This document shows, one piece after another, positions 1 to 41,556 of a stretch of DNA of 41,556 nucleotides; within the stretch, counting starts at the first letter, position 1; every line of letters starts with the position of its first letter. Below the pieces are notes generated by a model. That model ran no database searches and was not told where the DNA came from. It worked only from the letters and a program-made list of their open reading frames with translations. Source of the stretch: Bacillota bacterium (GTDB lineage Bacteria > Bacillota > Clostridia > Tissierellales > Tissierellaceae); assembly GCA_030602225.1 (NCBI GenBank), contig JAUWAD010000008.1:1-41556 (forward strand), read 5' to 3'. Both the position numbers and the translations under genes were made by a program.

Positions 1-821
1 GTAACAAAATTAAATTCTCTAACTAAGTTGAACTGATTTATCTCCACCTGAACTAGATCACCATTTAGCATCTCTTTTACAACTGCATCCTTGTAAAGGA
101 AGGTAATTCCTAAATCCTTCATTGTCATACTTTTTATCAAATTAATATTTCCCACTTCAATAACCTTACTAAAATCATTGAAAGTAATATTTCTTTCAGC
201 AAGTCCTTTTTCAAGAATATCTCTAGAACCTGAGCCTTTTTCCCTAACCAATATGGTATTAGATAGAATAGCCTCTATATCTACACTTTTTTTATTAGCC
301 AATGGATTTCCCGGACTTACTATCATGATAAAATCCTCTAACTTTAATTTACTGACCTTGAAATCATTCTTATCTACAAAACCTTCAATTAGTGCAAACT
401 CTATTTCCCCTTTTTTTAACATACTTAAAAGAGTTTTAGTGTTGTCTATATAAATTGATATATCATGGTTATAGAATCTCTCGAAGAGTTTATCAAGTAA
501 TGGTTCAATGGAAAATTCACCAATAGTAAGTGTTGCTCCAAAATTCATATGTCTTACTTTATTCTTCAAACCTTTTATTGCTTCTTCAAAGTGTACTTCA
601 GCTGCATTTATTTCTTTAATGTACTTAAGTAAAAGTAACCCTTCTTTAGTTAGACTAAGATTTCTGCCCTGATAGTGAAATAACTTAATACCATACCTAT
701 CTTCTATATATCTAATATGCTGGGATACTGCAGGTTGAGTGACATACAGATTTTTAGCAGCCTTAGTATAGCTCATGTATTTGCAAACTTCCAAGAATGT
801 ATTGAATCTATTATCTAACAT
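1..821 (-). CDS. LysR-family transcriptional regulator (partial, C-terminus beyond window)
   Basis: Reading the minus strand from the ATG at 821 gives an unbroken frame of 273 codons running off the left edge. The N-terminus (MLDNRFNTFLEVCKYMSYTK, then a typical recognition helix reading AAKNLYVTQPAVSQHIRYIE) is the LysR winged helix-turn-helix; the rest is the periplasmic-binding-like effector domain (TLTIGEFSIEP..., VREKGSGSRDILEKGL). A GGAGGAG ribosome site lies just upstream; an in-frame ATG at 833 overlaps that site and is less likely. It diverges from a YeiH-type transporter, the usual arrangement for YeiE/CysL-like regulators, which are known to control sulfur-related genes and the neighbouring yeiH. 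Effector is not deducible; family certain, specific role inferred. Confidence 0.93.
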   Translation of the reverse strand, partial: MLDNRFNTFLEVCKYMSYTKAAKNLYVTQPAVSQHIRYIEDRYGIKLFHYQGRNLSLTKEGLLLLKYIKEINAAEVHFEEAIKGLKNKVRHMNFGATLTIGEFSIEPLLDKLFERFYNHDISIYIDNTKTLLSMLKKGEIEFALIEGFVDKNDFKVSKLKLEDFIMIVSPGNPLANKKSVDIEAILSNTILVREKGSGSRDILEKGLAERNITFNDFSKVIEVGNINLIKSMTMKDLGITFLYKDAVVKEMLNGDLVQVEINQFNLVREFNFV

Positions 822-920
822 GGTCTCCTCCATAATATATATTTATAGATGTATAACTTTTTATAATTATATATTATACTTTTTTAATGATAAAATCAAT
901 AAAGCAAAGGAGATGATCAT
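822..920. promoter_or_regulatory. Divergent LysR / yeiH control region
   Basis: A 99-bp, almost pure AT spacer separates the regulator from the transporter. It holds an inverted repeat ATAATATAT (832-840) / ATATATTAT (869-877), whose arms and spacing would suit a LysR dimer pair, and overlapping TATAAT-like hexamers on the minus strand. The yeiH ribosome site AAAGGAG is at 906-912. Because the region is so AT-rich the repeat could be fortuitous; operator function is inferred only from the divergent layout. Confidence 0.4.
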
Positions 921-1928
921 TTGATAAATATTCAAAAAAATATACTGGGAATAGTGCTTTCATTTATAGTGGCATTAGTATCCTTGACCATATCTGATTT
1001 ATTACCCCATCATATAATCGGTGCCAGTGTTATTTCTCTTATACTAGGTATGCTAATGAATCCATTAATATCTAGATACCCTATTTTTGTTAATGGTTTA
1101 ACATTTACTTCAAAAAAAATCCTTAAATTTGCAATTGTACTTATGGGGGCTAGTCTTAGCTTTTCTCAGGTTATTCAAGTGGGTAGATTTTCTCTGATTG
1201 TTATGACATTTACTCTGATTACAGCATTTGGTTTTGGTTATATCTTCGGTAAAATATTTAAAATGGACTGGAGATTATCATCCCTTATCTCAGCAGGTAC
1301 TGGTATATGTGGCGGCTCAGCGGTTGCAGCAATAGCACCTGTAATTGACTCTGATGACTCCCAGGTGGCTTATGCCATATCCGCTACTTTTATCTTTGAT
1401 GTAATCATGGTTATACTATTTCCCATTATAGGAAGATATTTGGGAATGAATGATCTTGGTTTTGGATTATGGACTGGAACAGCTGTAAACGACACCTCTT
1501 CTGTAGTAGCTGCTGGTTATGCATTCTCTGACATAGCAGGAAATTATGCAGTTATAGTTAAGCTTACGCGAACCCTATCTATTGTTCCAATAGTCATTAT
1601 ATTCTCTTGGATTAACTCCAAGGTTAAAAAGGATGATGTAACTTCAAGTGATAATGTTAATGTAGCTTCCATATTTCCACATTTTATAATATTATTTCTT
1701 ATTATGGTGGGAATAAAGAGCACAGGTCTAATATCTCAAGATTTGAGTTTGAATCTATCCAATATTAGCAAGTTTCTAATGGTGATGTCTTTAGGTTCAA
1801 TAGGGCTAAAAACAAATTTTTCAAAGTTGAAAGGCTCAGGATTTTTACCCATGGTTCATGGCTTTCTTATATCAAGTCTTGTTGTCATCGTCTCATATTT
1901 AATCCAAGGTGTTTTAGGTCAATTATAA
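921..1928 (+). CDS. YeiH/YadS-type putative sulfate exporter family membrane protein
   Basis: This 335-residue integral membrane protein has about ten hydrophobic segments and the hallmarks of the Cons_hypoth698 (PF03601) family: the N-terminal GASVISLILGMLMNP segment, SAGTGICGGSAVAAIAPVI near residue 130 and the WTGTAVNDTSSVVAAG loop near residue 190. Family members are annotated as putative sulfate exporters, but the substrate is experimentally weak. The start is TTG at 921, 8 nt after AAAGGAG; the nearby ATG at 914 is followed by an in-frame stop. Divergent from the LysR gene, which probably regulates it. The psuK-psuG pair follows 63 nt downstream on the same strand with no visible terminator, so co-transcription is possible. 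Confidence 0.9.
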   Translation: MINIQKNILGIVLSFIVALVSLTISDLLPHHIIGASVISLILGMLMNPLISRYPIFVNGLTFTSKKILKFAIVLMGASLSFSQVIQVGRFSLIVMTFTLITAFGFGYIFGKIFKMDWRLSSLISAGTGICGGSAVAAIAPVIDSDDSQVAYAISATFIFDVIMVILFPIIGRYLGMNDLGFGLWTGTAVNDTSSVVAAGYAFSDIAGNYAVIVKLTRTLSIVPIVIIFSWINSKVKKDDVTSSDNVNVASIFPHFIILFLIMVGIKSTGLISQDLSLNLSNISKFLMVMSLGSIGLKTNFSKLKGSGFLPMVHGFLISSLVVIVSYLIQGVLGQL

Positions 1929-1991
1929 GATTGTGATTAGAATAATTTCTTGGGTATCAATTGATTAATAAAACGAAAAGAAGGGATGCTT

Positions 1992-2933
1992 ATGGATAGA
2001 GATTTTAAAATATCAGTAATTGGCGGTTGTAATATGGACATTGCTGGTTTTCCCAACCATAGACTAATCCGAAAAGACTCAAATCCAGGTATGGTTCATT
2101 TATCCCCTGGAGGCGTGGGAAGAAATATTGCAGAAAACATAGCCTTATTGGGACTAAATGTTTCTATGTATTCAGCAATCGGTAATGACATAAATGGTGA
2201 TTCTATCTTAAAATCAACAGCTCTCTCAGGAGTTAATATGGATGAAGTAAGGAGAGTTAACTTTCCAACAGGTACTTATCTTGCTGTACTGGATGAAAAC
2301 ATGGATATGGACATAGCAATAAGTTCCATGGATATCCTTAAGTTTATTGATATTAACTATATTGAATCCAATCTTAACAAGATAAAAGTAAGTGACATAA
2401 TTGTAGTGGATGCGAATATTCATTATGAAGTTTTCCAATATATAGTTGAACATCTTAAAGAAAAAGTTCTATTCCTTGATACTGTTTCATATACTAAGGC
2501 AGAGAGGATTAAGGAGTTTATTGGATATTTTCATACCATTAAACCTAATCGAATTGAATCTGAAGCCCTAACTGGTATTGAAATTACAGATTATAACAGT
2601 TTGAGAGAATCTGCCAGATACTATCATAAAAAGGGAGTAAGGAATGTTTGTATATCAATGGGTCCAGATGGAATTTTCTTTAGTGATAATAAGGATGATG
2701 GGATAGTAAAAGCAAAATCAATTTTGCCAAAGAATGCAACTGGTGCTGGAGATGCTTTCCAAGCGGGCTTAGTCTATTCTTATAAAAATGGATTTAGTCT
2801 TCTTGAATCAGTAAAATTATCCACTGGTGCTTCCATTATGGCTATGAGCAGTGAGGAGACAATAAATAAAAATCTAAATATTGAAACAATACTTGAGTTT
2901 ACAAAAGATATGGAGGTTATTAGAAATGATTAA
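1992..2933 (+). CDS. psuK: PfkB-family sugar kinase, probable pseudouridine kinase
   Basis: A 313-residue ribokinase-fold (PfkB) kinase. The first PfkB signature is LSPGGVGRNIAENIALLG (about residues 37-54) and the second, with the anion-hole GAGD and catalytic aspartate, is NATGAGDAFQAGLVYS near residue 250. Assignment to pseudouridine kinase (pseudouridine + ATP to pseudouridine 5'-phosphate) rests on the directly overlapping downstream psuG; PfkB enzymes are otherwise hard to tell apart. I choose the ATG at 1992: the AGAAGGG ribosome site ends at 1985, leaving 6 nt, whereas the ATG at 1986 would have none. The stop overlaps the psuG start by 8 nt, indicating translational coupling. Confidence 0.88.
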   Translation: MDRDFKISVIGGCNMDIAGFPNHRLIRKDSNPGMVHLSPGGVGRNIAENIALLGLNVSMYSAIGNDINGDSILKSTALSGVNMDEVRRVNFPTGTYLAVLDENMDMDIAISSMDILKFIDINYIESNLNKIKVSDIIVVDANIHYEVFQYIVEHLKEKVLFLDTVSYTKAERIKEFIGYFHTIKPNRIESEALTGIEITDYNSLRESARYYHKKGVRNVCISMGPDGIFFSDNKDDGIVKAKSILPKNATGAGDAFQAGLVYSYKNGFSLLESVKLSTGASIMAMSSEETINKNLNIETILEFTKDMEVIRND

Positions 2934-3843
2934 GTATCTAGATTTAAGTGATGAAGTTAAGTATGCTCTTCAGAATAAAAAGGCAGTGGTTGCATTGGAA
3001 TCCACCATTATATCCCATGGAATGCCTTACCCACAAAATGTTGAAACCGCTATAAAGGTTGAGGAAATTATCCGGGAAATGGGAGCTGTCCCTGCAACAA
3101 TAGGTATTATTGGTGGTAGACTAAAAGCGGGATTAACCAAGGAAGAAATTGACTACATGGGTAGAACTAAAGGGATAGCTAAAGTATCCAGAAGAGATAT
3201 TCCCTATATTGTTGCAAATAACAAAGATGGTGCAACTACAGTTGCTTCAACGATGATAATAGCTAATTTGGCAGGTATTAAAGTGTTTGCCACTGGAGGT
3301 ATTGGTGGAGTCCATCGTGGAGCGGAAACAACAATGGATATATCTGCAGATTTGGAAGAATTAGCCATGACAGATGTTGCAGTAGTATGCGCAGGAGCTA
3401 AATCAATATTAGACATCGGTTTAACTCTTGAATACCTTGAAACAAAGGGTGTTCCTGTTTTAGGTTACAAAACAGATGAATTGCCAGCATTTTATACAAT
3501 AAAAAGCGGATTCAAAGTGGATTATAATATGGATTCACCTAAATCCATTGCAGATTTAATCTACACTAAATGGGCCCTATCTTTAAATGGTGGAGTTCTT
3601 ATAACTAATCCTATCCCTGAAGAGTATTCAATGGATGAGAAGTTAATAGAAAAGGTAATAAGTGACGCTGTAGTTGAGGCTAATAGTCTAGGCATAAAGG
3701 GTAAAGAAACTACGCCTTTCTTATTATCTAAAATAAAGGAGATTACTAAAGGTGATTCTCTAACCTCCAACATACAATTGGTATATAACAACGCAAGATT
3801 AGCTGCCCAGGTGGCAGTGGAATTAGAAAAACTGGATGCCTAG
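2926..3843 (+). CDS. psuG: Pseudouridine-5'-phosphate glycosidase
   Basis: A 305-residue protein matching the PsuG/IndA family along its whole length. It splits pseudouridine 5'-phosphate into uracil and ribose 5-phosphate by breaking the C-glycosidic bond. Family motifs seen: ALESTIISHGMPYP at the N-terminus, IGGRLKAGLT, VSRRDIPYIV, FATGGIGGVHRGAETTMDIS, and AGAKSILDIGLTLEYLE, which carries the catalytic lysine (K of AGAK). The start ATG 2926 follows GGAGG at 2912-2916 with 9 nt spacing and lies inside the last codons of psuK. Together the two genes make uracil and ribose phosphate from the modified nucleoside released in RNA turnover. No dedicated pseudouridine transporter is adjacent. Confidence 0.96.
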   Translation: MIKYLDLSDEVKYALQNKKAVVALESTIISHGMPYPQNVETAIKVEEIIREMGAVPATIGIIGGRLKAGLTKEEIDYMGRTKGIAKVSRRDIPYIVANNKDGATTVASTMIIANLAGIKVFATGGIGGVHRGAETTMDISADLEELAMTDVAVVCAGAKSILDIGLTLEYLETKGVPVLGYKTDELPAFYTIKSGFKVDYNMDSPKSIADLIYTKWALSLNGGVLITNPIPEEYSMDEKLIEKVISDAVVEANSLGIKGKETTPFLLSKIKEITKGDSLTSNIQLVYNNARLAAQVAVELEKLDA

Positions 3844-3856
3844 CACCCAGTTTTTT
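3828..3856. terminator. Bidirectional intrinsic terminator containing the psuG stop codon
   Basis: AAAACTGG at 3828-3835 pairs with CCAGTTTT at 3847-3854; inside it TGC pairs with GCA around a CTA loop, with one A-C mismatch. T-rich tails follow in both directions, so it can end psuG and the convergent PII-like gene whose stop is at 3857. The psuG stop codon (3841-3843) lies at the hairpin apex. Confidence 0.8.
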
Positions 3857-4501
3857 CTATTCTTCATAAATTCCGTATGTTTTATTTAATTTTTGAATAT
3901 ATAATATTCCATTTCCCGGTTTATCTAATTCTAGTTTTTCTGCAATAGTAGTTACTATCCCATCTACACTTTCTGTCTTTGCAATAATAAGTACTATTTC
4001 CTTTTCCGGTTCAATCTCAATTCCAAAAACTCTCTGTGTTTCATGTATTCCTGATCCACGCGCATTGATTATGGTTCCCCCTCTTGATCCTGCACTTGTT
4101 GCTGCATCTATTACGTTTTCTCCATTTCCTTTGTCTACTATTACTGTAATTGACTGATACATAGGCTCCTCCTGAATTAAATTATTTCCATCACAACTTA
4201 AAGAACTCGCTCCTGTTATCTCACAGACAGAACTGGTAAATACAATTCCATGATTAGGTTTCTCAAATTGAAACTCTTTATTTAAATCATACATCAGATT
4301 ATCAACTGTAGATTCATCAACCACTATATGAAGTATTTCCCTTCGTATATCCCTTAAACCTAACATATTCAAGAATCCATGATGTATTGTTCCATAACCT
4401 AAAAGTACGGTTCCACCAGATACTCCATGAGCTTTGGCAGAACTTAATATTTTACTTGCCTTTCCAAAACTAGATATTATTGTTATCAATTCAAGCTTCA
4501 T
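3857..4501 (-). CDS. Tandem PII-like signalling protein
   Basis: A 214-residue protein built of two homologous PII-like ferredoxin-fold domains, about residues 3-100 and 114-212. Both copies show the PII layout: a first strand (LELITIISSF; YQSITVIVDKG), a helix, a strand entering a T-loop position (SGGTVLLGYGT; RGGTIINARGSG), then a PII-type final strand (NHGIVFTSSVCEITG; GNGILYIQKLNKTYG). The T-loops are short and the canonical GDGKIF-type nucleotide loop is replaced by PNHGIVF and PGNGILY. PII proteins bind adenylates and gate transporters or enzymes. The gene overlaps the DUF1538 membrane gene by 11 nt, so it probably senses a ligand and regulates that protein. Start ATG 4501 has AAGGAGGG 8 nt upstream; TTG at 4504 is also in frame. 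Confidence 0.85.
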   Translation of the reverse strand: MKLELITIISSFGKASKILSSAKAHGVSGGTVLLGYGTIHHGFLNMLGLRDIRREILHIVVDESTVDNLMYDLNKEFQFEKPNHGIVFTSSVCEITGASSLSCDGNNLIQEEPMYQSITVIVDKGNGENVIDAATSAGSRGGTIINARGSGIHETQRVFGIEIEPEKEIVLIIAKTESVDGIVTTIAEKLELDKPGNGILYIQKLNKTYGIYEE

Positions 4502-5975
4502 CAACTAAACCCTCCTTCTTAGACTTATATTTAAAAATAAGTCCTAATACTAGTATTGCTATAATTGGTGTCATGGCAACCATTGCTATCATCCCAAATC
4601 CATCCAATAGAATATCAGCTCCTTCTATGGCATTTGCAGCGCCTTGTGCAAAGGCTAAGATAAATGTTGCTGTCATTGGTCCAGATGCTACGCCTCCAGA
4701 GTCAAAAGCCATTCCCACAAACAATTCTGGAACAGAATACATTAGCACTATGGCAATAATATATCCTGGAAGGAGTATATGCCATAATAACAGAGGTTGT
4801 ATAACTATTCTAAGCATAGATAAAGCTATTGCCAATCCAACACCAATTGCCAGGGTTACAAGGACTGATCTTCTAGCAACATAACCACTGGTAACATCTT
4901 CAATTTGATGAGTTAATACATAAACTGCAGGTTCAGCCAATATTGTAACCAATCCTAATAAAAATCCTATTCCAACTAATAGTAATGTGCTTCCTTTTGA
5001 TGCAACTATTTCACCAACTGTCTTTCCCACATCCATAAACCCTGTGTTGACACCTATTAAGAATATGACAAGTCCTAAAAACGTATATACTAAACCCATG
5101 GTTATACTTCTGACCTTGGTTTTAGTAAGGTTGAAGGTGGTTTTTTGGAGAACAAAAAATAGTAATCCTATGGGTAATAATGCCATAACCACCTCACCTG
5201 ATACTACAGCAAGTTGCTCAAATACTCCTTCTCCATGATGAGATTCTAGAGTTATTCCTTCAGAAGCAAGAGTAATATTCTGCAAAATGCTCATTGCCAT
5301 TACTCCTAATATAGCACCTACTGATGCGATGCCCACCAATCCAAAGCTATCCTGATCCGATTTGCTCCTGTTCTTTCTCATTGCTGATATACCTATTGCC
5401 AATGCTAATACAAAGGGTACAGTCATGGCTCCAGTGGTAGCTCCTGATGCATCAAAGGATATGGATAGGAATTCATTAGGAACGGAAAGGGATACAACAA
5501 AAACTATACCATATAGTACCGTAAAGATAATTCTTATGGAAAAATTATATACAGATCTAATAAAACCTAAAGTTAACAGGAATGCAATCCCAATTGATAC
5601 AACAACTACTATGTTAAGCTTAGAAATCTGACCTCCAGTAACCTGACTAACCTGATCAGCCAAAATATGTAGATCTGGTTCAGCTATAGAGATTAGAAAT
5701 CCTAGTATAAGTCCAGATGCAACCAATATCCAAAGCTTATTCGACTTGACAATGGCTGCTCCCATGTACCTTCCAATGGGACTGATTCCAATATCCACAC
5801 CGAATAAGAATATAGTAAGCCCAATGATAATCAATACACTACCTCTTATAAATTGGAATAATTGTCCACTATTTAATGGAGCAATAGTAAAGTTTAAGAT
5901 TACAACCAACAAAGATATTGGTAATACAGCAAGCATAACCTCCTTTAGTTTTTCGTATACTATTTGCAAAACCAT
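4491..5975 (-). CDS. DUF1538 family duplicated membrane protein (putative transporter)
   Basis: A 494-residue polytopic membrane protein consisting of two related halves (about residues 12-235 and 250-490). Each half has a similar opening (VLPISLLVVIL; LLPIGLLFFVL), an acidic AEP motif (IAEPDLHILADQ; LAEPAVYVLTHQ) and a Gly-rich FDxxGxxxGxMT motif (SFDASGATTGAMTVPF; AFDSGGVASGPMTATF). This pseudo-repeated layout, with charged and Gly-rich motifs in both halves, is typical of secondary transporters. This matches DUF1538 (PF07556); substrate unknown. ATG 5975 is preferred over GTG 5978 because GGGAG lies at 5980-5984. It is first in a two-gene operon with the PII-like gene and diverges from the dehydrogenase operon. 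Confidence 0.87.
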   Translation of the reverse strand: MVLQIVYEKLKEVMLAVLPISLLVVILNFTIAPLNSGQLFQFIRGSVLIIIGLTIFLFGVDIGISPIGRYMGAAIVKSNKLWILVASGLILGFLISIAEPDLHILADQVSQVTGGQISKLNIVVVVSIGIAFLLTLGFIRSVYNFSIRIIFTVLYGIVFVVSLSVPNEFLSISFDASGATTGAMTVPFVLALAIGISAMRKNRSKSDQDSFGLVGIASVGAILGVMAMSILQNITLASEGITLESHHGEGVFEQLAVVSGEVVMALLPIGLLFFVLQKTTFNLTKTKVRSITMGLVYTFLGLVIFLIGVNTGFMDVGKTVGEIVASKGSTLLLVGIGFLLGLVTILAEPAVYVLTHQIEDVTSGYVARRSVLVTLAIGVGLAIALSMLRIVIQPLLLWHILLPGYIIAIVLMYSVPELFVGMAFDSGGVASGPMTATFILAFAQGAANAIEGADILLDGFGMIAMVAMTPIIAILVLGLIFKYKSKKEGLVDEA

Positions 5976-6094
5976 CACTCTCCCTATTATGTCCTCAATA
6001 TGATATATTTGATTAATTTCTATTTTAACCTTCCGTACTCATATACCCTAAAAACAATGAAATCTATAATAATTTGTGTTTTTGTAAATAATTG

Positions 6095-6148
6095 TTGTTT
6101 AATATTTTAATATTGGTATATATATAGTGTAGATGATAACCATTATCA
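6095..6148 (+). promoter_or_regulatory. Promoter with Fur-like operator ahead of the dehydrogenase operon
   Basis: A TTGTTT -35 candidate at 6095-6100 is followed after 16 nt by TATATA (6117-6122). At 6134-6148 lies TGATAACCATTATCA, which matches the 7-1-7 Fur consensus TGATAATNATTATCA at 13 of 14 specified positions; the wider ATGATAA/TTATCAT inverted repeat is perfect over 7 bp. The box would sit across the start of transcription, a repressing position, 23 nt before the first ATG. Which Fur-family member would bind (Fur, PerR, Zur) is inferred by consensus only. Confidence 0.55.
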
Positions 6149-6171
6149 TTTAATTTAAAGGAGGTTCTAAC

Positions 6172-7254
6172 ATGGATTTTAAAAAATATAATCCCCTTGA
6201 GAACAAAATTTATCAGGTGTTAAATCATAAAGGTGAAGTTGTAAACAAAGATGATATTCCATCTTTAAATAATGATCAGCTGGTTTACCTTTACAAGATG
6301 ATGCTATATACAAGAATTATCGATGACAAAGCACTGTCTTATCAAAGACAAGGCAGGATGTTAACCTATGCTCCAAACACTGGTCAAGAAGCTGCACAAA
6401 TTGGAAGTGCATATGCTATGGATAAGGATGATTGGCTTGTTCCAGCTTTTAGAGAGCTTGGTGCTTGGTTGGTAAGAGGAGTTCCATTAAAGAACATATA
6501 CCTATACTGGTATGGAAATGAATGGGGTTCTCATATGCCAGAAGGTGTGAAAGTTTTACCTGTATCAGTACCTATTGCCTCTCAAATGCAACATGCCACA
6601 GGAATTGGTATGGCTAATAATATAAAGGGTGAGGAAAGCGTTGTCGTAGCATATGTAGGTGATGGTGGTACATCCCATGGTGATTTTCATGAAGCATTGA
6701 ATTTTGCTGCTGTATTCAAATCACCTGTGGTGTTTATTATTCAGAATAATCAATATGCTATTTCTACTTCAAGGAAAATACAGACTATTAGTGAAAACTT
6801 AGCTCAAAAGGCTGTAGCTTACGGGTTGCCTGGTATTGTTGTTGATGGAAATGATATGTTTGCTGTTTATAATGCAACTAAAGAAGCAATCGATAGAGCT
6901 AGAAATGGTCAAGGACCTACCTTGATAGAAGCCTACACTTATAGACTTGGTGCTCATACCACATCGGATGATCCCACAAAATACAGGGATGATAAGGAAG
7001 TAGAGGAATGGAGAGAGAAGGATCCATTTATCAGGTTTAGGAAGTATCTTGTGGATAATAATGTCCTTGATGAAAATTGGGAAGTAGAGACTAAGACTAA
7101 TCTAGAAAAAGAGGTCATGGAAACCTTTGAATCCATTGAAAATAATTCTGATACGGAAATTTTAGATATCTTCAAGTATCATTATGAAAAGATGACCCCT
7201 CAACTTCAGGAGCAGTATGATGACTATATGTCCTTTTTAGAAGGAGGCAAATAA
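6172..7254 (+). CDS. pdhA: 2-oxoacid (probably pyruvate) dehydrogenase E1 component, alpha subunit
   Basis: A 360-residue thiamine-diphosphate-dependent E1 alpha subunit; with E1 beta it decarboxylates a 2-oxoacid and reductively acylates the E2 lipoyl arm. The ThDP motif begins GDGGTSHGDFHEALNF at residue 163 and closes with QNNQYAIS (NN 192-193). The phosphorylation-loop region RLGAHTTSDDPTKYR is near residue 255. The N-terminus (YQVLNHKGEVVN, then LSYQRQGRMLTYAPNTGQEA) resembles Gram-positive PdhA more than acetoin or branched-chain E1 alpha, so pyruvate is the best guess. Ribosome site AAAGGAGG. First gene of a tight four-gene operon behind a Fur-like box. Such complexes are less usual in anaerobic clostridia, which mostly use pyruvate:ferredoxin oxidoreductase. 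Confidence 0.92.
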   Translation: MDFKKYNPLENKIYQVLNHKGEVVNKDDIPSLNNDQLVYLYKMMLYTRIIDDKALSYQRQGRMLTYAPNTGQEAAQIGSAYAMDKDDWLVPAFRELGAWLVRGVPLKNIYLYWYGNEWGSHMPEGVKVLPVSVPIASQMQHATGIGMANNIKGEESVVVAYVGDGGTSHGDFHEALNFAAVFKSPVVFIIQNNQYAISTSRKIQTISENLAQKAVAYGLPGIVVDGNDMFAVYNATKEAIDRARNGQGPTLIEAYTYRLGAHTTSDDPTKYRDDKEVEEWREKDPFIRFRKYLVDNNVLDENWEVETKTNLEKEVMETFESIENNSDTEILDIFKYHYEKMTPQLQEQYDDYMSFLEGGK

Positions 7255-7255
7255 A

Positions 7256-8236
7256 ATGGCAAATACTTTAAATATAATTCAAGCGATAAATCAAGCCCTC
7301 ATGGTGGAAATGAAAAATGATAAAACCATAGTAGTATACGGAGAAGATGTTGGTATTGAAGGCGGCGTCTTCAGAGCAACAGTTGATCTTCAAAAGACTT
7401 ATGGAAAGGAAAGAGTTTTTGATACTCCCCTTGCTGAATCTGCAATTGTAGGTACAGCCATAGGCATGGCCATAAATGGTCTAAAACCAGTGGTTGAAAT
7501 GCAGTTTTCTGGATTCTCCTACCCTGCTTTTAATCAGATTATTAGTCACGTTGCCAGAATGAGGAATAGGTCCAGAGGACAATATAATCTACCTATGGTA
7601 ATAAGAGCTCCTTATGGTGGAGGAATTAGAGCCTTGGAGCACCATTCAGAAAGTACTGAGGCATTATATAGCCAGATTCCTGGTTTGAAGGTAGTAATCC
7701 CTTCCACTCCATATGATGCTAAAGGTTTACTGATTTCAGCTTTGAGAGATCCTGATCCTGTATTATTCTGGGAGCCAAAGAGAATATATCGTGCATTTAA
7801 GCAAGAAATCCCTGAGGAAGCTTATGAAATACCCATTGGAAAAGCGAAGGTCATAAATGAAGGAAAGGATATAACAGTTGTATCATGGGGAGCAATGATT
7901 CCTGATGTTCAAAAGGCACTAAAACTTATTGAGAAGGAAAATGTTTCAGTTGAGTTGATAGATTTAAGGACTATAGCTCCAATTGATAGAGAGACAATTG
8001 CTCAATCTGTCAAAAAAACAGGTAGATTCTTGGTTGTTCACGAAGCTCCAAAGACTTTAGGTGTAGGTGCTGAATTAATATCTATTGTTAATGAGAAAGC
8101 TTTTTTAAGTTTGGAAGCTCCTCCTACAAGACTCACAGGTTTTGATACTACTTTCCCACTTCCAAGGGGAGAAAAGCATTATATTCCAAGTCCTGAGAGA
8201 ATAGCAAAGACAATAATGGATATTGTTAAGTATTAG
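7256..8236 (+). CDS. pdhB: 2-oxoacid (probably pyruvate) dehydrogenase E1 component, beta subunit
   Basis: A 326-residue transketolase-like E1 beta subunit of normal length. It has a pyrimidine-binding N-terminal domain (MVEMKNDKTIVVYGEDVGIE, then TPLAESAIVGTAIGMAINGL and EMQFSGFSYPAFNQI) and a C-terminal transketolase domain (DITVVSWGAMIPDVQKAL, then VELIDLRTIAPID). GLRPVVEMQF-type and MPMVIRAPYGGG-type segments are in place (LPMVIRAPYGGGIRALEHHS). The ATG lies 1 nt after the E1 alpha stop, with AGGAGG inside the end of that gene, so the two subunits are translated together. The substrate should follow that of E1 alpha. Confidence 0.94.
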   Translation: MANTLNIIQAINQALMVEMKNDKTIVVYGEDVGIEGGVFRATVDLQKTYGKERVFDTPLAESAIVGTAIGMAINGLKPVVEMQFSGFSYPAFNQIISHVARMRNRSRGQYNLPMVIRAPYGGGIRALEHHSESTEALYSQIPGLKVVIPSTPYDAKGLLISALRDPDPVLFWEPKRIYRAFKQEIPEEAYEIPIGKAKVINEGKDITVVSWGAMIPDVQKALKLIEKENVSVELIDLRTIAPIDRETIAQSVKKTGRFLVVHEAPKTLGVGAELISIVNEKAFLSLEAPPTRLTGFDTTFPLPRGEKHYIPSPERIAKTIMDIVKY

Positions 8237-8250
8237 AGAGGAGAGATACT

Positions 8251-9528
8251 ATGAAATTTGAATTTGAATTCCCTGATATAGGCGAAGGAATACACGAAGG
8301 TATTATAACCAAATGGTTAGTCAAAGAAGGAGATGAAGTATCTGAAGGGGAGTCCATTGTTGAAGTGGAAACTGATAAGGTTACCACAGAAATACCATCC
8401 CCACGTTCTGGCAAGATATTAAATCTTATGGCTAATAAGGGAGATACAATAAATGTAGGCAGTGTTTTTGTAACCATACAAACTGGTGATTCTTCAGCTA
8501 ATGATGAAGAAATGGAAAAAGAAACAGAATCTGTTGAAGAAGAAACCGCTGGTGTTGTGGGAGAGGTAGTTTCATCTTCAATGGTAATACCACCAAGCGA
8601 TGAAATAAGAAAAGAATCAGATGAAAAATCCACAGGTGAGAAAGTACTAGCAACTCCAGTTGCAAGAAAACTTGCCAAGGATCTTAATGTTGAGATTAAC
8701 AATATTAAAGGCACTGGTCCAAATGGCAGAATTATGAAGGATGATATATATAGAGCTCATGAATCAATAGAAAAGATAGGCAATGTGGTTGCACAGCCTA
8801 GGAAGGATACAAAATTAATAGTAGATGATGAAAATGTAGAAAGAATTAGACTCACAAAAATCAGAAAGACCATATCACAGAAGATGTCTCAATCCAGATT
8901 TACCATCCCTCATACTACAGCTATGGATGAGGTGGATATATCTAAACTCTATGAGTTTAGGAAAAAATATAAGGACATATTAATGGATGAAGTTAATCTA
9001 ACCTATCTTCCTTTTATTATTAAGGCTACCATTGTTGCTTTAAATAAATTCCCTGAATTTAATGCCAGTCTTGATGAAGAAAACGATGAATTGGTCCTAA
9101 AGAAATTCTATAATATTGGGATTGCTACAGACACTCAAAGGGGCTTGATGGTACCAGTTATAAAGAATGCCGATAGATTAAGCATTACTGAATTGGCAAA
9201 AGCTATTGAAGATTTAAGCAATAGGGCTAAAGAGAATAGAATTGAACTATCTGAACTTAAAGGTGGATCCTTCTCCATTACAAACTATGGTTCCATTGGA
9301 GGATATTTTGGAATTCCAATAATAAACTATCCTGAATCAGCCATATTAGGATTAGGTAGAATTACGAAAAAACCAGTCGTAAAAGATGATGAAATAGTAA
9401 TTGCACATATACTACCATTATCATTGTCTTATGATCATAGAATAATTGATGGAGCTAGTGGAGCTAGATTCTTGAATTTAATGAAGGAACTCCTATCTGA
9501 CCCTGAAATGCTTCTTTTGAAGTCATAG
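8251..9528 (+). CDS. pdhC: Dihydrolipoamide acyltransferase E2 component
   Basis: A 425-residue E2 core protein that moves the acyl group from E1 to CoA. One lipoyl domain (residues 1-76) carries the lipoylated lysine K43 in VEVETDKVTTEIPSP. An acidic linker rich in Glu/Ser follows, then the E1/E3-binding domain around residues 133-168 (TPVARKLAKDL, GTGPNGRIMKDDI). The acyltransferase domain occupies about residues 195-425, with QKMSQSRFTIPHTTAMDEVD and the catalytic DHRIIDG (H396, D400). Only one lipoyl domain is present, as in most Gram-positive E2s. It lies 14 nt after E1 beta with its own AGAGGAGAG ribosome site. Acyl specificity (acetyl or branched) cannot be read directly. Confidence 0.94.
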   Translation: MKFEFEFPDIGEGIHEGIITKWLVKEGDEVSEGESIVEVETDKVTTEIPSPRSGKILNLMANKGDTINVGSVFVTIQTGDSSANDEEMEKETESVEEETAGVVGEVVSSSMVIPPSDEIRKESDEKSTGEKVLATPVARKLAKDLNVEINNIKGTGPNGRIMKDDIYRAHESIEKIGNVVAQPRKDTKLIVDDENVERIRLTKIRKTISQKMSQSRFTIPHTTAMDEVDISKLYEFRKKYKDILMDEVNLTYLPFIIKATIVALNKFPEFNASLDEENDELVLKKFYNIGIATDTQRGLMVPVIKNADRLSITELAKAIEDLSNRAKENRIELSELKGGSFSITNYGSIGGYFGIPIINYPESAILGLGRITKKPVVKDDEIVIAHILPLSLSYDHRIIDGASGARFLNLMKELLSDPEMLLLKS

Positions 9529-9543
9529 AGATGAGGTGTGAAA

Positions 9544-10923
9544 ATGGAAAAGTTTGATATTGCAGTTATTGGTGGCGGTCCCGGAGGTTATGTATCAGCA
9601 ATTAAAGCCTCCCAGATGGGAGCCAAGGTCGTTCTAATAGAAAAGGATAAACCTGGTGGGTTATGCTTAAACTGGGGATGTATCCCCACTAAGACCATGC
9701 TAATAACCGCTAAACACTATAGAGATATCCTTAAAAGTCGCGAATTTGGAATAACAGGCATTGATACTACTAATATCAATGTGGATTGGGACCTGTTATT
9801 GAAGAGAAAAGACAAGGTTGTTGAAAAGTTGGTTTCTGGAATTAATATGTTATTTAAGAAAAACAATATAGAGTATATTAATGGTGAGGCAGAAGTATTA
9901 TCTTCCAACGAGCTTATGGTTAATAATAAAACCATAAGCTACAAGAATCTAATTGTTGCAACAGGTGCCAGCTCAAAACTTCCTGAGATTCAAGGTATAG
10001 ATAAAGGTATTATAGAAGGATCGTTTATTGATCACAAAGGTATCTACAGCTTAGATAAAAGACCTGATGAAGTGGTAATTCTAGGAAGTGAAGTTTATGC
10101 AGTGGAATTTGCAACTCTTTTCAATGCAATAGGCTCCAAGGTAACTATATTAACAGATAAAACCTCCCTTCTTACTTCATTTGACTTAGAACTATCCACT
10201 TTACTTGAAAGACAACTAAAGAAGGATGGAGTTAAGATAGTTAATGCAGCTAACACTATGGTGTTTGATGGAAATAGCTTAACCTATGTTAGAAAAGAAA
10301 AGGAACATAGCATATCTGCTGATAAATTCATCTATCTATCAGGTCTTAAAGCAAATACTGAGTCTTTAAATAAACTAAATCTTAATCTAAATGATAGAGG
10401 TTTTATCAAGGTTGATGAAAGTTTACGAACGAATATCAAAAACATTTATGCTGTGGGAGATGTAAATGGGAATCTACCCCTTGCCCATGTTGCTTCAACT
10501 GAAGGTATTGTTGCAGTTGAAACTATAATGGGAATTGATAGCAAAATGGATTACAACCTATCCCCTAGGGTAGTATATTCATTCCCTGAAATTGCCAGTG
10601 TTGGAATAACAGAAGAATTAGCTAAAAAAAGAGGTTTAGATTTCAGTGTTGGAAAATTCCCCATGGCAGCCAATGGAATGGCCATAGCCGAAAGTGAAAC
10701 CAATGGATTTGTTAAAATTGTCTCTGATAATAAATACGGGGAGATTGTAGGAGTTCAAATAGCATCAAGTATTGCATCTGAAATGATTTCAAAAGCTGCA
10801 GCTTTGATGCAAATGGAAGCTACTGTTTATGATCTCATTAAGACAATTCATCCTCATCCAACTTTCTCAGAAACAATATTAGAAGCAGCCTTAGGAGCAG
10901 TTGATAAACCCATTCATATATAG
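9544..10923 (+). CDS. lpdA: Dihydrolipoamide dehydrogenase E3 component
   Basis: A 459-residue flavoprotein disulfide reductase that reoxidises the E2 dihydrolipoyl group with NAD+. The FAD-binding start (VIGGGPGGYVSAIKASQMGA) and redox-active disulfide (GGLCLNWGCIPTK, CxxxxC) are intact, as are the second FAD contact (NIYAVGDV) and the C-terminal catalytic His-Glu region (IHPHPTFSETILEAA). Odd: the NAD motif normally GxGxxG reads GSEVYA (residues 181-186), and the usual GRRPNT segment reads GLKANT. The fold is kept but cofactor affinity may differ. ATG 9544 is chosen because GAGG at 9533-9536 is 7 nt away; the upstream GTG 9538 is too close to it. Last gene of the operon. Confidence 0.93.
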   Translation: MEKFDIAVIGGGPGGYVSAIKASQMGAKVVLIEKDKPGGLCLNWGCIPTKTMLITAKHYRDILKSREFGITGIDTTNINVDWDLLLKRKDKVVEKLVSGINMLFKKNNIEYINGEAEVLSSNELMVNNKTISYKNLIVATGASSKLPEIQGIDKGIIEGSFIDHKGIYSLDKRPDEVVILGSEVYAVEFATLFNAIGSKVTILTDKTSLLTSFDLELSTLLERQLKKDGVKIVNAANTMVFDGNSLTYVRKEKEHSISADKFIYLSGLKANTESLNKLNLNLNDRGFIKVDESLRTNIKNIYAVGDVNGNLPLAHVASTEGIVAVETIMGIDSKMDYNLSPRVVYSFPEIASVGITEELAKKRGLDFSVGKFPMAANGMAIAESETNGFVKIVSDNKYGEIVGVQIASSIASEMISKAAALMQMEATVYDLIKTIHPHPTFSETILEAALGAVDKPIHI

Positions 10924-10952
10924 AAAAAGCCACAATTCAATGTGGCTTTTTC
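10923..10952. terminator. Bidirectional terminator after lpdA
   Basis: An 11-bp perfect stem AAAAAGCCACA (10924-10934) / TGTGGCTTTTT (10941-10951) with a 6-nt loop, flanked by A and T tracts that serve both lpdA and the convergent rsgA. Confidence 0.92.
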
Positions 10953-10958
10953 CATGCA

Positions 10959-12008
10959 TTATCTATTCTTATACAACATCTTCTGTTCCTTATTAATAGC
11001 TTTCCACTTGGCTTTTTCCTCTAACTTAATCTTTATTTCTTCCTTGGATTTTGCATACCTTGCTTCCTTCTTAAGTTTCTGATAACTATTCCACCTCTCA
11101 TAGCTAAGCTCTCCAGTATCTAGAGCTTCTCTAACTGCACATCCTGGTTCCTTTTCATGGGAACAATCCTTAAATCTACACAGTTTTGACAGATCATCAA
11201 TATCTTCAAATGCTCGATTCAAGCCGGAATCAGCCTTCCACAACTCCAATTCCCTCATTCCTGGTGTGTCAATTATCATTAACCCAGATTCTAAAAAAAT
11301 CATCTGTCTATGGGTTGTTGTATGCTTGCCCTTTGCATCATCTTCACGAATTTCATTAACCTTCATTACATTTTTGCCTGCCAATGCGTTAACCAGTGAA
11401 GATTTCCCAACTCCAGAAGAACCTAACAGTACGATAGTTGAGTCTTCTTTTAAATACTTTCTTAAATCCTCTATCCCTTCCATGGTATATGAGCTAACAG
11501 GGAAAATATCTACCCCAAAGGCAATTTCATTTATTTCATCCATATATCTACTTATATCATCACAAATATCTGATTTTGTAAGCACAATTACTGGTACTCC
11601 TCCACTTTCCCAAGCAGACACTAAATATCTATCCAATCTCTTTAAGTTAAACTCCTTGTTAAGAGAAGTCAATATCAGTACGTAATCAAAATTACTTGCA
11701 ACCACTTGTTGGGTCCTATTAAATGAATCCAGTCTTGAAAACAGACTAAACCTATCAAGAACCTTAATAATTAAATCCTCCCCTGAAGGATTGTAATTCA
11801 ATACCACGAAATCTCCCACAGCTGGGAAAGTTACATCATAGTTATAAAAAATTCCTGATTTAAGATGTGCTCTTCTTTCCCCGTTTTCACAAATTACCAT
11901 ATACATACCTTTGTGTACTTCAGTCACACGTCCAATTATAACTGTATCACTTAATTTAATTCCTTCTAATTTCTCCATGAAATTATACTTTTCAATTCCA
12001 AACCTCAT
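10959..12008 (-). CDS. rsgA: Ribosome small-subunit-dependent GTPase A
   Basis: A 349-residue circularly permuted GTPase that checks late 30S subunit assembly. Domain order: N-terminal OB fold (residues about 18-90), then the permuted G domain with G4 TKSD (144-147) before G1 GSSGVGKSS (196-204) and G3 DTPG (247-250), then the C-terminal zinc finger with ligands C277, C282, H284 and C290 (LCRFKDCSHEKEPGC). I choose ATG 12008: GGAGG is 5 nt upstream, whereas the TTG at 12020 overlaps that site. It is preceded by a leader of about 200 nt with its own consensus promoter, short ORF and terminator-like hairpin, suggesting attenuated expression. Confidence 0.96.
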   Translation of the reverse strand: MRFGIEKYNFMEKLEGIKLSDTVIIGRVTEVHKGMYMVICENGERRAHLKSGIFYNYDVTFPAVGDFVVLNYNPSGEDLIIKVLDRFSLFSRLDSFNRTQQVVASNFDYVLILTSLNKEFNLKRLDRYLVSAWESGGVPVIVLTKSDICDDISRYMDEINEIAFGVDIFPVSSYTMEGIEDLRKYLKEDSTIVLLGSSGVGKSSLVNALAGKNVMKVNEIREDDAKGKHTTTHRQMIFLESGLMIIDTPGMRELELWKADSGLNRAFEDIDDLSKLCRFKDCSHEKEPGCAVREALDTGELSYERWNSYQKLKKEARYAKSKEEIKIKLEEKAKWKAINKEQKMLYKNR

Positions 12009-12052
12009 TATAGCCTCCAATTACAATAATAGATTTATCTAAAAAAGAGCAC

Positions 12053-12089
12053 AAAAAAGCGCAGTATTAACCAATTAGTTATACTACGC
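12053..12089 (-). terminator. Intrinsic terminator between the leader ORF and rsgA
   Basis: On the minus strand GCGTAGTATAAC (12089-12078) pairs with GTTAATACTGCGC (12071-12059), 12 pairs with one bulge and one G-U, loop of 6, followed directly by six T (12058-12053). On the plus strand the wobble becomes a C-A mismatch, so the hairpin is better on the minus strand. It could also catch rarD read-through. Confidence 0.8.
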
Positions 12090-12144
12090 AAAAATTCATA
12101 GTTAGCTCTAACTTCAGATAGGTTAAACATATTCATTGCACTAT

Positions 12145-12177
12145 TTAATTATTAAACACCTCTAATAATATTTTCAT
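12145..12177 (-). CDS. Short leader peptide ORF upstream of rsgA (MKILLEVFNN)
   Basis: Ten codons, ATG at 12177 to TAA at 12145. The AGGAGGG ribosome site (12191-12185) is 7 nt from this ATG, a near-ideal arrangement, and the ORF is the first start behind a perfect promoter. It is too short to be an enzyme; such ORFs are typical of attenuator leaders. A competing ATG at 12184 touches the Shine-Dalgarno and is unlikely. Translation is inferred from the signals only. Confidence 0.45.
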   Translation of the reverse strand: MKILLEVFNN

Positions 12178-12213
12178 AATACATCCCTCCTATCTACTAC
12201 TGTACCAAAATAA

Positions 12214-12242
12214 ATTATAATACTCTTAAACTTCTTTGTCAA
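12214..12242 (-). promoter_or_regulatory. Perfect consensus sigma-A promoter for the rsgA leader
   Basis: On the minus strand TTGACA (12242-12237), a 17-nt spacer, then TATAAT (12219-12214). Both hexamers and the spacing are the exact housekeeping consensus, placed 9 nt after the rarD stop and reading toward rsgA. Confidence 0.9.
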
Positions 12243-12250
12243 ATGATAAG

Positions 12251-13141
12251 TTACGCCTCCGCTGTTTTTAGCAACTTTAATTGAGAATATATGAATAATC
12301 CCAAAGCAGCCCAAATAAACGAAAATCCTATTAGTGAAGATAAGTCAAAGGCTTCCTTGAAAACAAATACACCTATGAAAAGAGCAATGGTTGGTGAAAG
12401 AAACTGGATGAATCCCAAAACTGATAATGGTAATCGCTTTGCACTTTCAGCATATAGTATTAATGGTGTGGCTGTTGCAATGCCGCTTAGTAAGATCAAT
12501 GGAACTAGGTAGAATGGTAGATTCCCCCTTATACCTATTCCGTTAACTTCAACAAATACCAAGTAGAATAATGAAGGCACTCCAACTATCAATGTTTCAA
12601 AGGCAAGGGCAGTTAATGAATCCCACTTTGATCTTTTCTTTAATAATCCATATACCGAGAAACTGGTTGCCAGAACCAATGCTACCACTGGAACTCTCCC
12701 ATACAATATTGTCTTAACCATTACACCGATTATAGCTAGAAAAAGACCCATTTTCTGCAATTTAGTCATCTTTTCTTTATATACAAGACTCCCAAAGGCA
12801 GTAAGCATTAATGGATTGATATAATATCCAAGACTAGCCTCCACAACAAACCCATTGTTAACAGACCATATATATAACATCCAGTTGATTGATATTGCAA
12901 TTGCAGGGGCAATAAAAAACTTAATGGTTCTTCCATCTTTCATCATCTTTAAAAAGTTCTTCCAATAATTTTTATACACCATTATAAAAACCAAAAAAAC
13001 AAAGGACCACACCACTCTATGGGCAAATATCTGATATGGTGTTATTGCACCTACTAATTTCCAATATAAAGGTAGCATCCCCCACATACCAAAGGATGCT
13101 ACTCCAAGTAATAATCCTAATTTATACTCTCTATTCTCCAT
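12251..13141 (-). CDS. rarD: RarD/EamA-family transporter
   Basis: A 296-residue membrane protein with about ten transmembrane helices in two EamA halves. The N-terminal LGLLLGVASFGMWGMLPLYW and HRVVWSFVFL segments are characteristic of RarD (annotated from its E. coli chloramphenicol-sensitivity link; true substrate unknown, drug/metabolite transporter superfamily). The start ATG 13141 has GAGG 6 nt upstream, within the preceding in-frame ATG 13153 codons, so the shorter product is favoured. Own promoter at 13173-13200. There is no terminator between its stop and the rsgA leader promoter. Confidence 0.9.
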   Translation of the reverse strand: MENREYKLGLLLGVASFGMWGMLPLYWKLVGAITPYQIFAHRVVWSFVFLVFIMVYKNYWKNFLKMMKDGRTIKFFIAPAIAISINWMLYIWSVNNGFVVEASLGYYINPLMLTAFGSLVYKEKMTKLQKMGLFLAIIGVMVKTILYGRVPVVALVLATSFSVYGLLKKRSKWDSLTALAFETLIVGVPSLFYLVFVEVNGIGIRGNLPFYLVPLILLSGIATATPLILYAESAKRLPLSVLGFIQFLSPTIALFIGVFVFKEAFDLSSLIGFSFIWAALGLFIYSQLKLLKTAEA

Positions 13142-13172
13142 ATTATACCTCATTCATAAGTCATTATTATCA

Positions 13173-13200
13173 ATTATACACCTAAGATAAGGATTTGCAA
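13173..13200 (-). promoter_or_regulatory. Promoter of rarD
   Basis: Minus strand TTGCAA (13200-13195), 16-nt spacer, TATAAT (13178-13173), with TG just before the -10 (extended -10). It starts about 25 nt upstream of the chosen rarD ATG. Confidence 0.7.
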
Positions 13201-13211
13201 GAATAAGATTG

Positions 13212-13664
13212 TTATTTTATCTTTTCTCTGTATAAATCTACATATTCAGCTACAGTCATTTTCGAGAATAATCTTTCAAGTAGTTCATATGGAATATTAT
13301 CCATATTCTTAAATCTAATGCAACTCTTTCCCATATCAAGTTTTGTATTCATATACTTTGGATATTCATCCTTAAACCATTTTAAAATTCTATCATCCAT
13401 ATACATACCCATATGATATATTGCAATGTGATTTTTCTGGGATGCAAAACTTAGAAATGGTAGAGGTTCATTAGGTTTTACCTTATAACCTTCTGGAAAA
13501 ATGGATTTTGGTACCACATATCCAATCATGTCATATGATATGGTTTTTTCAAAATCCTTATCCAATGATATATCTGCTATTTCCAATAGTTTATATATAG
13601 CTTTTGCTCTGTCTTCAGGCAGTTTTTCTAAATATTCCTTTATAGAATCCACATCATATCTCAT
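13212..13664 (-). CDS. DUF1801 (YdhG-like) domain protein
   Basis: A 150-residue cytoplasmic protein. The segment from about residue 45 to 120, with DMIGYVVP, LPFLSFASQKNHIAIYHMGMY and MGKSCIRFKNMD, is the DUF1801/YdhG fold (PF08818; related to the iron-chaperone frataxin-like YdhG/Fra). Biochemical role in this lineage is unknown. It starts 3 nt after the stop of the VOC gene, with GAGG inside the end of that gene, so the two are co-translated. A terminator is not evident before the rarD promoter. Confidence 0.85.
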   Translation of the reverse strand: MRYDVDSIKEYLEKLPEDRAKAIYKLLEIADISLDKDFEKTISYDMIGYVVPKSIFPEGYKVKPNEPLPFLSFASQKNHIAIYHMGMYMDDRILKWFKDEYPKYMNTKLDMGKSCIRFKNMDNIPYELLERLFSKMTVAEYVDLYREKIK

Positions 13665-13667
13665 AAT

Positions 13668-14072
13668 TTAGTCCTCATGACTAAACTGCCAGATTACGCC
13701 AAATTTATCAATGACTGATCCATATAATTTACTCCAGAAGGTTTCCTGCAACTCCATATCAATCCTTCCACCTTCTTTAAATCTTTCATACAGGTATCTA
13801 ATCTCATCCATATCCTTGCTTACTATGGTCAGACTTATATTATTTCCCATCACAAAATCCATTTCTGGAGAAAAATCAGAAAACATAACAGTAAGTCCAT
13901 GGATATTCAAATAAGTGTGCATAACTAGATCCTTTACATCCTCTCTTAATTCTCCATTATGAGCATCTCCATAAGTCATAATAACTGGTTTTTCAGTTTT
14001 AAATACATCAGCATAAAAATCTACTGCCTCTCTACAATTTCCATTGAAATTTATATAAGGGTTTAATGACAT
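13668..14072 (-). CDS. VOC-superfamily (PhnB/YjdN-like) protein
   Basis: A 134-residue protein with the PhnB-type glyoxalase/bleomycin-resistance fold: NPYINFNGNCREAVDFYADVF at the N-terminus, a central HTYLNIHGLTVMFSDFSPE and the closing LQETFWSKLYGSVIDKFG...WQFS stretch near the C-terminus. Family members lack an agreed reaction; some bind metals or small ligands. Good ribosome site GGAGG 7 nt upstream of ATG 14072. It heads a two-gene unit with the DUF1801 gene and diverges from the GerMN protein gene. Confidence 0.87.
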   Translation of the reverse strand: MSLNPYINFNGNCREAVDFYADVFKTEKPVIMTYGDAHNGELREDVKDLVMHTYLNIHGLTVMFSDFSPEMDFVMGNNISLTIVSKDMDEIRYLYERFKEGGRIDMELQETFWSKLYGSVIDKFGVIWQFSHED

Positions 14073-14201
14073 GAAAATTCCTCCTTTGAATAATTTTTAC
14101 CCCCTACAATAAAAATTTCACTAGTTAAAAAATAAATTAAACCAAATTGTAACCTTATTAATTTGAGATATGGGTAATTATTCATTAGGAGGGGATAAAA
14201 A

Positions 14202-15437
14202 ATGGTAAAACGAAAAGTACTGATTATTCTTATAGTCCTAGCTTTTACTCTTGGAAGTTTCACTGGAGTCTTTAGCCAAGGTTTAGCTGAGTCAATAAGA
14301 GTATTTAGAAATTATGTGACAATTTTTGTTAACGACGAAAAAGTACAGGTAGATAACTTTCTATATAATGGCACAACCTATGTCCCATTAAGATCAATTT
14401 CTGAGATCTTGGAAAAAGAAGTGGGATGGAATCAATATACTAAAGAAGTCACAATAAATGACCCTTACTATGATCTTGATAATCTATCAAAACTTTTACC
14501 AGATGAAGAAGGCTATGCCTGGAATTACTTTGGATTTGCTGAATATGGACACACTATGACTCTAAATAGCATAACTGACACATCAGCAATGAGAACATAT
14601 ACTTTATCAGGTGAAGTCATGGATATGTCAGATGGAGAAAGTGGTTTTGATTTTTCAATAGATTTAAAATACATCATCAAAGGTAACAGTTTGATGCAAG
14701 AAGTTGATTCCCAGGTTATGCTAGATAATGAAATCCCTAAAATCACTCTAATCAAATCTCCCTTGGTACCAGGTAATTACTGGAATCAGAACGTCCAAAA
14801 GAAAAATGGCGAAACAATAACCTTGAGTTCAATGATAACTCAAGTTTCTCTAAGAGAAAATAATGTTAAGGAGTATACTGTTATATATGAAGATAGCTCC
14901 AGCCCTTATTATGAGAAGAGAATCATTAGAGAAGGTGTTGGTGTTGTATCATTTGAAAAGCTAATGACTCTAGGGGGAGATTCGTTTCCAATTGGATATC
15001 AGTTGTATAATGTGAGTGATATAGATCAGACCACAGTAAGTCTATACTTTTCAGATAGCAATGCAGAAAAGGTTGTGAAGGAAACAAGAACTATTGATGT
15101 ATACAATAAGGAATTTGCTTATTACACACTTCTAGAGCTTATAAAAGGTCCTTTTTCAGAAAATCTATACAAGACTATACCTGAAGATACTAGGATATTA
15201 AACCTAATACTAACTGATGGTATTCTGACAATAGATTTCTCCAAGGAATTTATTGAAAATCATTGGGGTGGAGCCGCAGGAGAAAGTATGACCTTGAACT
15301 CTTTAGCTGCAACCATGACTCAATTTGAAACTGTTGATGGTATTAAAATTCTCGTTGAAGGAGAAGGCGATGTAATAATCGAGCATGTTCTCCTTGATGG
15401 GATTATCTATCCAGATCCTAATATGATTCAAAATTAA
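14202..15437 (+). CDS. Exported stalk-domain / GerMN-domain protein
   Basis: A 411-residue exported protein. Residues 1-29 are a Sec signal peptide without a lipobox Cys. Residues about 35-88 form a copper-amine-oxidase-N-like stalk domain (NYVTIFVNDEKVQVDNFLYN, TYVPLRSISEILEKEVGW). A middle region (90-280) of beta-rich unknown sequence follows. The last 120 residues are a GerMN (sporulation/germination) domain: VSLYFSDSNAEKVV, YYTLLELIKGPFSENLYKTI, GILTIDFSKEFIENHWGG, SLAATMTQFETVDGIKILVE. GerMN domains occur in spore-germination GerM and in wall-associated proteins, so a cell-envelope or spore role is likely. RBS AGGAGGGG. A small membrane protein gene follows after 11 nt. Confidence 0.85.
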   Translation: MVKRKVLIILIVLAFTLGSFTGVFSQGLAESIRVFRNYVTIFVNDEKVQVDNFLYNGTTYVPLRSISEILEKEVGWNQYTKEVTINDPYYDLDNLSKLLPDEEGYAWNYFGFAEYGHTMTLNSITDTSAMRTYTLSGEVMDMSDGESGFDFSIDLKYIIKGNSLMQEVDSQVMLDNEIPKITLIKSPLVPGNYWNQNVQKKNGETITLSSMITQVSLRENNVKEYTVIYEDSSSPYYEKRIIREGVGVVSFEKLMTLGGDSFPIGYQLYNVSDIDQTTVSLYFSDSNAEKVVKETRTIDVYNKEFAYYTLLELIKGPFSENLYKTIPEDTRILNLILTDGILTIDFSKEFIENHWGGAAGESMTLNSLAATMTQFETVDGIKILVEGEGDVIIEHVLLDGIIYPDPNMIQN

Positions 15438-15448
15438 GGTTAGACTAT

Positions 15449-15814
15449 ATGAATAAATTCATAGTTTTACTCTTATTGGTTTCAATTCTACTGACAGCTC
15501 TCTTCTTTTTGTACTTTGGGAGTGCTTTGACTCAAGAGGAAAATACCTTGAAAATCCTTTGTTCAATCATTAATCTTCATGTAAAAAATGAAGATAGGAT
15601 GCTGATTGAAAGTGGCGACTTTAATTCCACTTATATATCAAGGACAAGGTATGGATTGAAAGAAGTTATAACATTGAAACTAAATGAAGATGGGTGGTCT
15701 TACAAGGAACAGATGGGTTCCTCCTATGTTTTTGTCAAAGGAGATAATCAAATAATTATTGGTACAAGATTATTTACTAAACACTATTTCCTATGGACAA
15801 TCCCAAAACAATAG
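15449..15814 (+). CDS. Small membrane-anchored protein of unknown function
   Basis: A 121-residue protein with one N-terminal hydrophobic segment (residues 4-24) and a mostly hydrophilic extracytoplasmic remainder, including EVITLKLNEDGWSYKEQMGS. I do not recognise a family. It follows the stalk/GerMN gene by 11 nt and precedes a terminator, so the two form an operon and this product probably acts at the cell surface too. No clear Shine-Dalgarno is visible beyond weak AAGG at 15436-15439, consistent with dependence on upstream translation. Confidence 0.7.
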   Translation: MNKFIVLLLLVSILLTALFFLYFGSALTQEENTLKILCSIINLHVKNEDRMLIESGDFNSTYISRTRYGLKEVITLKLNEDGWSYKEQMGSSYVFVKGDNQIIIGTRLFTKHYFLWTIPKQ

Positions 15815-15819
15815 CCTAA

Positions 15820-15849
15820 AAAGGACATACCCGAAAGGATATGTCCTTT
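15820..15849 (+). terminator. Terminator of the GerMN operon
   Basis: AAAGGACATA (15820-15829) pairs with TATGTCCTTT (15840-15849), extended by CC/GG around a GAAA tetraloop. It also lies at the end of the convergent metallopeptidase gene and may serve both. Confidence 0.85.
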
Positions 15850-15851
15850 AT

Positions 15852-16697
15852 CTATATATCAGAACTAAATGTATCCCAATTACTTAAATCCCCTGTCTCA
15901 TAGCCTAAATAGAACCAATAACTTCTTTGGTCAGATGTTCCATGGGTAAAGCTATCAGGGACAACATAACCCCTTGCTGCCTTCTGAATCGCATCATCAC
16001 CTACAGCTTCAGCAGCTCTAATGGCCTCTTCAATATCTCCAGCTTCCAAATAACCCATATCCTCCACCCAATGAGCCCAAACACCTGATAAGTAGTCTGC
16101 TTGAAGCTCAAATCTTACTGATAACTGGTTATACTCTTCCTGGGATACTCTGCTTCTAATATCTTGCATTTGTTCTGTAATTCCCAGTAGTGTCTGAACA
16201 TGATGGCCTACTTCATGACTGATTACATAAGCAATGGCAAAGTCTCCTGCTGCTCCATACTTGGTCTTTAACTCTTCGAAAAAATCCAAATCTATATATA
16301 CTGTTTGATCACCGGGGCAATAGAATGGGCCTACAGCTGATGATGTGCTTCCACAGGCAGAACTTACATAATCATGGTATAGAACCAATTTCGGTTCTTT
16401 GTAATCTCTATTAAGTTCTGAAAATAATTCCCCCCACACATATTCAGTATCCGCCAAAACCACACTTACAAACTCAGCCATCTCCCTATCTTCTTCTGTT
16501 TCTACATATCCAGTATTTCCACCGGTTTGATTCAGGTAACCTAAATTCTGAAGAACTGCTTCTGGTCCTCCAAAAATAAAGCTTATCAAAAGTATAATAA
16601 TTGCTCCAGCACCACCTATGGATGCTCCTCTACCCATGCCACCTGAAGTCCTTCTATCATCAACATTACTGCTTCTTCGTCTACCTTGCCACTTCAC
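15852..16697 (-). CDS. Membrane-anchored neutral zinc metallopeptidase (YpfJ type)
   Basis: A 281-residue protein of the putative neutral zinc metallopeptidase family (PF04228). MKWQGRRRSSNVDDRR at the start is the family signature, followed by a Gly-rich stretch, one transmembrane helix (about residues 28-48) and an extracytoplasmic catalytic domain with HEVGH at 161-165 and a likely third-ligand helix around E197 (FELQADYLSGVWAH). Substrate unknown. GTG start at 16697 with GGAGGG 7 nt upstream. Monocistronic. The 246 bp upstream (16698-16943) are AT-rich and show only this gene's ribosome site and the next gene's terminator. Confidence 0.92.
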   Translation of the reverse strand: MKWQGRRRSSNVDDRRTSGGMGRGASIGGAGAIIILLISFIFGGPEAVLQNLGYLNQTGGNTGYVETEEDREMAEFVSVVLADTEYVWGELFSELNRDYKEPKLVLYHDYVSSACGSTSSAVGPFYCPGDQTVYIDLDFFEELKTKYGAAGDFAIAYVISHEVGHHVQTLLGITEQMQDIRSRVSQEEYNQLSVRFELQADYLSGVWAHWVEDMGYLEAGDIEEAIRAAEAVGDDAIQKAARGYVVPDSFTHGTSDQRSYWFYLGYETGDLSNWDTFSSDI

Positions 16698-16910
16698 TTA
16701 TAACCCTCCTTCCACCTACCATATAATTAATATACCCATTTTGGATTCGTAAAGTATTATTGATGAAGATTCTTTTGTTTGAACCTTAATCCATTGTTTA
16801 TGATTTATTTGTTTTATTGCTATTTTAAACAAGGTCTTGAAATTAACTATCTAGATAAACAGACTAAAAAAACTAAAAATAATGTGTTGAACACTAAAAT
16901 TACATAATAA

Positions 16911-16939
16911 TAAAACAAACTGTGGCAAATGCCACAGTT
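16911..16939 (-). terminator. Terminator of the M20 amidohydrolase gene
   Basis: Perfect inverted repeat AACTGTGGC (16918-16926) / GCCACAGTT (16931-16939) with a 4-nt loop. On the minus strand it is followed by TGTTTTA. Confidence 0.8.
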
Positions 16940-16943
16940 ATAA

Positions 16944-18059
16944 TCAATAACTTGAAAGTTCTTTAAACATCTCAACAGCTGTTTCAAGAATTTCATCTGG
17001 AAAATCATACTCATATGTGTGGAGTTGAGGATAATTAACGCCATTCCCTACATAGAAAATTGCTCCTTTTGTTTCCTTTAAATAGTGACCATAATCCTCA
17101 CTTCCCCTAAATCCCTTATCCATTTCATTCAACTTGAATCCTTTGGATGTAGCTGCTTTTCTTACTTTATCACTACTTTCCTTATGGTTAGAGGTTACTG
17201 GAAACACATCGTTATACTCAATTCCGACTTTTAAACCATATTCTTTTCCCAGTTCGTTTGAGAGTTTCTCCAAACTCTTCTCCAGTTTCACCAACTCTTC
17301 CTCATATTCAGCTCTTATGGTCAATAACAAATTTCCTTTGCTAGCGGCGATTCCGAATGCTCTCTCACCAACATCCACCTGGATAACCGTACACAAAACT
17401 ATTCCCTTATTGTTTGAAGAATTTGTAAAATGTGGTAAAGCATCAATTATTTTAGCGATGGCATAGGCTGGGTTTATTCCGTACTCTGGTTGACTAGCAT
17501 GGGTAGGTTTTCCAATCATGTGAATAGTCATACCCTTCGATGCAAAATGACTTGTTCCGTCTATGATGCTAATGGAATGTCTCTCAAAACCACTCATATT
17601 GTGATATGCAAATATCTCCTCAATATTACATTCCTTAATAAATACCTTAGCTTCAAATGCCCCATCTCCTGATTCTTCAGCATGTTGAAATAGAAAGAAA
17701 ATATTGTTATCTGATCCATTTTGATCTATTTCTAATGCAAAACCTGCCAATGCTGCAGAATGACCATCATGTCCACATTTATGGGCTACACCTTTATTTA
17801 TTAAACCATAGGGCAATTCTATACCCTCATCCATTAATATTGCATCAAAGTCAGCTCTAAAAGCAATGTTCTTTTTCCCTATGGGTGAATGGTAAATGGC
17901 ATAAAACCACTTTCCCCTATCTACAATTTCAAGATTAGTATTTTCTTTTATAAAGTCCATAAGGGTACTTTTTGTGTTTGTTTCATGATTTGATGGCTCG
18001 GGGTTAGCATGTAACTCATGACGTAGATCTATAATCTTCTTTAAGTTTTTATCATCCAT
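16944..18059 (-). CDS. M20-family amidohydrolase / peptidase
   Basis: A 371-residue cytoplasmic metallohydrolase of the M20D-like amidohydrolase group (hippurate hydrolase / N-acyl-amino-acid amidohydrolase relatives). Metal-site motifs visible: RADFDA (68-73), HKCGHDGHSAAL with C95, H97, D98, the HAEES catalytic/ligand segment (E128, E129), FAYHNMSGF and the C-terminal GSEDYGHYL. The dimerisation domain sits at about residues 170-285. Likely removes an acyl group from an amino acid or small peptide; exact substrate unknown. RBS GGAG before ATG 18059, and an extended -10 TGGTATAAT at 18099-18091. Confidence 0.87.
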   Translation of the reverse strand: MDDKNLKKIIDLRHELHANPEPSNHETNTKSTLMDFIKENTNLEIVDRGKWFYAIYHSPIGKKNIAFRADFDAILMDEGIELPYGLINKGVAHKCGHDGHSAALAGFALEIDQNGSDNNIFFLFQHAEESGDGAFEAKVFIKECNIEEIFAYHNMSGFERHSISIIDGTSHFASKGMTIHMIGKPTHASQPEYGINPAYAIAKIIDALPHFTNSSNNKGIVLCTVIQVDVGERAFGIAASKGNLLLTIRAEYEEELVKLEKSLEKLSNELGKEYGLKVGIEYNDVFPVTSNHKESSDKVRKAATSKGFKLNEMDKGFRGSEDYGHYLKETKGAIFYVGNGVNYPQLHTYEYDFPDEILETAVEMFKELSSY

Positions 18060-18090
18060 GTAATCATCTCCATTTTTAGATTTAATTTGA

Positions 18091-18099
18091 ATTATACCA
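18091..18099 (-). promoter_or_regulatory. Extended -10 promoter element of the M20 amidohydrolase gene
   Basis: Minus strand TGGTATAAT, a TGn-extended -10, 32 nt before the ATG. No good -35 is seen, which suits extended -10 promoters. Confidence 0.5.
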
Positions 18100-18108
18100 T
18101 AACTTAAT

Positions 18109-18151
18109 AAGAAAGATACTCTCAGATTAAATTACTGAGAGCATCTTTCTT
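18109..18151 (-). terminator. Terminator of the imidazolonepropionase-like gene
   Basis: A 17-bp stem, 18109-18125 with 18135-18151, with a single mismatch that is a G-U pair in minus-strand RNA. It lies just after the amidohydrolase stop (18155). The U-run after it is modest. Confidence 0.75.
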
Positions 18152-18154
18152 TTC

Positions 18155-19312
18155 TTATTTCTTATAAACTACTTTTCCATCTATAATTGTATGTGTGACA
18201 ATTGATTGTAGATCAAAGGGATGTCTATCCCAAATGACCACATCAGCATCCTTACCCACTTCTATCGATCCAACCCTATGGTCTATCTCAAGTATTTCTG
18301 CTGCATTTATTGATATAGCTTTAAGAGCTTCCATCTCATCTAACCCTGACTTATGTGCCAGTGCTGCACACATAGGTAGGTACTCCAATGGAATAACAGG
18401 ACTATCTGTCATTATTGCAACTTTAACACCTGCATTAACTAATATCTTGGGAGTATCAAATGTCTTATTATTTAACTCAAACTTTGACTTATTCCCAAAG
18501 GATGGGCCTACAATGGCAGGATATCCTTCCACTGCTAACTTATCTGCTATTAAATGACCTTCTGTACAGTGCTCTAATGTTAACTTAACACCAAATTCCT
18601 TTGCAATTCTTATGGATGTGAATATATCATCTGCTCTATGAGCATGTGCTTTCAATGGTATTTCTCCCTTAACCACAGGAATCATGGCCTCCAGTTTCAT
18701 ATCATATGAAGGAAGTTTGCTACTATCATCACCAGCTTCTTTTATTTTATTATAGTATTCAAAGGATTTGGCTAAGGTTTCACGTAATTTTGCTGCTGTT
18801 CCCATTCTTGTTGATGGCATTGATTTTTTTTGTGAATAAACCCTTTTGGGATTTTCTCCAAAGGCACATTTCATGGCAAGGGTCTCAGTTACTACCATAT
18901 CATCAACTCTATCACCATGTAGCTTTAGTACAGAAAACGTCCCCCCTATTACATTAGCACTTCCAGGACCAGTGGCTGCAGTTGTCACTCCACCTTTAAT
19001 GGCATTTTCAAAAGCTTCATCTCTTGGATTAATAGCATCTATTGCCCTTAGGTGAGGTGTTATTGGATCTGTCATTTCATTCCCATCATCACCTTCAAAA
19101 CCTATCCCTTCTTCCCACATACCTATATGACAGTGAGCATCAATAAATCCTGGGAACAAACACTTGCCATTGGCATCAATTACATCCATCTTGTCATTTT
19201 CTTCTATGTGTGGTCCAACATCTATTATCTTTCCCTGATCAATCAACACACATCCCTTTTCAATAACAGCTTGTGCCATGGTATAAATCTTTGCGTTTTT
19301 AATAAGTAACAT
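18155..19312 (-). CDS. Imidazolonepropionase-like metal-dependent amidohydrolase
   Basis: A 385-residue TIM-barrel amidohydrolase. The N-terminal small beta domain (LLIKNAKIYTM, GCVLIDQGKIIDVG) leads to the HxH metal motif FPGFIDAHCHIG (H60, H62). Later ligands are seen in PLKAHAHRADDI, LTLEHCTEGH and IMTDSPV (catalytic Asp), and the C-terminus carries VGSIEVGKDADVVIWD. This is the imidazolonepropionase-related group, not HutI itself; its substrate, perhaps a cyclic amide or dipeptide, is unknown. RBS AGGGGG before ATG 19312; promoter at 19347-19375. An M20 hydrolase gene follows on the same strand, but with a terminator in between. Confidence 0.88.
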   Translation of the reverse strand: MLLIKNAKIYTMAQAVIEKGCVLIDQGKIIDVGPHIEENDKMDVIDANGKCLFPGFIDAHCHIGMWEEGIGFEGDDGNEMTDPITPHLRAIDAINPRDEAFENAIKGGVTTAATGPGSANVIGGTFSVLKLHGDRVDDMVVTETLAMKCAFGENPKRVYSQKKSMPSTRMGTAAKLRETLAKSFEYYNKIKEAGDDSSKLPSYDMKLEAMIPVVKGEIPLKAHAHRADDIFTSIRIAKEFGVKLTLEHCTEGHLIADKLAVEGYPAIVGPSFGNKSKFELNNKTFDTPKILVNAGVKVAIMTDSPVIPLEYLPMCAALAHKSGLDEMEALKAISINAAEILEIDHRVGSIEVGKDADVVIWDRHPFDLQSIVTHTIIDGKVVYKK

Positions 19313-19346
19313 TCTTATCCCCCTTTTTATTTCGTCAATCTAAATA

Positions 19347-19375
19347 ATTATACCATATATATTATTTCTTCTGAA
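19347..19375 (-). promoter_or_regulatory. Promoter of the imidazolonepropionase-like gene
   Basis: Minus strand TTCAGA (19375-19370), 17-nt spacer, TATAAT (19352-19347) preceded by TGG (extended -10). The 17 bases from 19347 recur exactly at 40509, upstream of the DUF1846 gene. Confidence 0.65.
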
Positions 19376-19488
19376 TGATTTTATACTCCAGGATTATTTA
19401 AATAGTTACAATACAGTATTTATTGAATAACTTTAACCTCTAAATGGTATAAAGTAATTAATGAAATTCATATAATTGGAGGTTTACC

Positions 19489-20430
19489 ATGGATAATCAT
19501 AAGGTCAAGGATATTCTAAACAATCTGAAGAAAGTTATTATTGGAAAAGATGAGGTGCTTGAATTAGTATTAATAAGTCTATTGGCCAAAGGTCACTTGC
19601 TTATAGAGGATGTCCCAGGAGTTGGTAAAACTACCCTAGTTAAAGCTCTTGCAAGAAGCCTTGACTTATCATATAAAAGGGTTCAGTTTACTCCTGATTT
19701 AATGCCCTCAGATATTTTAGGAGTAAGTATTTACGATAAAGAAAGTGGTACTTTCAATTTTAAAAAAGGACCCATATTTAACCAGATATTATTAGCAGAT
19801 GAAATAAATAGAACTTCTCCAAAAACCCAATCTGCATTATTGCAAGCCATGGAAGAAGGTGAAGTTTCCACTGAAGATAAGCATTTTGTGCTGGATAGAC
19901 CATTTATGGTTTTAGCTACCCAAAATCCTCTGGAGTATCAAGGTACTTTCCCGTTGCCCGAAGCTCAATTAGATAGATTTCTTATGAAAATATCCATTGG
20001 TTATCCAAATAAGTCTTATGAAATAGAAATACTAAAAAAGCACTCACAAATCAAAGATCTTAGTCAGATAACTCCAGTTGCTTCAGCAGAAGATATAATA
20101 ATCATGCAAGAACTAGTTGATAGTATAAAAGTTCATGAGGATATTATAGATTATGTGGTTAGCATTGCAAATACAACAAGAATTTATGAAGATTTACGAT
20201 TAGGTGCAAGTCCCAGAGCTTCAATTGATTTATTAAAAGCTGCAAAGGCTATGGCATTTGTAAAGGGTAGAGCTTATGTTATTCCAGATGATGTAAAGAC
20301 AATGACCTTGCCTGTTTTAGGTCATAGATTAATAATGTCTTCCGAGGCTAGAATAGGTAGAAAAACCATTGAGGATATACTAAAGGGAATTTTAAATAGG
20401 GTCTACGTGCCGGTGATTGTAAATGAGTAG
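19489..20430 (+). CDS. MoxR-family AAA+ ATPase
   Basis: A 313-residue MoxR ATPase. Walker A is DVPGVGKTT (K47), Walker B is LLADEIN (D104, E105) followed by RTSPKTQSALLQAMEE, sensor 1 is ATQNPLEYQGTFPLPEAQ, and the C-terminal lid domain holds LGASPRASIDLLKAAKA. MoxR proteins act as chaperone-like ATPases with VWA/DUF58 partners. It heads the operon moxR-DUF58-transglutaminase, overlapping the DUF58 gene by 8 nt. RBS TTGGAGG 8 nt before ATG. The classic combination suggests assembly or processing of cell-surface proteins, but the client is unknown. Confidence 0.95.
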   Translation: MDNHKVKDILNNLKKVIIGKDEVLELVLISLLAKGHLLIEDVPGVGKTTLVKALARSLDLSYKRVQFTPDLMPSDILGVSIYDKESGTFNFKKGPIFNQILLADEINRTSPKTQSALLQAMEEGEVSTEDKHFVLDRPFMVLATQNPLEYQGTFPLPEAQLDRFLMKISIGYPNKSYEIEILKKHSQIKDLSQITPVASAEDIIIMQELVDSIKVHEDIIDYVVSIANTTRIYEDLRLGASPRASIDLLKAAKAMAFVKGRAYVIPDDVKTMTLPVLGHRLIMSSEARIGRKTIEDILKGILNRVYVPVIVNE

Positions 20431-21628
20431 ATTTCATTTTGGTAAAACTTTTTTGCTACTGGTAGTGGTATTATTTGTCCTTTTAGTAGGAGGGACTCTT
20501 CCTTATTTCATGTTCTATATCGCTTTATTCCTATTTTCCATACCTCTTATTCACAGTTTTTTATCAATAAATAGCATAAGTGGGAAGGTAAAATTGCCCG
20601 AAACTGAAGTATTCACTGGAGAAGTGGTTAGGATTGACTACAGCATCGAAAACAACGGGAAATTATCAATTCCATACTTAAAGATATTTAGCAATATCTC
20701 TAAGCAATTAACTGGGGATGTAACCAAGGAATCCATATTATCTTTAGAGAAGAGAGAAGTGTACTCAAAGACTGAAGATATTTACTTGAAAAGAAGAGGT
20801 TACTATAAAATAGGGGATATTGATGTAACGGTTAAAGACATCTTTGGATTCTATAAGCTCAATAGGAAAATTCAAAGTAAGGCATCTTTGTTGGTTTATC
20901 CTGAAATTATAACTCTATCAACCTTTGAGGTTTCTTCCAGCCAACAATCTGGGGAACTACTAATAAAGGATTCATCTTATCTTGATAGAAGTAGAATATC
21001 TTCACTTAGAGATTATTCTGAGGGAGACTCAATAAAATCAATCCATTGGAGACTATCTGCCAAAAAGGACACTCCCATCGTTAAGGACTTTGAGTTCAGG
21101 GGTGATACTTCAGTTAATATTATTATTGATAATTACAAGGTTAACTTTAAAGATGATTTGGATCGAAGAATGGAAGATAAGGTTGCAACAGCTGTTATGA
21201 GTATTATTAACTACTGTTTGGATAATAATATAAATGTGGATGTGGCAACTCAAGATAATGACAATATTACCGTTACCAAAGGTCAGAATAAATCCGATTT
21301 AAAATCCTTTCTAGAACTGATGGCTAAATTTGAGGGTAATGGTGCCTATAACTCTAAGGAACTAATTCAAAGAATAGATGTTCCAATTATTAAAGGTACA
21401 TCTTTAATAATTGTTACCAGCAATCTGGAAAATGGCATAGCTTCAATTGGTCTTGATTACAGACTAAGAGGTTTAAATCCAATATTTATTGTGATAACTG
21501 ATATGAAAAATAAAAATGGTTATATTGACTTAAATATTGAAAAAGACTTAAGAAAAGAAGGCATTAATGTATATATATTAGATTACCAATCAAGTATAAA
21601 AGAGACTTTGGAGGTGCTCCATGGATGA
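20423..21628 (+). CDS. DUF58 (VWA-like) membrane protein
   Basis: A 401-residue protein with two N-terminal transmembrane helices (about residues 8-45), a beta-rich middle and the DUF58 signature DYSEGDSIKSIHWRLSAKKD near residue 195, followed by a VWA-like fold (SVNIIIDNYK). It is the usual partner of the MoxR ATPase encoded just upstream (8-nt overlap) and of the transglutaminase just downstream (another 8-nt overlap). These overlaps indicate translational coupling and fixed stoichiometry. Function at the membrane is inferred from context. Confidence 0.92.
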   Translation: MSRFHFGKTFLLLVVVLFVLLVGGTLPYFMFYIALFLFSIPLIHSFLSINSISGKVKLPETEVFTGEVVRIDYSIENNGKLSIPYLKIFSNISKQLTGDVTKESILSLEKREVYSKTEDIYLKRRGYYKIGDIDVTVKDIFGFYKLNRKIQSKASLLVYPEIITLSTFEVSSSQQSGELLIKDSSYLDRSRISSLRDYSEGDSIKSIHWRLSAKKDTPIVKDFEFRGDTSVNIIIDNYKVNFKDDLDRRMEDKVATAVMSIINYCLDNNINVDVATQDNDNITVTKGQNKSDLKSFLELMAKFEGNGAYNSKELIQRIDVPIIKGTSLIIVTSNLENGIASIGLDYRLRGLNPIFIVITDMKNKNGYIDLNIEKDLRKEGINVYILDYQSSIKETLEVLHG

Positions 21629-23906
21629 TCAAATGGAAAGGTCTCAAAAAATAATAATCTCAATACTATACGTGTTGGTTGTATTTGGATTAAGTCATCT
21701 ATTGGGCATAGGTATTAACTCAAACATAAATATACCTATGCAATTTTTGATTGTAGTTTTAGTAAGCTTGTTGGTTAAATTTTTCATCTACAATCCTTTT
21801 ATACTCTATATCTTACTTTCTCTATCCTTAATACTTTCAGTAATGGTCCATAGATTTATAAGACCCTTCATTTTTGACTTCTTGGATAGGATAATTGTTT
21901 TATTCAAGAACATTTATAATAATTTTCAGGGTATAGAAAATATCCAGTCTGAAAATATACTGTTTTATTGGATTATTATAGTAACGGTTATCTCACTATT
22001 TACTGCCTTGTCATTATTTAAAAGACGTTTCATCTATCTTTTACTTCCGGTTTATTTGTCTTTTTATGTAATATACTGGTATAACTATTACGATATTTCT
22101 TTAGGGCTCTTGGCATCCTTCTTATTCTTCTTTATTATTCTTTTAGGGTTGTATAATTATAATAAGGAAAAGGATTCAAATAGTGATGGTCAGTCTTTCT
22201 TGGATATCTATCCCATATGGCTAAGAACTACCATAGCTTATAGCTTTATCATTTTAGCTTTAGCGATTGTTTTACCCAAATCTTATAATTATATAAGATG
22301 GGATTATTTATCCAGGAAGGTTTATTCAACATTCCCAATTGTTGAAGAGTTAAGATCTTACAATGAATATACACGATCCGGAGGAAATGCTCTTTCTTTT
22401 GACTTCTCCATTACTGGTTTTCAAAACACCACATCAAGACTTGGTGGACCAGTTGAACTTAGTCAGAGAAAAATAATGACCATTAGAGCGAAGGAAAAGA
22501 CATACCTTAGAGGAAAAGTTAATCATATTTATTCTGGTTACTCTTGGGAACCTTACAATTTCCCATTTTTGCAAAGAAGGGTTGGGAGCACCTACAACTT
22601 TTACTCCTTTAATGAAAGAGACATGTATAATGAAGAATATATATCTATACTCAATCATAGATTTTCATCCACTACAATATTTACCACCCTATGGCCGACT
22701 GAAGTTATAACTGAAAAAGGAAATACCTATTTAATGTCTGGAGATAGGGAAATAGTATTTGGTGAAGGCATTTATGAAGGAGAAAACTATTTTGTAAGAG
22801 TTCAAAGACCAGAACCATATGGTATTCAAGTTGCAAGAGGTGTCTTAAATTATAAGGAAGATCTTGAGAATATTAATGTTTACCTAAGTATACCCAACAA
22901 TATCATCACTCAGAGAACGAGAAGTTTATCAAGGTTTATCACTGATGGATTAGATACTGATTTTCAGAAAGCATCAGCCATTGAAAGCTATTTAAGACGA
23001 AATTATGAATATAAACTCGATGTTGAACAGGTTCCAGAAGATAAAGATTTCGTTGATTTCTTTCTATTTGATTCTAGAGAAGGCTATTGCACTTATTATG
23101 CATCAGCCATGGCAATACTCTTAAGATTAGAGGGTATTCCTTCAAGATATGTTGAGGGATATCTAGCATATGACAGAATAGATAGTGACCTTTATGAAGT
23201 TAGACAAGAACATGCCCACGCATGGGTTGAAGCTTTTATTGAACCAGTAGGGTGGATGACTTTTGAGCCAACTCCTGCTTATTCAACTGAGTTGAGATTA
23301 GAAAACTACATTGAACCAGAAGATGATGATGATATTGTTACTCCTGGATCTGAAACACCAACTTCTCCTACTGATGTTGATGGTCCTGGAATTGATGCAG
23401 ATGATGATATTAGAGGACCATCAAGAGATCCAGGTGGTGGAGATGAACCTACTCCCACACCGGATGAGACAAATAACTATTTAGTATTCCTTGTAATAGT
23501 TGCTGGTCTTTTAATTGTGCCATTTAGATTTATCTATGGTTTCATTCTCTATAGTAAAGAAATAAAAAAACACAAACACAAGGGTGATTATAGATATTTG
23601 ATATATATATATAAGCAGATTATTACTCTCAATGAGTTATTGGGTTATCCACAACTACCTGGTGAAACCCACTTTGATTACTCAAAGAGAATTGGCTATA
23701 AGTTCTATGATTACAATGAAGCAGGATTTAATGAAATAACAAATACCTTTGTGGAAACGAAATACGGAGATAAAGAAATCAGTAAAGATCATATTATGCA
23801 ATTTGAAAAATATAGAGAAACATTGGAAAGCAAGCTTAGAATCCATTGGGGACTAAGAATATATTACTACAGAAAATACGTTAGTAAGAGATATTGGAAA
23901 ATCTAG
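21621..23906 (+). CDS. TgpA-like membrane transglutaminase-fold protein
   Basis: A 761-residue protein: several N-terminal transmembrane helices (within residues 8-220, TgpA-N type), an extracytoplasmic region with a transglutaminase core, a Pro/Asp/Gly-rich linker (about residues 560-615), one further helix (about 620-640) and a cytoplasmic DUF4129-like tail. The catalytic triad reads C490 in EGYCTYYASAMAILLR, H533 in HAHAWVEAF and E549 in GWMTFEPTPA; the third residue is Glu where Asp is common. Probably a cysteine protease or cross-linker acting on surface proteins together with MoxR and DUF58. Start overlaps DUF58 by 8 nt with GGAGGTG upstream. Confidence 0.92.
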   Translation: MDDQMERSQKIIISILYVLVVFGLSHLLGIGINSNINIPMQFLIVVLVSLLVKFFIYNPFILYILLSLSLILSVMVHRFIRPFIFDFLDRIIVLFKNIYNNFQGIENIQSENILFYWIIIVTVISLFTALSLFKRRFIYLLLPVYLSFYVIYWYNYYDISLGLLASFLFFFIILLGLYNYNKEKDSNSDGQSFLDIYPIWLRTTIAYSFIILALAIVLPKSYNYIRWDYLSRKVYSTFPIVEELRSYNEYTRSGGNALSFDFSITGFQNTTSRLGGPVELSQRKIMTIRAKEKTYLRGKVNHIYSGYSWEPYNFPFLQRRVGSTYNFYSFNERDMYNEEYISILNHRFSSTTIFTTLWPTEVITEKGNTYLMSGDREIVFGEGIYEGENYFVRVQRPEPYGIQVARGVLNYKEDLENINVYLSIPNNIITQRTRSLSRFITDGLDTDFQKASAIESYLRRNYEYKLDVEQVPEDKDFVDFFLFDSREGYCTYYASAMAILLRLEGIPSRYVEGYLAYDRIDSDLYEVRQEHAHAWVEAFIEPVGWMTFEPTPAYSTELRLENYIEPEDDDDIVTPGSETPTSPTDVDGPGIDADDDIRGPSRDPGGGDEPTPTPDETNNYLVFLVIVAGLLIVPFRFIYGFILYSKEIKKHKHKGDYRYLIYIYKQIITLNELLGYPQLPGETHFDYSKRIGYKFYDYNEAGFNEITNTFVETKYGDKEISKDHIMQFEKYRETLESKLRIHWGLRIYYYRKYVSKRYWKI

Positions 23907-23978
23907 AAAGGATGTGTAAATATCAGTACTAATTATTTCAACCCCAGAGACTACTTCACAAAAGATGAGTTAATTAAA

Positions 23979-25127
23979 TTGACACAAAGTTTGATTAGAA
24001 TACCCAGTCATAAGGATATAAAAGGCCAGGAAAGAGATGTGGCAGAATTTATCCATCACTTCTTATTGGAAAATGAAATACAATCTCAACTTGTTCCTGT
24101 TGTAGATGATAGACCAAATGTTATTGCTGTGATCAAAGGTGATGATACAGGTAAGTCAATTATGTTCAATGGTCACACGGACACTGTACTCCCTTATAAT
24201 ATGACTATTGAACCCTTTAGTGGGAAACTAGAAAATGGCAAGATTTATGGAAGGGGTTCTGTGGATATGAAAGGAGCTCTTGCTTCCTTTATAATCACAC
24301 TTTTAGCTATAAAAAGAAGTGGGTTTACTCCTGGAGGAGACATTGTCTTTACAGCAGTTATTGGTGAGGAAGGTAAAAGCGAGGGTACTGAACATCTAAT
24401 AAAGTCTGGCATTAAAACGGATGCAGCAATTGTTGGGGAACCTTCGGATTATGAGTATGCCGTTGGTCATAGAGGTCTAGAGTGGTTCGATGTAACTATT
24501 TATGGCAAGGCTTCCCATAGTGGGAAACCTGAAAATGGAGTAAATGCAATTGAACATGCCATGACCTTTATACAAAGAGTAAAGCAGGACTTATATCCTG
24601 TTTTAAAGAAAAAGCATGCAGAGTATATGGGTGATTCTGTTATGAATTTTGGAACCATTTCTGGAGGTACAGAACAAAGTACTGTGGCAGATAAATGTAT
24701 CATAAGACTTGATAGAAGGTATATTCCAGGAGAAACAATAGAATCCGTGATGAAGGAATATCAGGATATAATTGATAATCTTCATAATGAGGATCCTACA
24801 TTTAGAGCTAAAATCGAAATTACACCTGAAAGTCTTTTGGAACTATACCATCCTCCACTTATAACATCTATTAATGAACCCATTGTATCTGCAATAAGAG
24901 AATCTATAAGGGATGTTATAAAAAGAGAGCCTGCCATTACAAGAGGTATGGGATGGTCAGATGCAGCACTTCTAAAAACCTATGCACACATACCAACTAT
25001 TGTGTTTGGTCCTGGTGATTTAACCTTGGCCCATACAGAAATAGAGTATGTGGAAGTTGAAGATCTTGTAAAGGCGGTTGATATATACTGTAGGGTTGTA
25101 CAGAGGTTCACCAAATTGATGGATTAA
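23979..25127 (+). CDS. M20-family metallopeptidase (ArgE/DapE/YgeY-like), start uncertain
   Basis: A metallohydrolase of at least 382 residues. From the TTG at 23979: FNGHTDTV (H66, D68), GRGSVDMKGALASF (D96), GEEGKSEGTEHL (E130, E131), and a final HTEIEYVEVEDL ligand region. It removes acyl or peptide groups from small substrates such as N-acyl amino acids. The frame stays open upstream to a TAG at 23904 and encodes family-like sequence just before the TTG (DYFTKDELIK joining LTQSLIRIPSH), so the protein probably begins near 23922, where the codon is ATC after an AAGGA site. Last gene on the plus strand before a strong terminator, 72 nt or less after the transglutaminase. Confidence 0.88.
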   Translation: MTQSLIRIPSHKDIKGQERDVAEFIHHFLLENEIQSQLVPVVDDRPNVIAVIKGDDTGKSIMFNGHTDTVLPYNMTIEPFSGKLENGKIYGRGSVDMKGALASFIITLLAIKRSGFTPGGDIVFTAVIGEEGKSEGTEHLIKSGIKTDAAIVGEPSDYEYAVGHRGLEWFDVTIYGKASHSGKPENGVNAIEHAMTFIQRVKQDLYPVLKKKHAEYMGDSVMNFGTISGGTEQSTVADKCIIRLDRRYIPGETIESVMKEYQDIIDNLHNEDPTFRAKIEITPESLLELYHPPLITSINEPIVSAIRESIRDVIKREPAITRGMGWSDAALLKTYAHIPTIVFGPGDLTLAHTEIEYVEVEDLVKAVDIYCRVVQRFTKLMD

Positions 25128-25132
25128 AAAAA

Positions 25133-25164
25133 AGGAGATAACTCACAATACTGAGTTATCTCCT
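25133..25164. terminator. Terminator between the M20 peptidase and lipoprotein genes
   Basis: A 13-bp perfect stem AGGAGATAACTCA (25133-25145) / TGAGTTATCTCCT (25152-25164), loop of 6. An eight-base T tract follows on the minus strand, so it is best for the lipoprotein gene but can end both. Confidence 0.92.
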
Positions 25165-25176
25165 AAGTTTATTTTA

Positions 25177-26313
25177 TTATCTAGCTACTTCGTAAGCTTC
25201 TGTTACAACTGCCAAGTATCCTTCAACTGTTATTGTAACTGAAGAAGTTAACTCTGGAACATCTGGTACGTTTTGGTGAGAAGCATCTACTTCCTTAACT
25301 TTTAAATTGTTAATTTCAGTAATAGTTTTTCCTACCATCCACTCTTCTAGAGCAGCGATTTGCTCAAACCACTCTTTTTGGATTCCTGATGCTCTTAACA
25401 TTCCGTAATCTGCTCCAAGTTCAGCTTTAGTTTTTCCAGGAACAGTTTTGTCAGATGATACTTTACCTTCTGCATCAAATGGAACTCTTACTTGTGCATT
25501 GTCTATTATTGTAGCTACAACTTTACCATCTTTATCAAATGCAGTAGCTGCCATGTAAGTATCAACTTGTGCTTGTGCAGTAACTGGGTTACCATTAGCA
25601 TCTGTTCCTGCATCTCTTGACTTATTAATGTGAGTTTCAACACCTAGTCCAACAGTTTCTGCTTCAGCGTCAACTGCATTGTTCCAAGCTTCTTCCACTG
25701 CTGCAAGATAACTTTCAACTGTAATAGTTACTGATGAAGTTAATTCTGGAACATCTGGAACATTTAGATGTGAAGCATCTACTTCCTTAACTTTAAGACC
25801 TGTTATCTCTGCTACAGTCTTACCAATCATCCACTCTTCAAGTGCTTCTATTTGCTCAAACCACTCTTTTTGGATTCCTGATGCTCTTAACATTCCATAA
25901 TCTGCACCAAGATCTTTCTTAGTTTTAGCTTCTGCTGCTTTGTCTGAAGTTACTTTCATGTCAGCATCATAAGCTACTCTTGTTTGTGCTACGTCGATAA
26001 ATACACTAGCTACTTTACCATCAGCATCAAATCCAACTGCTGCCATAGTAACATCAACTTGTGCCTGAGCTAATACTGCGTTTCCATTAGCATCAGTTCC
26101 CATATCTCTTGACTTTGCAATTGAAATGTTCTGTCCAAGACCTAATTTAGCTATTTTACTAGCTGGTTCTGGTTCTGGAGTTGGCTCTGGTGTCGCTGGC
26201 TGCTCTGCTGGTGGAGTTGGCTCTGGTGTTGCTGGCTCCTCTTTTGGTGCACAACCAACTAATGCAGATGTGACTAGTACTAATACAAGTACCAATGATA
26301 AAAGTTTTTTCAT
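25177..26313 (-). CDS. Lipoprotein with two tandem degenerate FMN-binding-like domains
   Basis: A 378-residue secreted lipoprotein. The signal peptide MKKLLSLVLVLVLVTSALVG ends at a lipobox Cys (LVGC), followed by a Pro/Glu/Thr spacer (residues about 24-50). Two repeats of about 164 residues follow, each with KSRDxGTDANGN, AQAQVD, LGADYGMLRASGIQKEWFEQ, EWMxGKT and VPDVPELTSSVTITVE. The layout resembles FMN_bind lipoproteins, whose flavin is linked through a GAT[S/T] motif; here that position reads LTSSVT in both copies, so covalent flavin is doubtful. ATG 26313 with GGAGGG 8 nt upstream and a strong promoter. Probably abundant; ligand unknown. Confidence 0.85.
   Translation of the reverse strand: MKKLLSLVLVLVLVTSALVGCAPKEEPATPEPTPPAEQPATPEPTPEPEPASKIAKLGLGQNISIAKSRDMGTDANGNAVLAQAQVDVTMAAVGFDADGKVASVFIDVAQTRVAYDADMKVTSDKAAEAKTKKDLGADYGMLRASGIQKEWFEQIEALEEWMIGKTVAEITGLKVKEVDASHLNVPDVPELTSSVTITVESYLAAVEEAWNNAVDAEAETVGLGVETHINKSRDAGTDANGNPVTAQAQVDTYMAATAFDKDGKVVATIIDNAQVRVPFDAEGKVSSDKTVPGKTKAELGADYGMLRASGIQKEWFEQIAALEEWMVGKTITEINNLKVKEVDASHQNVPDVPELTSSVTITVEGYLAVVTEAYEVAR
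25358..25896. repeat. Intragenic direct repeat of the lipoprotein domain, period 492 bp
   Basis: Bases 25358-25404 and 25850-25896 are identical over 47 bp and the surrounding sequence is similar at a fixed offset of 492 bp (164 codons). This shows a fairly recent in-frame duplication, or ongoing gene conversion, within the lipoprotein gene. Confidence 0.85.
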
Positions 26314-26359
26314 TATTAAAACCCTCCATTTATGTATTGATATTATTTTAACACTTTTG

Positions 26360-26388
26360 ATTATACATCTTTGTTTGTTAATTGACAA
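26360..26388 (-). promoter_or_regulatory. Strong promoter of the duplicated lipoprotein gene
   Basis: Minus strand TTGTCA (26388-26383), 17-nt spacer, TATAAT (26365-26360): 11 of 12 consensus bases with ideal spacing, giving a 5' leader of about 40 nt. The rest of the 327-bp gap (26314-26640) holds the uspA terminator and a 47-codon open stretch without ATG start (26408-26551). Confidence 0.85.
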
Positions 26389-26586
26389 GTCTTTTATTGA
26401 AATATTGTTATATTTCCATGTATCGTTGCCAATTAATTAACATTCGTCCAATCACATTCTCTAATTTATCATATCTTTTTATTCGTTGCAATGATTTTAT
26501 TACTCTAAATCGATTTATAAGATTGATAATTTTAAATTTATATATGTATTCCTAATACCATGCTAAAGTATAAATCCGTTTAGAAA

Positions 26587-26632
26587 AAAGCAAAGTGCTT
26601 TAACAACTAATCCCATTAAAGCCCTTTGCTTT
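26587..26632 (-). terminator. Terminator of uspA
   Basis: AAAGCAAAGTGCTTTAA (26587-26603) pairs with TTAAAGCCCTTTGCTTT (26616-26632), 16 of 17 positions; the minus strand then runs into TTT. Confidence 0.85.
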
Positions 26633-26640
26633 ATAAATCA

Positions 26641-27063
26641 TTACTTGATTATTAATACTGAAGTCTTAATATGATGTAATACTTTATCAGAAACACTACC
26701 TATTAGGGTTCTTGAGAATGCTCCCGCACCTCTGCTTCCCATGATAACTAGATCATACCCTCCATCTTCTGCTAATTTTACTATTTCTTCAACCACATCA
26801 CCTGTTTTATACATTGCTGTCATTTTCCCGGGAAAACCCTCAAATATCTCCTCAGCTTCCTTTAAAATTCTTTCAGTGTTCTCCAATTCTGTCTTTCCTA
26901 ACTGAGCTTTCAATGTGGTATTATGAGTATACACATTATCCCATATTCCAACCACATTAAGAATTGTCACTTCACTATTTAAGGCTGTTGCCAGTTGTTT
27001 TGCCTTAAACAATGCCTTTTGTGAGTATTTTGAACCATCCACAGCAACCAGTATTTTATTCAC
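26641..27063 (-). CDS. Universal stress protein (UspA family)
   Basis: A 140-residue single-domain Usp. It begins NKILVAVDGSKYSQKALFKA and ends with the ATP-binding G-2x-G-9x-G-S motif GSRGAGAFSRTLIGSVS, then HIKTSVLIIK. ATP-binding Usp proteins respond to stress and energy state. GTG start at 27063 with GGAGGGG 6 nt upstream. It is downstream of the FlK-like thioesterase on the same strand, 71 nt away, and ends in its own terminator. Confidence 0.95.
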   Translation of the reverse strand: MNKILVAVDGSKYSQKALFKAKQLATALNSEVTILNVVGIWDNVYTHNTTLKAQLGKTELENTERILKEAEEIFEGFPGKMTAMYKTGDVVEEIVKLAEDGGYDLVIMGSRGAGAFSRTLIGSVSDKVLHHIKTSVLIIK

Positions 27064-27134
27064 ATATATCCCCTCCTTTAGGGCTACTAGAGGCTAATAT
27101 CTGTCATATCTGGCAAGTCAAACATATTTACAAA

Positions 27135-27554
27135 CTAAGGTTGATTGACACTTTCTGGGAACCTTTCATAGGCTCTTTGCATAAGTCTTGATTTATTCAC
27201 AATATGTCTTTCGTGTTTTCCAAAACAGAACCGCCCTTCTGAATCTAAACCTTCAAAGTCTAAGTATACTCTGCTGCCATCTATTTCTTTTACCTTTATT
27301 CTTATGTCTATTGGTTCACCAATTAATGTTGGATTCTCATGGGACAGTTGAACAAAGGTTCCAACAGTAGTGTATCCATCGGGTAGAAGTTTATCCAATA
27401 TTTGAGTGGAGCCTTCAATTATCATGTTAATTACTGCTGGAGTTGATACTAAATAAGAAAATTCCAAAGAACCTGGTAAATCTGAAGCATCTGAAGGTCC
27501 TGTTATCTTTCTTACATCATTAATTAAACCTTCTTTAATATTATGTTCTATCAT
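27135..27554 (-). CDS. FlK-like hotdog thioesterase family protein
   Basis: A 139-residue hotdog-fold protein of the fluoroacetyl-CoA thioesterase-like family, recognisable by VSTPAVINMIIEGSTQILDK, TVGTFVQLSHENPTLIGEPI and the C-terminal GRFCFGKHERHIVNKSRL. FlK-type enzymes hydrolyse acyl-CoA thioesters; the natural substrate here is unknown and defluorination is not implied. ATG 27554 with GGAGGG 7 nt upstream. The 127 bp between it and the alcohol dehydrogenase gene contain a short open frame resembling a NifX fragment. Confidence 0.85.
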   Translation of the reverse strand: MIEHNIKEGLINDVRKITGPSDASDLPGSLEFSYLVSTPAVINMIIEGSTQILDKLLPDGYTTVGTFVQLSHENPTLIGEPIDIRIKVKEIDGSRVYLDFEGLDSEGRFCFGKHERHIVNKSRLMQRAYERFPESVNQP

Positions 27555-27557
27555 TAC

Positions 27558-27662
27558 TCATCCCTCCATATCATAAATTGGAATTAAGTCATTACTACAT
27601 GACTCTAAATTGACACTTGCCCCCAGATTATTTCCATCACTTCCTATTGGTATTATACCCAA
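27558..27662 (-). pseudogene. Short NifX/NifB-C-like remnant (34 codons)
   Basis: A frame from TTG 27662 to TGA 27558 encodes IIPIGSDGNNLGASVN, followed by LIPIYDMEG. It resembles the N-terminal 30-35 residues of dinitrogenase iron-molybdenum cofactor biosynthesis domain proteins (which begin like MKIAISSDGNNLDAKV and continue to a FxIYDTE strand), but the FGRC region is altered and the rest is missing. An AGGA lies 7 nt before the TTG. Its end overlaps the thioesterase ribosome site. Either a gene relict or a chance likeness; function unlikely. Confidence 0.3.
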
Positions 27663-27681
27663 ATCTCAATCCTGAACTTCA

Positions 27682-28905
27682 TTAATTTACAGTGTTATCT
27701 TGAGCTTTTCCCATTATCTGCATATATAGTACCCTTAGATCTCTTTCCCCAAGAATCATAGGTACAGGGTAAAGGGGATTAGCTTCTGATAAAGCTCTAT
27801 TTATCATAAGTGGAATGTCCTTATCATCTATTCCCTGGATTTTATTTGGTATTTCTAAGTAATTATTTAACTTTCTGATTTGACTTATAAACTCCTTGGC
27901 ATTCTCCTCTGATGATTTGCTACTATCAAATACATTAATAATTTTAGTTAGATCTGATAATTTCTCATAAACAGAGCTCCCAAAATAGTCCAGAACATAC
28001 GGTAGAATGACAGCATTTGCGTGTCCATGTGGGATATTATAAAAACCACCAAGGGTATGAGCAATGGCATGAACATACCCCACATAAGCCCTAGTAAATG
28101 CCAATCCTGCATAATGGGAAGCTAGCAACATATTTTCCCTTGCAGTAATATTTTCTCCATCATCAAATGCAGTTTTTATATTATCGAAAATCAATTTGAT
28201 TGCCATTTCACTTAATTCTATTGTCTCTTTAGTATTACTATTTCCTATGTAAGCTTCAACTGCATGGGTTAATGCATCCATACCTGTTGTAGCTGTAATA
28301 GATTTAGGTAAACCTATAGTTAAATTAGGATCAAGAACTGCATATTTAGGAATAAGATTTAAATCATTTATAGGGTATTTTTCATGGGTTTTACTATCAG
28401 TTATTACAGCTGCCAATGTTCCTTCACTACCTGTACCTGCTGTTGTTGGTACTGCAAAAAATGGCGGGATTTTTTTTCTTATCTTGAACAACCCTTTCAT
28501 CTGGGAAACCTTCATACTCGGTCTTGCTACTCTTGCACCCACTCCCTTGGCACAATCTATAGGTGATCCTCCACCAAATCCAACTATTCCATCACAATTA
28601 CTGGATATATAAACGACGTATGCTTCCTCTATATTATCAATAGTTGGATTCTGAGAGGTATTATCGTAAATCATAAACTCTATGGCCTTTTCCTTTAGTA
28701 ATTTAAGGAACTCCTCCATTAGTCCCAAACTAACTATGGTTTTATCTGTCACAATTAGAACTTTTTTGCAACCCAAAATCATAATCTCATCAGGTAGCAT
28801 TAGAATACTGTTTGGACCCCTTATTAGTTTTGGTTTCGTCCAAGGTAATAATCTAGATGCAAATTTCATAACGAATTGATAAATCCTACAAAAAAACTTA
28901 TACAT
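27682..28905 (-). CDS. Iron-containing alcohol dehydrogenase
   Basis: A 407-residue group III (Fe-ADH) oxidoreductase. NAD(P)-binding motif GFGGGSPIDCAKGV and the following PFFAVPTTAGTGSEGT; metal-site segment THAVEAYIGNS and AIAHTLGGFYNIPHGHANAVILPYV, which supplies the histidine ligands. An N-terminal extension of about 30 residues (MYKFFCRIYQFVMKFASRLL) is hydrophobic/basic and unusual for this normally soluble family, possibly a membrane-associating helix. Substrate, a primary alcohol/aldehyde or butanol-type, cannot be read. Start ATG 28905 with a GGGGGG-rich ribosome site. Confidence 0.93.
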   Translation of the reverse strand: MYKFFCRIYQFVMKFASRLLPWTKPKLIRGPNSILMLPDEIMILGCKKVLIVTDKTIVSLGLMEEFLKLLKEKAIEFMIYDNTSQNPTIDNIEEAYVVYISSNCDGIVGFGGGSPIDCAKGVGARVARPSMKVSQMKGLFKIRKKIPPFFAVPTTAGTGSEGTLAAVITDSKTHEKYPINDLNLIPKYAVLDPNLTIGLPKSITATTGMDALTHAVEAYIGNSNTKETIELSEMAIKLIFDNIKTAFDDGENITARENMLLASHYAGLAFTRAYVGYVHAIAHTLGGFYNIPHGHANAVILPYVLDYFGSSVYEKLSDLTKIINVFDSSKSSEENAKEFISQIRKLNNYLEIPNKIQGIDDKDIPLMINRALSEANPLYPVPMILGERDLRVLYMQIMGKAQDNTVN

Positions 28906-28922
28906 TGCACACCCCCCCTACT

Positions 28923-29594
28923 TTAAAAACCTTTAGTTTGACCTTTATACGGAGGACTTTTACCTGCCCTAAATTCATCTATCCCCGGTCCTTTAAGGCT
29001 TTTAAGCCTCCATATCCCATAAATATAACTAATTGTTAAAACTGTAAGTGTAGCTGGAAAACCAAGCAGGGTATTTATCCATGTACTTTGCAACAAATCC
29101 CCTCTGTTATAAACTCCAATTTGTAAAGTCATTCTAACTAAAAATAAGAATCCCCATAGTATTGTAACTTCTCTGTATGCTGGCTTAATGTCCTTTCTTA
29201 AAAACCACTCCCATTCCCAACCTCTAAACAAATGACTTGCCCAGGCAGCCATTGGTCGACCAATTGCCAAAGTCAAAACGGCAACAAATGCAAGAAATCC
29301 ACTTGTTATTATTCGTGGAATAAAAAAACTATTGGCATTACCTGAAAAAAAAACGAAACCAGAAGCAATAGCAACAGCTATAGTCCCTCCTAAAGCATAA
29401 TTAATAGACTGTTTTTTAATCATTCTTAGTACTCCCAAGATTATTGATGCACCTATTGCTATTACTATCCCTGGATATAATCCTAAAAGATTATTGGTAA
29501 TTAGAAAGACAAAAGGAGGTAATATGGCATCAAAAGTCTTCCCCTTAATGACATTTTTTAATTCTTCTATAACATCTTTTCCTAAGTTGCCCAT
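28923..29594 (-). CDS. DUF3159-like membrane protein
   Basis: A 223-residue protein with about five to six transmembrane helices. The arrangement of TFDAILPPFVFLITNNLLGL, ALGGTIAVAIASGFVFFSG, GRPMAAWASHLFRGWEWEWF and REVTILWGFLFLVRMTLQIG resembles DUF3159 proteins, best known in actinobacteria, of unknown role. ATG 29594 has AAGGGAG 5 nt upstream; a TTG at 29618 would overlap the upstream gene. It sits between a small membrane protein gene and the alcohol dehydrogenase gene on the same strand (17-nt gap to the latter), suggesting one operon. Confidence 0.7.
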   Translation of the reverse strand: MGNLGKDVIEELKNVIKGKTFDAILPPFVFLITNNLLGLYPGIVIAIGASIILGVLRMIKKQSINYALGGTIAVAIASGFVFFSGNANSFFIPRIITSGFLAFVAVLTLAIGRPMAAWASHLFRGWEWEWFLRKDIKPAYREVTILWGFLFLVRMTLQIGVYNRGDLLQSTWINTLLGFPATLTVLTISYIYGIWRLKSLKGPGIDEFRAGKSPPYKGQTKGF

Positions 29595-29614
29595 AATTTC
29601 TCCCTTCTCATCAT

Positions 29615-29956
29615 TCAATTACTTATCTTTCCCTTCCACTTGCCTAGAAAGAATTCTTCCAGATCACCTTTAGATCTATGAAGATTAATAGCTACATATA
29701 ATGCCCCTGTAAAAAACCCAAAAATCATCATTGCAACAACCCAAACTACAGAAACCAAAACATTCCTTTCCCTAAATACTATCCATATTGAAAAAATGCT
29801 AAATCCTACATATAAATCAACCAATGATACTATTCCCCATGGATTATTCAATATTACTGATCCATCTTCAAAAAAATTCCCTACTGTGAATCCATAAATA
29901 AGAACTACTGTCATTGCAAGTACACCAAGCCATGCAATTAATTTTGCTGTTTTCAT
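29615..29956 (-). CDS. Small three-helix membrane protein (possibly DUF1475)
   Basis: A 113-residue protein with three transmembrane helices. The stretch NNPWGIVSLVDLYVGFSIFS and the second helix-RE-helix pattern recall the DUF1475/YfhL-like small membrane family, but I am not certain of the name. It lies 20 nt before the DUF3159-like gene, and 17 nt after the Mbeg1-like gene, all on the minus strand. Role unknown. Confidence 0.65.
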   Translation of the reverse strand: MKTAKLIAWLGVLAMTVVLIYGFTVGNFFEDGSVILNNPWGIVSLVDLYVGFSIFSIWIVFRERNVLVSVVWVVAMMIFGFFTGALYVAINLHRSKGDLEEFFLGKWKGKISN

Positions 29957-29973
29957 CTTATCCCCCCTATGGT

Positions 29974-31161
29974 TTAAGCCTTATTATCTTTTTTGGATTT
30001 TATCCCCCTGATAAACTCTCTTCTAGCTTCTCTTCTTTTTTCAAAAAATTCTACTATGTCATCTGTAATTACTTTTCTAAATGTCTTGTTTCCCTCTTGA
30101 AATAGTAAATCCATAACACTCTTAAGGTTATCCTGAGTCTCCTTTCCTAAATTCTTAAAAGTCTTAATCAAAGCATCTGCAATTGCTAATTTCGCATTGT
30201 TTATATCACTTAAAGTATCTGCTCCTGTCCCCTTAATAACATCAAAAAGAGTGTTAACAAAACTTTCCCTTTCCTCATTGGACAGACTTGAAAGCCATGA
30301 ATTTATTGTACTATTAATACCTAGACTCTCCTTTGTAAGACCTTCCTTGTATATAAAGCTTTTACCCATTAACTCCCAAAGAAAAGGATTATGTTGGAAT
30401 ATGGTTATCCCTTTACTACTTACTATATGTCTTTCCACACTTTGCTCCATTAATAATCCTACTATTGATGACTCGGGAACTATGGAAATTATTCTGTCCT
30501 TAATCCTTAAGTATCCTTCTTTATGCAAGAATTCTTTTTGAAATCCTGGTCCATCGTTACTGTAAACTTCTAATATCCTATCAAAATCAACTTCATTAAC
30601 ATGACTAGCTCCGTAAATTGATAAATTCCCTCCTTTTGAATGTCCCCCTAAGATGAACTCACCCTTATACTTTTCCATTGCTTTCTTTGTATAATTAACA
30701 GCTTCTTTCTGGGACTGAATCTCATCCTTAAAGCTCATTTGCAAGTCTTCTTTCCACCCTGCTAAGTTATCATCAGTACCCCTAAAACCAATAAAATGAT
30801 AGTCTTTTTCCAAAGAAAACACCATTGCTGCAAATTGCTTTGATATCTCTCCATCCAGTTGGCTTTCATAAGATGATAGAATGATATTTCCAAATCTTGT
30901 TGTCTGTGATGCCAATTTGAAAAATTCTGGAACATCCTTTAGGAAAGGAAGGTCTTTCAAATGCGTTGTATCTTTATTATTCTTATATATTTCATATGTA
31001 TTCTTAAGTATAACTTCTCCACTTTCAGCCATTGAAGGAACAATTCCTTCAAAATCTATGTAAGTTAATATGGATAATACCAGATTATCCACTTCATTAA
31101 ACTCATCATTCTTAAAGGACAAATCCCCACGCCAATTTAAATAATCTATTACATTTGCCAT
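29974..31161 (-). CDS. Mbeg1-like (DUF2974) lipase-fold hydrolase
   Basis: A 395-residue alpha/beta-hydrolase of the Mbeg1-like/DUF2974 family. N-terminal YLNWRGDLSFKNDEFNEVDN is the family hallmark; FIGFRGTDDNLAGWKED provides the oxyanion strand and GGHSKGGNLSIYGA the nucleophile elbow (S175), with a lipase class-3-like fold. It lacks a signal peptide, so is probably cytoplasmic. The C-terminal quarter (300-395) is helical and charged and may be a separate domain. It is the first gene of the minus-strand run that continues into the two membrane protein genes. Confidence 0.9.
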   Translation of the reverse strand: MANVIDYLNWRGDLSFKNDEFNEVDNLVLSILTYIDFEGIVPSMAESGEVILKNTYEIYKNNKDTTHLKDLPFLKDVPEFFKLASQTTRFGNIILSSYESQLDGEISKQFAAMVFSLEKDYHFIGFRGTDDNLAGWKEDLQMSFKDEIQSQKEAVNYTKKAMEKYKGEFILGGHSKGGNLSIYGASHVNEVDFDRILEVYSNDGPGFQKEFLHKEGYLRIKDRIISIVPESSIVGLLMEQSVERHIVSSKGITIFQHNPFLWELMGKSFIYKEGLTKESLGINSTINSWLSSLSNEERESFVNTLFDVIKGTGADTLSDINNAKLAIADALIKTFKNLGKETQDNLKSVMDLLFQEGNKTFRKVITDDIVEFFEKRREARREFIRGIKSKKDNKA

Positions 31162-31231
31162 AAATACATCCCACCAATTTTATTTTTTAAATATATACCC
31201 TTTTTTTGTAAAAACAGCCTCTTTATGGGAT

Positions 31232-31260
31232 TTGACTATATGTTTTTTTAATCATATAAT
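31232..31260 (+). promoter_or_regulatory. Promoter of the D-amino-acid enzyme / ridA operon
   Basis: TTGACT (31232-31237), 17-nt spacer, TATAAT (31255-31260): 11 of 12 consensus bases. The 5' leader is only about 20 nt, leading into the AAATGGAGGTG ribosome site. Confidence 0.88.
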
Positions 31261-31287
31261 TTATTTATCAAATGGAGGTGATTTAAA

Positions 31288-32394
31288 ATGCACTACAAGG
31301 AACTTGATACACCTGCACTAGTCGTAGATAAGAATATAATGATTGACAATTTAAAGAATATGCAAGAATATGCTAACAGAAATGGAGTGTATCTTAGGCC
31401 CCATACTAAAACCCATAAATCCAGTTATCTAGCAAAACTCCAAGTTGAGCTGGGTGCAACTGGAATTGCAGTTGCCAAGGTTGGTGAGGCTGAGATTATG
31501 GCTCTTAATGGTCTTGATAATATTCTTATTGCCAATGAGATTGTTGGAAAAATGAAATTATTAAGAGTCTCTAATTTATCAAAAAAGAAAAATATACTTT
31601 TTGGAGTTGATTCCATTGAACAACTATTGATGGTGGATGAAGTATTTTCAAAAGAAGGATCCATTGCTAATGTATTGGTAGAAATAGAAGTTGGAGAGAA
31701 TAGATCTGGGGTTATTAATAAGGATGATTACATTAATATACTTCATTTTATTAATTCAAGAGATAGTATATGCTTTATGGGAATATTCTCCCATGATGGC
31801 AATTCCTACTCTGCTAAAGATAAGGATCAGTGTTTAGAGATTCATCTAGAAAGCCAAAGGAGGACTTTAGAGTTTGCAGAGATAGCTAAGTCAATGGGTA
31901 TGAATCCCAGTATCGTAAGTGTAGGTTCCACACCTTCACTGATTAACGACTTTCCTATACTAGAAGGCATAACTGAAATAAGACCAGGTACTTATATTTT
32001 CATGGATGCTGCTCAGGCTAATGCATATGGTGACTTAAGTAAAAATGCTGCTTGGGTTACCACCACAGTAATAAGCAAGCCAACAGATGATAGAGTAATA
32101 ACTGATGTTGGAGCAAAGGGATTGACCATGCAAACTAGAACAAATGGATTTACGCAAACTAAAGGCATGGGAATAATTAAGGATTTTAAAAATGCATACA
32201 TTCATCAAGTCTACGATGAACACGCTATCATATATAATAAAGAAATTAGAGATTCTATAAAAATAGGAGATGTGATCGATGTAATTCCTAACCATATATG
32301 CCCTGTTGTAAATTTACATGAAAGTATATACTTAATAAACCAAGGGATAGTGGAATCTGAGATTCCAGTGGATTGCAGAGGTAAACTAAAGTAG
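31288..32394 (+). CDS. D-threonine aldolase / D-serine dehydratase-type PLP enzyme
   Basis: A 368-residue fold-type III (alanine-racemase-like) PLP enzyme. N-terminal DTPALVVDKN and the PLP-lysine motif RPHTKTHK (K41 the likely Schiff base) are typical; VEIEVGENRSGV and SVGSTPS are barrel phosphate-binding strands; EIRPGTYIFMDAAQ follows. The C-terminal metal site shows DEHAIIY and PNHICPVVN (H336, C338), matching the zinc site of D-serine dehydratase more than the His-Asp of D-threonine aldolase. It probably acts on D-serine, D-threonine or a beta-hydroxy-D-amino acid. Directly followed by ridA. Confidence 0.88.
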   Translation: MHYKELDTPALVVDKNIMIDNLKNMQEYANRNGVYLRPHTKTHKSSYLAKLQVELGATGIAVAKVGEAEIMALNGLDNILIANEIVGKMKLLRVSNLSKKKNILFGVDSIEQLLMVDEVFSKEGSIANVLVEIEVGENRSGVINKDDYINILHFINSRDSICFMGIFSHDGNSYSAKDKDQCLEIHLESQRRTLEFAEIAKSMGMNPSIVSVGSTPSLINDFPILEGITEIRPGTYIFMDAAQANAYGDLSKNAAWVTTTVISKPTDDRVITDVGAKGLTMQTRTNGFTQTKGMGIIKDFKNAYIHQVYDEHAIIYNKEIRDSIKIGDVIDVIPNHICPVVNLHESIYLINQGIVESEIPVDCRGKLK

Positions 32395-32407
32395 AGGAGA
32401 TGAGATT

Positions 32408-32782
32408 TTGAAGAAGATTACTCCAGATTATAAGATAGAGAATAAAGGTCATTACAGTCCAGGAATAATCTCTAATGGATTACTGTTTATATCAGGTCAA
32501 CTATCAATAGATCCTGATACCAGAGAAGTTCCAAAAGGTGGAATAGTTGAACACTCTAAACTTGCTTTGTCAAACCTTGATAGGGTGCTAAATGAAGCAA
32601 ATCTTTCCAGAGATAAAATAATCCAATGTAGAGTTTACATCACCAATATTAATGATTGGGATGATTTTAATAAGGTATATGGTGATTTTTTTGGATCCCA
32701 TAAACCTGCTAGAGCTGTGGTTCCTGTAAATGAGCTGCATTATGGATGCTTAGTAGAAATTGAAGCCATTGCTGAACTTTAA
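32408..32782 (+). CDS. ridA: RidA-family enamine/imine deaminase
   Basis: A 124-residue RidA (YjgF/YER057c/UK114) protein. Motifs: GLLFISGQLSIDPDT, NLDRVLNEANLSRDKIIQCR, and the catalytic Arg in KPARAVVPVNELHYGCLVEI, with EAIA at the end. It hydrolyses reactive 2-aminoacrylate-type intermediates to ketoacids and ammonia. TTG start at 32408 with AGGAG 8 nt upstream, 13 nt after the PLP-enzyme stop. The pairing makes biochemical sense, since eliminating dehydratases release such intermediates. Confidence 0.95.
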   Translation: MKKITPDYKIENKGHYSPGIISNGLLFISGQLSIDPDTREVPKGGIVEHSKLALSNLDRVLNEANLSRDKIIQCRVYITNINDWDDFNKVYGDFFGSHKPARAVVPVNELHYGCLVEIEAIAEL

Positions 32783-32812
32783 AAAAGATGAGATTAGACT
32801 CTCATCTTTTTT
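32781..32812. terminator. Terminator shared by ridA and the convergent DUF2703 gene
   Basis: A 13-bp perfect stem AAAAAAGATGAGA (32781-32793) / TCTCATCTTTTTT (32800-32812). Its left arm begins in the ridA stop codon and its right arm lies in the last codons of the opposite gene. Confidence 0.9.
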
Positions 32813-33195
32813 GATTGAAAATATAAACTTCTATTAATGGCACTGACTATGGCTACAGCAGGGATAGAATTGTATAATTTCCCTCTATATTTTATCCCCC
32901 TACAATCAATATCCTTACCCACCATATCAGAACAGGATTTACAGTAATTTTGAACCTCCTGGATATCTATTATTCTATGTATTGGCAACCCATTTATTAC
33001 TATCAAATTGGAATACTTAATATTATCCTCACTAAGCTTGACATCTTTTAAGAATACTTTTATATTCTTCCCCTTATGTTGTTCTTTAACATATCTTATG
33101 GACTTCAATAGGTTACTATATGTTTGGTTGCACCTATCACAGGTCTCTCCATTAACTTCTAAGTGAAACCATTGAATATAAATTTTTATCATCAT
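32794..33195 (-). CDS. DUF2703-like thioredoxin-fold protein
   Basis: A 133-residue protein with a DUF2703-like pattern: IQWFHLEVNGETCDRCNQTY (CxxC near residues 19-22), a central NLIVINGLPIHRII strand-turn, and a second Cys cluster NYCKSCSDMVGKDIDCRG. The fold is predicted thioredoxin-like, often linked to mercury or sulfur handling; function unproven. The start overlaps the metallophosphoesterase stop by 4 nt (ATGA). Its last codons form part of the terminator. Confidence 0.75.
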   Translation of the reverse strand: MMIKIYIQWFHLEVNGETCDRCNQTYSNLLKSIRYVKEQHKGKNIKVFLKDVKLSEDNIKYSNLIVINGLPIHRIIDIQEVQNYCKSCSDMVGKDIDCRGIKYRGKLYNSIPAVAIVSAINRSLYFQSKKMRV

Positions 33196-34097
33196 TCTAT
33201 CTCCCTACCAATATCAAATTCACTAATTAACTTAGGTCCCCTTATTACTTCTCTTTTGGCTTTGAGTATTCCCTCTCTATTTGGCCTAATTTTCCATCTA
33301 ATAATCTGCACCTTATCCTCAACTATTTCAATGCCAGTTATAGTAGTTGGGTAAATACAACAACCAGTATTAAAGTATGGTAAATCACCATTTCTAGGAA
33401 ACTTAAATCTATGGGTATGGCCACATATTAACATCTTCTTATGCAATTCTATCCACTTATTGTAGTTTCTTTCAATTTTATGTCTTTTATGAGAGTTCTT
33501 TACTGGACTGGCTGGATTCTTTACACCAAAGGAGTGCATAAACCTCCAGAAATATTTTAGAGATAGCATAGTGAGTCTCCAAATGTGATCATTGGAAAAA
33601 TCCCCCTGATGTCCATGCAAAACAAATATTTCCTGCTTTGTTTCCTTGTGCTTTAATATTATAGCTTCAACAGGTTTAAGATTCTTTAGAAAATCATATC
33701 TTTGCTCCCTGTACTCATTGTAGTAAGTATAGTAATACTTTTCAACATACTCAGGATCTTTTAAATACATATTATGATTTCCATAAATCATAATAAGCTT
33801 ATGGTGATAATGAAACTTCTTTATCGCTTCAAAAACATCATGGTGTGCTTTTTTAATAAATTTGAATTTTGGCTGTTCCCATAATTCATCTCCATCCCCC
33901 ACCTCCACATATGTAAACCCATTTTGATAATAATAATTCAGGGCATGAAGATAAAGGTTTTGATTTTTAGTAAATTCATCAGAATGACTACCATCACCTC
34001 TGTGACAATCACTCAGAAATATATACTTGGAATCCTTGTCAAATTCAATAACTTCTGCATTTTCAAAGGCATTGGTTAGTCTCTTAATGGTTTGCAT
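33192..34097 (-). CDS. Calcineurin-like metallophosphoesterase
   Basis: A 301-residue metallophosphoesterase. Metal-binding blocks in order: YIFLSDCHRGDGSH (DxH), VEVGDGDELWE (GDxxD), MIYGNHNMY (GNHN), FVLHGHQGDFSND and ICGHTHRFKF (GHxH). The sequence resembles the UDP-2,3-diacylglucosamine hydrolase-like group but no lipid A pathway is expected here; the substrate is unknown. First of a two-gene unit with DUF2703, probably transcribed from a TATAAT at about 34128-34133. Confidence 0.9.
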   Translation of the reverse strand: MQTIKRLTNAFENAEVIEFDKDSKYIFLSDCHRGDGSHSDEFTKNQNLYLHALNYYYQNGFTYVEVGDGDELWEQPKFKFIKKAHHDVFEAIKKFHYHHKLIMIYGNHNMYLKDPEYVEKYYYTYYNEYREQRYDFLKNLKPVEAIILKHKETKQEIFVLHGHQGDFSNDHIWRLTMLSLKYFWRFMHSFGVKNPASPVKNSHKRHKIERNYNKWIELHKKMLICGHTHRFKFPRNGDLPYFNTGCCIYPTTITGIEIVEDKVQIIRWKIRPNREGILKAKREVIRGPKLISEFDIGREIE

Positions 34098-34168
34098 AAA
34101 ATCACCTGCTTCTTTATTTTATAGCTTAATTATACCCTTTTAGTGGAAAGATAAAAATACACTATTAT

Positions 34169-34864
34169 CTACTCATCTGCAAACCTATAACCTACCCCTA
34201 CTTCAGTCATAATAAATCTATGATTACTGCTATCTTTTTCTATTTTACGTCTTAAGTTAGCCATAAATACCCTTAATCCTTTAGTGTCACTTCCTCCTTC
34301 ATACCCCCAGATCTGTTTAATTATATAGTTATGTGTTAAGACTTTTCCCTGGTTAGTAATCAATAAATGCAATAATTTATACTCGATAGGTGTCAAATGT
34401 ATTTCTTCACCATCGACAAATACCCTACGTTTCTCAAAATCAACTATCAAGTAATCATTTTCATATTTGTTATCTTCATACTCTCTTAAGCTTCTACTTA
34501 AGCTTCTCTCAGCAACTCTAATTCTAGCCATTAGCTCTCCCAGGTGAAATGGCTTGGTTATATAGTCACTTGCTCCAAAATCAAGTGCTTCTATTTTCTC
34601 CTTTTCCTGAGTTCTGGCTGATACAACAATAATTGGCACCTCAGAAGTCAGTCTTATCTCTTTTATAATCTCCAGCCCATCCATATCTGGCAATCCTAAA
34701 TCCAGTAGTATTAAATCAGGATGGTAGGATGAAAAAATAAATAATCCATCAGTGGCATCTGGGGATACAAAAACCTCGTATCCACTATTCTTTAGTGATA
34801 AACTCAGAAAGTTAGAAATATATTTGTCATCTTCAATTATCAAAACTTTAAAATCGCCAACCAT
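34169..34864 (-). CDS. kdpE: KdpE-like OmpR-family response regulator
   Basis: A 231-residue response regulator. The receiver domain has acidic pocket E11-D12-D13, phospho-acceptor D55 (LILLDLGLPDMDG), and KPF switch lysine (ITKPFHLGEL); the C-terminal winged helix contains LTPIEYKLLHLLITNQGKVL and LRVFMANLRRKIE. It is the partner of the kinase gene upstream, whose stop is 2 nt from this ATG and contains the ribosome site. No kdpFABC genes are adjacent; it sits at the end of a Trk/Ktr potassium operon, which it probably controls. Confidence 0.92.
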   Translation of the reverse strand: MVGDFKVLIIEDDKYISNFLSLSLKNSGYEVFVSPDATDGLFIFSSYHPDLILLDLGLPDMDGLEIIKEIRLTSEVPIIVVSARTQEKEKIEALDFGASDYITKPFHLGELMARIRVAERSLSRSLREYEDNKYENDYLIVDFEKRRVFVDGEEIHLTPIEYKLLHLLITNQGKVLTHNYIIKQIWGYEGGSDTKGLRVFMANLRRKIEKDSSNHRFIMTEVGVGYRFADE

Positions 34865-34866
34865 AT

Positions 34867-36273
34867 CTACACCTCCAATGGTAGACTAAATGTAAATATA
34901 CTCCCCTGTGGATCATTAGGCAAATAATATATGCTTCCTCCATGAGCCTGTACAATAGCTCTGCAAATTGTCAATCCCAATCCTATTCCTTTTTTACCAT
35001 CTATAACACTCTTTTCTGTAGTTACAAATCTATCAAATATTCTTTCAACTAACTCCTCAGGTATTCCTTCTCCAGTATCTTTTATGGACACAATAATCTC
35101 TTTTTCTCCTTTTTCTACTTCAAGTATGATATCACTCTTCTCTGAAGTATGGTTGATTGCATTTTCAATTAAATTTATAATAACCTGAACAATAAGCTTT
35201 CCATCGATGCAAATAGAAATCATGTCATCTGGTAGTATGACCTTGAAGTTTCTACCTTTTATTAATCTTTTTGTATGGCTTACAGCTTCACTTACTACAT
35301 CATCTATCAGCTCTTCTTTTTTATTTAGCTCGAACTTGGAATCATTTATCTTTGTCATACTGAGAATATTTTCGACTAAATTAATCAACCAAAGAATTTC
35401 TTCACTTATGTCTGTTGCCAGCTGTTTCCTTTCTTGATCACTTAATGTATCATATTTGTCAGCAAGAACATTACCAGCACCTGATAATGCAGTCAAAGGA
35501 CTTCTCAAATCATGGGATACCGACCTAAGAAGAGTTGCCTTTAATTTTTCTCTTTCCATTGCAATTCTTATATTTTCTCGCTCAGAATGAAGTTGGTCTC
35601 TGTCCAGTGCAATTCCTAGCTGAGTCGCTATTGAATCTATTATTAAATTATTCTGTCTATCCTTAATACGATCAGAACTATTTATTTTAATAATACCAAG
35701 CACTGATGTTTTGGTCTTTATTTCAAAATCTACTGTATTCAATGTATCTGATATTTCATCTAAATATCCTCTCTTCTTTGAGTATATTTCTATGTTTGCA
35801 TCATATCCAGTATATTCTCTTATTAGTTCCTTAGCCTTACTAATCATATTAGAAGCACCATTTATTGACAAAAATTCAGCTGCAATGTTATATAGGATTA
35901 CAGATGTTCTTTCATTTTTGTTGGAAATAATAATCTGTTGCTGTAGTTTAGAGGTTATTCTTCCAGAAGTAATTGCAGTAACTAGAAAGAATATCAATAA
36001 AACGATATCACTTGTATCTGAAATTACAAATGTAAATCTGGGTTCTGTATACAAAAAGTTAACCAACATAAGACTTAGTACAGAGACAATTATCCCCCAG
36101 ATATAATTATTAGTAAGTACTGTAGTAAAAAGAACTCCTAATAAGAAGATCATTATTATGCTTTCCTTATCAATACCTAAGAAATTCATTATATAAGAAC
36201 CAAGACCAGCTATCGCAAAAATTATAACTGCAACCATACTATCCCTTATCTTTTTATTATTTATCTTATCCAT
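34867..36273 (-). CDS. Truncated KdpD-like sensor histidine kinase
   Basis: A 468-residue kinase resembling only the C-terminal half of KdpD. Four transmembrane helices (about residues 12-105, DUF4118 type) are followed by a GAF-like region (about 125-225), HisKA with H254 in RSVSHDLRSPLTAL, and HATPase_c with N-box INLIENAINHTS, G1 DTGEGIP (399-405) and G2 GIGLGLTICRA. The N-terminal KdpD sensor and Usp domains are absent. The gene lies after trkA and before the kdpE-like gene, tightly spaced. Good ribosome site AAAGGAG before ATG 36273. Potassium or turgor sensing inferred from context. Confidence 0.9.
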   Translation of the reverse strand: MDKINNKKIRDSMVAVIIFAIAGLGSYIMNFLGIDKESIIMIFLLGVLFTTVLTNNYIWGIIVSVLSLMLVNFLYTEPRFTFVISDTSDIVLLIFFLVTAITSGRITSKLQQQIIISNKNERTSVILYNIAAEFLSINGASNMISKAKELIREYTGYDANIEIYSKKRGYLDEISDTLNTVDFEIKTKTSVLGIIKINSSDRIKDRQNNLIIDSIATQLGIALDRDQLHSERENIRIAMEREKLKATLLRSVSHDLRSPLTALSGAGNVLADKYDTLSDQERKQLATDISEEILWLINLVENILSMTKINDSKFELNKKEELIDDVVSEAVSHTKRLIKGRNFKVILPDDMISICIDGKLIVQVIINLIENAINHTSEKSDIILEVEKGEKEIIVSIKDTGEGIPEELVERIFDRFVTTEKSVIDGKKGIGLGLTICRAIVQAHGGSIYYLPNDPQGSIFTFSLPLEV

Positions 36274-36311
36274 ATTTATTCTCCTTTGAGATAGTATAGC
36301 AACAATAAAGA

Positions 36312-36959
36312 TTATTTGTCTATAATTTTCAAAATATCATCCTTACTTCCTGCAATAAGAAGATGTTCTTCTCCTTTGAAAACATACTCCGCATTGACAA
36401 TTGGTGTTACATGACTATTAGCTTTAAAACCAATAATATTAACATTGTATACCGGTCTTATATTTAGCTCCTTTATTGTTTTTCCAATCCAACTTCTAGG
36501 AACTAATATTTCAGATATGGCATATTCATCAGTAAGTTCAATATAGTCAAACGCAGTCTTTGAACTGTATTTGACTGCTGCTCTTTGAGCCATGTCTCTC
36601 TCAGGATATATTACATCATCTGCGCCTATCCTAATAAGAAATTTTGCATGTATATCTCGATCTGTCTTTGAAACAACATAAGGTGCACCTAAATCCTTTA
36701 ACAAGGATGTTATTTCTAAAGAAGATTGAAAGTTGTCACTGATACAAACAAAACAAATATCAAAATTACTTACACCAAGAGACCTTATTACATCTTCATC
36801 CTTACAATCTCCTATTTGTGCCCTTGTAACAATGTGAGCTATTTTATCAACTTCTTCCTCATTGGTATCCACAACCATAACTTCGTTGCCTAATTCAACT
36901 AATTTAGTTGCCAAATGCTTCCCAAATCTACCCAAACCTATAACTAGCATTGATTTCAT
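36312..36959 (-). CDS. trkA: KtrA/TrkA-type potassium channel regulatory subunit
   Basis: A 215-residue RCK protein. The Rossmann TrkA_N domain starts MLVIGLGRFGKHLATKLVEL (GxGRFG residues 8-13) and contains the acidic VVDTNEEE, GDCKDEDVIRSLGV and IGADDVIYPERDMA segments. The C-terminal TrkA_C/RCK_C domain (about 135-215) has ILVPRSWIGKTIKELNIR and EEHLLIAGSKDD. Such proteins form cytoplasmic rings gating KtrB/TrkH in response to ATP/ADP or NAD. It follows trkH by 12 nt. Confidence 0.95.
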   Translation of the reverse strand: MKSMLVIGLGRFGKHLATKLVELGNEVMVVDTNEEEVDKIAHIVTRAQIGDCKDEDVIRSLGVSNFDICFVCISDNFQSSLEITSLLKDLGAPYVVSKTDRDIHAKFLIRIGADDVIYPERDMAQRAAVKYSSKTAFDYIELTDEYAISEILVPRSWIGKTIKELNIRPVYNVNIIGFKANSHVTPIVNAEYVFKGEEHLLIAGSKDDILKIIDK

Positions 36960-36971
36960 CCATAGTCACTC

Positions 36972-38309
36972 CTATCCTATTATTACCTTTTCTTCAGGAT
37001 TTCTAACTTTCTTAATTACTTTTTTCTCAGTCACAGCCATAAATATGGTCAAACTTCCAACCCTTCCGCTATACATCAAAATCACTAATACAATCCTTGA
37101 CAATGAATTTAGTTCCCTAGTTACACCCATTGTTAGCCCCACAGTGCCTATAGCAGAAAATACCTCAAACAGTATATCCTTTATGGGCAGAGGCTGAATT
37201 ACCAATATTAAAAATGTACCCAATACTATTAAAATTATATAATATGCAGAACTGAAGAAGGATCTTTTGACTACACTTAGGTTTATTCTTCGTCCATATA
37301 TATTTACATCTTCTTGTTTCTTGAAATATGTCACTATGGCCATAATAAGGATGACAAAGGTAGTTATCTTTATCCCTCCTCCTGTCGAACCTGGACTAGC
37401 TCCTATAAACATTAATATCATTGTCAAGAAAGAGCTAGCTTCTGTTAAGTTAGCTGTATCAATTGTATTGAAACCAGCGGTTCTAGGTGTTATGGAATGG
37501 AACATTGAAGCAAGTACTCTATCACCCATTGATAACCCATCTAAAACATTGTCTCTTTCTACAATCATAAATAATATAAAGGATACAAGTATAAGTATAA
37601 CTGTAGATGTTAAAACCACCTTAGTGTGAAGCTTGTATTTTCTATAATTAAGCTTTTTGGTAAAAAGATCATCCCATACTATAAATCCAATTCCACCTAT
37701 TACTATTAGACTCATTACAACTAAGTTAACAACTAAATCCGTTGAAAAATGAGTTAAAGAGGAATATGGTTCCAATGTTCCCATAAGATCAAAACCAGCA
37801 TTGCAAAAGGCTGATACAGAATGGAATATGCCAAACCATATTCCTTTTGATAATCCAAAAATTGGATAGAACTTTATACTTAGAATAGTCGCACCAATAA
37901 TCTCAAATATTAATGTCCCCATTATAATATGTTTCACTAATCTTACTACTCCACTAATCTGCATGGAACTTACAGCTTCCATAACATATGATCTTTCTCT
38001 TAAGCCAATTCTCTTTCCTAGAACCATGGAAAATAGAATTGCTATTGTCATAAAACCTAATCCTCCGGTTTGAATAAGTATAAGTATAATCAGCTGCCCA
38101 AAAAATGTGAACTGACTCCATGTGTCAAAAACTACCAAGCCTGTTACACATGTTGCAGATGCTGCAGTAAACAACGCATTTACAAATCCTATGCTCACTC
38201 CAGTTTTACTTGAGATAGGCAACATTAGTAAAATCGTTCCTACTAGAATTATTGTTGCAAATCCTAAAGCGATGGTCTGTTTAGCTCCTAATCTTATATC
38301 ATTAAACAT
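36972..38309 (-). CDS. trkH: KtrB/TrkH-family potassium uptake channel subunit
   Basis: A 445-residue membrane protein with the four P-loop/helix repeats of the SKT family. Filter segments: ASATCVTGL, SAFCNAGFDLMG, SPGSTGGGIK and FSAIGTVGLTMGV, each with the conserved Gly lining the pore. It is the K+ (or Na+)-translocating subunit. Upstream it overlaps the small membrane RCK-like gene by 8 nt, with GAGGTGGG as ribosome site inside that gene; trkA follows. Confidence 0.95.
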   Translation of the reverse strand: MFNDIRLGAKQTIALGFATIILVGTILLMLPISSKTGVSIGFVNALFTAASATCVTGLVVFDTWSQFTFFGQLIILILIQTGGLGFMTIAILFSMVLGKRIGLRERSYVMEAVSSMQISGVVRLVKHIIMGTLIFEIIGATILSIKFYPIFGLSKGIWFGIFHSVSAFCNAGFDLMGTLEPYSSLTHFSTDLVVNLVVMSLIVIGGIGFIVWDDLFTKKLNYRKYKLHTKVVLTSTVILILVSFILFMIVERDNVLDGLSMGDRVLASMFHSITPRTAGFNTIDTANLTEASSFLTMILMFIGASPGSTGGGIKITTFVILIMAIVTYFKKQEDVNIYGRRINLSVVKRSFFSSAYYIILIVLGTFLILVIQPLPIKDILFEVFSAIGTVGLTMGVTRELNSLSRIVLVILMYSGRVGSLTIFMAVTEKKVIKKVRNPEEKVIIG

Positions 38310-38763
38310 GGTCCCACCTCTTTATGGATTCAAGAGTCTCTACATGAAAATTACTATTTAAAATGACAACATCAATACCAACATTGTTGAAGATTTCCTC
38401 ATATATACCATCGTTACATCTTGCTATTGTAAAAATATTTGGAAAGTAATGTTTAAAGTCACTACAAATAGTCATATTTTCAAGATCGTTATCTGACATA
38501 GCTATTAATATATCAGCTCTTATTAGTTTGTAACTCTCAAAATCCTTTATTATCCTTGTCTTCTTATCTTTAATTTCTTTTTTTAACTGGAAAGACTCCA
38601 ACTCATTATTATTATCAGTAAAGATTAAGACAGCCTCTGACTCATCTCTTTTAAGAAAACTACTTTGCATATTACTTACTAAGGAATGATCCACTAGATT
38701 CATTAGAAAATATCCCAACGCTGCAAAAATCAAAACAAAAATAATAATTAGAATTTGATCCAT
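38302..38763 (-). CDS. Membrane-tethered divergent RCK-like protein, first gene of K+ operon
   Basis: A 153-residue protein with one N-terminal transmembrane helix (residues 4-24) and a cytoplasmic domain. Residues about 85-140 (ADILIAMSDNDLENM, HYFPNIFTIARCNDGIYEEI, NNVGIDVVILNS) follow the second half of a TrkA_N Rossmann domain, but the Gly-rich GxGxxG nucleotide loop is missing; the domain opens with AVLIFTDNNNELESFQ instead. The gene overlaps trkH by 8 nt, so translation is coupled. I infer an accessory or regulatory subunit of this K+ channel; I know no named family. Confidence 0.7.
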   Translation of the reverse strand: MDQILIIIFVLIFAALGYFLMNLVDHSLVSNMQSSFLKRDESEAVLIFTDNNNELESFQLKKEIKDKKTRIIKDFESYKLIRADILIAMSDNDLENMTICSDFKHYFPNIFTIARCNDGIYEEIFNNVGIDVVILNSNFHVETLESIKRWDHV

Positions 38764-38804
38764 AACACCACCTTCCTTCTACCTTAAGTGTATGAAAAAT
38801 GGCA

Positions 38805-38848
38805 TTAATATAGTGTCCCAATTTCTCTAAAATATGTTAATATAGTGT
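38805..38848 (-). promoter_or_regulatory. Two direct repeats upstream of the potassium operon
   Basis: TTAATATAGTGT occurs at 38805-38816 and again at 38837-38848, spaced exactly 32 bp, about three helical turns, 42 and 74 nt before the first ATG of the K+ operon. OmpR-family regulators such as KdpE bind direct repeats on one DNA face, so this is the likeliest operator. No good -35 element is seen here, as expected for an activated promoter. Confidence 0.5.
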
Positions 38849-38899
38849 TAATTTTCTTTCTGTTAGTATTTTTTAATCAAATATCGCTAAAATAAAAAA

Positions 38900-38930
38900 C
38901 CCAAACACTATTTCGAATCTAGTGTTCGGG
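38900..38930 (-). terminator. Terminator of the DUF1846 gene
   Basis: CCCAAACACTA (38900-38910) pairs with TAGTGTTCGGG (38920-38930), with one G-U in minus-strand RNA; minus strand continues with six T. Confidence 0.9.
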
Positions 38931-38958
38931 CTATAATAAGAAACTATCTATAACTGGA

Positions 38959-40467
38959 CTAATTATAATACAAGTTTTCAGAAGGGAATATTGGATCACA
39001 CGTTACATCAATTCCAATTTTTCTTAAAATCTGTTCCTCCCCATCATTAAGCATGACAGTTGAGTGGGCTTGAGCACCTTTCAGTTCTGAAAGTTTTTCC
39101 AATGCAAGCTGAGCAGTTGGGTTTGTAACAGCACCAATACTTAGAGCTATCAGGGCTTCATTGGCATTCAATGTTCCAATCTTACTATTTAGGCTAACCA
39201 TATTCAAGTTCTTGATGGTATCTATTATAACAGGAGACAATAGTAATATCTCATCTCCAATATTTGCTAGGGTTTTAATAGAATTCAATATAGCTGCTGA
39301 ACAGGCGTCCATCAGCTTAGAACCTCTTCCTGTAATTATTCTACCATCATTTAATTGAATGGCTATAACTGCAGTAACATCATTCTCCTCGACCTTCTCC
39401 TTAAGTCTATTTGCATATTCTCTTGCTGGGATTACAGGAGCTCTATCTTCTTTCTTTAACTCAAGTTCCTCCATTATTAGTCTCATCCTATTTAATACTT
39501 CCTCATCCAGGAGACCTTTCTTGTAATCACACTCTGTTGCAAAGCTTCTTCTAATAATCTCCTGTCTTGATGCTTCTTTTACAATCTCGTCATCAACAAT
39601 GCCAAATCCTATTCTATTAACGCCCATATCAGTGGGTGAATGATAGATAGATTCCTTTCCTGTTATTCTTTCAATAATTCTTTTTATAACTGGGAACATC
39701 TCAATATCTCTATTGTAATTAACTGCAACTTGATTGTATTTTTCAAAATGGAAGTAATCCATCATATTGACATCCTTAAGATCAACTGTTGCAGCCTCAT
39801 ATGCTATATTTAAAGGATGCTTCAATGGTACATTCCACACTGGGAATGTCTCGAACTTTGAGTATCCTGCAACTCTGTTATTCTTATGTTCATGATAAAG
39901 TTGGTTTAAACAGGTTGCTAATTTTCCACTACCTGGTCCAGGGGCGGTTACAACTACAATTGGTTTAGTTGTTGGTATATAAGGATTGCTTCCATAACCT
40001 TCTTCACTAACTATCTTCTCCACATCTGAAGGGTATCCTACTATAGCAAAGTGAGTGAATACCTTAATTCCCCTTCGCTCCAGTTTGTTGATGAACAATT
40101 TTGCAGAGGGTTGTCCATTGTATCTTGTAATAACAACGCTGTTAACTTCTAGTCCAAATCCTCTTAATTCATCTATCTGCTTAAAAACATCCATGTCATA
40201 TGATATTCCATAATCTCCACGAATCTTGTTTCTCTCAATATCACCAGCATAAACACAGATTATTATCTCTGCCTTGTCCTTAAGCTTTTGTAAAAGCTTG
40301 ATCTTAGCATCCTGATCGAATCCAGGCAATACTCTCTGTGCATGCATATCTCCAATCAATTTTCCGCCAAATTCTAAGTATAGTTTGTCAAAATTATTGA
40401 CTCTTTCAAGTATAAATTTCGATTGTTCTTCAATATATTTCTGAGGATCAAAACCCAATTTCTTCAT
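38959..40467 (-). CDS. DUF1846 family protein
   Basis: A 502-residue cytoplasmic protein of the DUF1846 (PF08903) family of Firmicutes, full length. N-terminal [20 protein letters not shown] and [20 protein letters not shown] are diagnostic. A P-loop-like APGPGSGK lies near residue 185 ([20 protein letters not shown]), hinting at nucleotide binding. The C-terminal region shows [19 protein letters not shown]. The biochemical function is unknown. RBS AAAGGAGTAGGCTG with ATG at 40467, extended -10 TGGTATAAT at 40517-40509. Confidence 0.93.
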
Positions 40468-40508
40468 CAGCCTACTCCTTTTAAATATTAATAATCAACT
40501 CAATGACC

Positions 40509-40517
40509 ATTATACCA
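40509..40517 (-). promoter_or_regulatory. Extended -10 promoter of the DUF1846 gene
   Basis: Minus strand TGGTATAAT (40517-40509), about 42 nt before the ATG. The 17 bases from 40509 are identical to the promoter of the amidohydrolase gene at 19347. No -35 element of quality is seen. Confidence 0.5.
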
Positions 40518-40613
40518 TATATATTTTGGATTTAAATTTCTAAATTGAAATTCCCACAAAATAAATTTAAGGATAGCTCTTGCTACCCATAAATTATACT
40601 CCTTCAATTAAAA

Positions 40614-40641
40614 AGAGCTTACCCTTTAAAAGATAAGCTCC
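40614..40641 (-). terminator. Terminator of the aminotransferase gene
   Basis: GAGCTTA (40615-40621) pairs with TAAGCTC (40634-40640); an A/T run at 40608-40614 gives T's on the minus strand after the stem. Weak stem but correct position. Confidence 0.6.
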
Positions 40642-40647
40642 TAATTA

Positions 40648-41556
40648 CTATCTCTGTGCTTCGTACTTTCTTAATAGACTAACAAATAATCCTGGTACCT
40701 TTGCCATATTTTCTGGAGACTCAACGAAGGAAATTCTAAACTGAGTGCTTCCTGGATTTTCTTCTCCCTTATCTACATTATAGAATCCTTTCATTGGTGC
40801 AACTAAAAGAGTTGTTTCCACTCCATCCACATCAATGGAACCTTCACCTGCACAGTATAAAACAAAATCAATTGAATCAAATCCTGGTTTAACTACATTT
40901 CTAACATCAATAACTGAATAGATTGACGCATCAGGACTTGAGACAATAAGTCCTGGTTCCTCCTCAAGTAATCCGTTGTAAACATTCACAATAACATCTC
41001 TGTAATAGTCTCTTTGTTGCTTACACCACCCAAGAATATCCTCTTTGGATTCGTGAGCAAGTGCACCAAATATATACTGACCTATTACATTGGCACATAG
41101 GTTAGCTGTATACTCTGCTACTGATCTGTTGTTAAACTCTGGGCTATCTGTTATTACTGCTCCAATTCTTAATCCACAAGCATTCCAAACCTTAGAGGCT
41201 GTTTCAATACTGACTCTTCTACCCTCAATACCTGGAACATCTTCATCAGTAACTCCCCAGATACTTACTAATGGTTCGTCATCCTTGTAGTACAACTCTC
41301 TATATGCCTCATCACTTACCATCCACATATTATACTTAACACAAAGCTTTGCCAGATCCTTTAACATGTCATAGTCATATAATTGTCCAGTTGGATTATC
41401 ATATGGTATTACCAGTAATCCCCCAGGATTGTGCTCTTTTATCATAGCTTCTATCTCTTCCATCTTTGGAAGATTGAATTTCCCATCATCACCCATATGT
41501 CTTTTAACTGTTACAGTTTTTCTTCCAATTCTTTCTGCAAATGAAATATAGTTTGT
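40648..41556 (-). CDS. Class I/II PLP-dependent aminotransferase (partial, N-terminus beyond window)
   Basis: The C-terminal 302 residues of a fold-type I aminotransferase; the frame is open to the right edge without a stop and the ATG at 41496 is internal. Visible: VIPYDNPTGQLYDYDMLK (NPTG), MVSDEAYRELYY (Asp contacting PLP N1, Tyr) and ETASKVWNACGLRIGAVI with the Schiff-base Lys in SK and the Arg of GLRIG. About 100 or more residues lie outside. Substrate cannot be decided; aspartate-aminotransferase-like by motif. Terminator follows, and DUF1846 lies downstream with its own promoter. Confidence 0.93.
   Translation of the reverse strand, partial: TNYISFAERIGRKTVTVKRHMGDDGKFNLPKMEEIEAMIKEHNPGGLLVIPYDNPTGQLYDYDMLKDLAKLCVKYNMWMVSDEAYRELYYKDDEPLVSIWGVTDEDVPGIEGRRVSIETASKVWNACGLRIGAVITDSPEFNNRSVAEYTANLCANVIGQYIFGALAHESKEDILGWCKQQRDYYRDVIVNVYNGLLEEEPGLIVSSPDASIYSVIDVRNVVKPGFDSIDFVLYCAGEGSIDVDGVETTLLVAPMKGFYNVDKGEENPGSTQFRISFVESPENMAKVPGLFVSLLRKYEAQR

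Follow-up and report, generated by a model that had tools for sequence, protein, structure and literature searches.

A putative ribosome-mediated transcription attenuator upstream of an accessory rsgA paralog and related leaders in Clostridia

The rsgA gene considered here lies on the minus strand of a stretch of 41,556 nucleotides from a member of the Tissierellaceae; this whole stretch is referred to as the window. The gene is preceded by a compact leader running from 12242 to 12009 (Table 1), and all of its elements were verified on the minus strand. The original prediction, made from the letters of the window, had described an exact TTGACA-17-TATAAT promoter, an AGGAGGG placed ahead of the ATG of a short upstream open reading frame (uORF) encoding MKILLEVFNN, a perfect complementarity of CCUAUCU to an AGAUAGG that overlaps this Shine-Dalgarno (SD) sequence, a hairpin with a U6 tract followed by a second U6, and an rsgA gene equipped with its own GGAGG, and each of these features was recovered. 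The promoter occurs only once in the window, compared with 0.03 occurrences expected from shuffled sequences, and transcription would start near 12207. The hairpin is not flagged by a simple consensus terminator scan; partition-function folding assigns it a probability of about 0.95-1.0. The leader of 167 nt folds better than 98% of its shuffled versions (z -2.3). At Rfam gathering score, no family was detected in the window and none of relevance in nine related loci.

Table 1. Elements of the rsgA leader and the adjoining gene in the window
Feature	Position	Strand	Remarks
-35 hexamer TTGACA	12237..12242	-	exact match
-10 hexamer TATAAT	12214..12219	-	17 nt from TTGACA
P1 helix, 5' strand AGATAGG	12189..12195	-	overlaps uORF SD; pairs with 12122-12116
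uORF SD AGGAGGG	12185..12191	-	7 nt before ATG at 12177; AAAGGAG conserved in relatives
uORF MKILLEVFNN and stop	12145..12177	-	ATG at 12177; stop ends at 12145
SD-like GAGGTG within uORF, codons 6-7	12157..12162	-
Leader core, match to covariance model R1	12109..12200	-	54.3 bits, E 7.9e-8 (whole genome)
Candidate antiterminator strand UUAACC	12121..12126	-	overlaps anti-SD; would pair with terminator GGUUAA 12072-12067
P1 helix, 3' strand (anti-SD) CCTATCT	12116..12122	-	perfect complement of AGATAGG
Intrinsic terminator hairpin	12059..12089	-	-13.4 kcal/mol
Terminator U6 tract	12053..12058	-
Second U6	12041..12046	-	3' of GUGCUC; GUGCCC or AUGCCC in relatives
rsgA SD GGAGG	12014..12018	-
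rsgA, long-type paralog, 349 aa	10959..12008	-	PF03193, TIGR00157

RsgA binds at the decoding-centre region of the 30S subunit. The protein encoded in the window is recognized as RsgA by two family models (PF03193 with 175 bits, TIGR00157 with 178 bits, where the cut-off is 100), and the residues C277, C282, H284 and C290 of the C-terminal zinc site are invariant. RsgA proteins fall into two length types, a long one of about 350 residues, to which the window protein belongs, and a short one of about 294 residues. The short type is present in nearly all relatives, with the copy in genome G001 adjoining prkC and rpe, and the long type is found in addition in 57 of the 249 genomes of the order. 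Long and short RsgA form separate clades with a support of 100 in a tree that was calculated by a quick method and contains long branches, and the window protein does not group with the prkC-linked housekeeping short type. Judged by length and tree position, the window gene is an accessory long-type rsgA paralog and not the housekeeping rsgA. The original prediction of an attenuator in front of a ribosome-assembly GTPase gene is well supported, by comparison with relatives, as far as the attenuator is concerned and needs correction with respect to the gene. As the gene encodes a long-type accessory paralog, a response to ribosome stress is the more likely reading, ahead of a feedback that acts on ribosome assembly. 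In the assembly from which the window stems, a draft of 138 contigs, only the long-type RsgA was found and both short RsgA and prkC are missing; since the two genes reside side by side in relatives and prkC is missing too, the housekeeping copy most likely falls into an assembly gap. In genome G003 of the same genus, the long-type rsgA (L205, 2156-2950, minus strand) has suffered an internal deletion that removed its middle and left an open frame of 264 aa, and the leader upstream is still recognizable with 28.5 bits. Long-type RsgA relatives are also encoded on 136 records of a plasmid collection, among them 68 from Rhizobium and 15 from Streptomyces.

The original prediction had proposed searching for the leader upstream of rsgA in related genomes, combined with covariation analysis. 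In relatives from many families, the same layout recurs, consisting of a consensus promoter, GAAAGGAG, a short uORF, UAAnUGAAUAnGGGCA, UGUGCC, AACCUUUCGUGAAU, one or two terminators and UUUUUAUGCCC, such that promoter, strong SD, a uORF of 9-14 codons, the anti-SD strand and the terminator(s) make up the conserved parts. Near-consensus promoters reside in the equivalent position at L003, L004, L005, L007-L009, L048 and others, and a promoter score of at least 10 out of 12 was reached by 13 of 30 leaders as opposed to 3.6% of shuffled sequences. When a strict rule demanding both uORF and terminator was applied, 38 of 145 long-type rsgA genes complied, compared with 0.5% of shuffled upstream sequences and none of 20 housekeeping rsgA genes. 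Covariance model R1, trained on 15 leaders with the window among the training rows, finds the window leader as its sole significant match in that genome and also detects rsgA leaders outside the training set (L047 and L058, both 1e-14; L069, 9e-12; L127, 2e-9). Over the whole genomes of 40 relatives, all twelve matches below E 1e-3 are located upstream of long-type rsgA; weak matches in G034 and G012, with no related gene downstream, were rejected as noise. By these comparisons, the leader is not a chance arrangement. The original prediction had named a lack of the short ORF or hairpin in relatives as a refutation, and the leader withstood this test. The genomes G273 and G442 contain both an rsgA2 leader and an rtcB2-prfH leader, and cultivable carriers of rsgA2 include Anaerocolumna aminovalerica (L049) and Paenibacillus turicensis (L046). 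The genes on its 5' side vary across relatives and are frequently transcribed in the opposite direction, with the leader being retained, and the hairpin can therefore hardly be the terminator of a neighbour. Outside the Clostridia clades, a recognizable member of the leader is missing from many long-type rsgA genes. Some long-type genes from Bacilli (L083, L093, L094, L075) feature different uORFs that end in SPSVYR or QPSVYL with a terminator behind them, which may represent a third type of leader. When a leader was used to query plasmids and phages at the nucleotide level, no genuine match resulted.

A second covariance model, R2, was built from 33 leaders and searched over 291 Clostridia genomes, resulting in 25 matches at E up to 1e-4. 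Sixteen precede a long-type rsgA, in one case across a small CD3324-family gene. Further matches are situated upstream of an rtcB2-prfH operon (L229; TIGR03073, 425 bits; TIGR03072, 243 bits), upstream of genes for an AAA ATPase and a DUF2201 protein in three genomes, upstream of ABC transporter genes (L232 with a half-transporter pair, L225 with a related gene, L236 with an ABC-2 type ATPase), upstream of a gene for an unassigned kinase-like protein (L233) and, at a distance, upstream of rplS (L220). The uORFs of these non-rsgA leaders end in EVFNL, EVLYI, EVFSL, EVFHL, EVFHQ, EVFFY or MVVET. At L230, L231 and L237, an operon for the AAA ATPase and a putative DUF2201 metallopeptidase is accompanied by uORFs ending in EVLYI or EVFSL. 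At L220 and L234, a leader nearly identical to the rsgA leader of L218 stands before rplS with no rsgA in between, and it is perhaps an orphan left after gene loss. As an independent check, the 291 Clostridia genomes were screened for RtcB2 with its protein family (TIGR03073), which led to four loci (L238-L241; L229). The leader is present at all four (R2 E values from 5e-10 to 1e-3), the uORFs reading MLVTIKRFYEVLLA, MLVTNYEVNDN, MTVKNINEVRCL and MTTIIYYEVFNL. All four carry GAG-GTR with Val at codon -4, even though the loci were not chosen for Val. According to the model matches, the rsgA leader is one member of a Clostridia leader class that includes the RtcB2-PrfH operon and some transporter and AAA genes. 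The occurrence of the class before rtcB2-prfH and other genes goes beyond what the window alone could have revealed to the author of the original prediction.

The pairing between SD and anti-SD, here termed P1, covaries. Among 15 sequences, 89.6% of the cells pair and 13 cells are changed on both sides, a result obtained in none of 500 shuffles, and versions of P1 slid along the sequence score far lower. With 33 sequences in an alignment that was fitted to the structure, the number of cells altered on both sides is 27 (0/500 shuffles). A compensatory pair comes from the window, U-A where all others have A-U. When SD and anti-SD partners were swapped between loci, they bound worse than the natural pairs (0/400), and pairing of the anti-SD region is likewise stronger with the terminator of the same locus than with those of others (9/400). 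P1 is somewhat favoured in these tests because pairing was partly used to choose the anti-SD sites, and for the non-rsgA leaders alone the pairing permutation is not significant (20/200). In leaders of the AAA group, P1 lies further upstream and has compensatory changes, with AUCAAGUGA/UCACUUGAU in L222 and L227 and AUCAGGUGA/UCACCUGAU in L224. A long-range helix, CUGAAUAUGGGC/GCCCAUUUUCAG, is a further candidate element of the leader.

Close to its end, the uORF contains a conserved SD-like GAGGUR, the last codon of which gives rise to Val. In 57 long-type rsgA loci, a set selected for this residue, Val is the fourth codon before the stop (MKILLE-V-FNN in the window). Glu preceding Val is encoded by GAG in 31 of 31 uORFs, compared with 375 of 1126 Glu codons in the rsgA genes, and the remaining Glu codons of the uORFs are GAA in 16 cases and GAG in two. 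At L006, ATGGAG takes the place of the ATGGTG present in relatives, which changes Met-Val into Met-Glu and retains the SD-like bases. As GAG is invariant and L006 keeps these bases despite the loss of Val, the constraint at GAGGUR looks like one on RNA rather than on peptide. The mean energy of the duplex formed with the 16S tail drops sharply to a minimum of -8.1 kcal/mol in the segment starting 16 nt before the stop, of which the selection for Val accounts for part and not all. The SD-like element precedes the last sense codon by about 8 nt, equivalent to the usual SD spacing, and it may contribute to sensing by retaining ribosomes at termination or 30S subunits after termination. Otherwise the peptides are poorly conserved.

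Folding of the rsgA leaders with ribosomes placed at different positions gives clues to the direction of the switch. A ribosome early on the uORF lowers the probability of the terminator from 0.93 to 0.36 for the second terminator of L003, from 0.95 to 0.18 in L005, from 0.87 to 0.27 in L019 and from 0.98 to 0.02 in L022, and a ribosome at the uORF stop keeps or favours it; in L011, values of 0.72 (stop) and 0.00 (early) were obtained. No terminator change occurred across ribosome states in L010, L040 and L051. In equilibrium folding of the window leader, the terminator was never lost in four ribosome states (0.94-1.0; from 0.95 to 0.94 upon early stalling). In truncated window transcripts of 142-144 nt, the antiterminator UUAACC:GGUUAA forms with a probability of about 0.5, exclusively when P1 is blocked by an early-stalled ribosome, and is then displaced by the completed terminator. 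Early stalling is the predicted ON state of the leader family, and we infer the same for the window leader. During normal growth, ribosomes would complete the uORF, P1 and subsequently the terminator would form, and transcription would end. Ribosomes held at or near the uORF start, with tetracycline-like 30S inhibitors or a damaged decoding centre as presumed inducers, would cover the SD and block P1, the freed anti-SD strand would pair with the terminator region, and RNA polymerase would continue into rsgA. The additional RsgA would have 30S subunits as its target under these stress conditions. Our confidence in the exact switch mechanism is moderate. In a sister clade (L017, L018, L020, L128-L139), the rsgA leader lacks a terminator, and the uORF ends with GGAGGU, followed by CCUCC and the rsgA SD; GGAGGU and the rsgA SD appear to compete for CCUCC, which would amount to translational attenuation of the same sign. 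By eye, Listeria monocytogenes (L180) has the same terminator-free layout.

We thus regard the leader in the window and its relatives as a ribosome-mediated transcription attenuator for a stress-type accessory RsgA paralog, with a probability of roughly three in four. Among the alternative readings, arrest by the nascent peptide deserves attention, in which the conserved Val would stall a drug-bound ribosome late in the uORF. The position of Val in the 57 loci and its presence in all four RtcB2 uORFs would fit; however, the codon choice around Val indicates a constraint at the RNA level, peptide length and the other residues vary freely, and late stalling is predicted to keep the terminator, all of which renders this mode unlikely. 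A small RNA that ends at 12053 and acts independently in trans, or a micropeptide, could draw on the leader's own promoter (an independent small RNA had been offered along with the original prediction), its length of about 155 nt and its own terminator. Yet the whole-genome model matches remain beside rsgA or a few other gene sets, and a micropeptide is hard to reconcile with the poor conservation outside GAGGUR and with the codon evidence from the 31 uORFs and from L006. This explanation is highly improbable and also not needed, although a short RNA would be seen in any case whenever transcription stops at the end of the leader. The hairpin might also belong to the upstream rarD, leaving rsgA to basal read-through: rarD is codirectional and ends at 12251 right before the promoter, and no terminator of its own is seen in between. 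Against this stand the exchange of upstream genes in every relative and the perfect promoter between rarD and hairpin, and SD/anti-SD covariation and uORF conservation would go unexplained, so we give it very little credit. Classical amino-acid attenuation, where the ribosome would stall at regulatory codons for want of a single charged tRNA, shares uORF and terminator with the trp/his layout and is hardly credible at all, given that a run of a single codon is missing, that the only common residue is Val, a by-product of GAGGUR, and that the targets are ribosome factors and not biosynthetic genes.

Several known systems are comparable with the attenuator proposed here. The tet(M) gene is named as a case of transcription attenuation in a passage of PMC5418344 citing Su et al. 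1992. The leaders of tet(M), tet(S) and tet(O) share with the rsgA leader an AAAGGAG, a short uORF (MRQGILK) with AAGGUA near its end, CUG..GGG, UGUACCC, ACCUUU and a terminator followed by UUUUUAUGCCC, and differ in the gene downstream. The resembling element lies about 247 nt upstream of the tet genes (L182-L185); the 'tetracycline resistance determinant leader peptide' annotated at L185 569-685 is a different, later frame than MRQGILK. As two rsgA-leader covariance models hit L182 and L185 in the right place and at noise level only (E 0.05-0.2), the likeness, noted by eye, does not establish common descent, and the tet leaders were not accepted as class members. HflXr of Listeria (rli80-lmo0762) is likewise controlled by a uORF-dependent terminator before an accessory ribosome-GTPase paralog (PMC6310831), but its uORF of 14 aa carries the macrolide motif RLR, responds to 50S drugs and has no sequence in common with the rsgA leader. 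In Streptomyces, the RsgA/EngC paralogs SCO6149 and SCO5211 are among the paralog pairs with a member activated by WblC under tetracycline (PMC7157823); unlike the window rsgA, the WblC/WhiB7 regulon is controlled by a transcription factor, with no leader on rsgA itself. The ToiL uORF of E. coli topAI senses several ribosome drugs, and tetracycline stalls ribosomes at its start codon (PMC12121999), resembling the proposed rsgA switch in that a uORF serves as ribosome-drug sensor with tetracycline acting at the uORF start, but ToiL controls translation and Rho termination instead of an intrinsic terminator. RtcB2-PrfH re-ligates 16S rRNA that has been cleaved in the decoding centre (PMC9223846), and the Clostridia copies share the leader class with the window rsgA at all four loci; PMC9223846 mentions neither leader nor attenuation. 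In combination, the Streptomyces RsgA paralogs, stalling by tetracycline at a uORF start and decoding-centre repair by RtcB2-PrfH point to 30S stress as the signal, by analogy.

Within the open-licence literature, we found no paper joining rsgA with a leader peptide and attenuation, none describing an rsgA or rtcB2 leader and none on lmo1332, and a broad survey of premature terminators (PMC2965389) names neither rsgA nor engC nor yloQ. This silence is weak evidence of novelty, as subscription papers were outside the search. The leader represents a new class inside a known kind of regulation, ribosome-mediated attenuation. The shared leaders support a putative link between RsgA and ribosome repair, and they suggest a ribosome-stress response in Clostridia that has not been described previously. 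More tentatively, it is possible, if somewhat doubtful, that an undescribed class of Clostridia RNA regulators co-induces a dedicated RsgA paralog and RtcB2-PrfH when the decoding centres of 30S subunits are blocked or cut. RsgA2 would in that case not be an assembly factor; it would serve in the quality control of small subunits that are damaged or have been repaired, and it would be linked to RtcB2-PrfH, a known module for decoding-centre repair. If this is true, a ribosome-stress regulon of gut and environmental Clostridia would be wired by an RNA leader instead of a protein regulator, and the second RsgA of many bacteria would find a likely function in stress, drug tolerance or 30S repair.
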